The position numbers and the translations under genes are program-made. Of a stretch of DNA of 64,000 nucleotides, positions 1 through 64,000 are shown one piece after another (position 1 is the first letter of the stretch; every line of letters starts with the position of its first letter). The stretch comes from Anadara kagoshimensis (taxonomy: Eukaryota > Mollusca > Bivalvia > Arcoida > Arcidae): the NCBI GenBank assembly GCA_021292105.1, contig CM037872.1:6807291-6871290 (forward strand), written 5' to 3'. The notes beneath the pieces are model-generated. The model saw only the letters and a program-made list of their open reading frames with translations, searched no databases and had not been told where the DNA came from.

Positions 1-249
1 GGTTAGGAAAATGGCGCTAAAATAGTTTACATAGCGATATCGAAGGCAATATTAAAAAGTTTTAATATGAAGTAAAGAGAGTAGATTAGACACCGGTTAC
101 AACAGGCCACATTACGGCATAGGCTTGTTTTCACGATGCAAAAAGCTATGGTTTTTATTCACATGTTAACCCCATGAAAAGGAACAAAAACCAAGAGACT
201 AATTGGTTGTAAACAGACTTTACGACAATTATGTCTGCATCTACTGTCC

Positions 250-430
250 CGTGAACCGACAACTTATAAGTTGCTCGGAATGCACCCTAGTACAAGACAA
301 AACCACACAATACACAGCTACACCGATTCACATGCATTACACTGCGTCACATTAACTTTTGTTATCTGTATGAATATTGTGGTCATTGCAAAAGCCGGAA
401 AACTGCTGACGCGACGTAATAATCCATTAA
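250..430 (+). repeat. SINE body fragment
   Basis: The stretch with 'caccctagtacaagaca' followed by 'cacacaatacac' matches 27555-27650 on the same strand, and the reverse complement of the body of the tRNA-headed SINE at 26700-26957. No tRNA-like head is seen here, so it is read as a 5'-truncated copy of that SINE family. Confidence 0.4.
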
Positions 431-479
431 GACTGCAAAACTATCACTCATTTACAAGTTACAATTATGAACAAAATTG

Positions 480-1112
480 TATCCGATGAAATTCTCCAGA
501 ATTTCGACACTTTTTCGTCGTACCTCATGGAAACTGAATTATCATTACTGCACCACTTAACAACATCGGCAAACAACAGAAAAGCAATATTATCCATCGG
601 AAATTCATCTATACTTCGTGTGTTGAATTTTTGTCAAATGTCAATAAAACCATACTTATTAATGTTTTAAGAACACAAGGAACTAGTTTGATTAATGCCG
701 TTTCATTTTCGTTTTCCTGTTCAAAACTGTCATCAATTTCCATTATATCCAAATTACATTCAATCTGCGTCTCATCTGAACACTGTTTTTCATCCACCCT
801 TTTCACTTTTTTTGGCAAGAGGACTGCGGAAAACGTTCGCTTGATTTAAAGAACTTTTTTCCTCCTCAGAAATAACACGAATACAAAGATTCCTGGGTCA
901 TCACTTTTCACTTCAATTCTACTATTCCTAGAAACAGATGATGGTAATATATTGAAATCGTAAGTTCTGTAGCCTAGTTTTCCGCTTTCTAAATTCAGTT
1001 CAAGGCTTCTAATTTTTAAATAATCGTTTTTGTGGCACTTTGATGTGTGGTCTATTATGATTTTAAAATCGCTTGCTCCAAAAACGCAGTAATAACAAGT
1101 GAATATGTCCAT
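480..1112 (-). pseudogene. Broken ORF with C2H2-like N-terminus, probably transposon-derived
   Basis: Read on the minus strand from the ATG at 1112, the frame opens with a zinc-finger-like pattern (C-Y-Y-C, then H and C-H about 16 residues on). It continues for 88 codons to a TAA at 846-848. The same frame stays open beyond the stop through a lysine-rich and then an acidic stretch (818-609). A frame change near 605-615 is needed to continue into a second coding-looking stretch (about 600-480) containing F-A-D-V-V-K-W-C and, further on, S-V-S-M-R-Y-D-E-K-V-S-K-F-W-R-I. Short ZnF-led proteins of this general style occur in dispersed, transposon-like genes of molluscs and cnidarians; that link is from memory and untested. 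One in-frame stop plus one frameshift suggest a decayed copy. Alternatives are a multi-exon gene or chance. The family is not recognised. Confidence 0.4.
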
Positions 1113-2100
1113 CCTTCAATCTGCAATAAAAAATATGCATGGGTTTAGAATCCAACCCGTACACAAGAAATGTCTATATATTATCCAAACCGTACACTCA
1201 TCATTATCCAAACCATAACATGGCGTGTTGATATTTTCCATTTTCTATCATAAATTAGCAAAACGTTAAATGTAGACAAAAGCTAGGTATATGAGAAAGT
1301 TTCGGCAATGATTTAGCAAAGAACCGATACACCTTTTTGACACAAAAATACGTATTTATCGTGTTTTTCTTGACTAGGTGCATTTATGGGCCTAATTTTG
1401 TTACATTTATCTCAAATTATATCCTTTAGACAAGTTTATTAATTGTCAGAAATGTAAGTACTTAATTAGCTTACCGTCTCAAACACAGATCTATCCAATT
1501 CCTGTACAGAACAATCACCTAATCAGGTAAAAATGCTTCCATGTCTTCTGTTTATGAATATCGAAGCGAGGCGACCTGAAAACGGAAGTTGGTCCAAACA
1601 TTCGTGATCGGTGTAGAATCAACACAGTGTATTCGCAGCTAGAAAGAGTAAAAGATACAATCGCATCAATAACACAAATTATTAAAATGTAAAATAAAAA
1701 ATAATAAATAAACTTTTATTAAAAACTATTGCAAAACTGATAAAAACCAGTTATATCACAGACAATTTATAAATAAAACACTGCGTTATATATGATAAAA
1801 TAACTATATTTTATTATACAAGTTAATTTCCCGAAGGAAGTTTAAAATTTGATGTCCACTGACATTACTAAAAAGATCTTGCATTGATAATCCTGAATAA
1901 AAAGTATCCCTCATAGATGCAAAGTCAACACAATCCAGCAAGTAAAGATTTCGGGCAACTAAGGTTTGATTTCACCAAATTATTGATCGAACGGTCAATC
2001 GTTATGCAATGAAGTGTATATGAATTGCAGTGTTTCGACACACCATATTAATTGGAAGTTGACATATGTACTTTTAAACACGTGTTTCTTACAGGAACTT
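1113..2100. other. AT-rich stretch, no gene seen
   Basis: No ORF, tRNA-like sequence or clear repeat is recognised here. Confidence 0.4.
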
Positions 2101-2102
2101 GA

Positions 2103-2242
2103 CTGGTGTAGATAGTTAAACAGTACTTTCCCTACCGGAACACCCGACCTAACTTCCCTGGTTTTTAACTTAATTTTATACAGTTTTAAACTTTGCTACG
2201 GGATTGTGCTTTGGACATAGACTGGTATGTTTGGTATTGATG
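2103..2242 (+). repeat. Diverged family R copy
   Basis: A weak match to the 3' part of family R: 'gtgtagatagttaaacag', then a CCGGAACACCCGACCT-like core, ending in 'tggtatgtttggtattgat'. It lies about 50 bp upstream of a better-preserved R copy. Confidence 0.5.
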
Positions 2243-2294
2243 TTGTATGAACTAATCAGTATTAGTGTTATAATTATCATTATTATTATCAGTG

Positions 2295-2685
2295 TTAATA
2301 CGCTATGGTAGAGCTTGTTTTCACTACGGGGACTTTGTACAACGAAGTAGGCTGCTTGCAAATAAATTGTTGACTCAGGGATATTGCAAGCCTAGGCTTA
2401 TCAAGGCTCTCAAAAAGTTTTATGGCGTTGATAAGTTTGATGTCCCTGTGTCCAGAATTGCCCTGGATATATTTGACGTCTCATAGTTCCATGTTCCTTT
2501 CACTGAATTTTGATTACACACGTGGTGGGTGTAGCTAGCTAAACAGGAGGTGCTTACCCTTTCGGAGCACCCGGCCTCACTTCCCTGGTGAAAGTTAACT
2601 TGTCAAACCTAACTTGTCAGTTCCAAAGTTTTTATTTTGCTTCTGGATTGTGATTCGGACATGAATTAGTATGTTTGTTTTTGAT
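2295..2685 (+). repeat. Family R dispersed repeat, near full length
   Basis: This is a reference copy of family R. It starts at 'ttaatacgctatggtagag' and runs through an ACTACGGGGACTTTGTACAA block, a GTAGCTAGCTAAACAGGAGG block and a GGAGCACCCGGCCTCACTTC block. It ends at the family's constant 3' end, '...tagtatgtttgtttttgat'. No long ORF or inverted termini are seen. Other copies share the 3' end but begin at different internal points. Confidence 0.75.
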
Positions 2686-2978
2686 CAAACGATTTTGATA
2701 ATTAACAGGTTTTCACAAATATGCTAATCCACAGGCTTGTCTTCCCTCTGAGAGTTGTTATTGTCGGAGTTACAGTGTCTAGAGAAGTGTTAAAATGTTG
2801 GCAATCTACATGAGTTAGTCTATAATGGAAATCAATTAATTTGCTTTTGTCTACTATTGGAGTTAAAGAGCGGGTTGAAATCTTGTTAAAGTCATTGGAG
2901 TGGTCTTTAATGAATATATGCTTTGTCGAATGTTTGAAATTAGGTTAACGGAAAGGAATCTAAAGTATAGAGCTAGTG

Positions 2979-3320
2979 AGTGAGTGAGTAATGGTGCTTA
3001 ACGTCCCAGTCAAGAATATTTCACTTATATCGAGACGTCGACAGCTATAGACGAAAGGTGCAGAAATTTTGTCTGTGTGTTGCGCTGATGGCATTATACA
3101 GCAGGGTTCTTTAGCGTGCCAAGCCTACCGTGACACGGGACTTCGTTTATTTTAAGTTCCCATCCGGAAGAACCGCGACTTTCATTTCGTAATGCCGAGT
3201 GCGTGGCGAAAGAACAGTCACTACCCACTTTCAAGTCTTGGGTCAAACCCGGCCGGGGTTAGAACCCGCAACCTCCCTCTTACGGAGCGAACACTGTACC
3301 AACTGAGCTACCGCAGTGGT
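2979..3320 (-). mobile_element. tRNA-derived SINE (family S), 11-bp target duplication
   Basis: On the minus strand the element starts with a tRNA-like head with box A (TAGCTCAGTTGGTA) and box B (GGTTCTAACCCC-like) motifs. It continues into a conserved body and ends in 'gactgggacgttaagcacc'. The flanks carry an 11-bp direct repeat, TAGAGCTAGTG (2968-2978 and 3320-3330), which is a clear retroposition footprint. Confidence 0.85.
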
Positions 3321-3484
3321 AGAGCTAGTGGACAAAAATGTATACGCACTGAGAGATAGATAACATATGTCGAAAAGTTGTCTAGATATAACTTAATTAC
3401 TAGTGCGCGAAATGAGCTATTGATTTTATACTAATTACAAAGTTCGTGTATGTGTGTGTGCACGTATCTATTTGCCAAGTGCTG

Positions 3485-4023
3485 CTTTTGGATATTTATA
3501 AAATAATGCATACAAAATTGCTATGGCTACTTTTTAATGTATTATTTCATCAAAAGTTAATGTATATTTCCTTATGCAATCATGTAATAAAACATCTTGA
3601 AAAGGTTCTGGTTTTATAATTTTTGTTCAAGCACTTCTGATGTGAAATTGTATTCCGAAACGGTCCTCTAGTGCTGTGAAGTTTAAACTGGTATAAAATG
3701 TAATTTAAACCACTAAGTCGGTATCTGGTGTTGGATGCTTACCCAAAGATACCGCAAACTCAGTACGCAATAATTTGTATTGTCAAAAATATACATGTAC
3801 TATTGTTGGAGCTATTTAAAATCTGAAATTACTCAAAAGCTAATGTATACTGCCTCGATCAAAGTATTTCCTTAGCATAATTAAGTAAAATATATTTTGG
3901 TCGTTTGGATATTTTTTTAACATCTTGGAAAAAGTTTAGATTTCATAATTTTGGTTCAAGCACTACTGATACGAAATGGAAGTCTAGGGGTGTAAAATAA
4001 ATTAAAACTGGTATTATATGTAA
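3485..4023 (+). repeat. Family T AT-rich repeat
   Basis: Contains the family T landmarks: 'caagcactactgatacgaaa', a degenerate CTAGACGGCCGT core, 'ttaaaactggtattatatg' and 'ttaaaccactaagtcgg'. It appears to be one copy or two partly overlapping copies. No coding capacity is seen. Confidence 0.55.
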
Positions 4024-4061
4024 TAACAGCTGTCTAAAAGTTGTAGATATGTAGGTAATGA

Positions 4062-4390
4062 GTTGAGTTCGGTTATGGTGTTTAACCGGTCAAGAATATT
4101 TCACTTATATTGAGACGTCGCCAGTTATAGGCGAAGGTGCAAAAAATTGTGCATCTACGTTTCGCTGATGACATTATACAGCAGGGTTCCTTATCGTTTA
4201 ACGCCTAACGTGACACAGGACCTTGTTTTTTTAGGTTCCAATCCGAATAAAATCGTGACTTCCATTTCGTAATGCCGAGTGTTTGGCGAAAGAACAGTTA
4301 CTACCCAGTTTTAAGTTTTCGGCCGGGGTTCGAACCCACGGTCTCCTACTTACGGAGCGACCACTCTACCAACTGAGCTACCGCAGTTGT
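4062..4390 (-). mobile_element. tRNA-derived SINE (family S)
   Basis: Minus-strand copy with the usual order: tail next to GAGTTGAGTT at the left, body, and tRNA-like head ending in 'gagctaccgcagttg' at the right. It has several mismatches to the copies at 7711 and 51017, and no unambiguous target duplication was found. Confidence 0.75.
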
Positions 4391-4392
4391 TT

Positions 4393-4462
4393 GTAAGTAA
4401 GGAGAGACGGCTGCCCTCTTGACGTTAGCTGGGTGTTAAATTTTGGACAGGTCTGTACTATA
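4393..4462. repeat. Family M MITE end
   Basis: Shows the right-hand terminus typical of family M: 'gttagctgggtgttaaattt', then 'tggacaggtctgtac'. The matching left end is not evident; the adjacent SINE may have interrupted it. Confidence 0.4.
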
Positions 4463-5037
4463 TATATATTTGGTCTATACAATTTCTAAAGTCATCAATA
4501 ATTTCAATTAATGAAACAATACAAAAAACAAACAGGTGATAATAAATCTACAGGAAATAGACAAACTATATATAGTACTTAAATCGAATGAATCAGACAA
4601 AATCCTTGTCGAAAAAAGATTTTTAGATTAGCATAATTTTAAAAAATTCTACAGACACTAATGTTAGTAGAATCTGAAGTATGAAAATAGACATTTCGTG
4701 TACTCGATAGCCACTTCAATGTTGAAGTTAACAGTTTATTGATAAATTAGGCTGATATTTCCACTCGTAATCCTAATGAAAGGCTTAAGTTAAATTTTAT
4801 TGCTGCTGCGGATTGATTTGTTTCCTATATTCGTCCCAGTGGACTGTTTTTAGAATATAGTGTCTTGGCACAGAGGCCTAGATTTGGATACAATAAGTAA
4901 TAAATAACAGCCTTTATCTATTAATTATCAATGGCCTGGCATATTTAGGCTAATTCGTATAAAAATAAGACTTGAGTCACTCGAATTTATGACATTTGAT
5001 AACGTTACTAATTCCGTTTTAAGTCTCAACCGCATAC

Positions 5038-5262
5038 AGAACAGACCTGTTGAAAATTTAACACTGAGCTAATAATTAAGTTCAGAATCAGAGGTTATCA
5101 CAGTTCCTGTTGGCTATATAGCGACAGCTTTTAGGCAGCTCCTATTTAGCTATTTTCAGCTTTTTCCTACTACTAGGTTTCCATATCTCCTCCATCAAGC
5201 AGCCAAACTTTGCCTCTTTAGCGTTAGTCTAATGCTAAAGTTTTAACATGTCTGTACTGCAA
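5038..5262. mobile_element. Family M foldback MITE
   Basis: The left end 'cagacctgttgaaaatttaa' and the right end 'aaagttttaacatgtctgta' are inverted copies of one another. The interior is about 180 bp and non-coding. It matches the termini at 31926-32116 and 63520-63715. Confidence 0.55.
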
Positions 5263-5982
5263 ATTCTGTCTTGATCAGCTGAGGATAATTATGAATGGGG
5301 GACCAATACGTTTAATTGATTTTAATCTATGTTGAACTGAGATCGTTATGGTTTGTTTATTGCGGCAGCCGCTATACGCCTCAGGCATGCGTGGGTGTTA
5401 GGATAACTGGCGCTGTCATTGCTTTACATAATATGCATTTTCAGCATTTTATACAGTTTTTAAAAATATAATGCAATTATATCAGTTGGTATTGGTAATT
5501 CATATTATCCGCAACACAAAGGACAACGACATCTGACTTCCTATATGAATGTTGATTGATGGTTTTTATATGTTCATTATCGATTTATAATCGAATTTTC
5601 CGGTGCAGAAATATTAAAAACCTGTCAAAGGTATCCGTAACTTGCGTAAATAAACCATTTTTAATCAGCTGGTTACATTTAAAAACTTCTGGTGCAAAAC
5701 AAGATTCACTTGTACTTGATAAACGGATATATCAATATTCTCCGACCTCAAACACCGTTTGAGTGACAAAAAGTAAAAGTTGATTTAGTTATATTTGCAT
5801 TTGACCAAACAACTAAAACAGTCAATTTGGTACGTTACACATCTTATCATGTTAGTATACATTTGTTCCAAGTTTGATAAGAATCCATCCATAAAAATGG
5901 AGGGTATGGAGGGGCAAGATACTTGGACGGACCGGACGGACTGACAAATGAGTCCTATATATCCCCTTTAAACTATGTTTGC

Positions 5983-6157
5983 GGGGAATATAAACGAAGA
6001 TAAGTCTCTTTAGAGACAAATATCTTCGGTCATAAAACATGGCATACGACCGGGTTGAAAGGCAAAATGGGGAATATAAACGAAGATAAGTTTCTTCAGA
6101 GACAAATATCTTCTGTCCCTAAACATGGCATACGACCGGGGTGAAAGGCAAAATAAT
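5983..6157. repeat. 86-bp tandem duplication
   Basis: A block beginning 'ggggaatataaacgaagata' occurs at 5983 and again at 6069, 86 bp apart, with a few differences. Each copy holds a short hairpin (AAGATAAG...CTTTAGAGAC...ATATCTT) and ends near 'catacgaccggg'. The flanks carry GGACGGACCGGACGGACTGA-type sequence, also seen at 6270, so this probably lies within a larger old repeat. Confidence 0.7.
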
Positions 6158-7159
6158 ACTTCGGCCCTGCCTTCATCTACACACTTGCGTCTATGTTGGT
6201 ATACATTTGTAAAAGTTCTTTCATATACATGTATGAGGACGTTTTGTAACAGACACGAAATTGCAACGAACGGACGGACGGACAGTGATCCCTACACACA
6301 CCAATTAAATATCGTCCAAAGGGATATAAAATGCGGGGGCATTCGAGTTCAGTCTACATAATGACCCAATCTTCAAATGTAAAAAGACATTTCACGATAT
6401 CTTTGTGTAAATAAAGGTGGATATTTATTTGATAAAATGACTTTCAATTTGGATATTGAACCATATTGTGTTTTCCCTAAACGATTACTTATTTATGGCT
6501 AGGTATTCGGTGAAATGAGATGCTATTTATAAAACTGTGCAATTACACGTCACGTGATACGTATGGACAACAAGGAATGAAATTGGTAAGTATTCTATGT
6601 TAGTATTGCATTGTTTCAATTATTACAGTAGTATATTTAGTGTACAGGTAAACACATATCCGTGTATAGTTAAAAGTTATTTTAGATGTGGAAAAATTTT
6701 GCTTTTTCACACGAATTTAGGTACCACATAGTTTCAGACGCATAATTTCAGTGTTCAATCTAGGACTTTTTTCCGACAGGGTAATCATCTTAACATTTAA
6801 TCATTAATATTTTAACATTTATGTAATGTTAAATATGGACAAATAAGGACTTAACAATGCTCAAGGCCATTTGGCAACATAAATAGGTCGTTGACCCCTT
6901 CTAGAATAAATACTTAGACTTTAATACGTTTTAAAGCTTTCTCATTCACATAACATTTGAAGAGTAATTTGTTTATAAATCAAGAATAGATCATTCTGCA
7001 AATTTTTAACCAAGTTTGATTGGAGACGTGCATCTAGTTGTTCAAAATGAAATTGCAAGTGACAGATTCACGCTTGATGCAGGGCGAGGGTTTCTGATCT
7101 TATATTGTCCAGGTGGTTTTGTGTTTGAATTTTTATATATGTTTTTTCCGTCATTATTC

Positions 7160-7425
7160 GATTGTAGGAGGTCAAGATTCGAACCCCGTCGAACCAATGG
7201 AATCATTAGTGCCTGGCTTTTGCTAGCACTTGGAATTTACAAATAAGTGTCACGGAGTACTTCGGAAGATGGTTATTATTCTACATGTATTAGGTTAGGC
7301 ACACTTAAGAACTCCTCCTTAACATCGCTCTAAGAGCAGTCAATGTTTCTGCAACCTTATCAGAAGCTGGTGACGTTTTGATATCAAATGTTCTTGACTT
7401 GGACGTAAAACCTATTTAATCAATT
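7160..7425 (+). repeat. Old tRNA-derived SINE remnant
   Basis: A box B-like 'ggtcaagattcgaacccc' at about 7170 is followed at 7360-7420 by 'agctggtgacgt' and 'ttcttgacttggacgtaaaa', which are the family S tail landmarks. The body between is heavily diverged. The open frame across 7016-7246 is probably fortuitous. Confidence 0.4.
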
Positions 7426-7667
7426 ACTTCACGAATCTTGACATAACTGATTATGTATCATTTTTAGTGACAGAATTTGAAATACATGTTACTCCTACAG
7501 AGCTATTTTTGACACTTCTAAGTTTAATTTAGTACGTTTAAACCAATTCCTGGTTCACCATTTCTTAGTACACGCTGCTATAAATTAAAAGTACCGATTT
7601 GATAAATCAATACATAAATTATATTTAACTATTGCAATTGAAAAAATGAACTTATTTTACCTCTACA

Positions 7668-8252
7668 GTATATGCCTGTCGAAAGTTTAACACATTGACT
7701 TAAGAATAAGACCACTGCGGTAGCTCAGTTGGTAGAGTGCTGGCTCCGTAAGTGGGAGGTCGTGGGTTCGAACCCCGGCCGGGTCTGACCCAAGACTTGA
7801 AAGTGGGTAGTGACTGTTCTTTCGCCAAGCACTCGGCATTATGAAATGAAAGTCACGGTTCTTTCGGATGGGAACTTAAAATAAACGAGGTCCCGTGTCA
7901 CGGTGGGATTGGCACGCTAAAGAACCCTGCTGTATAATGCCATCAGCGCAACTCACAGGCAAAATTCTCCACTTTCGCCTATAGCTGGCGACGTCTAGAT
8001 ATAAGTGAAATATTCTTGACTGGGACGTTAAACACCATTATTACTACTACTACTACTTAAGTACAAGACATGTTACTGGGCTGTTGGGTGACCGAGATAC
8101 GGATAGCTACAGTAGTTGCCGAGAATCTGCCAATAAATATATAGCAACTGCTGAAATATAGCTAATGCATGGACCGAGATATGCTGTCGATTCAAAATTA
8201 CATGTAATTCGTTAGCTTAATGTTTAAATTTCGACAGGTCTGTGCTTTATTT
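7668..8252. mobile_element. Family M MITE split by a SINE
   Basis: The left end 'gcctgtcgaaagtttaacac' (about 7674) and the right end 'tttaaatttcgacaggtctg' (about 8222) are the inverted termini of family M. The SINE at 7711-8054, with its own target duplication, sits inside. The MITE is therefore older than the SINE. Confidence 0.6.
7711..8054 (+). mobile_element. tRNA-derived SINE (family S), full length
   Basis: Reference copy of family S. It has a tRNA-like head with box A (GTAGCTCAGTTGGTAGAGTG) and box B (GGTTCGAACCCC), a body of about 270 bp, and the tail 'gactgggacgttaaacacca' followed by an (ATT/ACT)n run. Flanking repeats ACTTAAGAATAAG (7698-7710) and ACTTAAGTACAAG (8055-8067) form a 13-bp target duplication with two mismatches. 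Transcription would be by RNA polymerase III from the internal boxes, as is known for tRNA-derived SINEs. Confidence 0.85.
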
Positions 8253-8911
8253 ATTAAATAAGAAATCAGAAATATGTCGTCGTTATCCCACAACGTAACT
8301 AAATAAAACTTTTACTTTTTAGATAGTTATGTTTATATAGACAATATATAGATTACACACGTCCATTTGATACAAATTATCTCACTTCTAAAGCTTATGT
8401 AAATAAGATATTTAAAAACTCTTGAATGTAGAGTGGCTTAAATATATTAATGGAATACTTAATAACTGTTTACGTAAGCTGTTGACATTTCCCATTCACA
8501 AAAATAAACGGATTAATTTCAGAATGAGTAACTTTCCTTTTTCGTTATTTGCCTTTTATACAGAGCAACTGCAAAGATAATAAAAAACGATTTTATTGAA
8601 GGGCATTCTTTTATTTTAATAAATGCCGAAGTATCGTTTTAGCAATTAGAGAAAGGGTGAGTCTGTTTTATCATGAATTAATGAATATAAGATGTCCGTT
8701 TCATGACGTGTTTTAATAATTCGATACCAAAACGATTTTTTCCAGTATTGTGTTTTAATTGCATTTATTGCCAGAAAAATCATTAATTTTACAGAAGTTT
8801 TTTCCGCATATAGAGGCCCAGCTTGTGAAAAAAATCACAGTATTGAAAGACATACATAAATATGTGATAAATTTTTAGAAGGTTCAATTATAAAGCAAAC
8901 ACATTGGTCAA

Positions 8912-9011
8912 TGTTCAAATCACAGTTCCAAAATCTTTAAAAGCTGGTAATTTAAGCAAGGAAGGGAGGCCGAGTGTTTCTGAAAGGGTAAGCACCGCCA
9001 ATCTAGCTACA
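8912..9011 (-). repeat. Diverged family R fragment
   Basis: Carries 'aaatcacagttccaaaat', 'gggaggccgagtg' and 'gaaagggtaagcacc', the 3' portion of family R in minus orientation. Confidence 0.5.
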
Positions 9012-9115
9012 TTCTTTACAAGAAGTGATGTTTAGAAGGCTTCTGATAAAAAGTTAGCTATAAAGCAAAGTACGTTTTATTTTCTAAAAACAAATATTCT
9101 GTCTAGTCTCTGCAT

Positions 9116-9540
9116 TGTTACGCCACATAGCGGTGTTGCCGCATAAACGCGCCCGACACGTCTATGCGGGGAATTTCAACGCATAAAGAGGTCGACCACG
9201 TTTATGCGGCGGCTTTCAACGCATAAAGATGTGTTGCTTATATGCGGCGCAAGGGTGCCTTTTTGACGCATAAAGAGGACTAATTTTATCGAATCTTAAA
9301 AAGAGCTTATATCTCGACAAAAACGGTGGTGGTGACATTAATGTTGACGTGGTGGTGGCAGTACCATACCACTCACCACGATAATAAATCAACTGACCAA
9401 GTATCAGCTCAATCGCATGTACTGTTTTCTTTTAAATGCACGGAAACCAAATTATCCACGCAAACACACAGAGTGGTATAACTATATATACCCTTTACCC
9501 CCGAGGGCAGGGGATAATAATAATAATAATAATAATAATA

Positions 9541-9578
<38 letters not shown>

Positions 9579-10420
9579 GATACCTCACATATATTTAAAC
9601 ACTTTTCATTGGATGTTTTCCAATCACATGACATGCAATAAATGAGATGTTTCCCACAGAATCACTGTCAGCGTGTGACAACCTCTCACAGCCATGTGAT
9701 AACCTCTCACCAGCCATGTGATAATACTATTATCACCCGGTGATAACCCGGTACAAGGGAAATAACTCGTACAACAGAACCGTGTTGTCATTGGTAAACA
9801 ACAATGGCGGCCAGTCGTTCTTTGCAGTTCGTCGGAAGCGGATAAATAATAATAATAATAAATTATGCATAACAAAGATGCAGAAAACACAAAAAGGGGC
9901 CAAGCTTCAGTGAAAAACTGGACTGTATTTGATGGAAACGGAAAGAGAGGTAAACCTACGAATGCGAACGAACATAACAACCCCCCCCCCCCCCCCCCGA
10001 TGGTTGAAAGTGTAAACTGGCAGCATTTAATTTAAAATTGAGATATTGTTTGTGTTATTTTACATGGTAAACTTTGTTTCGGTATAATAAAATAATAATT
10101 GATGCCCTCGGGTGACAACTCTTCTGTCGGGTGACAATTCTGGATGTCAACATACCTAGAGGGCAATAATTGTATATAATAATATGATGATGATGATTAT
10201 GATAGTGATGATGGTGGTGTTTTTTAGTGAAGGTGATGATAATGATGGAGGTGTAGGTGATGATAGTGAAAGCTATTATGGTATCGTACTTTAAACGTTC
10301 TCTTCATGCGGTGGAAGGTAGCCTTTTTGTCGCATAAAAGCGTTCTTTTTATGCGTTGAATTTTCCCGCATAGACATGTTGGAACATGTTTATGCGGCAA
10401 CACCGCTATGTGGCGTAACA
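9116..10420. mobile_element. TIR DNA transposon, non-autonomous, 6-bp target duplication
   Basis: The left terminus TGTTACGCCACATAGCGGTG (9116) is an exact inverted copy of the right terminus (ending 10420), and similarity continues inward for about 100 bp. The element is bounded by the direct repeat CTGCAT (9110-9115 and 10421-10426). Inside each arm are repeated modules in which CGCATAAA and TTTATGCG alternate, so each arm can itself fold back. The interior (about 9300-10300) is non-coding and holds an AAT/ATT microsatellite, a C tract and GTGATAAC-rich short repeats. No transposase is visible, so it would depend on one supplied elsewhere. The superfamily is not recognised. Confidence 0.8.
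9514..9578. repeat. Compound AAT/ATT microsatellite (perfect palindrome)
   Basis: A run of ATA/AAT triplets (9514-9540) switches directly to ATT triplets (9541-9578). The two halves are complementary and can form a long hairpin. It lies inside the TIR element. Confidence 0.9.
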
Positions 10421-10429
10421 CTGCATCCC

Positions 10430-12050
10430 CAGTACATGCCTGGTCTTTAAAATGCTGACATTTCTTGCATTGTAATTTACGAATACATCGAAACTTGCGG
10501 AACACCAAGGTTAGAGTCATTCAACTTGTGTTTATATAATACAAGCCGATAATTTTCATTACAAACAAAAGGAACCCATCAAAGGGAAAATATCAAAGAA
10601 ATAGGCAAGTTATGACGAAACAAGCGGGAAGCGGAATAGCCTTTAACGCCCATATCATCATACAGAATAACAGATAATTGTATGTGTGTGTGGGTATAAC
10701 TACGTCGTTGATCAACAAAAGCCGGAAGCGGAAGTATAGTATAAAACGGTCTGTACATCTTGTCTTTGATTCTGTACCCGATTATGAACAATCCCCATAA
10801 TTTGACATCAAAGAATATAACATTATCACCTGCATCCGTTACGTGAAAATATGACAGTTCCAGTAAATAAATTATCATCATGGGTCTAAATTTGTAATCG
10901 CACTGATAAATCTTGTACTCGGAAATAAAAAATCAGGTCCTGTAACACGATATTACTTAACTACGATTGGTTAAATATCGGACATTGAACCTTATTTTTG
11001 GAAACTGTCGGTACTTGTATAACGCTAGAAAATGGCACTTGGACCCGTAGAAGAAAAACAAGTGGATTAGATGAGGATACTAACAGTTGAAAATCGCAAA
11101 TTCAACTTATTTTTTTCAAACTGCCGGAACTTTGGGATTGGATTTTTCACATATAGTTTATGTGCTTTGGCAGGTGCAGATATTTTACTTTATGTTATTT
11201 TGTCATTATATATTACCAAACCCCTCAAATGTACTTAAACAAATACGGAAATCTTAAGGTGAAAATTAAAAATGTATTTGTCAAAAAATGTACTCGATTA
11301 ACTGTGCCGTTGGCGCTGACATAAGGTCAGTTTAAGTGAAAGTTTGGTTACGGATATAATGCAGATGTGCTAACTCCGATTGTTATATAGACAGTTTTTG
11401 AAATTTGTTCATGTTAAGTCTCCCGCCACCAATCTATTTTTCTCGAAAATCGTTTGTTATATTGATTTTCATGAATGTGTTTTCAAGAGTAATCGATTAC
11501 AACGAAGAAAAATAACGATATCGACAAAATGAAATATGACCACCGTTGCCGAAGAAACAAAAAAAAATTATTTTATTGAAACTTGATTGGTAAAATGTTC
11601 CGTAAAATTCCTAACAACATATTTTAATATACTATGATTTGTACGGACGTGTTTTGATTTATATTACCGGATACTGTTTAAATCCGTTTAAAGAATCCGA
11701 CAACACTTTATGAATTATGTTGACCATATCCTGTTTGTGTTACGTATACAGTCAATGATATTTCCCTGAAATTTGAGAAAGGTTAGCATTTAAACCAACA
11801 AACAGGTGTCACATATCGTTTTTGTTTGTTATGGAGATCTACAGAACGATTGTTCTCCTTTTTCTTCTGAAATTTTAACTAGTTTCTTGTTTTTGTTTTT
11901 GTATTTTTGCAACAAGAAACACAAAAATTATTGTCTTTATATAATAAGGTCAAATGTATCAAACCTTTACGTTTATCAGACAAGGTATAATCATAAAATG
12001 TCAGACTGTGGTTCGTTTTAATTTTTAAGTGATAAATGTTTTGAATCAGT
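10430..12050. other. No supported gene
   Basis: A minus-strand open frame of 100 codons (10579-10881) contains N-V-I-F-F-D, but nothing else supports it as a gene. The rest is AT-rich with no recognised repeat. Confidence 0.35.
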
Positions 12051-12059
12051 TGGTGGAAA

Positions 12060-12705
12060 CAGTACACACACATCCTGGTTCCTAGTTTAGTAACTTATAG
12101 GATGATGCTTAACTTTTTGGAGTAAGAGGTCCAGCTCACTTCAGAAAGGAAGTTGCAATAGTTATAAATAGCTACAATGTGAAAATATTAAAGGGACCAT
12201 GACTAATTTATAGTAGCCAATGGCTACTGGGCCTCTGCTAATCTTTATCCCTGAACTTTATGCCAAAGACTAGTTCATTTTGGCAGGTTGTGAAATCTGT
12301 GTTCTTGTTAGGGTGCATGTGATTGATGTTCAAATCCTCATGGTGCAAACAGAACTTTTATCTTTGTCTTGTATTTCTCGAATAATGACTGGTACATTAT
12401 GACAGATTTTTAAATCATTTTTAATGTTTGTGGCTGATGTTTAAATTCTGAAAGTGCTAACAGTACACATGTCTTGGTTTTGTAATTTTCGGATAAAGAC
12501 CGGAACATAAAGACTGGTACCTTTTGCAGGTTTTATTTGATTGATATACTAACCCTTGTGCATTCTGGTTTTGTAACTTTAGAATCAAGCCTTGTACTTT
12601 TTGGCAGGTTGGATTTGAAATCCAGTTTCATGTTATTGATGTTCAAATTATTGTGGTGCAAACAGTACCGACATCTTGCCTTTGGTTTTGTAATTTCAGA
12701 AAGAC
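12060..12705. repeat. Degenerate long-period tandem repeat
   Basis: Phrases of the type 'gactggtacattttggcagg', 'gatgttcaaattctggtgc', 'aaacagtacacacatcttgg' and 'ttttgtaatttcagaa' recur several times at roughly 110-130 bp intervals, with substitutions and gaps. It is an old, diverged tandem array. Confidence 0.5.
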
Positions 12706-12708
12706 TTG

Positions 12709-12796
12709 CATTGTATCCTAACTTGTCAGTTCCAAAGTTTTTACTTTGCTTCTGGACTGCGATTCGGACATGGATTAGTATTTTTGTTTTTGATTA
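12709..12796 (+). repeat. Family R 3' fragment
   Basis: Only the last 85 or so bases of R are present: 'aacttgtcagttccaaagtt', then 'tttttgtttttgatt'. It is a strongly 5'-truncated copy. Confidence 0.7.
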
Positions 12797-13567
12797 TGCA
12801 AATCCTTATTTGACTCGACCATTCATCACATGATTCATACTGAGCTAACAAAACTAGTCAAAGAGCGGCTTTAAAGTGACTGAAAATCTGCCACGACTTA
12901 CGTATTTGCTGCAAAAATATAAGAACGACGAACACAGATGGGCTGCCGATTTTGCACTTAATTATATAAATTTGACAGACCTGAACTGTAATCTGCCATG
13001 TTACTAATTCAGCAGTTGTTGTCAGGTAGATGTTGTAAGTCTACTTCCTTAAATCGAGTTCATCTCGTTCCTTATTCCTCTTGGCTGTAAAGTGCATGTA
13101 CTTTAGGTGCGCATTTATATATATTTTTATTGGAAATTTCTTGCCACACTCCTGTCTAACAATAAAAACGTTGTACATATCCGATAAAATAAATGTTAAT
13201 TCATCATATGTTATTGATAGACCTTTTATGAGTTAAAAGGGATTTGATAGGAAATGACATTTACAACGCAAAAGTAAATGTTCCTTAGTTCTTTTGCACT
13301 AACTTGTTTTTTATTTGTTTCATCAGCTGTCAGTTTTTGTCTTCGCATAATAATTTAAAAAATGTATCATATGTATATTGTATGTGTGTACAAGACTGTT
13401 AATTGAATAACAAATGTTTCCTAATGAAATGTGATGTGTTTGATATAATGAATACTGACTCTCTACATTTAAGTCTCATTTTGTGTATTACGTTTTCTTC
13501 TAGTTATTTTTGGATTTTAAATTTTTTATTAATTTAAATAATCCGATTATATTTGAAAAACTAAAAA

Positions 13568-13772
13568 TAGGTAGTGACTGTTCTCTAGCCCAGCACTCGA
13601 CATTTAGAAATGAAAGTCATTGGTCCTTCGGAAGAGACCTAAAAAACAGATGCCCCGTGTCACGGCAGGCATGGCACGTTAAAAACCCTTCCTGCACATT
13701 GATCTGAGCGCACTGCAAACAACAAATTTCTGTCGCTAGAGCTGGTGACGTCTCAATATAAGCTTGACTGTA
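13568..13772 (+). repeat. Family S SINE fragment, no head
   Basis: Matches the family S body from 'taggtagtgactgttctct' to 'gctggtgacgtctcaatata', then 'agcttgactg'. The tRNA-like head and most of the tail are missing. Confidence 0.65.
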
Positions 13773-13869
13773 AGAGTTATCTCCCATTATGTTCAATGAA
13801 ATTTCTTGATTTTTAACTGATTAGTAAAATATCATTTTATTAACTAACTTAGAAACTTATATTTCGCAT

Positions 13870-14183
13870 TCTTTAGTTCCATATTCCCTTCATTCTCAAT
13901 TTTGAGTTTGCACATTTACACTCTGTCAGGGCAGGAGGTGCTTTACCATGTTAGAGCATCAATGTGCCAGATTTGATTTTTTTGGTTTGCTTTTGTTCAG
14001 TGGTATGAAAATGTACCGGTATGTTGGTAGCTAAACAGCAGGTGCTTACCCTTCTGGAACACCCGGCCTCACTTCCCTGGTTGAAGTTCACGTGTCTAAC
14101 CTGACCCGTCAGTTCTAAAGTTTTTACATTGTTTCTGGATTGTGATTCAGACATGGATAAGTATGTTTGTTATTGATTGTTCA
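13870..14183 (+). repeat. Two overlapping diverged family R pieces
   Basis: The first piece (to about 13985) has 'agttccatattcccttca' and 'gcaggaggtgctttacc'. The second (14028-14183) has 'gtgcttacccttctggaaca', then the 3' end 'aagtatgtttgttattgatt'. Confidence 0.6.
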
Positions 14184-14261
14184 AATAAACTTAGCTTTGC
14201 TTTAACGTTCGAAGTATTGTCTTAGGTGAATTTTTGGTTCTTATTTCTCATTTCATTTTTA

Positions 14262-15010
14262 TTGCTGTAAAATTTAAATTGGTATAATTTGTAATTTAAA
14301 CCCCTGAGCCGGCATCTCTGCTGGTGGCTGACGCTCCGAGGATATCACAAACTTAGAAGGCAATTATGCATTATTGTCAAAAATATTCTATTGCCTAAAT
14401 TTGCTGCTAGTTAAAATTTTAAATTCCTCAAAAACTGGGGTAAACTCCCTCATGCAAAGTATTTCCTTACTTAAATTTGGTAAAATATATTTTTGTCCTT
14501 TGGATATTTTTTCAACATATTGAAAACAATTTTTGATTCATAATTTCATCACAGTATTGTTGATAAGTTTGATGTCTCTGAGTCTAGGATTGTCCTGGAT
14601 ATATTGTACGTCCCATAGTTGCATGTTCCTTTCACACAATTTTGATTACACACGTGGCTCGTGTAGCTAGCTAAACAGGAGGTGCTTACCTTTCCGGAGC
14701 ACCCGGTCTCACTTCCCTGGTGGAAGTTCACTTGTCTAACCTAACTTGTCAGTTCCAAAGTTTTTACTTTGCTTCTGGATTGTGATTCGGACATGGATTA
14801 GTATGTTTGGTTTTGATTTGGTCCAAGCACTACTGATGAGGAATTATATTCCAAAAACAGTCGTCTAGTACTGTAAAATTAAAACTGGTATAATATGTAA
14901 TTCACCATCTTAAAAATATTTGGATTTCAAAAATTTTGGTCTTATCACTATTGATGTGAAATTGTATCCCAAAACGGCCGTCTAGTGATGCAAAATTAGA
15001 ACAGGTTTAT
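14262..15010 (+). repeat. Family T repeat interrupted by family R
   Basis: Family T sequence runs from about 14262 to 14545, stops at 'tttgattcataatttcatca', and resumes at 14819 with 'ggtccaagcactactgatga'. It continues to the 'gccgtctagtgatgcaaaat' core near 14990. The interrupting segment is the family R copy at 14549-14818. Confidence 0.6.
14549..14818 (+). repeat. Family R copy, 5'-truncated, inserted in family T
   Basis: Begins at 'cacagtattgttgataagtt' and ends at the constant R 3' end '...tagtatgtttggttttgatt'. It splits a family T copy. Confidence 0.75.
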
Positions 15011-15607
15011 TAGAAATTGATAACAATCAAGTTAAGAGTAAGAATGTAAATATAATATGTATTTGTCCCTGTGTCTCTTGTTTCTTTTTGTTGCATACAT
15101 TATATTTTTCAGTTTTGACTTTTTAAACATTTAAACTTTATATACATCAAAACTCCTTTTTTAATATTTAGTTTACATTAAACATCAAAGGTATTCAACA
15201 TTTAACCACCCTTTTGCACTAAACTCAATGTCCCGATAACAATTTTAATTGAACACAAATCAACAAAACAAATTGAATACTTATACTTACACCTTTCACT
15301 TAACCTGTTTTAATTTTAAAGCACTAGACGGCCGTTTACAATTTAATTCAATTTTACCTTTAAGTTATTGATGGTAGTCAAAAGTTCAATGAAATTTATT
15401 TTCCTTTAGTCTTGATTAAGTTCAACAATGATTTTACAACAAAAAGTCAGTCGGTATAATATTTTTCATATACAGTAAAGGTTTGTTAAAAACTTATCCA
15501 CAATTTTTAAGAATGACAATAAACAACAAAATCTCAGTGGATATAATGTCTTGCCTATACAGTAATGATTTGTTAATAATTTATCCAAAATTGTCCTGAA
15601 TGTTTTA

Positions 15608-15812
15608 CATCATTTAGTTCCATTTTCCTTTTACTCTCAATTTATAATTCAATTTAAGCGTGTGTAGCTAGCTAGGCAGAAGGTGTATACCCTACAAAAC
15701 CACACTCCGCCTTACGTTTCTGATGGATGTTTTAACTTTTAACTAAATTGTACCAGTTTTCAAAGCAGAGTTTTATTATAACTTTGCTTTTTCCTTTGTG
15801 GTTTGAACATTG
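15608..15812 (+). repeat. Diverged family R copy
   Basis: Recognisable by 'tagttccattttccttttac', 'gtgtgtagctagctaggcag' and a weak 3' end. Confidence 0.5.
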
Positions 15813-16147
15813 TTCCATTTATTTATGTGTTATTACAGTTTTGGAATCGATACACCGGAATGTAGTACCTTTCGATTTTTTTATTTCGACTAAACGTATG
15901 TAGTTGTAGCGATGGCTTCCGTTGCCTTTAAACGTTAGCATTGCCAAAGAGTTATCTTCGTGCTCTACGCACAAAGATAAACTTAAAGACAAAATAGTAT
16001 GCAGGTGAGGATATCTGTGTCCACATGAAACAACATACCAACTTGACAACAAACCAAGTTTGATGTAATTAAACCCTTGGGATCTTTATGAATATATGAA
16101 TCGAAATGAATAGGAATTATGTCTAAACTTTGTTACCGTATATGCTG

Positions 16148-16237
16148 GTGGAAGTAAACGTGTTTAACTTTCTAGTTTAAAGTTTTTACATTGCTTCATA
16201 GTTGTGATTCGTACATGGATTAATGTTTGTTTTTTAT
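16148..16237 (+). repeat. Family R 3' fragment
   Basis: Carries 'ggtggaagtaaacgtgttta', then 'catggattaatgtttgtttt'. Confidence 0.6.
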
Positions 16238-16499
16238 CAATGTAAATATTATGTGTGGGTTCAAAATAATCACAACACTTTAATATAATTTCCATTCAAT
16301 CAATTCAGCATATTATGTTTTAAAAATAATTAGAGTGGAATCTACTGTTTTAAGCATTATTATAGATATAAACACGACTAAAAAACAACATTGATCTGTC
16401 CACTTGACCTTTTATAAGGGATATCCATATAGGCCTATACATATGTAGTGTTAGGGTTTGCAGTTGAGACATATCCACTTGTTATTCATATACATTACA

Positions 16500-17035
16500 T
16501 CAAAAACAAACATACTAATCCATGTCCGAATTACAATCCAGAAGCAAAGTAAAACAAACATACTAATCCATGTCCGAATCCCAATCCAGAAGCAAAGTAA
16601 AAACTTTGGAACTGACATGTTAGGTCAGACACGTGAACTTCCACCAGGTAAGTGAGGTCGGGTGCTCTGTAAGGGTAAGCACCTTCTGTTTAGCTAGCTA
16701 CATCCGCCACGTGTGTAATCAAATTGTGTGAAAGGAACATAAAACTATGAGACGTCAAATATATCCAGGGCAATCCTGGACACAGTGACATCAAACTTAT
16801 CAACAATACTGTGATGACGGCCATAAAACCTTTTGAGGGCCTTGATAAGCCTAGGCTTGCAATATCCCTGTGTCAACAATTTATTTGCAAGCAGCCTACT
16901 TCGTTGTACAAAGTCCACGTAGTGGGAACAAGCTCTACCATAGCGTATTAATTGGGAAACAAATACACCATAAGCAGGTATATTGCTGCATAAAAAAGAA
17001 AACTTGACAATAGAAAAAATGAAGTGATCACGTTT
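16500..17035 (-). repeat. Family R, longest-type copy with duplicated 3' end
   Basis: A minus-strand copy that begins with two tandem copies of the terminal ~50 bp ('aaaacaaacatactaatcca' at about 16504 and 16552). It extends at the far end past the ACTACGTGGACTTTGTACAA block to 'ttgacaatagaaaaaatgaa'. It defines the longest R form seen here, about 480-530 bp. Confidence 0.75.
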
Positions 17036-17042
17036 GTTTTAA

Positions 17043-17350
17043 TATCATTATCAGTTTTAATTTTACAGCACTAGACGGTCGTTTCGGAATACAATTCAGT
17101 AGGGCTTGGACCAAAATTATTAAGATGTTGAAAAGATTCTCAAGAGACCAATTTTAATTTTACCAAATTTAACCAAGGAAATACTTTGCATAATGGAGTA
17201 TGTATACCTTAGTTTTTATACCTTAGTTTTTGAAGAATTTCAAATTTAAACAATAGAGTATTTCTGACTATAATACAGAATTATTGCCTACTGAGTTTGT
17301 GATATCCTTGGGGCACCAGCCGAGATAACGGCTAAGTGGTTTCAATTACA
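17043..17350 (-). repeat. Family T repeat
   Basis: Contains 'cagcactagacggtcgtttc' at the left and 'tgatatccttggggcaccag' plus 'ggctaagtggtttcaattac' at the right. It is a clean minus-strand copy directly abutting the R element. Confidence 0.65.
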
Positions 17351-18060
17351 TGTTTTACATAATACATATATCTTCTGTTGCATAATAAATATTTAATAAT
17401 TAAAGATTAAACCTACAGGCCAATGTCCTTTGCCTACAATTTCTATTTGACGTTTTAAATATTCGAACAGTAAATAAAATACTTATACACAAGGAAATTC
17501 GCTTCTATTAGCACCACATTAATTATTCAGTGTAGCAAGGTAAGGACTATTACAAAAATATCAATCGGGTTAAGATTGAATAGGAAATTAAATACACTGA
17601 AATCGAAATTGATGACGTATGAATACTTAGAAATTTATGCCAATGCCCATTGCGCCCACACTTATATGTTTTAATCGGTGATAATGGAGATGTTCCTTAC
17701 TGTAACTCTTATAAAACTGCAACCTACACATTTTGTTTTAATTTTTAATTTTTGGTTTCAAGCTATTAAAACGATAAATCGTAATACAAACAATGGAGTA
17801 AGTTATATAGCTGGACTATATTTGATGTGATTTGGCACTTAAGTTTGACATAGGTCCTATCATAATAATAAACCTTTACAAACAGCTGAGTTTTATTAGT
17901 GTTTATAGCCATTTTATAACACAGAACTTATCTTTTTGCATAATAAAAATGTATTAAAAATAAGAAAAAACATCTCATGAATTTAATCTAAACACACCCA
18001 CAAGTTTGCTGTTTTATAGAGATAAGGATTGTGAATAATTTGAAGCAAATATCAAGTTTT
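17351..18060. other. No feature seen
   Basis: AT-rich sequence with no ORF of interest and no recognised repeat. Confidence 0.4.
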
Positions 18061-18068
18061 ACAGGACT

Positions 18069-18473
18069 GTCTAATGGCTTGTATTTCTTATCCCCACTAC
18101 GGGGACTTCGTACAACGAAGCAGGCTGCTTGCAAATAAATTGCTGACTCAGGGATATTGCAAGCCTTTGCTGATCAAGGCCCTCGAAGAGTTGTATGGCC
18201 GTTATCACAGTACTGTTGACAAGTTTGATGTCTCTGTGTCCAGGATAGCCCTGGTTATATTTGACGTCCAAAAGGTCCATGTTCTTTCACATAGTTTTGA
18301 TTACACGCGTGGCAGATGTAGCTAGCTAAACAGGAGATGCTTACCCTTCCGGAGCGCCCGACCTCACTTCCCTGGTGAAAGTTTACGTGTGTAGCCTTAA
18401 TTGTCAGTTCTAAACTTTTTACTTTGCTTCTCGATTGTGATTCGGACATGGATAAGTAAGTTTATTTTTGATG
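18069..18473 (+). repeat. Family R, near full length
   Basis: Runs from about 'aatggcttgtatttcttatc' through the ACTACGGGGACTTCGTACAA block to the constant 3' end '...aagtttatttttgatgatt'. Confidence 0.75.
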
Positions 18474-18595
18474 ATTCCATAAGTAAATTCCCTAGCATAT
18501 ATAACCTTAACGTAAAACATATTCTTGCTAAAATATTTGGTCATTCTATACTCACAATAATTTTATCTAATTAAGTAAATTTTGTTCTGATCAAA

Positions 18596-19132
18596 AACAG
18601 ACATACAAATCCATGCCCAAACCACATTCAGAAAAGGAAAAGTAAAAACAAAATGTGTAAAACTGACAAATTAGGTTGAACACGTGGACGTGAACTTCAT
18701 CCAGAAAAGTGAAGCCGGCAACTCTGGAAGGGTAGGCATCTTCTGTTTATCTACTGAAACCCGCCACGTGTGTGATATTTGGAATAAAAGGATTACGAAA
18801 ATATTAGACGTAAAATATATTCAGGGTAATTTTTGATACAGAGACTTAGTTATTAATAATATTGTGCTTATTGTCATAAAATTTGTTGGTGGAGTTGTTA
18901 AACCAAAGCTTGCAATATCAAACTTATCAACATTACTGTGATGACGGCCATAAAACCAACCCTAGGTTTGCAATATCCCTTAGTCAACAATTTATTTGTA
19001 AGCAGCTTGCTTCGTTGTATAAGGTTTCCGTAGTGGAGACAACCTCTTCCATGGCGTATCAATTATCTAACAAATACACCATAAAGAGGTATATTGCTAT
19101 ATAGAAAAGGAAAGTTGACAAAAGAAAAAATG
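18596..19132 (-). repeat. Family R, long but rearranged copy
   Basis: The 3' end 'atcaaaaacagacatacaaa' lies at the left. The block around 'gcttgcaatatc' occurs twice (about 18907 and 18967), with a jump between them. This suggests an internal duplication or a second R copy fused to the first. Confidence 0.65.
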
Positions 19133-19339
19133 TTCCAACACCTTGACGTTATGACATTAGAACAGTTAAAATGTCGTGTTTATTTAGCTTTGCTTTGATT
19201 TCCTAAGGACTGCAATTATCGGGTGCTTTGGACAGACAATCGATTTTAGATTTTTTTTGTTTTGGCGCACAAAATTTAGCAAAGAATATGAAAAGAAAAG
19301 ATCTAAAGATTGATAAATGAGTCTGCATTCGATTCTTCT

Positions 19340-19462
19340 TCAGACCTGAAAAAAAATAAATGGGATTCAGTCTGATTTTGAGAAATTTTTATCTGACTTT
19401 CAGACCTTAAAAAATAAATGAGATTCAGTCTGATTTTGAGAGAATTTTTATCTGACTTTCCA
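19340..19462. repeat. ~61-bp tandem duplication
   Basis: The block 'ttcagacctgaaaaaaaata' + 'gattcagtctgattttgaga' + 'ttttatctgactt' is present twice in a row. Confidence 0.7.
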
Positions 19463-19672
19463 TATTTCATCTGGCGACTGTTTGTTACTAACAAAGTTCT
19501 TTACCCTCCATCAGTCTAATAGCTAACAAGATTTATTGATGTCGGACAAAGCCACTTGGTTTATGTCATTGATTAAAATTATATAATATGGTATACTTAC
19601 ATCATATAGAATTTTACAGAAAATAGTTTTTAAACAAACTTCCGTATGTACTTTTTACATATATGTGATTGT

Positions 19673-19760
19673 ATCAAAAACAAACATACCAAAACATGTA
19701 CAAACCACAAAAATAAACTTTGAAACTGATTCAACCTCGTGAATTTAAACAAGGGAAATA
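19673..19760 (-). repeat. Family R 3' fragment
   Basis: Begins 'atcaaaaacaaacatacca' and shows the 'aactttgaaactgattcaac' block, diverged. Confidence 0.55.
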
Positions 19761-19794
19761 AGGCAATACATAGAATTGTCAGACCATCATCTTT

Positions 19795-20290
19795 CATCAA
19801 AATTATCTGCTTCTGAAATTTTAAAATTTCTCAAAAAAGTCATCGTGCAAGGTATTGTCTTGAGTGATTTGGTAAAATACATTTTGTCCTGTTTTTCATT
19901 TTAACTATAAAAATATTTGGATTTCAATGTTTTGGTCTAAGCACTACTGGTGAGAAATTGTATTCCGAAAGGACCGTCTAGTGCTGGAGATTTCATAACA
20001 ACTTAGTGATAGTTACAATAACTAGGTTGTTATTTGTGCTAGTGGACTAAGCGTTGCCAGAGAGGCAATACATTGTATTGTCAGATTATCAATGTTCATC
20101 ATAATTATCTTCTTCAAAAATTAAAAAATTCCTTAAAAAACTTTATGGCTTTTGTGGATTTGTTAAAACATTTTGGTCCTTTATTTTTTTTCATTTAAAC
20201 ATCTTGATATTTTTATATTCTCAATATTTGTCCAAGCACTACTGATGGTGAATTTGTTCCAAGACGGTCATCTTTTGATGTAAGCTTTTA
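19795..20290 (+). repeat. Two partial family T repeats
   Basis: 'caagcactactggtgagaaa' + 'ggaccgtctagtgctggaga' ends the first piece near 19996. A second diverged piece ends near 20280 with 'caagcactactgatggtga' and 'cggtcatcttttgatgtaa'. Confidence 0.5.
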
Positions 20291-20304
20291 ACAGTTTTAC
20301 TTAC

Positions 20305-20647
20305 GAATACCTTAGATATATTTGATGTTGCATATAGTTCAAAGTTCCATTCAATATAAATTTTTATTTCAAACGTGATAATTGAAGCAAGCTCGACAGG
20401 AGTTTTGAATCCCTCAAAAAGGCCCAAATCTCGCTAACCTAGTCAAATTTCAGTTCACGTATAGTTCAAAGAATTTAGTTTGCCTTGGAATTGAAACTTT
20501 GACATTGATCAGTATGTTTGTATTTGATTGCACACATTTGTCAGCTATAAATAATTATACCCCTGCAATCTAGTTCGTCAGTTCCAAAGTTTTTACTTTG
20601 CTTCTGGATTGTGATTCAGACATGGATTAGTATGTTTGTTTTTTATT
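20305..20647 (+). repeat. Two family R pieces
   Basis: A diverged copy at 20305-20529 ('tagatatatttgatgttgca' ... 'cagtatgtttgtatttgatt') is followed by a better-preserved 3' fragment at 20572-20647 ('gttcgtcagttccaaagttt' ... 'tagtatgtttgttttttatt'). Confidence 0.6.
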
Positions 20648-21293
20648 TGATGAGGATAAATAAGAATCACCATGTCTCTCTGTTCGCGTAAAATTGTGAC
20701 CAGGCCATATCTCGTAGCTGCAATAAACTGATGTGTCAGGACCTTCAACCAAGGTCTTGTAGATGGCCGGGGGGGGGGGGGATTTGGCTCTAAGTTCTAG
20801 TTTTCTTTGTAATTAAACTTTCGGATTTACTATACAGTTTTGTGTAACTATGAAGTAAGCAATAAGTTAAAATGTTAAAATCCTGAGTTAAAATGAAAAG
20901 CATTAGACTTTTTAACTTCGATTGTGTTCATGAAGAGGACTGGCGTCTAGTGATAAGCCATTTAATTTTCTATATTCTTAACAGCTGCAATGTGTTAAGA
21001 TTCATTGAAAACCTATTTTTATTTATAAACTGAAAAAAAACCAATTCGATAAAACGGCACTCCTTACTGAAACTCGTAAACTGTAATATCACGAAATGGT
21101 TATTTGTATCACTAACTTTATGAAGCTATCGGATGTACAATGGCCACATTACTCGTATTACAATATACCATTAAATATAAATGACAACAGATTGTATTTA
21201 CTGTCACGTTACTTTTTTGCACTTATCCCCCAAGTTTTATAATAAGCGGCAGATCCGTAGGCAGGTACCTTACCAAGGGTTGTGACATTTATT

Positions 21294-21577
21294 ATACCCC
21301 CGCTTAAAAAGTGTGTGTGTGTGTGTGTGTGGGGGGGGGGGGTTATATAGTGATAGGGGTGTCCGTCCGTCCTTCCGTTACACTTAGGGTGCCTATCTCT
21401 TATCCGCAACTCCTCCTAAACCCTTTAATGGATTTTCATGAAACTTTCACACAATCTTTGTGATATAATGTAGATGTGCACCTCCTATTCAAAAATTTGA
21501 TCCGATGGATTTTTTTATGTGGGGGGAGGAGGGGGGGGGGGGTATTTTTTTAGCTTGTGGCTCAGTTTTTCTAGTTT
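21294..21577 (+). repeat. Family D repeat
   Basis: Starts 'tatacccccgcttaaaaagt', contains a GT run and a G run, then 'tgtccgtccgtccttccgtt', 'aactcctcctaaacccttta' and 'atggattttcatgaaacttt', and ends 'cttgtggctcagtttttcta'. An inverted copy is at 52428-52688. The long G tracts (21332-21342, 21531-21542) are potential assembly weak points. Confidence 0.7.
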
Positions 21578-22124
21578 ATGTCGAGGGGCCCCACTAGGGG
21601 TATATGTGTGCGGGGTAAATGATCTGTATGAAGTATCGTACAATGACATTATATTCTCCTGTGTTGCCATTATTTCTGTCGAAGTTTTGCACAGTTTTGT
21701 TATTTTACTAGATTAAGTCACTTTTTCACTAAGTTGCACCAACGTTTTGCAATCGGAGAGACAAATCCATCATCTATAAGAAAAAGAAGACAAAATCTGT
21801 GCTAATATTCTAACCACTCTTCCCTACGCCAAAAGTTATTGTAAAGATGTACGTTTCGGTTACTCGACACAGTTCAAATGAAAATAGTTAATATATACAC
21901 GCAGTTTAAATTATATTGACGATGTACTAGTCGATACTGCAACTTTAAAATTAACAATTTAAGTTTATTATAATGACTGACAGTTATGGCGTTTAGACAA
22001 ATACAGAATGTTGTCATTCATAATTTTAACTGGTTTTAATGTCACATTACCATGTTTGATATGATATGCATTAAATGCTAAGGTTATTTTCTTAAACTGA
22101 ATTGACTTTAGTGTCTTAGTAAAT

Positions 22125-22610
22125 AATGTTACTCTTATATCGAAACATAGAGTTGCAAACCGTCATTGTTAGTTTTGTGTTGCGCTCATTTCAAAATACA
22201 GGAATGGTTCTTCAGCATGTCAAGCCTACTGTGACACTAGTTATTGGTTTTTTAAGGAGAGAGTTGAGTAATGGTGTTTAACGTCCAGTCAAGAATATTT
22301 CACTTATATCGAGACGTCGCCAGCTATAGACGAAGTAAGGAAATTTTGTCTGTGCGTTGCGCTGATGGCATTATACAATGTATACAGTACGGTTCTTTAT
22401 CGTGCCAAGCCCACCGTGACACGGGACCTCGTTTACGTATAGTAAGTTCTTATCCAAAAGAACCGTGACTTTAATTTCGTAATGCCGAGCGCTTGGCGAA
22501 AGAACAGTCACTACCCAGTTTCAAGTCTTGGGACAGACCCAGTCGGTGTTCGAACCAACGACCTCCCACTGAAGGAACGAGCACTCTACCAACTCTGCTA
22601 CCGCAGTGGT
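22125..22610 (-). mobile_element. Family S SINE next to an older SINE fragment
   Basis: 22261-22610 is a nearly full minus-strand family S copy, from tail 'gagttgagtaatggtgttta' to head ending 'ctaccgcagtggt'. 22125-22257 is an older, diverged piece of the same body ('cttatatcgaaacatagag', 'gttcttcagcatgtcaagcc') in the same orientation. Confidence 0.75.
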
Positions 22611-22649
22611 TATATCCGAGGAGAGACTTTCAATATTGAATGCCAAGGG

Positions 22650-22765
22650 TTAAGCTAAAGAAAGAAAAGTCAGTGTCAAAAATAATTGTCCGACACCGCA
22701 CGGGGTTTGAACCCCTATCTCTGATATGCGGGCCTAGTACTCTATCAACTGGAATACCATGGTGA
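22650..22765 (-). repeat. tRNA-like SINE head or tRNA pseudogene
   Basis: The reverse complement reads 'ggtattccagttgatagagt' (box A-like), followed by 'gataggggttcaaaccccg' (box B). The clover-leaf pairing is imperfect and no CCA-adjacent structure is apparent, so a working tRNA gene is unlikely. Confidence 0.45.
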
Positions 22766-23028
22766 TAAATGCTTTAAAAACTGAACATTCCATAACAAAC
22801 AGATTTGAAATAGACCTGAAAAGGCTACAAATATCAATTTTCTATATTTAGACGCAACTGTCAATATTAATCTTTTATCAGGTCATTACGAACTCAAATC
22901 AGAAATCAGGCTTAGCTGTATTGATCAGCTTATCAAGAAATATTTTATCAATCAACGCCATGTCCTAATATAATAAAACGTATATCCGATATAACTGCAA
23001 GTTCCCTCATTTTTAACAAAATTAGTGA

Positions 23029-23349
23029 ATGATTGGTTGAATGTGGTTTTACGTCCCAACCAAGAATATTTCACTTATATCGAGACGTTGCAAGCTATAG
23101 GTGAAGTGACAGAAAGTTTGACCTGTGCAGTGCGCTGCAATGTGAAGGAAGCGTGTTTTTAAATGCCACGCATGTCTTGACAGGGGCATCGGTTTTTAAG
23201 GTTTCATCCGACGGTCTTCGTGACATTTATTTTTAAATTTCGAGTGTTTGGTTTTCGAAAGAAAAACCACTACCCGTTTTAAGTCTCATCAAACCCTCGA
23301 CCTCCTACATACGAAGCGAACAATCTGCCAACTGAGCTAGTTAGTGGTT
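23029..23349 (-). mobile_element. Diverged family S SINE
   Basis: The tail 'acgtcccaaccaagaatatt' is at the left and the head 'gccaactgagctagttagtg' at the right. The body is clearly alignable but much diverged. Confidence 0.65.
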
Positions 23350-24268
23350 AAAACAATGAGTAAAAAATGTTCTTTTTGTCCCACTTCAGCAGTATGTTTT
23401 GAAATTTACTTACAATTGAAATGATCTTAACTTGGTCGTTAAACCAAATTTACTCACTTAAAAAGACGTTTTTGAAGTCGGTATTGATTACACCTCGTTA
23501 GCAAATCAATCAATCAATATTTTCTTAGATAGGACTGAATTAAACAGTCTATTTTATGAAAGATCTTTGATTTCCGAGGTGATGACAATCCAATAATTTA
23601 TAGGTTCACACTTATTCATCAATAAATGATCCGCTGCCTTAGAGACAAATCGAACGGGACTAAGTTATAGTAGAATATCGATCAGATTGTCTCCGTCAGA
23701 ATTCTTCAATGGAACATATGTTGAATTGATAGCGTGGGAGTATATCCACCTCCTTGTAAAAACTATTGGTTGCTTTGTTCCCCATTAGTAATTAATGCAA
23801 ATGATTAACTCAAGACAACCGTATTTTGCCATTGATTTTTTCATATAGTTCAAAACTTGATAAATACATTTCAGTCACTCAATTGTCAATTTTTAACAAT
23901 GACATACTGAAATCATTCCAGTGAATGAAGTGAGTTGAACTGGTATGTCTTTGTTATGCCCACAAAGCATTTACGGTGTTGACTAAAGGTAAGTTCACGT
24001 AAAGCATGTCACTAAATCATTTAAGGTTCTTGTTTTAATTTTTTGATTTCCGAAACTCTTTGGGGCATGTCTTTTTTATTTTCAAAAAGATGGTTAACCG
24101 CTAAATAAGTAGTAATAAATCGTTAAAGGTGTATTCCACAAATTGTTTGACTAAAAGTATGTAACAACTGTGCCAATGTATTGCATTTAAAAACTTTTGA
24201 ATATTTTCGTTTCTGATTTATAGAAAGCTTAACATGTTAAAATCTTTCACTGTCTTTTGTTGTTACAG

Positions 24269-24349
24269 GAAGATGAAGGATTAAGAGGCTAGCAGTGGTA
24301 ACGAAAGGATTACGGTGTTCAAAGACAAAATTTGAATTGCAAAACAGCC
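24269..24349 (+). other. Inferred 5' UTR segment of TGF-beta-like gene 1
   Basis: A pyrimidine-rich tract, 'ctttcactgtcttttgttgt' + 'tacag', ends at 24268 and makes a good splice acceptor. It suggests a non-coding exon further upstream. Between it and the start codon lies a three-codon upstream ORF (ATG at 24273, stop ending 24284), which could dampen translation. The upstream exon and promoter were not located. Confidence 0.45.
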
Positions 24350-24677
24350 ATGAGAGTGCAATCCGTTTTAGTATTTGGCGCTGTACTCGTGCATGTAGTA
24401 AATTCACAATTTCCAAGAATGAGATCCTTGTTTCACTCAAATGCCATCAGATCTCAATTACCTTATAGAAAAGTTTCTCGGAATGGAACCAATGTGATTC
24501 AAACCTTGACGGAAACTCAAGAAATCGAAAAAATTAAAAGAAAAATATGTAAATACATTAACATAAAAAATTGCGACAAAAAGTCGAAAGTGCCTGCAAA
24601 CCAGTCGGCTGAACCAAATGGGATTTCAGATGTATCCTCAAAAGAAGCCATTTTTGTTCTAGCTTCGGAACCAGCAG
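24350..24677 (+). CDS. TGF-beta-like ligand gene 1, coding exon 1 (signal peptide and N-terminal prodomain)
   Basis: This exon encodes the secretion signal and the first 109 residues of a TGF-beta-superfamily preproprotein. The ATG at 24350 is preferred over an in-frame TTG at 24332 because it puts a clean signal peptide (residues 1-19, MRVQSVLVFGAVLVHVVNS) at the very N-terminus. Residues 20-109 are prodomain, with two N-glycosylation sequons (NGT at 45-47, and NQS) and an I-C-K-Y-I pair of cysteines at 67 and 75. The exon ends S-E-P-A plus one base at the donor CAG|GTAAGA, so the intron is phase 1. Joined to 28979-29763 it gives 1,113 nt: 370 codons and a stop, with no frame break. The exon resembles 61749-62076 in length, phase and motifs. 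On its own this exon would not be recognisable as TGF-beta; the assignment rests on the second exon. Confidence 0.82.
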
Positions 24678-24704
24678 GTAAGAATTGTGCTTAATTATTT
24701 TGTA

Positions 24705-25025
24705 TGGTGTTTTACACCCCAATCAAGATTCTTTCATTTACATCGACTGTACTGTTCAGGAATGGTGGAGAAAACCAGAATGACCATAAAAACCATTGAC
24801 CTTTTACAAGCGAACTGACAAACTTTCTCACACCGACCTTCCACAAGCGAACTGACAAACTTTCTCCCACAGACCTTCCACAAGCGAACTGACAAACTTT
24901 CTCACACCGACCTTCCACAAGCGACATGACAAACTTTCTCGCACTATAATCTCCTCAGAGTAGGATTCGAAACGAGGCGGTGAGAAGTGCTATGGCTTTA
25001 GACCACTTGTCCACGGTGGCCCACA
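24705..25025 (-). mobile_element. tRNA-headed SINE (second type) carrying a tandem array
   Basis: The minus strand reads a tRNA-Leu/Ser-like head ('accgtggacaagtggtctaa', box B 'cgtttcgaatcct') and ends with 'ttgattggggtgtaaaacac', a tail like that of family S. The body is largely replaced by the 37-bp tandem repeat at 24798-24945. Confidence 0.55.
24798..24945. repeat. 37-bp tandem repeat, four copies
   Basis: The unit 'gaccttccacaagcgaactg' + 'acaaactttctcacacc' starts at 24798, 24835, 24872 and 24909 with few differences. Confidence 0.9.
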
Positions 25026-25091
25026 ATAGTACATAAGGTAAATGTTTATATTAATTGAATGCTTAAAAATAGATGTTTATATCAAAGACTG

Positions 25092-25590
25092 GAGCAGGTG
25101 TAGCTAGCTAACCAAACACAAGCAGCTTACCCTTCCGGTGCAACCGACCTCACTTCTCTGGTGGAAGTTCACGTAATTAGCCTGACTTGCTAGTTCCAAA
25201 GTTTTAATTTTGATTCTGGATTGGGATTCGGACATGGAGAAGTATGCTTGTTTATGATTATATAACTTATATCGAGACAATAACTGTTTTCTTTTATGTT
25301 GCAGTGAATAAATGCGTACTATAGTATACAGTATTTATTGTTGATAAGTTTGATGTGTCTGTGTCCATGATTGCCTTTGATATATTTGACGTCCCATAGT
25401 TCCATGTTCCTTTCACTCCGTTTTTATTACACAAAAAGCGGGTTAAGCTAGCTAAACAGGAGGTGCTTACCCTCTAGGAATACCCGGCCTCACTTCTCTG
25501 GTTTAAAGTTCACCTGATTAACCTAACTTGTCAGTTTTAAAGTTTTAACTTCGACATGGATTGTTTGTTTTTTTGTTTTTTGTTTTTTTT
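25092..25590 (+). repeat. Two family R copies
   Basis: A 3' fragment at 25092-25258 ('ggtgtagctagctaaccaaa' ... 'agtatgcttgtttatgatt') is followed at 25329-25590 by a copy starting at 'tattgttgataagtttgatg', the same truncation region as the copy at 14549. Its last part is shortened and ends in a T-rich run. Confidence 0.65.
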
Positions 25591-25614
25591 TGATACACTA
25601 TAGTTCGAGTTTAG

Positions 25615-25800
25615 TGAAGTAATGGTGTTTTATGACGTTCACGTATAAACAGTAGACGAAAATCACTGACCTGCGTGAAAGGAACTGGCAAAATAACCCG
25701 AACTAGTGAACTAATATCCCCCGAATGGGATTCTTAACATGGCCGCGATATACGCTTGGATCCATCATTAGCGCTATAGACCCCTAAAGCCACCAAGGCC
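25615..25800 (-). mobile_element. tRNA-headed SINE (second type), short
   Basis: The reverse complement starts 'ggccttggtggctttagggg' and has a degenerate box B region near 'aagaatcccattcgg'. Its tail, at the left, is 'gtcataaaacaccattactt'. It resembles the element at 24705-25025. Confidence 0.5.
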
Positions 25801-26206
25801 CAACTTATGGCAACTAGCATTGGTTCTTTTAAATATAATACTACGATTAGTTTGAACCAAAAAGCATGATACATATACACCTTTCAATATTTAGAGACTT
25901 GCCCATTTTCCACTTAATATAGTATAAGCTATTAGAAAATTGATTGACTGTTTTAAGAATCTACATTTGTAACACGATGGCAGTAACATTCAACAAAATG
26001 CTTATATAACAATTGGCCAATTAAATATGAATTGTGCATATCCGCTGCAAGATCGATAAAAAGTTAGTACCATATGTTTTATATATGTAGTTAATTCATT
26101 GTAACATGTAACCATCTTATAAAAAATTGATGGGCACATCCCTAATCCTGTTCTAATTAGTTTCTTATCATATCGAGTAACATAGTTGGTAAGAAAATTG
26201 GGTTAA

Positions 26207-26540
26207 GTGAAGAAATGGTGTTTAACGTCCTAGTCAAGAATATTTCATTTATATCAAGACGTCGCCAGCTAAAGGCGAAGGTGCAGAAATTTGCCTGTGC
26301 GTTGTGCTGATGGTATTATACAGCAAAATTCTTTAACGTGCTCAGCCCACCGTAAGACGGGACCTCGTTAAATTTAAGTTCCTATCCGAAAGAACCGTGA
26401 CTTTCATTCCGTAATGCCGAAAGCTTGGCGAAAGAAGTTATTTCCAATATTCAATTCTTGGTTCAAACCTGGCCAGGGAACGAACCCACAACCTCCCATT
26501 TACGGAGCCAGCACTCTACCAACTGAGCTTCATTAGTGGT
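26207..26540 (-). mobile_element. tRNA-derived SINE (family S)
   Basis: The tail 'atggtgtttaacgtcctagt' is at the left and the head 'ccaactgagcttcattagtg' at the right. It lies in intron 1 of gene 1, antisense to the gene. Confidence 0.75.
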
Positions 26541-26699
26541 GCTTTCGAGTTGTCTCATATCGATAATCGGAATAAACATGGAATGTAATTTTCATCGTTA
26601 CCATAGTTTAACTGACATAATCGGAGCAATTTTTCAGCTGTTCGAGCCAACTACTTTATTAATTTTATGGATTAATCTATGAACAAGTTAGTCTATGCA

Positions 26700-26957
26700 T
26701 GTATAGTGCTAATGTGTTTTATGGTCTGCAATGTACCAGCGCGCACTCAGGGCGACTTTAAGGTACAAGCTCACAGTCAACACACACTTGACAAGCGTAC
26801 AATTCCCCTAGTAACATACTGACCCCGTGTGAACCAGTAAAGGCCAGCGACAAGGAAAATTCACCTTCTTACATGTGGTCTGAGCGGGACTCGAACTCAC
26901 AGCGGTGAGAGACCCTGGATTTGAAGACTGACGTCTTATCCATTAGGCCAGAGCGGC
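26700..26957 (-). mobile_element. SINE with tRNA-Arg-like head
   Basis: The reverse complement of 26957-26875 reads 'ggccgctctggcctaatgga' + 'taagacgtc' ... 'gtgagttcgagtcccgctca', close in layout to a eukaryotic tRNA-Arg. A body including 'ttaaagtcgccctgagtgcg' follows. Related bodies are at 250-430 and 27555-27650. A pseudo-tRNA is the alternative, but the shared body favours a SINE. Confidence 0.6.
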
Positions 26958-26999
26958 CTTAGGAACGCATAGCACTTGCTTCGTATTCGAGATATCAGG

Positions 27000-27460
27000 A
27001 TTCTGACTTTGACTTTAAAAACGTGTGACTGTTTTTTCGTCGTGCAGTCGGCATTACTCAACTGAGGCCTTTGGTCAATTGGAAGCGACTTTGAAAACCA
27101 ATACACTATTTTGGTATGTGTGACTCGATAAAGAACGCTGTGCACTGTGAAAATAAAAAAATCCGCTATTTCTTGATATAAGTGAAATATTCTTGATTGG
27201 AACGTAAACCTCCATTCGATAAATCGATCAGTCGACGCCAGGTAGATTGATTGATTAAATATTTCACTCATATCAAGGTAAAATGCCAGACATTTTGACA
27301 TTTGCAGTTCACTCAGGGCAATGTGTTTTTCTAACGTGCAATGTCTGCCGTGACACGGGGCATCGGTTTTTTATATAAATCCTATAGCTGGTGACCTCGC
27401 GAATTAAAAATTAAGTGAACTTCTCTTGATTGGGATATAAATCTCATTCAATCCATCAAT
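27000..27460. repeat. Cluster of old SINE pieces in both orientations
   Basis: The + strand tail 'gaaatattcttgattggaac' is near 27187. A minus-strand piece, 'aaatatttcactcatatcaa' ... 'gccgtgacacggggcatcgg', spans about 27250-27375. Another + strand tail, 'tatagctggtgacctcgcga', starts at 27378. They are fragments of family S-like elements stacked together. Confidence 0.5.
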
Positions 27461-27554
27461 CAAATAATTGTTCACTGTGATCGTATTTAATTTGGCGATG
27501 AAAAATCACATAAAATGCCCAATTTTATATATATATTTATTTTCGCGGTTTACC

Positions 27555-27650
27555 GTGAGCTAGCACCTTAAAGTCACTCTGAGTGTGCGCTAGTACAAGA
27601 CAGACCATACAATACACTCGCACTTCACCTGCATACACGAAATTGTTTAA
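27555..27650 (+). repeat. SINE body fragment
   Basis: 'ttaaagtcactctgagtgtg' + 'cgctagtacaagaca' matches the reverse complement of the body of the element at 26700-26957, and the stretch at 250-430. Confidence 0.5.
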
Positions 27651-28018
27651 TAAAAAAGTTCTCGTCACGAATAGCTGAAAAATTGCTAATGCGACGTTAG
27701 GCAACATTTAACCAACAAACCAACTAATGCACCACATGAATTTATCTTTAGTGATGGATTAGTATGTTTGTTTTGGTTTAGATTAATACTTGCGATTACC
27801 TACAAATATCCGCGATGCTAAGTTTGTTGAAATTCGCTGATCTCACTTAGTTAAGTGAATGCGAAATCCATTTTCTTTAGCTTCTCTGCCATTTTAATAT
27901 TGTTGTAAAAACTTGATTCAAGGGAGACAACCATAACAAAATCATCAACATATAAATACAATGTGATGCCACTTTTATTGGATTTTCACTAAGTTATCGT
28001 TCTCCAATGGTACACAAC

Positions 28019-28316
28019 ACCTACGGTAGCTCAGTTGTAGAATGCTTGCTAGGTTTGTTAGAGGTCGTGGGTTTGAACCCTGGTCGGGTCTGACCAGCAT
28101 TTGAAAATAGGTAGTAATTATTCTTTTAAAAAGCTCTCGCCATTTCAAAATTAAAGACATAGGTTCCTTTTGAAGCGACATTAAAATTCGATGTCTCGTG
28201 TCACTGCGTGTTACATTTAATAACCCTCTCTGCACATTGCTTGAGAGCACTGCAAAGTTCAAAATTTTTGCCATGTCTGAAATATTATTGACTGGGGCGT
28301 AAAACCCTCATTAAAT
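28019..28316 (+). mobile_element. Diverged family S SINE
   Basis: The head is 'cctacggtagctcagttgta', with box B 'gtgggtttgaaccctgg'. The tail is 'gactggggcgtaaaaccctc' followed by ATTAAATCAATCAAA. It is the last repeat before the exon 2 acceptor. Confidence 0.7.
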
Positions 28317-28978
28317 CAATCAAATGGTATAAACAAAAATAAGTTGTTGTAGCTTTTAAAGGTATAACATGGGGTCCAAAAAAAGAAGGTCCATAAGAAG
28401 GCAATAATTAGCAGTCATATTATTCTACGATGCGTATAGTTTAGTCGTCTAATAATAATGAGATTGTAATAACGATAAATCTGACCCATTACTTACACTC
28501 TTAACAAAATTATTTAATTGAAGACGTTTACTCTGGCGGTTAATTAAAAAAAATTCAATAAATCTTGAATTCATAGCACGTGATTAGACGTTCATAGCCT
28601 CGTAATTTAGACAGTTTTTGTAAGCACAGAGTAGAAAAATAATCTTAACACTGTAGAATCAGTAATTTTTGCCACGATCGCATTGTCTCAGTGAACCCCC
28701 TGAATTATCTCGCCCAAAGAAATTTTTTGTTAGAACTAAGACAATTTTGAGACCAAGAAAGTAAATGATTTCACTGTAATTTTCGATCGTCTTCGTAAAA
28801 CACATTACTGTGGTATAAGTATTCCTGACATTATTTCATATCAACGGTTTCAGGTTAATATATTGGTCTTTCATCAAATTCATGTCTACAATTTTTATTT
28901 TAATATGTGTTTTTTTCTTGTTCTAACATTAATTAATCTCAATTTACACATGTAATGTTTTTTTATTTTCTATTTCAG

Positions 28979-29763
28979 ATCTATCAAACGACACGACATG
29001 TATGAAATTTCGATTCCCAAATACGTTTTTTGAAGACGTGTCGCGAATAAGAAGGATTGACTTATTTGTACGTGTGAAGAAAAGAAATAAGCGACGTCAT
29101 AAATCAAAACGGAACAGACAGATCAGGTTAACATTGTCACTTTTATGCAACTGCAAAGACGACAGACGAGTTATCGGCATTAGGTTACTGCGGCCTGCTT
29201 CCACTGGTTGGATTAAATTTCGTTTACCTATCTTTGTTATTCAAAAGTTACGTAATCCTGGTAACAAAAAACTGGAATTTTGTCTTGCTTGTGAACGTTG
29301 TAACAGAAGGATAAAGGTCACTTTTCCTCTAAAACTGACAACACAGAAACATTCTCGGAGAATAAGAAGACGAAGACGAAAACCTGCAAAATTGCGTCAA
29401 AAAAGACCTTTCCTTCTTATAAGGGAAAGGGGTAAAAAGACGAAACATAGAAGACGTAGGAGACAGCTGACATATTGTAGAAATAACAGTGGTTCACATC
29501 ATTGCTGCAGATCGAAGGAGTATGTACCTTTCAGTCAAATAGGTCTTCACAATATTTTACATCCACGTGGATTTTACCGAACCAGTTGCCTGGGTACATG
29601 CGGTCTACCTCAAAATTTATATTCATTCGGAAACACATCGTCTTGCGTCGCAACTCATACCAGTCCATTTAGAATATTTGTTGTAACAAAAAGGAACTTG
29701 GGGTATATAACAATAAATGATGGCGTTGTACGGCAATGTGGATGCGCAGGATCACAGCGTTGA
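28979..29763 (+). CDS. TGF-beta-like ligand gene 1, coding exon 2 (prodomain and cystine-knot domain)
   Basis: Encodes residues 110-370 of the spliced protein. Residues 110-271 continue the prodomain. This part has seven cysteines and is extraordinarily basic, including an R-R-I-R-R-R-R-R-K run. The last five prodomain residues (267-271) are all Arg, a strong furin-type site before Gln272. The predicted mature chain is residues 272-370 (99 aa; family members usually have about 110-115). It shows Cys276, the CC pair 285-286, V-x-F-x-x-I-G at 292-298, P-x-G-F at 305-308, C-L-G-T-C at 313-317, Cys332, and C-G-C at 363-365, near the C-terminus. This is the TGF-beta/activin cysteine layout. Odd points: the interchain cysteine position is Ser331, only 14 residues separate Cys317 from Cys332 (28 in TGF-beta1 between the last C of C-x-G-x-C and the CC pair), and the usual Trp after I-G is Leu299. 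The mature chain has N-glycosylation sequons NNS (278-280) and NTS (328-330). Role inferred: a secreted ligand or antagonist of the TGF-beta receptor system. The subfamily cannot be assigned. Confidence 0.87.
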
Positions 29764-30200
29764 CATCTGACCCCGTTAGCAACAAGGTCAAGGGCAATCC
29801 TAGTGGATATTCCTCCCGGTGAATAGGGCAGAAAGATTGAATACGCCAAAGGAGACTGGTAGAACGACACAGAACAAGGAGACAAGAAAGAAATACCTAA
29901 CCCGGTGATAAATACAACAAGAGATAGCTTTATCATTTTGTATTAATCTGATACTCGTTCACTAGGTTCATGATGAGTAACTCACTTGTTACACCTCGGC
30001 CGAGCATGTTACTACATTCACACTCTGTTTTCTTCCGTGTTTGTGTTGCCGTTCGAATCTCGAAAAATACAATTGAACCAATTTTATAAAGCTTATTTGA
30101 TATTATTGCAACTGATTTTTTTCTTCTGAATTTTATCAAATGTTTGCAAATGCGGGCTCTCGTTCGATTTTTCATCTTCACGTTAAGCAGAATTGCGTAT
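29764..30200 (+). other. Probable 3' UTR and flank of gene 1
   Basis: No canonical AATAAA was found close to the stop codon, so the transcript end is not located. No other feature is seen. Confidence 0.3.
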
Positions 30201-30204
30201 GTTA

Positions 30205-30425
30205 ATATACTGGAGACGTATTTTTTCGCGGTGTACTAATTTTCGCGTATTTCGTAGCCGTTTGTTTTACGCGAAAATTGATACCAAGGGGAAATTATAT
30301 TAGTTTTTTTTAGTTATAATGCTTATTTCAGAAACGCAAAAACTAAACAGTGCGGATATGTCTTAATTTCCTATACCGCGAAAATTAATACGCGTGAAAT
30401 TAAATACGTTTACAGTACAGTCCAG
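30205..30425. mobile_element. Short inverted-repeat element (MITE-like)
   Basis: 'tttttcgcggtgtactaatt' + 'ttcgcg' at the left is mirrored by 'cgcgaaaattaatacgcgtg' at the right. A further inverted pair (TTTTACGCGAAAATTG and related) lies inside. It is non-coding. Confidence 0.5.
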
Positions 30426-30429
30426 TCTG

Positions 30430-30600
30430 CCTGAAATGCCACATGTATATAGGAACCACCTGCTTATAAAGGCCAGTAGAATTTTATCCTAATTGTTCTT
30501 TATTCATATTATTTGAACCTGTATATAAAGGCCACCAGCCCATAAATGCAGTTTTAACTGGTCCCCTTAGGTGGCCTTTATAGACAGTGTTGCCTGTATT
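30430..30600. repeat. Short repeat with internal copies
   Basis: The motif 'tataaaggcca' occurs near 30464 and 30525, and its reverse complement 'tggcctttata' near 30573. The ends 'gcctgaaatgccaca' and 'gtgttgcctgta' look weakly inverted. It is probably a small MITE. Confidence 0.35.
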
Positions 30601-31334
30601 ATATGAAACGCATTTGGCGTGGTGAAATGCATGGTGTAGAAAATACACAGAGTTTGAATGGAACTTACTAGTGAGGCCGAGGTCAGAACCATGTGTGAAT
30701 CTTTAAGTTTAATTATTGTATTTTTATGATCTCAGTGGTAACACACTTGTCCATCATTCCATATCATGACGCATATGTGATTTTATTTAAATGTAAAATT
30801 ATGATGTTATTTATAATCGCAAAATTGTATAGTCCGTCCACGATCTGATGGCAGAGTGTTTATAAACACGGGTGGGTTTAAAAACGCATATAAGTGCAAG
30901 TGTTGTATCACCGGATTTGTATAATCACGCCGGCTTTCGCTTTTTCGTTACAATTACCATATTATTAAAATTGACTCGTTGCAGTCTCTCCCATCAGATT
31001 TTGGACGACGTATAATGTATTTGATATAAGACGGGTATTGTTAGGGCGGACTGGAGCAGAAAATATTAATGCAAAAATGTTAAGTTCTGGAACGAGAAAA
31101 GAAGTTGCAAATTCCATAAACGTGAAATCCACATAACGTGAACGTTATGTTTCACGTTGAAATGTTCCTGTCCGTCCAGTTTGCACATGCATGCATCTGT
31201 CGCCTTCAAATAAAGGTAACTTGGTAAGTGTATTATATTACCGTTCACAATCAAAATAACATGAATATATATTTGCCTTTGTGCTTTTTTATCTTGTGTT
31301 TCTCATATAGTGGACTTGGCACGATAAAGTACCC

Positions 31335-31453
31335 TTCTGTAAAATGCCATCAGCGCAACGCACAGGCAAAATTTGTGCACCTTCGAATAAAGCTAGTAAC
31401 GTCTCGACATATCCTTTACTGGGATGTCAAACAACATAACTCAACTCAACTAA
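31335..31453 (+). repeat. Family S SINE tail fragment
   Basis: 'aaatgccatcagcgcaacgc' ... 'tactgggatgtcaaacaaca' + 'taactcaactcaac' is the last ~115 bp of family S. Confidence 0.7.
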
Positions 31454-31587
31454 ACTCTTATGTAGTGATATATAAATATATATCGTAATATCAATTTTAA
31501 CACTGAGATCGTGATCAAACATTTTAACATTCAAAAAGCAACACATAACAAACAAATACAGTGTATTTTTTATAAATGTCATATAGA

Positions 31588-31780
31588 CAGTGATGACGCC
31601 ACTATCTTTATAAACAATTATTGGCAATTGGGTTTACAACTATTCTGAGCGCGTTTAATAACGTAAATTTACAATACAGCTATTCAGTGATGACGCAACT
31701 ATCTTAAACACAAATAATGACAATTTTGGTGACAATTATTCTAAGCGCGTTCGCATTACGTAAATTTACAATGCATCCAT
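31588..31780. repeat. 97-bp tandem duplication
   Basis: The block starting 'cagtgatgacgccactatct' occurs at 31588 and 31685. Each copy ends in 'acgtaaatttacaat'. Confidence 0.75.
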
Positions 31781-31925
31781 TGATATAGGGGAGGGATGGA
31801 CAATTCGTATTTTACTAAAACGTTCGATATAACGAATTAAGTCATTATAACGAAGTATGCATGACAAGATAAAAACATATCAGTTTGAAGTTATGGGTTT
31901 GTGTGGATTTCAAGCAACATATATT

Positions 31926-32116
31926 ATAGACCTATCGAAAGTTTAACACTAAGTTAACGAAAGAGATCGAAGCTCGCTGCTGCATTACCGAAAACGGCTA
32001 GGTAGCGACAGTAGCTGACGAGGCAAAGAAAACAGACACTGAAAAGAATCAAACGAAGAGTGAAATGACCTACCAAATCGTCAGCTTAGTGTTAAACTTT
32101 AGACAGGTCTGTACTG
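31926..32116. mobile_element. Family M foldback MITE, intact ends
   Basis: The left end 'gacctatcgaaagtttaaca' + 'ctaagttaacg' is mirrored by the right end 'gcttagtgttaaactttaga' + 'caggtc'. Short and non-coding, it is the clearest single M copy. Confidence 0.65.
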
Positions 32117-32119
32117 TAT

Positions 32120-32890
32120 ATTAAATTAAAGGTCGCGAAATAAAAAAGGAAGCAGAATGTCGTATAACTAATGTGTTCTTTAGTATAAAACCATTTGTAA
32201 ACGGAACCAAGACAGATTAAAGGGGTATTATATTTAATGTGATGTGAAGTCGTCAAGTATTTTAATCTTAAGATCCAAAATGAACAATCTATTATTTGTA
32301 GGTGGACAATTTATTTATCAGCTGTTCCGATATATATTTGTCAAATCCATATATATCATAAATCATTGTTAAACCATATACCTCGTTATAACAACTTAGT
32401 TTATTGCTTGTATTAGGTAATATAAAAGATAATGACGTCATTGCTGTCATTATGACATATATTTGATATACTAATAAATTGACATATTGCTTTTAATATG
32501 CGGTGACATTCTAAACCAAAATAACCTAAATCCTCTTCTGATAAAAGGCTTTTTCAGCTGTTTTTCATCTGATTCCGTGCGTCATTCTAAGATTTATTAT
32601 TCCTAATTTTGGTGTTGAAATTGATATATATTTGTTTAATTAGTCTCTATAGCAAATTATCTTGAATTTACTGTATAAAAAGAAATATTCGGAAGGAAAA
32701 AGATATTCACCGTGACTCATATATCGCAAATATTTCTTCTCGGCGAAAACTTCTCTTATTTCACTTGGTACATTTGACATACAGATGGAGCCGTGAAAAT
32801 TTCTTGTGCCAATAAGTTTAGAAGGTCGAAACGACAAAAGGTTTCTACTGCTTATATTCCTTCTTATAAAGTATTTGACATTTCCACCTT
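32120..32890. other. No feature seen
   Basis: AT-rich sequence; nothing recognised. Confidence 0.4.
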
Positions 32891-32897
32891 ATTTTAT

Positions 32898-33045
32898 TTC
32901 ACTCATGGTCTTTGTAGCTAGCTAGCTAGACAGAGGGTGATTTCCCTTCCCGAGATACCAGGCTTGCTTGGTAGGAATTCATATTTATATAGAATTTGCT
33001 AGTTTTCCGCTTTTTTAGATTGTGATTTTATTATTGTTTGTGATC
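32898..33045 (+). repeat. Diverged family R copy
   Basis: Contains 'tttcactcatggtctttgta' + 'gctagctagctagacag' and a weak 3' end. Confidence 0.45.
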
Positions 33046-33190
33046 AGGTAATGCAATCATGAGTGCATTATAAATACTAGATTAAAACAGAATTTGTTGT
33101 CTCTATTTATATGTTAAAGAGTCAAATAAGAAATAATTTCCTGTTTTTTCTTTATAGGTATATGAAGTTTTATATTATTTGTATCTTTCC

Positions 33191-33428
33191 TATCGCGGTA
33201 TCTTAGTTGGTAGAGTGCTCGCTTCGTATGCAGGAAGGCGAGGTTTGAATCTTGACGTGAAAATAGGTAATGGCTGTTATTTCGCTGAGTACTCCGCAAG
33301 TATAGGGGGTCAGAAAATACCTTAAAATCGATTACCCTGGAAAACTTCCTTGCTTAGCACCTATTGATGTTTCTATATATTAGTAAAATATTCTTGACTG
33401 GGGCGCATTAATGAAGTTATCAATCCTA
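33191..33428 (+). mobile_element. Diverged, shortened family S SINE
   Basis: The head is 'tatcgcggtatcttagttgg' + 'tagagtgctcgcttcgtat'; the tail is 'atattcttgactggggcgca'. The middle is shortened. Confidence 0.6.
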
Positions 33429-33429
33429 C

Positions 33430-34550
33430 TATTGTGTCAAAGGTTATATGATACACTTAACAAGTTAACTGAACATTCCTTCTTTAAGACTAATTACATA
33501 TTAAATCAGTATTATTTGTTTACAAATATGCTGAATCAGATTAAGCTCTGACATTCTGTTTCATGGTTTGTTAAATAATATCAATCTGGTCAATGTGTTA
33601 TTAATATTGGTCTATTTGCTTAATGATTCTTTTTATTGTTTCAATGGTAAGTTAGATGCCAGAAAAGCTATATACCTATCTGTTGCGAAATCTTTTTCTA
33701 ACATTTGGTGAACATTCTACATTGCAATGAAGATAGATGATTTGGACATTAACATGCTCTCTTGGAAAATTGTATTGAACTAATTTCTTTCATGTACAAA
33801 CAATTTTCATTTTTATGAAAATGTATTGGGAGAAATCTCCAACTGCTTGTACATTTAAAGCATAATTCAATAGCCTTAAAATTCACCCGAAATACACATT
33901 TTACCAGTAATAATAATAATAATAATAACGATATTATTTTTCGAGGGTTGCTTATTTGGACTGAGCCAATCTGACATGAGGCCCTTCAATATAAGTGATT
34001 ATATACTATTAATAAAATAACATTACTTTACATGTAGTAATTAAAAATAATTAAAATAATAATCACACAAAATATAAAACAAATGCTAAGTATAAAACTA
34101 TGTACAAGTGTATAAATATATATTAAACAACCAAATGTTAAGATAATATAATATTATCGAATTAATATGTAAAAAAAGTACTTTGATATAACTTTTTGAA
34201 AATCTTCAAAGATGTTGCATTTTTTAATTGTGTTGGTAATGAATTCCAAACTATTGAACCTGAGTATGAAATTGATGATTTTCTTAATTCTGAATTAGGT
34301 CTATATAAAAATAAATAAAAATAAAACCAGCATTTGAGGACATTTGTTATCAGTGTGTTGATATTGTTAATCTTTACGTTTAATGGTAATTTATTATTGT
34401 TATGTGTACATGCATTGTTTATGAATAAATGTTTTGTTAATAAATTTTAGTGTTGTTTTTGCGTTGCAATAAAAAATTGAAATAATGGATTACAGTTTCT
34501 AGCAGAAGATTATTAGCAAATCATAGGTCAGGAATACTGGTACGTCACTG
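33430..34550. other. No gene; a small AAT microsatellite
   Basis: A short (AAT)n run near 33908-33928. The rest is AT-rich without recognised features. Confidence 0.4.
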
Positions 34551-34552
34551 AG

Positions 34553-34832
34553 TCAGCCATTATCGCAGTATTGTTGATAATTTGTTGTCCCTGTGTCCAG
34601 GTTTGCCATTTATGTATTTGACGTCCCATAGTTCTATGTACCTTTCAACCAATTTTGATTACACACGTGGCGGGTGTAGCTAGATAAACAGGATGTGCCA
34701 ACCCTTCCGGAGCATCCGGTCTCACTTTTCTGGTTTAAGTTCACTTGTTTAACCTAACTTGTCAGTTTGGAAGTTTTACTTTGCTTTTGATAGTGATTCT
34801 GACATGGAGCAGTATGTTTGTTTTTGATACTA
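34553..34832 (+). repeat. Family R, 5'-truncated
   Basis: Starts near 'ccattatcgcagtattgttg' and ends '...gcagtatgtttgtttttgat'. Confidence 0.7.
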
Positions 34833-34989
34833 AGAAATACAGTCACAATATCGCATACGTCAAGATCACAGTGTTTGTGTATATAACGCTTCATATGCAT
34901 CCGACCATAATAAGTGAATGGTTGTAAGGGAGTTAATTAGTTAAAACAATGGAATGATTTTTATATTCATCACAACAATGTTTATGATA

Positions 34990-35352
34990 TGACGAAGTAC
35001 CTCAGTTGGTAGTGTGCTCACTCTTGAAGTGAGAGGTTGTAGGTTTGAACCCCGACTAGGTCTGATCAAAGATTTAAAAGTGGGTTTTAAGTTTTCTCTC
35101 GCCCTGTATCCGGGATTACGAAATTAAAGTCACTATTTTTTCGCATTGGAACTAAAAATAAAAGAGGTTTCTTGTCACGGTAGACATGACACGATAGACC
35201 CTGCTGTATAATGTCATCAGTGCAACGCACTGCAGAATCAGTCCAACGCACTGCAGAACTGTAAAACTTCTGCAACTTCGCCTAAAGCCGGCGACGTCTC
35301 CATATAAGTAAATATTCTAGAATGGGACTTTAAACATCATCTCAACTCAACC
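34990..35352 (+). mobile_element. Diverged family S SINE
   Basis: The head is 'gaagtacctcagttggtagt' with box B 'gtaggtttgaaccccg'. The body contains a short internal duplication, 'aacgcactgcagaa', twice at about 35223 and 35243. The tail ends in CATCATCTCAACTCAACCC. Confidence 0.7.
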
Positions 35353-35364
35353 CAACTCGATTTA

Positions 35365-35540
35365 CATTTCGCACGTGGAGGATGAGGCTGGCTAGACGTG
35401 TTACACTTTCGGGACACCCAGCCTAATTTCTCTGTAGAATATCAAGTTTTTACCTGCAGTTGTCAGTTTCAAAGTTTTAACTGTACTTTGCTTAGGGTTT
35501 GTGATTTGGATATGGACTTGTGTATTTGGTATTAAAAGTA
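35365..35540 (+). repeat. Family R 3' fragment, diverged
   Basis: 'cacgtggaggatgaggctgg' ... 'cttgtgtatttggtattaaa'. Confidence 0.5.
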
Positions 35541-36129
35541 CACTTTCGGTTCCAAATAAATGCGTTTTCCACTGCGTTCATAGGAAATTGGTTTAAAAGT
35601 CCCTTATTTTGATTAAAAATTACGTGACTTCAAAATGTCATGATAAAATATTTAGCCCACTTTTCACCTGTCTTTTGGTACAGTTTTGTTAGTTATATAA
35701 TTAGTAACTTTAGGTATTTTTAGCCACCGTCTTAAGTTATTAAGTTATTTTGGACCAAATATTTATATATGGATACAAAGCAGGAGTTTCCATATCCTGA
35801 CAACACAAAAATGTTGAGAATCTAAATGCATATAAGTTACATAATAAAGCAGTAAACACACTCAAAATACTTAAGATATCGAATAGACTTCATGACACGG
35901 TGACACATAAATGCACAAAAGTAGTTTATATAAAAAGGATATAATTTGTCTCCAAAAATAAACTGCACAAATTTAAATTTAGTTCGATATATTTAGTAAA
36001 AAGGTCTGTCATGTAAAATTTAAATATAAATCCGCTTTTCAATAGAAAAATATCTGCTTCTTGTCTATAGATTATCCATAATTTTTGCTAATTTGGGAAT
36101 CTTCAACTATGGATTTGTAGATTCCAGGT

Positions 36130-37900
36130 GAGTAGTTAACTAGGGCCTTGATGACATGCCATTTAATACAGGTCATAGCGATCACAACACAAGGAGTGGC
36201 TTACAACAGAAACATGGGCATTGATCACAAAGAGAAAACAACTGAAAGATCAAATCATCCAAACACAAGACCAGAAAGAGAGGCAAGAACTGCAAAAACA
36301 TTACTGGGACAAGAACCGGGAAGTGAAAAGGAGTGCAAGGAAAGACAAGAGATACTTTATTAAAGAGCTGACACAGGAAGCAGACACAGCAGCGGGTCAA
36401 AGAAACATGAAGAGACTCTAAGAGATAACGAGGACCCTCTCTGGAAAAAAACAGCAGACCAAGTCGCCCTGTCAATGACAAGAATGGAAACACTATTTCA
36501 GGCGAAGAAGAACAGAGAGCAAGATGGATGGAACACTTTAAGGGAACACTCAACAGACCAGCACCATCAGTTCTGCCAGACATCCCACCTCCCTCTAAAG
36601 TCCTCAATATCAACACTGGTCCACCTAGCAAGCACGAAATAATGAAGGCCATAAAGTCATTGAAATCTGGTAAAGCAACAGGCCTAGATGGTATACCACC
36701 CGAAGCATTCAAGGCAGATATCCAGACCTCAATTGACATGCTACATCCACTCCTTAACAAGATCTGGGAGCAGGAGAAAGTACCAGAAGATCGGAAGAAA
36801 GGACAACTTGTGAAGTTGCCAAGAAGAGGGACTTGTCATCCTGCAACAACTGGAGAGGAATCGTGCTCCTGTCGATCCCAGGGAAAGTACTGTCAAGAAT
36901 CATCTCAGAGAGACTTAAGATAGCACTGGACAAGACACTCCGAGATGAACAGGCTGGCTTTCGGCAAGATAGATAATGTACAGACCACATTGCCACCATG
37001 CGCATCATCATCGAACAGTCCCTGGAGTGGCAAGCCCTAATGTACTCAGTCTTTGTCGACTTTCAGAAGGCATTCGAGTGTGGATAGGGATGCCATCTGG
37101 AAACTGATGTACCATTATGGCTTTCCACCAAAGTTTGTTCAACAACTGTATGAAGGTGCCACTTGCCAAGTCATTCATGATGGGAAGCTGACAGAACCTT
37201 TCTCTGTACAAACCGGAGTCCGACAGGGATGCCTGTTGTCACCAACAATCTTCCTTAATGTCATTGACTGGATAATGCGTCAGACCACAACATCAAGGAA
37301 GCTGACAAGTTTGTTTACCTGGGCAGTGTCATCAGTATGGGGGTACAAATGAAGACATAAAGTGCCGCATCAACAAAGCCAAATTTATTTTCAAATTCCT
37401 TCAACCAATCTGGAGATCAACAGCCCTCTCAATAAAATACAAGATCCGGATCTTCAACATCAACGTCAAGTCCATCCTACTATATGGCTCAGAAACCTAG
37501 AGAGTAACTAAGACCAACACCCACAAACTCCAGACATTTGTCAACAGATGCCTCAGGAACATCCTTAACATCAGATGGCCTGAAGTTGTCTCAAACAAAC
37601 AACTATTGGACAGGACCAGACAAGTTCCAATCGAGTCTGAAATCAGGAAACGAAAATGGAGATGAATTGGCCACACACTACGCAAGCCTACATCAAATGC
37701 CACCAGGCAGGCTCTTGACTGGAACCCACAAGAGAAGAGGAAGAGAGGCCAACCTAAACAGACTTGTCGTAGGAGTATCGACACTTGGGCACAAACAGTT
37801 TGAAAGACTTGGGCCGAACTGAAAAAAATAGCCCAAAACTGTGTCAGATGGAGAGGTGTTGTTGCGGCCCTTTGTTCCCCAGAAATCAAGAAGAATAAGT
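36130..37900 (+). pseudogene. Decayed non-LTR (LINE) reverse transcriptase
   Basis: Coding fragments in shifting frames trace one + strand retrotransposon ORF. 36221-36421 is a Lys/Gln-rich region upstream of the RT. 36528-36840 carries the start of the RT domain, with K-S-G-K-A-T-G-L-D-G-I-P-P-E-A. 36840-37080 continues in another frame with an 'E-Q-A-G-F'-type block and 'F-V-D-F-Q-K-A-F'. 37080-37300 has V-R-Q-G-C-L-L-S-P. Then a deletion removes the [YF]-x-D-D catalytic block and joins directly to the downstream 'Y-L-G-S-V-I-S' region, followed by 'L-L-Y-G-S-E-T' and an Arg-rich C-terminal tail near 37740-37800. There are multiple frameshifts and stops, so it is inactive. The clade (RTE-like or other) was not resolved. 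Confidence 0.85.
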
Positions 37901-37966
37901 CAATGGGTAGAATATAAAAGTCAATTGGATGAAAGAACTGATCACCTCAGGAACTGCCTTTGGAAC

Positions 37967-38240
37967 TGGCAGGTCAGATATAACACGCGAATTTCCACCA
38001 GGGAAGTGAAGGCAGGTGCTCCAGAATCGTAAGCACCCCATGTAGCTACCTACATCCACCACGTGTGTAATCAAAATTGTGTAAAGGAACATATAACAAT
38101 GGGACGTCAAATATACCCAGGACAATCCTGAACACAGAGGCGTTGAATCGTCAACAATACCGTGATGACGGCCATAACATTTTATGCTTGCCTTGATAAG
38201 CCTAGGCTTGCAATATCCCTGAGTCAACAATTTATTTGTA
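37967..38240 (-). repeat. Family R, 3' part
   Basis: 'cgaatttccaccagggaagt' ... 'caatatccctgagtcaacaa'. It begins right after the LINE remnant and lacks the extreme 3' end, so one of the two elements may have cut the other. Confidence 0.65.
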
Positions 38241-38811
38241 ATATATGTAACATACTCTGCAATTACAGAAAAGTGTATATGCATTTAACATTGCTAAATT
38301 ATACAAACTAATACTAATGAATTTGAGGGATCATGTAAAGTGATGTATAAATAATCGATACGGCCAATGTGACTTTTGCTTCAAATACAATCTTAGTAAC
38401 TGAAAAAAAGTATTTTGTTTACATAATCAGAAATTCAGAAACACTTACTTAATGTATAATGAACTTTTGACATTAAAATAATCTAAGTTATAGTAAAAAT
38501 AAATGATCGTATATATCGATTACGAAGAATTGCTAAAACTATTTTAGAGCTCATGTTTTATTTATATATAATTTAGTTTTCTGTTTTATTTGAACTATCA
38601 TTTCAGATTAAATGTAGGCGTGATTAAGTTGTTTGTAATATCTTAATTATGTTTGTTCATATTTGTTTTAGAAATTGCCCTTAAAATGAAATTAATCAAT
38701 TTTGGGAATTATTGATTTTTATAATAAAGAAGTTAATTTATGTTACACTGTCAGTTAAATTTGTAGTCACGTTGTGAAATTTAAGTCACATCCAGCTCTG
38801 AATCGTATCAA

Positions 38812-38955
38812 AATATTGTTGAAATTTATGACGTCTTTGTATCCAAAACTATTTTAGATATATATATATATATAACGTCCCATGTTGTTGTCATTTTCAA
38901 TATAGATTATACCCGTGTCTGTTGAAGTTAGATAGACAGGAGGTGCTAACACTTG
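38812..38955 (+). repeat. Diverged family R copy
   Basis: 'aatattgttgaaatttatga' ... 'gatagacaggaggtgctaac'; the remainder of the copy is missing. Confidence 0.5.
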
Positions 38956-39384
38956 TTTCTTCCATCTCTAAATATGAAAGATTGAAGTGTCCAGTGTAGG
39001 AAAGCCATGTGGAATTTTTCTGTCTTTCAGCACGTGTTTTTTGTCTTTCATCACGTGATTTTCAGTGACGTAACAATCCAAAAGACAATTGAATGTCGGC
39101 ATTCTATGGGGTAATGACGTTGTTTGCGGGAAAATGACATCTAAAAAATTTAGAAACTTTAATTGCGTTTCAAATGTTTTATTCTGAGAGATAAGAATAA
39201 ATAGCTTTGTTTTCTAGTTTATACATTATGTATAAATCATATTCAGGTACATTCTGTCCGATGGTCATATTTATTTTTATGTAAAACTTTAAATAAAAAA
39301 GTTAGATTTTCAAAGATGGCGTCGATGTCGATGTTACTTCATTTTGAAGCCAAAAATTGTCATCAAAATGGGAGAAAAGAATCA

Positions 39385-39527
39385 ATTATGAGTTTATCCG
39401 TGTAGGATAAGGAAATCTCGCCCTCGGGGTTGAATATTTCTGTCAGAGACTCGGCAAGCCTCGTCTCTGACTGAAATATTCAACCCCTCGGGTGAGATTT
39501 CCCTATCCTACATGGATACTCATAATA
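39385..39527. repeat. Near-perfect ~140-bp palindrome
   Basis: The left arm (from 'aattatgagtttatccgtgt') and the right arm (ending 'acatggatactcataatata') pair over about 65 bases each with few mismatches. The arms meet at 'actcggcaagcctcgt'. Any transcript would fold into a long hairpin. It is probably a foldback MITE or the collapsed ends of one. Confidence 0.85.
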
Positions 39528-39544
39528 TATTCTATTAATCTGTA

Positions 39545-40060
39545 TCCAAATATCCAAATTATCCCCAATACACTTGACTTTCAATAGTTCTATGTTCATT
39601 GTTAATGTGATATATTGTGGTTCTAGTGAGCTAGAGAGGAGGTATTTGCGCTCCCGGGCTGCTCGGGTCTGACATCTTTAGAGAAAAAATCTTCGGACTA
39701 TTGGACGTCAAATATGTCCACAATAATTTTATACAGAAACAGTACTAACAGTACTAATAAGCGATATTGTGATGATTATACTTTTTGAGCAAAAGAATTA
39801 GCTCTAACAAAAACTATCTAAAGTGAGACAACGATCGCAAACGTCTTTATATCTTTGATATATATATAACAGGAAAAGAATAACATCATTTTCAAATACC
39901 GACCCAAAAACCTTTTTGAGAGGCTCGATATACACAGTCTTGCAATATCAAGGAGTTCACATTTAATGTGCGAGACGTTTGTTTCATTGTATACAGTTCT
40001 AGTAGGTAGTATATTAGCAGTATATTAATTGTGAAACAAATATATCATTTCAAGAAGCAG
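39545..40060. repeat. Two old, oppositely oriented family R copies
   Basis: The + strand remnant at 39545-39690 shows 'gtgagctagagaggaggtat'. The minus-strand remnant at 39700-40060 shows 'ggacgtcaaatatgtccaca' and 'cttgcaatatcaaggagttc'. Both are strongly diverged. Confidence 0.4.
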
Positions 40061-40086
40061 TTATTAGGTCATTGCTTCATTGAATA

Positions 40087-40348
40087 GAGTTGAGTTGAGT
40101 TATGATGTTTAACGTTCCAGTCAAGAATACTTTTATTGAGACGTCGCCAGCTATAGACGCAGGTGCACACATTTTGCCTGTGAATTGCGCTGATGGCATT
40201 GTACAGCAGGGTTCTTTATCGTGCCAAACCTACCAAGACACGGGACCTCGTTTTTATGTTCCAAGCCAAATGTACTGTAATACCGAGTGCTTGGCGAAAG
40301 AACAGCCACTACCCACTTTAAAGTCTTGAGTCAGACTCGGTCGGAGTT
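40087..40348 (-). mobile_element. Family S SINE lacking its tRNA head
   Basis: The tail 'gagttgagttatgatgttta' is at the left. Similarity stops abruptly at 'agactcggtcggagttc', where the tRNA-like head should begin. The break coincides with the start of a coding-looking stretch. Confidence 0.7.
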
Positions 40349-40784
40349 CTTCCTAGGAAAGATGACAAAAGAATAATAGGTAATTTCAAGCTCACTTGGA
40401 TAGATAAGGATCATACCATTCACTTAATCTCGAAATTTGGAATAGTTAAGAAAGAACATACGGCTCTGTATAGATATGCATGTGGCGGAATGATTTGGAG
40501 ACAGTCGTCTCTTCAGAGGATCATTATATAATATCCATAAATGATATGTTTTTCATTCAAAATTACATTTTACAAAGATACACATTATTTTTGGGGTGTG
40601 TTTAAAAAAAAGTGAGCTCCGCACTTTGTATAGTAATTTGAAAATATTATATTTATTGACAGAAAATGAGGGGTTATTTCCCTTGCATAGAAGGGTTGAA
40701 AAGGAAAAATGTAATCAAACAGTTGATGGATATATATTTAAGTATAATGGCCAGCATGCATACTTGTTAATAAACGTGGTATGA
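40349..40784 (+). pseudogene. Orphan coding-like fragments, origin unknown
   Basis: From 40349 a 60-codon frame reads like real protein (for example W-I-D-K-D-H-T-I-H-L-I-S-K-F-G and R-Y-A-C-G-G-M) and ends at the TAA finishing 40531. It may instead start at a splice acceptor, 'ttcttcctag', ending at 40356. A second 62-codon frame at 40596-40784 contains N-E-G-L-F-P-L-H-R-R-V and K-Y-N-G-Q-H-A-Y-L-L-I-N-V-V. No family is recognised. They could be the end of a transposon ORF or a lost gene. Confidence 0.3.
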
Positions 40785-41149
40785 ATGATTGTGATATGCC
40801 TTGTATGTTTCTTTTAAATTGTTTAAATTGTGAAAAAAAAAATAAAAAATATATATAAACATAGATGATATTAATTTATAATTATTTCTTATTATTAAAT
40901 GAAATTTTTTGTTGTCGTGTGTTATAAGAAAACTTGTCAAATCATTCGATTCTGCATAAAGATATATAATATATATTAGATGATTTCTCTTCACAATTCT
41001 AAATTGAAAGAATATTTGAACACCATCTATCCTAGTGAGCATGCAATAAAAGATTCGACTGATGCTCCCATTCTGTTTCATATTTAGACTTGTACTTCAA
41101 TTATGACGGCCACAAAAGGATACCTTTGAAAATGTATAACAAACGTGAT

Positions 41150-41635
41150 GACTTACATTCAATTTTATTGTCAACATTACATTTCTATGCAACAATATAC
41201 CTACTTATGGTGTATTTGGTTCTCAATATATACGCTATGGTGTAGCCTGCTTTCATTACGGGAACTTTTTACAACTTTGCAAGCTGCTTACAAATAAAAT
41301 GTTGACAAAGTGATATTGCTAACCTAGGCTTATCGGAACCCTCGAAATGTTTAAAGGCCCTCATCATACTAGTAATGATAAGTTTGATGTGTCTGTGTAT
41401 AGGATTGCCCAGGATAAATTTGACATCCCAGTTTCATGTTCCTTTCCCTGAAGTTTGATAACACATATGGTTGGTGTAGCTAGCTAATAATAAGGTACTT
41501 ACCCTTTCCGAGCACCCGGCCTGATTTCCCTGGTGGAAGTTCACGTGTTAAACCTAACTCGTCAGTTCCAAAGTTTTCACTTTGCTTTTAGATTGTGATT
41601 CGGGCACGGATTAGTATATTTGGTTTTTTAATCAA
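41150..41635 (+). repeat. Family R, longest-type copy
   Basis: Starts upstream of the usual block ('tcaattttattgtcaacatt') and runs to '...tagtatatttggtttttta'. With 16500-17035 and 44125-44600 it defines the 5' extent of R. Confidence 0.7.
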
Positions 41636-41953
41636 ATATTAGATATATGGTCTCAGTACACCAAGACTCATCTTGAATAATATAAAATTTATATGAATAC
41701 TATATGCCTCTTATAACGTCATTAACACATTTAACTGATGTAGGCAGTTGTTGACGTAAACTATAGATTTCGGAAATTCCCTATAAAAAAAATAAGTGTA
41801 AACTTTGACATTTAAAAATATTTAAACAATTTAGACAAAACGGATTATATTTTCATCATTCTGTAAACAATCCAACCCATCTATTAATTACATACCAGTT
41901 TTACACTTTATTCGTAGTGAGTATTTATCCAGAGTCTCGCCCTTTCAGAATTA

Positions 41954-43474
41954 CCACACAGCAAGTTAGCAACTACTGTGAAGGTTAATCCACAACAAGT
42001 TAGCAACTACTGTGAAGGTTAATCCACAGCAAGTTAGCAACTACTGTGAAGGTTAATCCACAGCAAGTTAGCAACTACTGTGAAGGTTAATCCACAACAA
42101 GTTAGCAACTACTGTGAAGGTTAATCCACAGCAAGTTAGCAACTACTGTGAAGGTTAATCCACAGCAAGTTAGCAACTACTGTGAAGGTTAATCCACAGC
42201 AAGTTAGCAACTACTGTGAAGGTTAATCCACAGCAAGTTAGCAACTACTGTGAAGGTTAATTTACAAGTTAGCAACTACTGTGAAGGTTAATCCACAGCA
42301 AGTTAGCAACTACTGTGAAGGTTAATCCACAGCAAGTTAGCAACTACTGTGAAGGTTAATTTACAAGTTAGCAACTACTGTGAAGGTTAATCCACAGCAA
42401 GTTAGCAACTACTGTGAAGGTTAATCCACAGCAAGTTAGCAACTTCTTTGAAGGTTAATCCACAGCAAGTTAGCAACTACTGTGAAGGTTAATTTACAAG
42501 TTAGCAACTACTGTGAAGGTTAATCCACAACAAGTTAGCAACTACTGTGAAGGTTAATTTACAAGTTAGCAACTACTGTGAAGGTTAATCCACAGCAAGT
42601 TAGCAACTACTGTGAAGGTTAATCCACAGCAAATTAGCAACTACTGTGAAGGTTAATCCACAGCAAGTTAGCAACTACTGTGAAGGTTAATCCACAGCAA
42701 ATTAGCAACTACTTTGAAGGTTAATCCACAACAAATTAGCAACTACTGTGAAGGTTAATCCACAGCAAGTTAGCAACTTCTTTGAAGGTTAATCCACAGC
42801 AAATTAGCAACTACTGTGAAGGTTAATCCACAGCCAGTTATCAACTACTGTGAAGGTTAATCCACAGCAAGTTAGCAACTACTGTGAAGGTTAATCCACA
42901 GCAAGTTAGCAACTACTGTGAAGGTTAATCCACAGCAAGTTAGCAACTACTGTGAAGGTTAATCCACAGCAAGTTAGCAACTACTGTGAAGGTTAATCCA
43001 CAGCAAGTTAGCAACTACTTTGAAGGTTAATCCACAACAAATTAGCAACTACTGTGAAGGTTAATCCACAGCAAGTTAGCAACTTCTTTGAAGGTTAATC
43101 CACAGCAAGTTAGCAACTACTGTGAAGGTTAATCCACAGCAAATTAGCAACTACTGTGAAGGTTAATCCACAGCAAATAAGCAACTACTGTGAAGGTTAA
43201 TCCACAGCAAGTTAGCAACTACTGTGAAGGTTAATCCACAGCAAATTAGCAACTACTGTGAAGGTTAATCCACAGCAAGTTAGCAACTACTGTGAAGGTT
43301 AATCCACAGCAAGTTAGCAACTACTGTGAAGGTTAATCCATAGCAAGTTAGCAACTACTGTGAAGGTTAATCCACAGCAAATTAGCAACTACTGTGAAGG
43401 TTAATTCACAGCAAATTAGCAACTACTGTGAAGGTTAATCGACAGCAAATTAGCAACTACTGTGAAGGTTAATC
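41954..43474. repeat. 34-bp satellite array, about 45 copies
   Basis: The unit 'cagcaagttagcaactactg' + 'tgaaggttaatcca' (34 bp) is repeated head to tail for about 1.5 kb with very little divergence. Recurrent variants include a 31-bp form in which the CCACAG spacer is replaced by TTA, AAATTAGC for AAGTTAGC, and ACTTCTTTG for ACTACTGTG. The variants recur in blocks, as expected from unequal exchange. There is no open frame or obvious promoter motif. Confidence 0.95.
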
Positions 43475-44120
43475 TATCTTTAGTCAGACGCAAACGATTA
43501 ATAAGAAACGTCCTTATTTCTTTAAAAACGTTGTCACATTTTTTTAAGGGGATGTTATTATAATTATAATAAAATTATTGTAATTTCAACAATCCAAACA
43601 CTTAATTTTAAGAATGCTAATAAGACATTTACATTTTCCGTATCAATTCTATAATTTTTGTATAAATAATTTGTTCTGCTTCAAAAGCTAATAATTTCGT
43701 ATTTTTGTTTAATGAAGTTTCACAATCTATGTTAATTAACTGATAATTTATTTAAATTGGTATTTCTCAAACCCTTTTTAAAATATTTTTAGTGAACACA
43801 CACCAGCAATTGCAGAAGTAATGCGCAATTGTCAATCCTTGTTATTATTAGTTATATATTTATAAAGTCATTCTATAAGAACATAATAATATATTCAACT
43901 CTCGTTTGTTTCAATGATTTTGATAAGATAAATCTTTTCTGTTATTTTTGTAGAAATAAATGGTTTCTAAGTGACGTTATTATATTATGAAAAATACAGA
44001 GAAGAGTTTATACTCCTACGCCATAGAGATGGTTTTTCATATTTAAATATTGAATGAACAAAATTGCAGGTTAAATCATTGTATGAAATAAATCTTAAGT
44101 CCTCTTTTTTATTAAAAATA
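43475..44120. other. AT-rich, no feature seen
   Basis: Nothing recognised between the satellite and the next family R copy. Confidence 0.4.
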
Positions 44121-44124
44121 AAAC

Positions 44125-44600
44125 AAACAACATACTAATCCATATCCGAGCAAAGAAAAAACTTTGGAACTGACAAGTTAGGTTAGACACGTGAACTTGC
44201 GTCAGGGAAATGAGGCCGGGTGCTCCGAAAGGGTAAGCACCTCCCGTTTAGCTAGCTACACCCTCCACGTGTGTAGTCAAAATTGTGTGAAAGGAACATG
44301 GAACTATGAGACGTCAAAAATATCCAGGGCAATCTTGAACACAGAGACATCAAACTTGTCAACAATACAGTGATGACGGCCATAAAACTTTTTAAGGGCC
44401 TTGATAAGACTAGGGTTGCAATATCCCTGAGCCAACAGTTTATTTGCAAATAGCCTATTTCGTTGTACAAAGTCCCCGTAGTGGAAACAAGCTCTACTAT
44501 AGCGTATTAATTGGGAAACAAATACACCATAAGCAGGAGAAGCAGGTATATTGCTGCATAAAAAAGGAAAGTTGACAATAGAAAAATTGAAGTCATCACG
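44125..44600 (-). repeat. Family R, near full length
   Basis: The 3' end 'aaacaacatactaatccata' is at the left and the long-form 5' end 'aaagttgacaatagaaaaat' at the right. It carries a short local duplication, 'agcagg' twice near 44533. Confidence 0.75.
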
Positions 44601-44705
44601 TTTGTCATAAAGTTTGGAATGTAGCCTTTCGTTTGCGTCATAATTCAGGTATAAGTCTAAATATGAAGCAGAATGAAATGACAGAATTCGAAACTTCGTA
44701 CAGTT

Positions 44706-45027
44706 TGCAAAATTTACTTTCTGTTCTGCTGAAAATTTTGATATTTCTATATTTTAATTGCAAAAGCAATTTCGTTCCATAATTTTAAAGTGTTTTAAGG
44801 TGGAAAACTGAAGCTCTAGCCTACACAAAGTGATATAATATTGGACATGGTGCATTTATTACTTTGAGGAGGAAGCAAAATTCACTTTGCATTCTGCTCA
44901 AAATTTCTTATGTTTCTATTTTTAATGACAAAATTAATTACGTCCGTAACTTTAAATTATTTGAAGGTGAGAAACTGAAGTTCTAGCCTACTCAAAGTGA
45001 TATAATATTGGACATGGTGAATTATTA
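44706..45027. repeat. ~165-bp tandem duplication
   Basis: Both copies end in 'agtgatataatattggacat' + 'ggtg' (about 44829 and 44996) and contain 'tctagcctac' before it. The copies are diverged in their first halves. Confidence 0.7.
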
Positions 45028-45036
45028 CTAAATATG

Positions 45037-45320
45037 TTTTGATTTTGCAGTACTAGACGGCCGTTTTGGAATATGATCAGGATTGTTCTGATCAAAAATA
45101 AACATACCAATCCCTGTTCGAATCACAATGCAGAAGCAAAGTAAAAACATTGAAACTGGCAAATAAGTTAACACGTGGACTTCAACAAGGCAAGTCAGGC
45201 CGGGTTCTTCGTAAGGGTAAGCACCTCTTGTTAAGCTACGTACAACCGCCACGTGTGTAATCAAAATCGAGTGAAAGGAATATGAATTATGGGACGTCAA
45301 ACATATCCAGGGCAGCCCTG
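45037..45320 (-). repeat. Family T end fused to a family R copy
   Basis: 45037-45078 is a family T terminus ('cagtactagacggccgtttt'). From 45088, 'atcaaaaataaacatacca' begins a minus-strand R copy running to 'acatatccagggcagccctg'. Confidence 0.6.
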
Positions 45321-46171
45321 TTCGAAAATAATATTAAAAATTAACCTTCACAAATAATGTTGCTATCAAAAACGTTACTTTGCCTAAGTATAGAATTTTC
45401 CCTATTTAATAATATCTGTTAGACACCTTGCAAAAAGTACATGCGGATGCAAATTTGTTTGTCCATTTCTGATTAAAGGTTTCTCCGCTAGGTGGTTTTT
45501 TATTTTTTTTTTTTTTTTTTTTTTTTTGCCTTTCTGTCTGTACTCTAGTAAATATTTCATGTAAATCAATAGCATTTGTGAAGTTCTGTTTTGATTTTGT
45601 TTTACTTTTACATTTTAAATGTTCCCAATCTAAATACGGGATAATTGGAGTACAACAAAACAATTGGAACAATCCCACTCCCAATGAACATCAATGTTTC
45701 ATTATGTCAGAAATTTGATCATAAGTGGTGTCAATTCGTATCCAATTGATAAGTACATGTTTGATCATACATCCTTCAAGTTAATTGGTTTGATTATGTC
45801 TACCTACGTGTCGTAACTTACTTCCAGAATCGGCGTAGGATTGAATCAATCAGTATCTGATTATTGATGCAGAGATAATCAAATTGGATCATGGTCATAA
45901 TCTCATTTTATTGATAAACCGTTTTTAATAAAAATTGACGTCAATTCCGATCATATTTATCATGCATTATTAATGAACCGGTTTACAACAGATCGATTAG
46001 AAAAGTTTAAATTAATGAAACTAAAAAAAAATATTGTTTTCAGTAAGTAAAACTGTAAATGCATTCAAAATTAAGGAACAAAAAGTATATAAATGGAAAT
46101 GCATACAGTTATGGTTTGTCACTAAGCTTATGAATAAGTGCAAAATCCAAACCTCGTCATTTTTTTCTCTT

Positions 46172-46440
46172 TATACCCCCGCAAACTAGTTTGAGGGGGT
46201 ATATAGGATTGACCATGTCTGACTGTATGTCTGTCTGTGTAAAATCATGTCCGGGCTATATCTCATAATTAGTTTTGCCGACTGTCATAAAACTTTACGT
46301 GAATAATCTCAATGGTCCAAAGGTGTGTCTTGAACTTGATCCAAAGCCACATCGGAAAAGTGAAGGTCACAGGAAAACATAAAATGTTTGGGGCGGTGGG
46401 AATTTAGCTCTCAAAGACAATTTTAGTTAATTATGACGTT
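46172..46440 (+). repeat. Repeat with TATACCCCCGC start, related in layout to family D
   Basis: 'tataccccc' + 'gcaaactagtttgagggggt' + 'atataggattgaccatgtct' starts the element. A similar interior, 'ccaggccatatctcgtag', is seen at 20650-20830. It is probably a member of a common molluscan dispersed repeat group. Confidence 0.45.
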
Positions 46441-46559
46441 CTTTTTCGAAAGATCCTGTCTATATCCGCATTTTTCAGCCACTACCTATCCACGTTTCAA
46501 TCATTTGGCAGCCAAGCTTTGACTCCTTTTTATTGGCTCTGTTAAACTTTCGACAAGTT

Positions 46560-48280
46560 TATATTGTCCACATATTTTGTTTTTTGTTGAAATCCCTGAT
46601 ACATTTTGAAACCTATACATCAAATCAAGGAAATTTGCAACTAAAACATATACTTGACAGTAGCCGACAAAAACAAAAATACATCAAATTAGTCAATGAT
46701 GAAACAAATAGACAATCCTACTTAGGTATAATCATGATTTAATCATGATTTTATTTTTACGTTTATGGGTACATATAATTTGACAGGTCACATGGCAGCG
46801 TGACACAATGGAAAAAAAAACCCATATAAAATTGTTATGCTAACTTTCAAAGTGGTACGAGTACTTTTTAACTCGACCGTGTATTTTGTCTGACTTCCCT
46901 ACATTGTCGCCATATTTTTTTATTTGAAGTAATTTTTGGCAATGTATGAGGTAATTCCCTATATATGTTTACGTCACACGCGTTTATGGACCCTGCTAGA
47001 TTTACGAACAGTGTTTCGTTAACCGTGTCAAAACAAACAAACACTTTCTGATTTTCAAAAAAAAAATGTAAAATGCAACATCACATGGCTAAATGTCGGA
47101 TAAATGTCTTTCAGGAAATGTGGTCTTGGAATTTGAAATGCCGGTGCTACTCTTTTATCGTGGAAACATTAAAGAAAGTCATTAGTCTTAGTTGTTGGTT
47201 GTGCGTTTTTAGTAACGTTGCAGGCATTGGTTTTCTTAGCGGTCGTTGGAGCAAAAACTGCCAGTTTCACCTGATTGGGTGTTTACGTCATTATCACCAT
47301 TTATTTTGTTTGAAGTCTCATTCATTTGAAATATGTTGGTGGTTCAATTCATAAAAATTAATGGAAAGCAAATTAAAGTTAAATCCGTTTGGTTTAATAT
47401 GAACATCTTTTCTTTAAATCTATCTAAATTTACAAAACATTACTTTTCATTAACCTTTAAATATTATTTTTGAACAATCATTGTGATCGATAAAATACAA
47501 ATTGCTAAATCGGGATATGTGTACAATGTAATTTATATAATACAAAAATAACACTCTAAAAATGCAGACAATAAATCCCAGTATGTATTCAAATAGAAAG
47601 AAAACGAAAACATATATTGTAGGATTCATTACATTTATATTGTTCATAAAAACCAATGAAAGTCGTCAGTGGTAATTAAATCAGTAATGGAAATCAAACC
47701 GAAAATAATTCCATTCATAGTAATATTCAATATATAAACACGTAATACATGTATATCGAATAGATTTGAACTTTAAAACAGAATTTTAACATTAATTATT
47801 TATAGCCCAAGTCAAAGAGTGAAATATATTTTCCAAGACAGTGTTTTTTAATTAGATAGCATTGAATGTATCAGCAGAGCAATTTTCATGATTTCATGCT
47901 TTTAGTATAAATATAAATATACTGACTTTTGATCTCAGATTACACTTCCCTATTATTCTGTCCTTTAAATTATTTTGACCATTAATACCTCTTGTGACAT
48001 GCAATTGTCCTGAAACCGAGGTCACGATGCATTTGGGTCATTAATGTTATTATTGTTATAGTTGCTATAACCTCCCCTTGACTAAATATTTCCTCTGTCC
48101 CTATGGTTATTATGTCTACCTCTTGATTGACCTCCCCTGGTGTACCTATGTTCATTATTATAATTACCTGGATTATAATTATGCAAATATAATTGAACTA
48201 ACATTTGAAGAACTTTTTCAATTTTTTTTCAACTTTTTGCATAATTTTTTTTTCTACAAAGCTTTTATTTACATATGATA
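46560..48280. other. No supported gene
   Basis: A 93-codon + strand frame (47073-47354) is Cys- and Trp-rich, but no recognisable family or splice context supports it. The rest is AT-rich. Confidence 0.35.
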
Positions 48281-48284
48281 CGAG

Positions 48285-48460
48285 TTTTAATTTTACAGCA
48301 CTAGACTGCTGTTTCGGAATACAATTTCTCATCAGTAGTTCTTGGACCGAAATTTTGAAATCAAAACTGTTTTCAAGATGTTGAAAAGATTACCAAAGGA
48401 TCAAAATAAATTTTTGATCAATCTTGATTTCTAACTTGATCATTGGGTCTTGTACCATAG
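48285..48460 (-). repeat. Family T fragment
   Basis: 'ttttaattttacagcactag' + 'actgctgtttcggaatacaa' ... 'ttcaagatgttgaaaagatt'. Confidence 0.65.
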
Positions 48461-48865
48461 GTTGATGTTGAACTTTTTAATCAGTTGCTGTTTACTCATA
48501 TGTCTTTAATCCTTAATTCTTAATTTCCCTTTCAACTTGCCTAACCTTTCTTAAGAGCTCATCATAATTTTTTGTGCGCTCATACTTTGACGAGTCTGGA
48601 CCTGTACATTTTCCTCATTTAGGGATGTTCAGAATTTATGACCCAGTAATTCATGTTTTACCATATTGACTGAGGTGCCTCTGATCAATGGCAGACTGCT
48701 ACATTGTTTCTAACCTGCATACAAAATAAGCTACCGGTTTTCAGGTTCTGTGTCCCAACGTGGGCGCCATTTTGTGACCAGTCGATAGACATAACAAAAC
48801 AAATCTAATGATTTCTTCTTTTCTTAAATAGCATATTTTATTTGCCGGTCTAATATATATATTTG

Positions 48866-49052
48866 TATCCAAAATAACCCTATATTTTTGATTACGTTAC
48901 GAGTGTAGCTAGCTAATTAGGAGTTGCTTAGATTTTCGGAGCATCCGACTTAACTTAAATGCTGGAATATTACATATTTAAACTAACTTGCCGGTATCAA
49001 AAACTTTTCTTTTGGTTGTGGTTTAGACATGAATTGGTATGTTTGTTTTTTA
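48866..49052 (+). repeat. Diverged family R copy
   Basis: 'gtgtagctagctaattagga' ... 'ttggtatgtttgttttttat'. Confidence 0.55.
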
Positions 49053-50020
49053 TTTTCACCATGAACCTGTTTGTCAACTTCAATAAATTGGTATACTAAA
49101 GATCGTCGTACAATTCTTATAGACAATCCACATGCAAAAAAAGCCTTTAGACTAAAAAAGTTTCGGAAATTGTAAAAAAAACACCACACCACAAAACCGT
49201 GTTTTGTATCATACTATATTTATTGCATTCAAAATCTGTTTTTTGCAATATTTTTGGTTCTAAGGGCCCTTTTCGCCTATGGAAAATGATATGAACAAAA
49301 TAAAGTGAATAATAAATATAACCGTGGTATCATTATACATAACCCTAAATGAAGGTAATACTACTGTTAAGTTATGTTGACCTCTTTTGACCCCATTCAA
49401 TTAACTTAATGAAGAAAAGCCAACATTATTTAACCTTTAACACAAATATAAATAACTAATACTAAAGAAAAGCCGATATTACTTTCACCTTTGAAAAAAT
49501 CCAAAAAAATTGTAAAATTTTCTTTGACTTATTAAAATTTGCTTTTAAATCATAAATATATTCATAATTCAGTAATCAAGAAAATGAATGCGTCTTTGAA
49601 TTTATTTTTTGAGTACATTAAGATCAACGAATTCTCTTTGATAAGTACAATGAATCTGATTAAGATATCCTTGAATTTTAAAACTACTCCGACAATGTCC
49701 TTAGGCTAAACATATACATCATGTTCCTTTTGTAAATTTATGTTTGTGTCTTGTTCTGACAAGATGTAATTACGATTTAATTAGGGTTTTAACTGTTTTT
49801 GCTCTTGTTAAACATTTAACGTCGCTTGCATGATTGGAATATTTTAGTATCAAATTTCTCCCTTATTGAAAGCATAATTAACAAACTCTAAAATCGCTAC
49901 AGGTATCTTCTACTATGCACCGTATTATTAGCTAAATTAATAACTTTTTTATTCGCTAAATAGCATATATAAATCTTTTGCTAATTTTCAAATCAAAAAC
50001 ACTTTATTTAGGTCTCTTAT
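49053..50020. other. No feature seen
   Basis: AT-rich sequence with short diverged duplications; nothing recognised. Confidence 0.35.
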
Positions 50021-50349
50021 TTAAAATTATTCTGGATATATTCGGCGTCATACAGTTGCATTTTCCTTCCATTTTAATTTTTAATTTTGATTCCATACGT
50101 GCTAGATGAACACCCAGAATTCTTTGCCTTGTGAAAAGTTACGCGTTAACAAATGACCAATATGAAAGTTTGATCGCTAAGCTGAAATTTCTATTTCAAA
50201 TTCATTTTCATATCAAGTAACATTTAACTGAAAATATGTGTTGAAATTTAAAATATGCACGTGTAAATGAATACTACAAAAAAATAATTGTTACACTTTT
50301 GCCATTGATGTTCTTTTTGTTGCTGTAATAAATGATGTATACAAACAAA

Positions 50350-50750
50350 AAACAAACATACTAATCAATGTCCAAATCACAATCCAGAAGCAAATTAAAA
50401 ACTTTGGAACTGACAAGTTAGGTAAGACACGTGAAGTTCCACCAGGGAAGTAAGCCCGTGTGCTCTGGAAAGATTAGCACCTCCTGATTAGCTAGCCGCC
50501 CGCCACGTGCGTAATCAAAATTGTATGAAAGATACATGGAGCTATGGGACGTCAAATATATCCAGGACAATCCTCGACATAGAGACATCAAACTTATCAA
50601 CAATACTGTGATGACGACCATAAAACTTTTTCAGGGTCTTGATAAGCCTAGGCTTGCAATATTCCTGAACCAACTTTTTTTTTTTGCGAACAGCCTGTTT
50701 CGTTGTACAAAGTCCACGTAGTGGGAACAAGCTCTATCATAACTAAGATT
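50350..50750 (-). repeat. Family R, near full length
   Basis: Runs from 'aaaacaaacatactaatcaa' at the left to 'gtccacgtagtgggaacaag' + 'ctctatcata' at the right, with a T run inserted near 50677. A weak + strand R remnant also lies at 50025-50110. Confidence 0.75.
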
Positions 50751-51016
50751 AAATTATGTAAGTAAAATGAACAAATAACCAGGATTTAATATTTCTTTTT
50801 AACCATCTGACAAATTGAAGGGTTGCTAAAATTCAGGAAACAAATTTTTCATGAAATTATATCCTGGTACAAAGTATACACATAAAAAGTTCACATACAT
50901 GATAATTTACCAAAATAAGACAATTTTAGACTGCATTGATGCATGTGTGTGAACTTTGCGTTTTGAAAAACATGCTTTGATAAAATTTTAATTGCCTTAT
51001 CACTTTTGTGCCCAAG

Positions 51017-51356
51017 ACCACTGCGGTAGCTCAGTTGGTAGAGTGCTCGCTCCGTAAGTGGGAGGTCGTGAGTTCTATCCACGGCCGGGTCTGACCCAAG
51101 ATTTGAAAGTGGGTAGTGACTGTTCTTTCGCCAAGCACTCGGCATTACGAAATGAAAGTCACGATTCTTTCGGATGGGAACTTAAAATAAACGAGGTCCC
51201 GTGTCACGGTGAGCTTGGCACGCTAAAGAACCCTGCTGTATAATGCCATTAGCGCAACGCACAGGCAAAATTTCTGCACCTTCGCCTACAGCGGTCGACG
51301 TCTCGATATATGTGAAATATTCTTGACTGGGACGTTAAACACCATTACTCAACTCA
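51017..51356 (+). mobile_element. tRNA-derived SINE (family S), full length, 15-bp target duplication
   Basis: A complete copy with box A (GTAGCTCAGTTGGTAGAGTG), a degenerate box B (GAGTTCTATCC) and the tail 'gactgggacgttaaacacca' + 'ttactcaactc'. The flanks ACTTTTGTGCCCAAG (51002-51016) and ACTTTTGTGCTCAAG (51357-51371) are a 15-bp duplication with one mismatch, implying a fairly recent insertion. Confidence 0.9.
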
Positions 51357-51678
51357 ACTTTTGTGCTCAAGTATTGTATATGTTTTACTTTCTGACTGAT
51401 TTTGATGACCTCAATATTCGATTTATCAGTTCTGACTGATTTTAATGAATGACTTCAATATTCGATTAATCACTTTTAGTATGTTTGTTTTTGTTCATGT
51501 TACTCATACTGCGACATGTGTTTGTGGTTTGCCGCATTTTTGTGAATACATGATTTACCGCATCCTTCTCTTACAGAAAAGACAAAACTTAGTATTGTTA
51601 TTTTCCAGGTTAAGTACTTGTAAACTTAGAAATTTATGGTGACCTCAATTCTGGGGATCAATTTATGGTACTTAGGTC

Positions 51679-51679
<1 letters not shown>

Positions 51680-51715
<36 letters not shown>

Positions 51716-51788
51716 TCTTGCGTCAAAAAGTTAGTTACAACCAGCTTGCTTCGTTGTTTAACGTTCCCGTAGTGGAAACAAGCTTTTT
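51680..51788 (-). repeat. T tract plus family R 5' fragment
   Basis: A run of about 34 T (51680-51713) precedes 'cagcttgcttcgttgtttaa' + 'cgttcccgtagtggaaacaa', the 5' region of R in minus orientation. Confidence 0.55.
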
Positions 51789-51789
51789 T

Positions 51790-52420
51790 TGTAATTTGTA
51801 TTTTTATTGCCCCAGACAATAAATAAGGGATGGTCAAATGCCAGAGTTGGGGCCACTGGGTTCACTTACCGGGTAATGGTACTTAGGTTATGTTCCGTGT
51901 GTTTTTTCAGATGTATTCATATTATTCCTTTGAATCGATTCCACAAAGTTTACATAATTGGCCGTGTAATAACCACGCATTTTCATACCCGTATTATACT
52001 TTATATTGAGTGACTAGTATTAAATAGTAAAATTTAGAATTAAAAACTAACTTTTATTGATTTTGAAATGATAAAATATTTAATTGAAGTGAGATTTGTA
52101 AAATTAGCCTTTCAAAAATCGCTGTCTTTAATGATGTAAGATCTTGAAGTATAGTGATAACAAAATGGCGGATCTAAAATCGTAATTACGTTTTGGATCA
52201 AAATTATAAATATTCGACCCAATATGACAAATTTCTTTTTTTAACCTTTTATTTTCACTAAATTGGTGTATTTGAGTCATTTATAATGACAAAACATGAG
52301 ATTACTTTGAAGAGCAACTGATTATTTTCAAACAGTTTTCATTCAAAAGGACAATAATTTTATTTTAGAAGTACACAATATATATACATTGTAGTAGTAG
52401 TATAGCAACGCAAACAAAAC
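51790..52420. other. No feature seen
   Basis: AT-rich, no recognised gene or repeat. Confidence 0.35.
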
Positions 52421-52427
52421 TCAAAAC

Positions 52428-52688
52428 AAACTAGAAAAACTGTGAGCCACGAGCTCACAAAAAATACCCCACCCCCGCTCCCCTACATAAAAAATCCATC
52501 GGATCAAATTTTTAAATAGGAGGTGCACATCTACATTATATCACAAAGATTGTGTGAAAGTTTCATGAAAATCCATTGAAGGGTTTAGGAGGAGTTGCGG
52601 ATAAAAGATAGGTACCCAAAAGGGTAACGGAAGGGCGGACGGACACCCCTATCACTATATACCCCCCACTTTTTAAGCGGGGGGTATA
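52428..52688 (-). repeat. Family D repeat, inverted relative to 21294-21577
   Basis: 'actagaaaaactgtgagcca' at the left and 'aagcggggggtataat' at the right are the reverse complement of the copy at 21294-21577, with high similarity across the interior. Confidence 0.75.
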
Positions 52689-52727
52689 ATAACTCAAGAA
52701 GTCGATCTGAAAATCCTGTCGACCTAT

Positions 52728-53346
52728 ACTGATACAGTGCAGAACTGTCTAAAGTTTAACACTGAGCTAACGAAAAGGACTAGGTTTGTCTGCCCAGTGA
52801 CTAAGATTACATAGGTAGTGAAAGTAAAGCTGCCCAGAAAAAACCCAATACAGACCTGTCTAAAGTTAAACACTGAGCTAGCAAAAATGAGTCGAAATGG
52901 TAGGGAAAGCTAGTGATCAAAAACTTGGCGAGAGATAGATAACAGCTGTTAAATAAAGGGATATAGATTGCAATGGATCGAGATTAACTGCTGAATCTGT
53001 CCTCATTCGTTACCTACCTACCTATCCTCTTCGCTCCAGGTGGAGCATAAGGTCAATACAAGATTTCGCCATTCAGATATGTTCTTTGCCTTCGTCTCTG
53101 CCTCTCCCCAAGTCAGCTGCAGATCTTTCAGTTGACTTTCTACAGTCCGTCGCCATGTTGTTTTTGGCCTTCCGCGAGGCCTTTTCCCTTGGCATGTCCA
53201 TCTTATTGCTTCTTTAGTTATGCATTTCCCCTCCATTCTAAAAACATGCCTAAGCCATCTAAACCTTTTTGGAGTGATCTCGTCAATGATACATATTGAA
53301 ACTGTCATCCTCAGCCGTTAGCGCAGTGTTAAACTTTCGACAGGTC
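52728..53346. mobile_element. Nested family M MITEs with a LINE scrap inside
   Basis: Two left-type ends ('gaactgtctaaagtttaaca' at about 52742 and 'gacctgtctaaagttaaaca' at about 52853) are followed by a right-type end ('gtgttaaactttcgacaggt') at about 53325. The LINE fragment 53018-53308 lies between them. Both MITE copying and LINE insertion have happened here. Confidence 0.55.
53018..53308 (-). pseudogene. C-terminal fragment of a non-LTR retrotransposon ORF
   Basis: A 96-codon minus-strand frame with R-F-R-W-L-R-H-V-F-R-M near the start and G-K-R-P-R-G-R-P-K-T-T-W-R-R-T-V in the middle, then W-G-E-A-E. This is the well-known C-terminal signature of a large group of LINE-type polymerase ORFs. 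The RT and endonuclease domains are absent. It is more intact than the copy at 36130-37900 and belongs to a different lineage or branch. Confidence 0.85.
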
Positions 53347-53369
53347 TACTATAGCCGCTGTCGAATAAT

Positions 53370-53450
53370 CTACCGAAATGTAGTAATGGTTGGACCGATA
53401 TAAGCTGCCGTTTACTGATCGTTAAACTTACGACAGGTCAGTATTGTAGC
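53370..53450. repeat. Family M right-end fragment
   Basis: 'gttggaccgatataagctgc' then 'gttaaacttacgacaggtca'. Confidence 0.4.
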
Positions 53451-53917
53451 TGTCACTTTATAACAAACCGTTTTGGAATTCATTATCAGTTTATTAATCA
53501 CTTTGGTAATTTAAATGAACGAAACTGCATTATATAGCTTGCTAATTGGGGAATAATATTATAATTATTTTAAGTGGCTTGAAGCTTTTTGAACACCTGT
53601 GCAATCCCTTTCCTTTATTTTTAATATAAATTTGTGATTTCTGTTCTATTGAAATGTCTTTTACAATTGTGCAACTGCTTAGTTCATCGAACTCATATCT
53701 GGTTTTTATATGAAAACATTTAATAAAGCATACATAATGAAATAATTACACTTGGTTTTCAAATAGTTCATATTCATTATACACAAAATTCTTTAGTTTT
53801 TTATGTCCTTATCATTCAATTCCCCTTAAAGCGTCTGTTGTGTAAAATACAGTACAAACCAGCCGAATGTTTAACATTTAGGTAACGAATTAGAGCTGAA
53901 TCAATCAAAACTAAGAC

Positions 53918-54350
53918 ATGCTCCCTCATGCAAAGTATTTCCTTAGTTTGAATAAATATATTTTGGTACTTTAGGTATCTTTTTAACACATTGAAAAAAA
54001 TTGTTTCACAATCTTTGCCCAAGAACTAAATTTGGTTAAATATATTTTGTTACTTTGGGGATCTTTTCAACACATTGAAAAAAATTTGGTTTCACAATCT
54101 TTGCCATTGAACTAAATTTGGTTAAATATATTTTGTTACTTTAGGTATTTTTTAACACATTGAAAAAAATTGTTTCACAATCTTCGCCCCAGAACTAAAT
54201 TTGGTTATATATATTTTTTTGTATTTTGGGTATCTTTTCAACACACTGTAAACAAATTTGGTTTCACAATTATGGCCCAAGCACTACTAATGAGGAATTG
54301 TATTACGAAACGGCCGTCTAAGGCTGTATAATAAAAACTGGTATTATATG
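53918..54350 (+). repeat. Family T copy with an ~86-bp internal tandem array
   Basis: A block 'aactaaatttggttaaatat' + 'attttgttactttgg' + 'ttttcaacacattgaaaaaa' is repeated about four times (53950-54265). The usual family T end, 'caagcactactaatgaggaa' + 'cggccgtctaaggctgta', follows. Confidence 0.7.
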
Positions 54351-54399
54351 TAATGGATTAGGATCCACCTTAAGCCACTTTTCGACAACTGTTATTTAT

Positions 54400-54475
54400 T
54401 ACTCGGTAAAAGCGGATTTTCGAATCCCTTTTGATAGATCAGTGTTAAACAATCGACAGGTTTGCACTGTAACAT
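54400..54475. repeat. Family M right-end fragment
   Basis: 'gatcagtgttaaacaatcga' + 'caggtttgcactg'. Confidence 0.4.
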
Positions 54476-55004
54476 TTCACCATTCCTCACCATTCGGTGA
54501 CAATGTACTTCATTATTCTAATTTTATCATGAAACATTACCCGGTAGTAAATCTATTTCAACAGCCTGCTAAGGAATGGATAACTAAAATAGTAAAAATA
54601 ATTATACTGATTTATGTTGTTATATAAAATGAATTTGATATTCACAAAGAATGAAAATAGAACAAATGATAATAGTTAATACAAACAGCAACGTGATAAA
54701 AACATGAAAGCTTTGTTCTTTTCAGTGACAACAACGTGCAAATATACTCCAATTTTGAAGTTAAATATCATCAAAAGTGTTATAAAACCGTTACAGAGAA
54801 CGTGATCATATTGAATTCAAAACAGAAGTACTAAATAAAACGCACCATATTGCACTCTTCGTGTTTTATAAGTCTTTGTATAGAGCGTGTAGGCGATATT
54901 CACACACAAATTTGAAAAGAAAGAAGAAATTTGAATAGTATATATTGTCAATAACTCACCGGGGGAAGCCATAATTTATATTTTATTTCACACTAAGCTG
55001 AATC

Positions 55005-55272
55005 TGCTATTAAAAATCTACATGATGCTTATTTTTGACACAATTTGCTGTAAGGTAAAATTTAAAATTTCTCAAAAACTAAGATATACTCCCTCATACA
55101 AAGTAAATTCCTATCTAAATTATAAAATAAAATATATTTTGGTCCTTTGGGTATTTTTTCAACATCCTGAAAACAATTTTGGTTTCATAATTTTGACCCA
55201 AGGACTACTGAAGAATTATATTCCGTAACGGCCGTCTAGTGCTGTAAAATTAAAACTGGTATAATATGTAAT
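55005..55272 (+). repeat. Family T repeat
   Basis: 'aaaatttctcaaaaactaag' ... 'cggccgtctagtgctgtaaa' + 'attaaaactggtataatatg'; a well-preserved end. Confidence 0.7.
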
Positions 55273-55589
55273 TATGTTCCAAAGTAGTGATACATGTTTT
55301 TGTAATTTTTAACATTTGTTCTGAATTTAAATATGCAAAAATTGACACCTAAGATTTCATAGTTTTTGCCATAGTGATTCTGCTGTTAAACTCTGCAGAG
55401 TATATATTTTGATGCAAGTAATCGTTGCTTCTTTTTGAAAATTTGGAAATTTCTAAAGTTTTCACATATTAGTACATGACTTGTGCTATTTCATGATTTT
55501 ATCCGTAACTAGAAAGACATCTATGTGTTTTTACTATTAAATGCTTTACACATGGCCGTGATATCAAGTCTATTGTTCGTAAATGCACG

Positions 55590-55740
55590 TGACATAATAG
55601 CTAGCTAAACTAGAGATGATCACTCTTCCAAAACACCCAACCTCACTACCTTGTAAATCAATTTTATGTGTTTAACATATCTTGTCAGTTTCAAAGTTTG
55701 TACATTGCTTTCCTTTGATAATGGTATGCTTGTTTTATAG
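55590..55740 (+). repeat. Diverged family R copy
   Basis: 'atagctagctaaactagaga' ... 'ggtatgcttgttttatag'. Confidence 0.5.
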
Positions 55741-56199
55741 CAATTGATACATGTGTTTTTTTTATATTTTTTTATGAAATCGTTTATTCACAAATTAGAA
55801 CGGTTTTATTTCATAATATCGTTCGTAAATGCAGATGTATGTATGTCCTATTCATAAAATAAAATCATTAAAAATAATTATATGACACGTGTTCATTTTG
55901 AGTTTTTGTTATATTAATTGACTAATTTCGACATGGATTACTATATTTGTTCTTATTTGTTTTTTTGTTTTGACTGGTCAAACTACCATGCATCTATACC
56001 ATGCATATTACACATTAAAATTCTTATTAAATGAATTTTATAAATTTCATAATATGTGACATTACGTTTTCTATTTGTAATGGAAAAATAAAAGATTTGG
56101 ACATTTTGCACACGTAACAAAATTATGCTAATCACCCAATGAACAAAATGCCAGTTCTTTTACTTACACGAATTGAATCGTGTCTCCGTCTTAAAAATT

Positions 56200-56392
56200 A
56201 TTCTGGATATATTTTACGTCCCATAGGTTTTATTTTCGCTTTGGTTCTTAACTTTGATTTCACACATGGCGGTTCATGTCGTCCCTCAATTCCCTGTTGA
56301 AATTTCTTCAGTTTCAAAAATTACCATTTTACAAAATTGTTTACTTTGATTTGGGATTGCGATTTGGACATGGATTGGTATGTTTGTTTGGG
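56200..56392 (+). repeat. Diverged family R copy
   Basis: 'ctggatatattttacgtccc' ... 'ggattggtatgtttgtttgg'. The 84-codon frame that starts here is a by-product of the repeat. Confidence 0.55.
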
Positions 56393-56794
56393 TTTTTGTT
56401 TATAATTGTTTATTATATTATTATCATTATTAGTATTATTATAATTATTATTGTAAGTGTTATTATTATTTTATTATTCCATAACAAAAAGAAAACCGAA
56501 AAAATGAAATGTCTGATAAATAAAATATAAATACCAGATTAATACTAAAACTCCGTTCCTTTAGGCGTGGTTCATCTTTTCTGTTATTACATAGTTCTAT
56601 TTTTAAAATATAAATGCCATATAACTTATCTTACAGTAATGACATTTTGTCAATAATGAAAATCTTGATGTCATAATATTTCATAATACCAAGTTATAAA
56701 AAGCACAGTCAGAACCAAAACAAAATTATTACTAATCACAAAAAAATACAGAAAACATATCATATTTTTATGATATAAATGATTAAAAAAACTA

Positions 56795-57273
56795 CTGTAG
56801 GAACCACTGTGGCTGTGACAGTGAAATACTCTTCATATCCATAGAAAATCAAATAAATTTGAATAAAAATTGATATTTTTCACTTACTTGTACCTAGTCG
56901 TAACAGGAAATCTGTATGCGCGTCCGTGATTAGCCAAGAATATATCAACACAATGTAAAACGTTTGCGCTATGGAGATTCAAGATGTTGAAAAACCAGGC
57001 AAATGGCGGCTTCTGTTGCGCATATGACGTAAAACGTCACCAAGGACATCACTTTCCGGTGTAAACATCGTCCTTTTCGCATGTGTAAAATCCCCATACC
57101 GCCAACATTTTCCTTTCTACAGACATACTTTTTGACCATCGCGGATGCGCATACAGATTTCCTATTACGACTAGGTACAAGTAAGTGAAAAATATCAAAC
57201 TTTATTTAACTTTATTTGATTTTCTATGGATATAAAGAGAATTTCACTGTCACAATCACAGTGGTTCCTACAG
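56795..57273. mobile_element. TIR MITE with TA target duplication
   Basis: The left end CTGTAGGAACCACTGTGG and the right end CCACTGTG/ATTG-type inverse are complementary over about 150 bp, including the internal block 'cttacttgtacctagtcgta'. The element is bounded by TA at 56793-56794 and 57274-57275. TA duplication is characteristic of the Tc1/mariner superfamily and its MITEs. The centre (about 56940-57130) is unique and contains 'gacgtaaaacgtcacc', itself a short palindrome. No transposase ORF. Confidence 0.75.
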
Positions 57274-57279
57274 TACATT

Positions 57280-58378
57280 TTTAAATGTTAAAAAGTATGA
57301 TGAAATGATTTTCCACATCTTCAAGTTATGAAAAAAAACAATGTGAATCACAAGAATACATAAGCAAAGAAATTTTATGAAATAAAATGGAAGAAATATT
57401 TATTCATTATAAAACTTCAACATCAAGTTATAATTACACAAGAATATAAAAATGCAAGTTATAAGAAAGAACACAATCAGAGCCACAATGTTTCCATAAA
57501 CAATAAACTAAGACAGAAAAATTGAAAATAAATATTATGAAATTTTAATGGTGCAAAAAACAAAATTTTTCACAATCAACAAGTTATAAAGAAATCAATA
57601 AGAGCCAAAATAAAACGCAAAAAAGTAATACAAGAAAAATGAAAACATTACCATTTTTATGATATAATGATATCACCAAAGAAACCCGCGTCAGTCTTTG
57701 ATATTTTTTATTCATGCTACGTAAATACCTATTTAACACCCCTATTCAACCTTTTTTAAAAACGCAATGAAACTCTATCACATTAATCATATAGATAAAA
57801 AGATAAATCAATTTCATACGAAGCATGTGGTGTTGACATTTTCAAAATGATGAAATTCAATTACTTTAATACGGTTAGTCTTGTTACAATTCATTTGACA
57901 CATCCCACACAAGATATATAAATTATAAAATCGTTTTATTCTTTAATTAAAAAAATGATTTTAATTCATTATAACCAAAGGGCAAAGGCTCCTTCTGTGA
58001 TCACAGGTGGTGATAATAAACTCCTTAACACCAGGTAGTCGCTAATCGTATATATAAACCTAACATAATGATTGATTAACTATTGATCGGTAACTGTTAA
58101 TCAATTTTGGGGGTATAATTAAAGATGGTTGATGTTAAATAGGATATAAGGTTGAATGTTCTTTGAAGACAAACGAATCTCAAAACGTCTTACGTGTTGA
58201 CCTACAGATCACTCTGCCCCAGGTTCAATGTCTATTGGAAAATATAATTATTTATTTATCATTAAAGGGATATAATTGCGTCTTGTGGATCTATTGTTTA
58301 GTAATCGCTAAGTAAAACCAAAAAATGTCATTGTCAAACGTGTAAATGTTTACAACTGACACAACCTGTGACTGATTA
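57280..58378. other. No feature seen
   Basis: A-rich sequence with diffuse low-complexity similarity between 56640-56760 and 57300-57660; no gene. Confidence 0.35.
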
Positions 58379-58379
58379 T

Positions 58380-58610
58380 AATCAAAAACAAACATACTAA
58401 TCCATGTCCGAATAATAATCGAGAAGCAAAGTAAAAACTTTGACACTGACAAGTTAGGTTTGGCACGTGAACTTCCACCAGGAAAGTGAGACCGGGTGCT
58501 CCGGAAGGGTAAGCACCTCCTGTTTAGCTAGCTACACCCGCCACGTGTGTAATCAAAATTGTGTGAAAGGAACATGAACTATGAGATGTCAAATATATTC
58601 AGAGCATTGA
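58380..58610 (-). repeat. Family R 3' half
   Basis: 'atcaaaaacaaacatactaa' ... 'cacctcctgtttagctagct' ... 'aactatgagatgtcaaatat'. Confidence 0.75.
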
Positions 58611-58649
58611 TGACCTTTAAACTCTTCAGTTAGACCTGTTTATTTATTT

Positions 58650-58810
58650 CTAAACTGGTTTTAATTTACAGCACTAGACTACCCTTTTTAAATATAATTG
58701 TTCATCAGTAGTGCCCGAACTGAAACTTATTGAAATCTAAACATTTTATTGATGTTCAAATTAGAGAAATAAAAGGAACAAAATGTATTTTATAAAATCC
58801 ATTTAAGAAA
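58650..58810 (-). repeat. Family T fragment
   Basis: 'ggttttaatttacagcacta' + 'gactaccc' ... 'gttcatcagtagtgcccgaa'. Confidence 0.6.
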
Positions 58811-59119
58811 ATACTATGGACGATTAAGTTTACCATATTTTTTTTAAATTACTTAACAAGCCGATAATTTTAAAAACAATATTTATTTTACACACTATGT
58901 TCTGCCTCCTGGTTAACGATAAATTACAACTGACAACTCTTGTGTCCGGTTATAAACTATGTTAAAGAGGGCATCTAAACTCTTGGGGTGGGCCTATATA
59001 TATCCTGCTTATTCAAACTTACGACACGCTAAGATATATGCATTTGTTGAAGATCCTCATCCCACGTAACTTCTCACTCTAAAGGATCCTGTTCATGTCC
59101 TATGCACTTTACTAACAGT

Positions 59120-59420
59120 ACAGACACGTGGGAATGTTTAACACAAAGCTAACGAGTAGAAGTTGAAGTCGATCCCGAGAAACCAAAATATGAATAGACT
59201 GTGACCGAAAACCTGCTGTTAGACAGCAACAAAAAACTAACGAAAAAATGTTGATTCCGAGAAACCAAAATATGGATAGACTGTGACAGAAAACCTGCTG
59301 TTAGACAGCAACAAAATTAACGAGAAAAAGTTGAACTTGATCCCGAGAAACCAAAATATGGATAGCAAGTGACCGAAAAATCGGCTGTTAGAGAGCAAAT
59401 ATCAAAGAGTTGTTGAATAC
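59120..59420. repeat. Family M left end with an ~80-bp internal tandem repeat
   Basis: 'gggaatgtttaacacaaagc' + 'taacgag' starts the element. Inside, 'ccgagaaaccaaaatatg' + 'gatagactgtgacagaaaac' + 'ctgctgttagacagcaac' is repeated three times. Confidence 0.6.
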
Positions 59421-59594
59421 AGCTAAGGAGGGTCTAGAGAAACTGCCGTTCATTAGTAATTGATTAGCTAAGTATAAAACTATCGTCACTGTTGCTTATC
59501 AGTATATCGAATCTATACTTTATTCATATTGTCGTTTTCAAATTAATATTACAATTCTCTATTCTGAAAGAACTTTTGAAGAGGAATCAAATAC

Positions 59595-60120
59595 AAACAT
59601 ACATATCCATGTCAAAATCACAATCCGAAAGCAACGTATAAAACATTGAAAATTGGAAATTTTAATGAAACACGCGAAAATCCACAAGGCTATTAAGACC
59701 GGGTGTTAATGAAGAATAAGCACCTGTTTAACTAGCCGCCACGTGTATAATCAAAACTGAAAATAAAAAGGACGCGAACTTATAGACGTCAAATATATTC
59801 AGACTGATTTAAGATGCAGATGCATCATACTTATCAACGATATTGTGATGACGGTCATAAAAAGTAAATGCATACTAATCCATGTCCGAATCACAATCCA
59901 GAAGCAAAGTAAAAGCTTTGGAACTGACAAGTTAGGTTAGACACGTGGACGTCTACCAGGGAAGTGAAGCCGGGTGCTCCGGAAGGGTAAGCACCTCCTG
60001 TTTAGCTAACTACACCCGCCAAGTGTGTAATCAAAATTGTATGAAAGGAACATGGAACTATGAGACGTCAAATATATCGAGGGCAATCCTGGACACAGAG
60101 ACACAAACTTATCAACAATG
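59595..60120 (-). repeat. Two tandem family R copies
   Basis: A diverged copy (59595-59860) and a well-preserved copy (59870-60120, 'gcatactaatccatgtccga' ... 'acaaacttatcaacaatgta') lie head to tail. The second ends at the same 'ttatcaacaat' point where several other copies are truncated. Confidence 0.75.
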
Positions 60121-60404
60121 TAATTAATAGACAGCCTGTATATACTCAATTGGATTTTTACAATCTTCATTGTAGTTATGCTGTCTTTGCAAACTAAAAA
60201 CAAAGAAGAAAATCCATCGCCATATTTTAACTACAATGCTTTTGATGTACAAAAATATATTCCATCCCCTAATTAGGCATACTTACGCACCTTTAGATCG
60301 ATTTTGAGCAAATGTAACGCAAATGTATACCCACATATAACGATATGTCGCTGAACGCATTAAGGTTTGTAACTCAGAAGTAAAGGTTATTCAATATGCG
60401 ATTT

Positions 60405-60582
60405 TTCATTTTGATTACACACGTGGCGGGTGTAGCTAGCTAAACAGGAGGAACTAACCCTTCCGGAGCACCCGGCCTCACTTCTCTGGTGAAAGTTCTT
60501 GTGTCTAACCTGACTCGTCAGTTCTAAAGTTATTAATTTGCTTCTGTATTGTGATTCGGACATGGATTAGTATGTTTGTTGG
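60405..60582 (+). repeat. Family R 3' part
   Basis: 'ttttgattacacacgtggcg' + 'ggtgtagctagctaaacagg' ... 'ggattagtatgtttgttgga'. Confidence 0.75.
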
Positions 60583-60767
60583 ATTTAATATATCGATTCA
60601 TTCTTGTCATTTCAATTGCTAAATGGAAGGTTTTTCATGCACTTCGGTTCCTCGATACGTGGAGTAAGCTTCCCCGGTACTACCATCTCAAATCGATCAG
60701 TGAATCAATGGTAAAATCTATTAAAAGCCTATTTAGTATGGTTGTATTTATACATTTGATAAAAAGC

Positions 60768-60890
60768 CAAACAAACCTTACCAATCATTGTGAGAATTCA
60801 AAAGCAAATTACATGGTAATAACTTTAAAACTGGAAAAGTGAACTTTCATCGGGGAAGTAATGCTGACCGTGCTCCGAAAGCACCGCCCA
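60768..60890 (-). repeat. Diverged family R 3' part
   Basis: 'aaaccttaccaatcattgtg' ... 'catcggggaagtaatgctga' ... 'cgtgctccgaaagcacc'. Confidence 0.5.
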
Positions 60891-60899
60891 AATTATTCT

Positions 60900-61740
60900 A
60901 AAAAGTAAAAATTTTTACGAACTGTAAAATCACAAATATTAGTGGGGTATTTCAATTTTCTCGTGGTTAAGTCAATACCACAAAAGTAAATTTCAACATT
61001 TCCACTAATATTTTTCCAAACATTGTTTTATTACAAAAACATGAAAGTTTAACCCTATGGAATCAATATTAATGACACTGTAGTATTACTTTTATACAGA
61101 AAGTAAAGTCAACATCACGCCATCACTGGATAAAAAAATACAATTGATTAACTCCTAACAAAACGTTTTTCTCTTGATCAATAATAAACTATCATTTCTT
61201 CATTTGCCACAAAACAAGAAGGGTTTTCCCCAAAACTATTTATATCTGAGAAATTAAGTTGTAGTAAACCATTCAGAAAATTGCCCTTTTATGGCGTGGG
61301 TGGTGTAAATGAATTAAATATGAGCCAATCTTTTTGTCTCATACTAAATATCAATACACCTTTTAGCAAACAAACACGGTTTAAATTTCCTATATACTTG
61401 CAGCTGGATGTCCACTGTATTTCGCTCAGCACTAAATGACAAATCAGTTAAGAGAGATCTTTTTAAATCTATTTTATTTTTGACTAACTATACATGGAGA
61501 GACGTTATACGTACTAATCACCAATTACGTTCGTTGAATATCTTTTGTATGGCAATTTTTATCGCGAATTTAAACTACTTTAAACTTTCTATGTTATGGT
61601 ATGCTATAGGTTCAGCATAAATAATATGTTTAAAATCAATTTGTAAGCAGTTAATGTCTAGTTTATGCAAACGGATCAAAAACATTTATATGAGTGACAT
61701 ACATATATAAATATAAAGTCTTTGGTATTGTGATTTGACT
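60900..61740. other. Region upstream of gene 2; no gene assigned
   Basis: A 70-codon + strand frame (61408-61620) lies just upstream of gene 2, but nothing identifies it. It could include part of a 5' UTR. No promoter element could be called. Confidence 0.3.
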
Positions 61741-61748
61741 TTTCAGAA

Positions 61749-62076
61749 ATGGCTTTACTATACTGGAGGATAACTTATATGAAATATGTTACATTTTACA
61801 CATTGCTTTTGTTTCATTTACTTATATACTTAACTTGTGGACAACATGCGAATAGTTTAACTTTTGGAACTCGATTTAATGAAAAAATGTGGAGACAGAT
61901 ATACAAAAATAGAATATGTAAATTTATTAGACATGCAGGATGCTTTAAAACGGAACCCGGAACAAATATATCGCAAGTAGACGATACTTCAATATCTACA
62001 GAAAGTATCAACAATGTTATTACGCCGACTGCATCCACAGTTCCTGTTAGAAGACTGATCCTCTCTGAACCACAAG
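61749..62076 (+). CDS. TGF-beta-like ligand gene 2, coding exon 1 (partial gene)
   Basis: The first 109 codons plus one base of a secreted protein, ending at a donor AAG|GTAAGA. The N-terminus is hydrophobic (about residues 11-30, ending L-T-C-G-Q), consistent with a signal peptide; translation could also start at Met11. The exon matches coding exon 1 of gene 1 in exact coding length (328 nt) and intron phase (1). It also matches in the motif R-I-C-K-F-I with Cys57 and Cys65 (the same seven-residue gap as Cys67-Cys75 in gene 1) and in the ending L-S-E-P-Q-G across the junction. Elsewhere the two are too diverged to align by eye. An N-glycosylation sequon (NIS) lies in the middle. A splice acceptor-like 'tttcag' ends at 61746, two bases before the ATG. 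The knot-encoding exon is presumed to lie beyond 64000. Confidence 0.68.
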
Positions 62077-62139
62077 GTAAGAACTATAAATGGTTTTAGG
62101 GTTTTTCGTTTTTTTTTCGAGATATTTGTTTTACGTATT

Positions 62140-62640
62140 CCTATGATGATATGGTTTACCGTCACATTGTATTGTTAGAAGCACCTTCTTTTCACCGTCT
62201 TTTTATAGTTAAGTATTTTTTAAAATACAGTTATGCCATCAAGAAGTACGTCATTTGTACAGACAGTTTTAAAATCACGCAATGTGTTTTTTGTAACAAC
62301 ATTAAAAAAAACAGTTTTTTGCTTTGTATACTGATATAATGTTTTGATTTACCAACATACCGATTTGTTGATATAGTTTTAACCATCACACCATGCTTAA
62401 GTAAAAATCGTTTTTCAATCTAGTTGTGTCATCACGCCGTATTTCTTTTTTATAAACCGTCTTCCTTATTCGTATTGTAGCAAAATGTCTTTAAAATGCA
62501 GCTCTACCACCACACTGTCTTTTAATATACAGTTTTACCATCTCGTCGTAATTTCTAGGAAAACTTTTATATACATTTCGCCATCACACTGTGTGTTTGA
62601 TAAACGTCTTTTTACAAACTGACACCACACCGTAATTAAG
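62140..62640. repeat. Degenerate array of CCATCACNCCGT-type motifs
   Basis: Phrases such as 'aaccatcacaccatgctt', 'gtcatcacgccgtatttc', 'accaccacactgtctttt', 'tttaccatctcgtcgtaa', 'cgccatcacactgtgtgt' and 'gacaccacaccgtaatta' recur every ~50-70 bp, each near a TTTTAxATACAG-like stretch. It is read as an old tandem repeat. Confidence 0.5.
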
Positions 62641-62774
62641 TAACATCTTGTTTGTACAAAAACTGAAAGAAGCGTTGTATTCAAGTTTTTTAAAGTTTTT
62701 GTTATGGTTTTAAACATAACGTACTCTCTTCACAACGTTTTACTTCGACAATGTTTTTTCTTGAAATTTCATTA

Positions 62775-62935
62775 GACACGTATTGTGGTTAATATGCAAG
62801 GTAAAAACTAGAATTTCGATTTTTCTTATTTCTCCTATGCACAACAATAAAACAACACGTATTGTGGTTATTATGCAAGTTAAAAAGTTAGAATTTCAAT
62901 TTTTTTATTTCTCCCTTTCATAACAAAATACAAAT
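62775..62935. repeat. ~78-bp tandem duplication
   Basis: 'acacgtattgtggttaatat' + 'gcaaggtaaaaactagaatt' is repeated from about 62854 with 'acacgtattgtggttattat' + 'gcaagttaaaaagttagaat'. Confidence 0.75.
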
Positions 62936-62942
62936 AGAGAAT

Positions 62943-63275
62943 AACCACTGAGTAGCTCAGTTGGTAGAGTGCTCGCTCCGTAAGTGGTAGGTCGTGGGTT
63001 CGATCCCCGGCCGGGTCTGACCAAGACTTGAAAGTGGAAGTGACTGTTCTTTCGCCAAGCACTCGGTATTACGAAATGAAAGTCACGGTTCTTTCGGATG
63101 GAAACTTAAAACAAACGAGGTCCCGGTGGGCTTGGCACGGTAAAGAACCTGCTGTATAATGCCTCAGCACAACGCAAAGGCAAAATTTCTGCACTTTGCC
63201 TATAGCTGGCGACGTCTTGATATAAGTGAAATATTCTTGACTGGGACGTTAAACACCACTACTCAACTCAACTCA
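62943..63275 (+). mobile_element. tRNA-derived SINE (family S), perfect 12-bp target duplication
   Basis: The head is 'ccactgagtagctcagttgg' + 'tagagtgctcgctccgtaag' with a box B of canonical form (GGTTCGATCCC). The tail is 'actgggacgttaaacaccac' + 'tactcaactcaactc'. The flanks ACAAATAGAGAA (62931-62942 and 63276-63287) match perfectly, so this is the youngest-looking insertion in the window. It lies sense-oriented in intron 1 of gene 2. Confidence 0.9.
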
Positions 63276-63332
63276 ACAAATAGAGAACACATATTGAATT
63301 ATAACTAGAAATATTTAGTAATTATATCCTAG

Positions 63333-63445
63333 TGGACACGTATTATACACAAGAGTTAAAACGTTGAAAAAGTGTACCATGCTTTTTGTGTAGACACGTG
63401 TTATACACAAGAGTGAAAACATTGAAAAAATGCATGCATGCACTT
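63333..63445. repeat. ~58-bp tandem duplication
   Basis: 'gacacgtattatacacaaga' + 'gttaaaacgttgaaaaagtg' is repeated as 'gacacgtgttatacacaaga' + 'gtgaaaacattgaaaaaatg'. Confidence 0.75.
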
Positions 63446-63519
63446 TTGTTGTTTTCTATTCATCAACTACTAAGTATGATTAACATATGTGAAACGCTTT
63501 TTATGCCAAACTAATCTAT

Positions 63520-63715
63520 CTACAGTACAAGCCTGTCCAAAGTTTAAGAATGGGCTCACACAGTCCCGATTTGTCAGTGCCTTTCTTTACTTTGGCGGCT
63601 GCTATCTATCTATCTATCTCACGGCAGTTTCTTGTTCACAAGCTATCTATATTCCAGACCCGTTTTGAACCTTTTCCTTAGCTTAGTGTTAAACTTTCGA
63701 CAGGTATGTTCTGTA
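63520..63715. mobile_element. Family M foldback MITE
   Basis: The left end 'caagcctgtccaaagtttaa' and the right end 'cttagtgttaaactttcgac' + 'aggta' are inverted copies. The interior has a (CTAT)n run. Confidence 0.6.
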
Positions 63716-63857
63716 TTTTGAAGGTTATTCATGTTGGTGGTTTAAATAAACAAACAAATGAACATTGGACTAATATTAATCATAACTCAATGGTCGAGTT
63801 TGCATTTAATTTTTTTGTATTAACTGATATTAATATTGATATCCTTTCAAATAACAT

Positions 63858-64000
63858 GTACAGTACCAACCTGTTGGAATTTTAATATTGACCTAGCGAA
63901 AAATAGTCCAATTCGGGCTGTCTTTTGGCCCAAATATAGATAGCTAGTGACGGAAAACCGCCCATAGATAGGTCACATCTGCCAAAAAGCTGTCAAGATA
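63858..64000. mobile_element. Family M MITE, left part, runs off the window
   Basis: 'accaacctgttggaatttta' + 'atattgacctagcgaaaaat' is a left-type end. The interior 'atagatagctagtgac' matches the M style, and the right end is beyond 64000. Confidence 0.45.

Follow-up and report, generated by a model that had tools for sequence, protein, structure and literature searches.

A gene on the forward strand of the 64-kb window, the whole stretch of DNA analysed here, encodes a member of the TGF-beta superfamily whose mature domain has retained all eight knot and intrachain cysteines and has lost three features of a single module. This combination favours the reading of the protein as an antagonist. 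Judged by its anatomy, the chances are about even that an activin/TGF-beta-branch ligand has been turned into a monomeric antagonist, which would have kept its fingers and knot and given up the module for dimerisation and type I receptor contact (wrist helix, interchain cysteine and both wrist tryptophans). Papers with PMC numbers are cited from excerpts.

Gene structure and integrity of the locus

The gene comprises two coding exons:

24350..24677, + strand: coding exon 1, with a signal-peptide-like start (by eye) and an alpha1-like helix in which Cys67 and Cys75 form a C-x7-C pair
24678..28978, + strand: intron, GTAAGA...TTTCAG, 4.3 kb
28979..29763, + strand: coding exon 2, with the remaining prodomain, the cleavage site and the entire mature domain; stop codon TGA at 29761-29763

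Exon 1 ends in phase 1 at its GTAAGA donor, and translation of the spliced segments 24350-24677 and 28979-29763 yields exactly the 370 residues plus stop that the initial annotation had proposed. The precursor is arranged as a signal-peptide-like start (again by eye), an activin-type prodomain, a basic cleavage site and an eight-cysteine knot, which is the layout of TGF-beta superfamily precursors. The stop-to-stop frame spans 276 aa. It is not expected by chance, since it exceeds the longest frame in each of 200 simulated order-1 Markov windows of 64 kb (maximum 216 aa, mean 138).

The length of this frame argues against a decaying gene or an assembly or annotation error, which we regard as very unlikely. 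Likewise, the loss keeps the reading frame and forms a coherent set with the Cys and Trp substitutions, and the other cysteines, the splice sites and the cleavage site are intact; what speaks for such an error is that pattern searches of viral and genome contigs confirmed no orthologue. A missing exon that supplies the wrist segment is ruled out for the mature domain: the domain lies in one uninterrupted, intronless frame and the window is free of N, so that no unseen exon within the domain could hold the segment. When the 4.3-kb intron was scanned for exons (AG...GTRAG, minimum length 30 nt, no more than 600 nt from acceptor to donor, reading frame preserved), a single weak candidate of 57 nt emerged at 26848-26904. 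Its sequence looks repeat-like, and it would be placed in the prodomain. Repeats in the intron include a 37-bp tandem array at 24806-24940. Searches with Rfam (at gathering score) and ARAGORN gave no matches.

The mature domain lacks the wrist module

Within the mature domain, the following features were located:

29464..29760, + strand: mature growth-factor domain, residues 272-370, eight cysteines; from PF00019 and PDB matches
29545..29553, + strand: Leu299-His300-Asn301 at the site of the TGF-beta Trp-Lys-Trp; from the 5tx6 alignment and the codons
29602..29643, + strand: wrist segment collapsed to 14 aa (residues 318-331), whose last residue, Ser331, occupies the interchain-Cys position
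29632..29640, + strand: N-glycosylation sequon Asn328-Thr329-Ser330, presumably glycosylated
29671..29673, + strand: Arg341 at the knuckle position of Ser88 (BMP2) and Ser90 (activin A); from the PDB alignment and the codon

The superfamily knot profile PF00019 matched with 39.6 bits (cut-off 27; E 9.4e-10), and the entire profile (1-104) was aligned over only 82 residues. All eight cysteines of the previously claimed TGF-beta/activin layout (276, 285, 286, 313, 317, 332, 363 and 365) recur in the translation, among them the extra N-terminal cysteine plus CC that marks the activin/TGF-beta branch (Cys276, 285, 286). The interchain cysteine, by which most superfamily members form covalent dimers, is replaced by Ser331 (codon TCT, 29641-29643), and 14 residues separate Cys317 from Cys332; both had been noted before and were borne out. 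The reported exchange of the wrist Trp for Leu299 is likewise correct, yet incomplete, as the second wrist Trp is also replaced (Asn301). Both the wrist helix and the wrist tryptophans of the type I site are accordingly absent. Asn328 of the sequon aligns with a Lys in the engineered loop of 5tx6. At the knuckle, where the role of the Ser88/Ser90 position is described in PMC11239237, Arg341 could weaken ActRII binding, as far as the sequence indicates. An AlphaFold prediction from the single sequence without an alignment reached a pLDDT of 36.2 and a pTM of 0.34, too low to lend the reading as a monomeric antagonist any support.

Prodomain and closest structures

Two further features precede the mature domain:

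29200..29322, + strand: arm-type core of the prodomain (residues 184-224), which contains C-x2-C-x2-C (Cys211, 214, 217)
29452..29463, + strand: RRRR (residues 268-271), where a furin-type enzyme probably cleaves ahead of Gln272

By phmmer, exon 2 matches pro-activin A (5hly) and pro-TGF-beta1; with the whole exon as query against the PDB, pro-activin A ranked first and 5tx6 14th. The alpha1 helix (residues 51-72) resembles the corresponding part of scallop MEME motif 16, and residues 184-224 resemble the core of scallop MEME motif 15; neither likeness was reached in any of 2000 shuffles. The prodomain thus supports a probable origin in the activin branch, and its likeness to the published scallop motifs favours a molluscan source. 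The kinship of the fingers was drawn from a panel of provisional sequences in which GDF5 leads the C-terminal half.

Ahead of the mature domain, residues 219-271 are extremely basic, with K/R at 27 of 53 positions. This segment would suit a monomeric ligand that acts through an unrelated receptor or a matrix or heparin partner and does not antagonize the pathway. We give this a slim chance, as the segment would be lost upon cleavage at the probable site and a comparable basic run is present in scallop motif 15.

With the mature domain as query, the best PDB matches were the TGF-beta2 entries 5tx6 and 5tx4 (24.9 bits), followed by inhibin beta B (24.7); the lead of 5tx6 amounts to 0.2 bit between a query and an entry that are both short-looped, and the wrist-excision control described below indicates that short-wrist matches are inflated. 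5tx6 (E 0.00019) and 5tx4 (E 0.0002) aligned in one continuous stretch, and wild-type TGF-beta2 (1tfg) reached an E of 0.09.

The likeness to Lefty points to convergence

The mature domain was then ranked against 15 human mature domains, all of them provisional sequences. With intact domains, LEFTY2 came first (26.3 bits), ahead of INHBB and INHBA (both 24.8). After excision of the wrists, INHBB, INHBA and TGFB1 led and LEFTY2 was 7th of the 15, so that it is not the closest sequence kin outside the wrist; in the reverse comparison, our candidate ranked 4th of 15. When the domain was split, INHBB and TGFB1 led the N-terminal and GDF5 the C-terminal half. The prodomain scored 1.6 bits against that of LEFTY2. 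Between the last knot cysteines, the LEFTY2 sequence of this panel has 34 residues, as compared to 30 (between Cys332 and Cys363) in the window protein. The same LEFTY2 sequence as a query against the PDB gave no entry named Lefty among the best 60 of 65 matches.

Because LEFTY2 fell from first to 7th once the wrists were excised, we set Lefty orthology aside; the control points to convergence and disfavours kinship. That the gene is a true Lefty orthologue in a protostome is thus most unlikely, even though the eight-cysteine layout, the short wrist and the first rank with intact domains would agree with it and a bilaterian-specific Lefty orthogroup has been claimed (PMC7535936). In addition to the ranks and the poor prodomain score, the knuckle Pro and the long beta6-beta7 loop of Lefty are missing, and excerpts of other papers report lefty to be absent from spiralians or scallops.

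Related loci and literature

One further locus in the window appears to be related:

61749..62076, + strand: likely first exon of a tandem paralogue, sharing the phase-1 SEP-x-G/GTAAGAA donor and the C-x7-C pair

By sequence, a tandem paralogue probably starts at 61749, and its second exon would fall beyond the window; the residue alignment is weak by itself, as 3 of 1000 shuffles reached it. No second knot domain was detected in the 64 kb, either by tblastn with the 370-aa protein or when all six frames were scanned with a knot profile that had the candidate among its sequences (next best E 2.5). Pattern searches gave 26 matches in genome contigs, none of them confirmed, and five in viral contigs, one of which (L001) was confirmed. 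The latter arose by chance: the frame in which it lies encodes a repetitive viral protein of 892 aa without any cysteine, and the match rests on the common string QNLYSFGNT. A search of the open-licence literature found no description of the window ligand and, among the papers listed, no primary account of an oyster gonadal TGF-beta-like ligand.

Possible function

On the reading as a monomeric antagonist, the prodomain would fold and chaperone the mature domain, furin-like enzymes would release it, and it would leave the cell unpaired, with four disulfides inside the chain. Such a monomer would be unable to recruit the type I receptor, because type I sites require both monomers of a dimer (PMC6953019), and on this the proposed antagonist role is based. 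With one side it may occupy an ActRII-like type II receptor or a co-receptor and thereby dampen signalling of the Activin/Nodal type, much like Lefty, inhibin alpha or mmTGF-beta2. Activin betaA without its wrist helix has no agonist activity and is a weak antagonist (IC50 56.7 nM; PMC2832003). This mutant still homodimerises, with some monomer (PMC2832003), which counts against the monomer reading. The initial annotation proposed a monomer or non-covalent dimer with altered type I receptor contact that could be an antagonist; this is partly supported, by the anatomy and by experimental precedents (betaA deletion, Lefty, mini-monomer). The protein is less singular than implied: Lefty has much the same combination, engineers have built it into TGF-beta2, and another precedent is the lancelet inhibin-alpha-like ligand.

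GDF9 and BMP15, in the sequences used here, have a wrist of 32 residues and retain both tryptophans. They agree with the earlier statement that members without the interchain cysteine keep a long wrist, while the LEFTY2 sequence of the panel (18 residues) contradicts it. Both lack the same cysteine and are ligands nevertheless (PMC6953019), but the window protein has neither the long wrist nor the tryptophans, and a non-covalent homodimer with agonist activity of their kind is therefore improbable.

An obligate subunit that pairs non-covalently with a normal activin-type subunit to form an asymmetric ligand or trap, like inhibin alpha, appears unlikely as well. Deletion of the wrist helix is tied to heterodimers in the inhibin alpha lineage (PMC2832003), the lancelet inhibin-alpha-like ligand combines a partly deleted wrist helix (PMC2832003) with the absence of the dimer cysteine (PMC11239237), and the prodomain C-x2-C-x2-C could pair precursors. 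However, human inhibin alpha, in the sequence used here, has the interchain cysteine that the window protein lacks, and the two lost wrist tryptophans are the expected receivers of the partner's helix.

To return to the monomeric antagonist, excerpts of the literature describe spiralians as without a generally accepted Lefty, and in protostomes Nodal as known and Lefty as disputed. It is conceivable, if doubtful, that a dedicated monomeric antagonist of Activin/Nodal arose independently in this animal from an activin-branch gene duplicated in tandem, by joint deletion of wrist helix, interchain cysteine and wrist tryptophans and with a sequon at the mini-monomer Lys position. Lefty, in part inhibin alpha, and protein engineers would have found the same solution. 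In case of a monomeric antagonist, TGF-beta ligands would have been made into blockers more than once via deletion of the same module, a natural sequence would show how a partnerless domain stays soluble, and protostomes would gain a candidate extracellular inhibitor testable in embryos.

Comparison with known systems

Lefty/Antivin shares with the window protein eight cysteines in the same order, the missing interchain cysteine and a short wrist, but differs in its knuckle Pro and long beta6-beta7 loop (PMC11239237). In the sequence used here, LEFTY2 also retains both wrist tryptophans. Lefty is possibly monomeric for want of the cysteine, and zebrafish Lefty1 binds Cripto but not ActRIIB or Alk4 (PMC340941). 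The divergent WxxW is also found in Panda/Maverick/GDF15-like ligands and was suggested to lower type I binding of Panda and Maverick; sea urchin Panda antagonizes via the type II receptor, with the knuckle Pro as the switch, and the excerpts describe no collapsed wrist in these ligands (PMC11239237).

The window protein (14-residue segment) has its wrist-helix deletion in common with the lancelet inhibin-alpha-like ligand, which also lacks the dimer cysteine (PMC11239237), and with inhibin alpha of non-mammalian vertebrates, where the deletion was put forward as the step that made an antagonist of an agonist (PMC2832003). Vertebrate inhibin alpha differs by its heterodimer with a beta subunit and an N-terminal extension (PMC2832003); the disulfide to this subunit is precluded by Ser331. 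Human inhibin alpha, in the sequence used here, differs further, with 32 residues owing to a Pro-rich insertion and the CC pair kept. Scallop TGF-beta superfamily member(s) with MEME motifs 15 and 16 possess the same prodomain alpha1, arm core, RPFL-I motif and basic run (PMC10763453, Table 3), whereas motifs 1-4 in the excerpt of that paper contain the CC pair, unlike the Ser331 protein.

A close structural counterpart is mmTGF-beta2, whose 92-93-aa chain likewise lacks the heel/wrist helix and carries a Ser for the interchain cysteine. Its eight cysteines align with those of the window protein, and the Ser that closes the engineered loop aligns with Ser331. The related mmTGF-beta2-7M is reportedly called dominant negative in the title of the source paper. 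TbetaRII binding by this protein is indistinguishable from that of TGF-beta3 (PMC9163516), and 5tx4, matched here together with 5tx6 and 5tx2, is the TGF-beta2 mini-monomer with a loop in place of the heel helix (PMC11865472). mmTGF-beta2 is engineered, retains Trp-Lys-Trp and has a loop that is shorter by five residues in the alignment, whereas the window protein is natural, probably belongs to the activin branch and bears a sequon in its loop.

Gene structure and surrounding elements

Joining 24350-24677 to 28979-29763 yields 370 amino acids followed by a stop codon. Exon 1 ends in phase 1 at a GTAAGA donor, exon 2 is preceded by TTTCAG, and the start codon of the candidate gene lies in the context CAAAACAGCCATGAG. 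Judged by its predicted splice sites, an intron in the 5' UTR is likely, with a GTAAGT donor at 23989 and an acceptor ending at 24268, 81 bases upstream of the start. The stop-to-stop frame in exon 2 spans 276 amino acids, compared to at most 216 in 200 order-1 Markov windows. PF00019 matched the candidate with 39.6 bits (cut-off 27), the whole profile being covered over 82 residues. No second knot domain was found in the window by tblastn with the 370-aa protein, nor by a six-frame scan (frames of at least 20 aa; home-made knot profile including the candidate itself), in which the next best E-value was 2.5.

The intron of the candidate gene holds a tandem array at 24806-24940 (37-bp unit, 3.6 copies). 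Two further elements were located in the window:

36429-37352, + strand, reverse transcriptase fragments, non-LTR-like by eye
41957-43474, tandem array in which a 34-bp unit recurs about 45 times (94% matches)

Within the former, 37041-37349 matched RVT_1 (E 1.5e-6) at 28.5 bits, slightly below the curated cut-off of 29.6; 36429-36920 gave no match above cut-off in the same domain search.

The mature domain has a collapsed wrist

Read from the spliced translation, the mature domain contains eight cysteines in the order C..CC..C..C..C..C.C, the TGF-beta/activin layout already described in the initial annotation. For alignment we used the TGF-beta2 PDB entry 5tx6. Its printed letters are identical to those of 5tx4 over the aligned stretch, and we assume that both entries represent one design. 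5tx4 is the engineered monomer mmTGF-beta2, in which a loop replaces the heel helix and whose solubility lies far above that of the dimers (excerpt of PMC11865472). In this alignment, residues 318-331 stand in for the wrist, Leu299-His300-Asn301 lie opposite Trp-Lys-Trp of TGF-beta, and Arg341 occupies the knuckle Thr/Ser position. The Trp replacement by Leu299 noted previously was recovered, and the codons at the substituted positions were checked. Two of five N-glycosylation sequons fall within the mature part, at Asn278 and at Asn328, the latter opposite a Lys of the engineered loop.

The 14 residues between Cys317 and Cys332, as originally counted, are fewer than in any of the 15 human TGF-beta-family domains of a hand-entered panel: CxGxC and the conserved intrachain Cys are 26-36 residues apart in 14 of these and 18 in LEFTY2. 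For human inhibin alpha the hand-entered sequence gives a spacing of 32. Its wrist helix is described as deleted, with a Pro-rich insertion in its place (excerpt of PMC2832003).

Relatives of the mature domain and prodomain

A PDB search with the mature domain placed 5tx6 and 5tx4 on top (24.9 bits, E 0.0002), followed by inhibin beta B and beta A (24.7 each), BMP10 (24.5) and 5tx2, another TGF-beta2 entry (23.1); wild-type TGF-beta2 (1tfg) reached 16.3 bits (E 0.09). The lead over the activins is tiny. The activin matches came as two segments flanking the missing wrist, whereas the 5tx6 match was unbroken. With whole exon 2 as query, pro-activin A ranked first and 5tx6 14th.

Against the hand-entered panel with wrists intact, LEFTY2 came first (26.3 bits; INHBB and INHBA 24.8); short-wrist sequences, however, profit from the common gap. 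Once the wrist was excised from all sequences, the order was INHBB (38.4), INHBA (37.4), TGFB1 (36.2), TGFB3 (35.9), GDF8 (34.9), GDF5 (34.3) and LEFTY2 (33.1 bits); the candidate ranked 4th of 15 with LEFTY2 as query. Taken by itself, the N half favored INHBB (22.0) and TGFB1 (21.7 bits), LEFTY2 being 5th, and the C half GDF5 (19.6 bits), LEFTY2 being 12th. By these rankings, the wrist loss therefore looks convergent with Lefty. The hand-entered LEFTY2 prodomain scored 1.6 bits against that of the candidate.

In the prodomain, a phmmer search of PDB matched exon 2 to pro-activin A (5hly, E 4.7e-8) and also to pro-TGF-beta1; the alignment contains an ACE-x-C motif common to activin A and an RPFL motif. 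By eye, three of the 20 scallop TGF-beta MEME motifs in the excerpt of PMC10763453 resemble the prodomain. When 13 of the 20 were scored against 500 shuffles, only motif 15 (score 78) exceeded all of them; motifs 10, 16 and 17 were reached by 6, 9 and 78 shuffles, and the best alignment of motif 16 fell outside alpha1. Trimmed segments, picked after the similarity had been noticed, were tested against 2000 shuffles: none reached the core of motif 15, trimmed of the basic tail (residues 184-224, score 48), or the motif 16 alpha1 stretch (residues 51-72, score 39), and motif 17 was weak (17 of 2000). Of the results obtained here, this resemblance to scallop prodomains is the one that points to a mollusc. 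On cysteine pattern, N half and prodomain, we favor placement in the activin/TGF-beta branch; the C half gives no support.

A probable tandem paralogue

61747-62076, + strand, probable exon 1 of another, diverged copy from this gene family, by splice sites, C-x7-C and donor context

In ORF 61734-62099, an acceptor directly precedes the first ATG (61749), which opens a hydrophobic start. The C-x7-C pair has a matching setting (RICKFIRHAGC versus KICKYINIKNC in the candidate), the phase-1 donors are near-identical (SEPQ-G/GTAAGAA versus SEPA-G/GTAAGAA), and first ATG and donor are 328 nt apart in both. On residues alone the two exons align only marginally, with a score of 43 that 3 of 1000 shuffles attained. 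No motif among the 13 from scallop was prominent in this exon: for the best, motif 20, 24 of 500 shuffles did as well. Pfam gave no match above cut-off. We read this ORF as part of a probable tandem paralogue of the candidate gene, with exon 2 expected beyond the window.

The C-x7-C pair (24548-24574 in the candidate; within 61749-62076 in the other copy) lies inside or just past alpha1 in both. Scallop motif 16 has no Cys at this position, but a C-x7-C about 70 residues downstream. The pair could serve to tether the prodomain to a protein partner.

Proposed action and known precedents

The candidate gene is well formed, its loss is coherent, and each part has known precedents. Because helix, Cys and both Trp are missing together, the best reading is that the window protein would act as an antagonist. 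The source paper of the engineered mmTGF-beta2-7M reportedly terms this monomer dominant negative in its title. Its TbetaRII binding resembles that of TGF-beta3 (excerpt of PMC9163516). A single monomer contains a type II site, whereas forming a type I site takes both (excerpt of PMC6953019). The knuckle Ser is important for agonists (excerpt of PMC11239237); the window protein has Arg there, which could weaken ActRII binding. According to the excerpt of PMC2832003, activin betaA without its wrist helix loses agonism and becomes a weak antagonist (IC50 56.7 nM), competes for ActRIIB with an IC50 of 47.6 nM versus 4.14 nM for activin A, and can still homodimerise, with some monomer. Lefty, lacking the interchain Cys, blocks the EGF-CFC co-receptor and may be active in monomeric form (excerpt of PMC340941). 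In a lancelet inhibin-alpha-like ligand, which the excerpts of PMC2832003 and PMC11239237 classify differently, the wrist helix is partly deleted (PMC2832003) and the dimer Cys is lost (PMC11239237).
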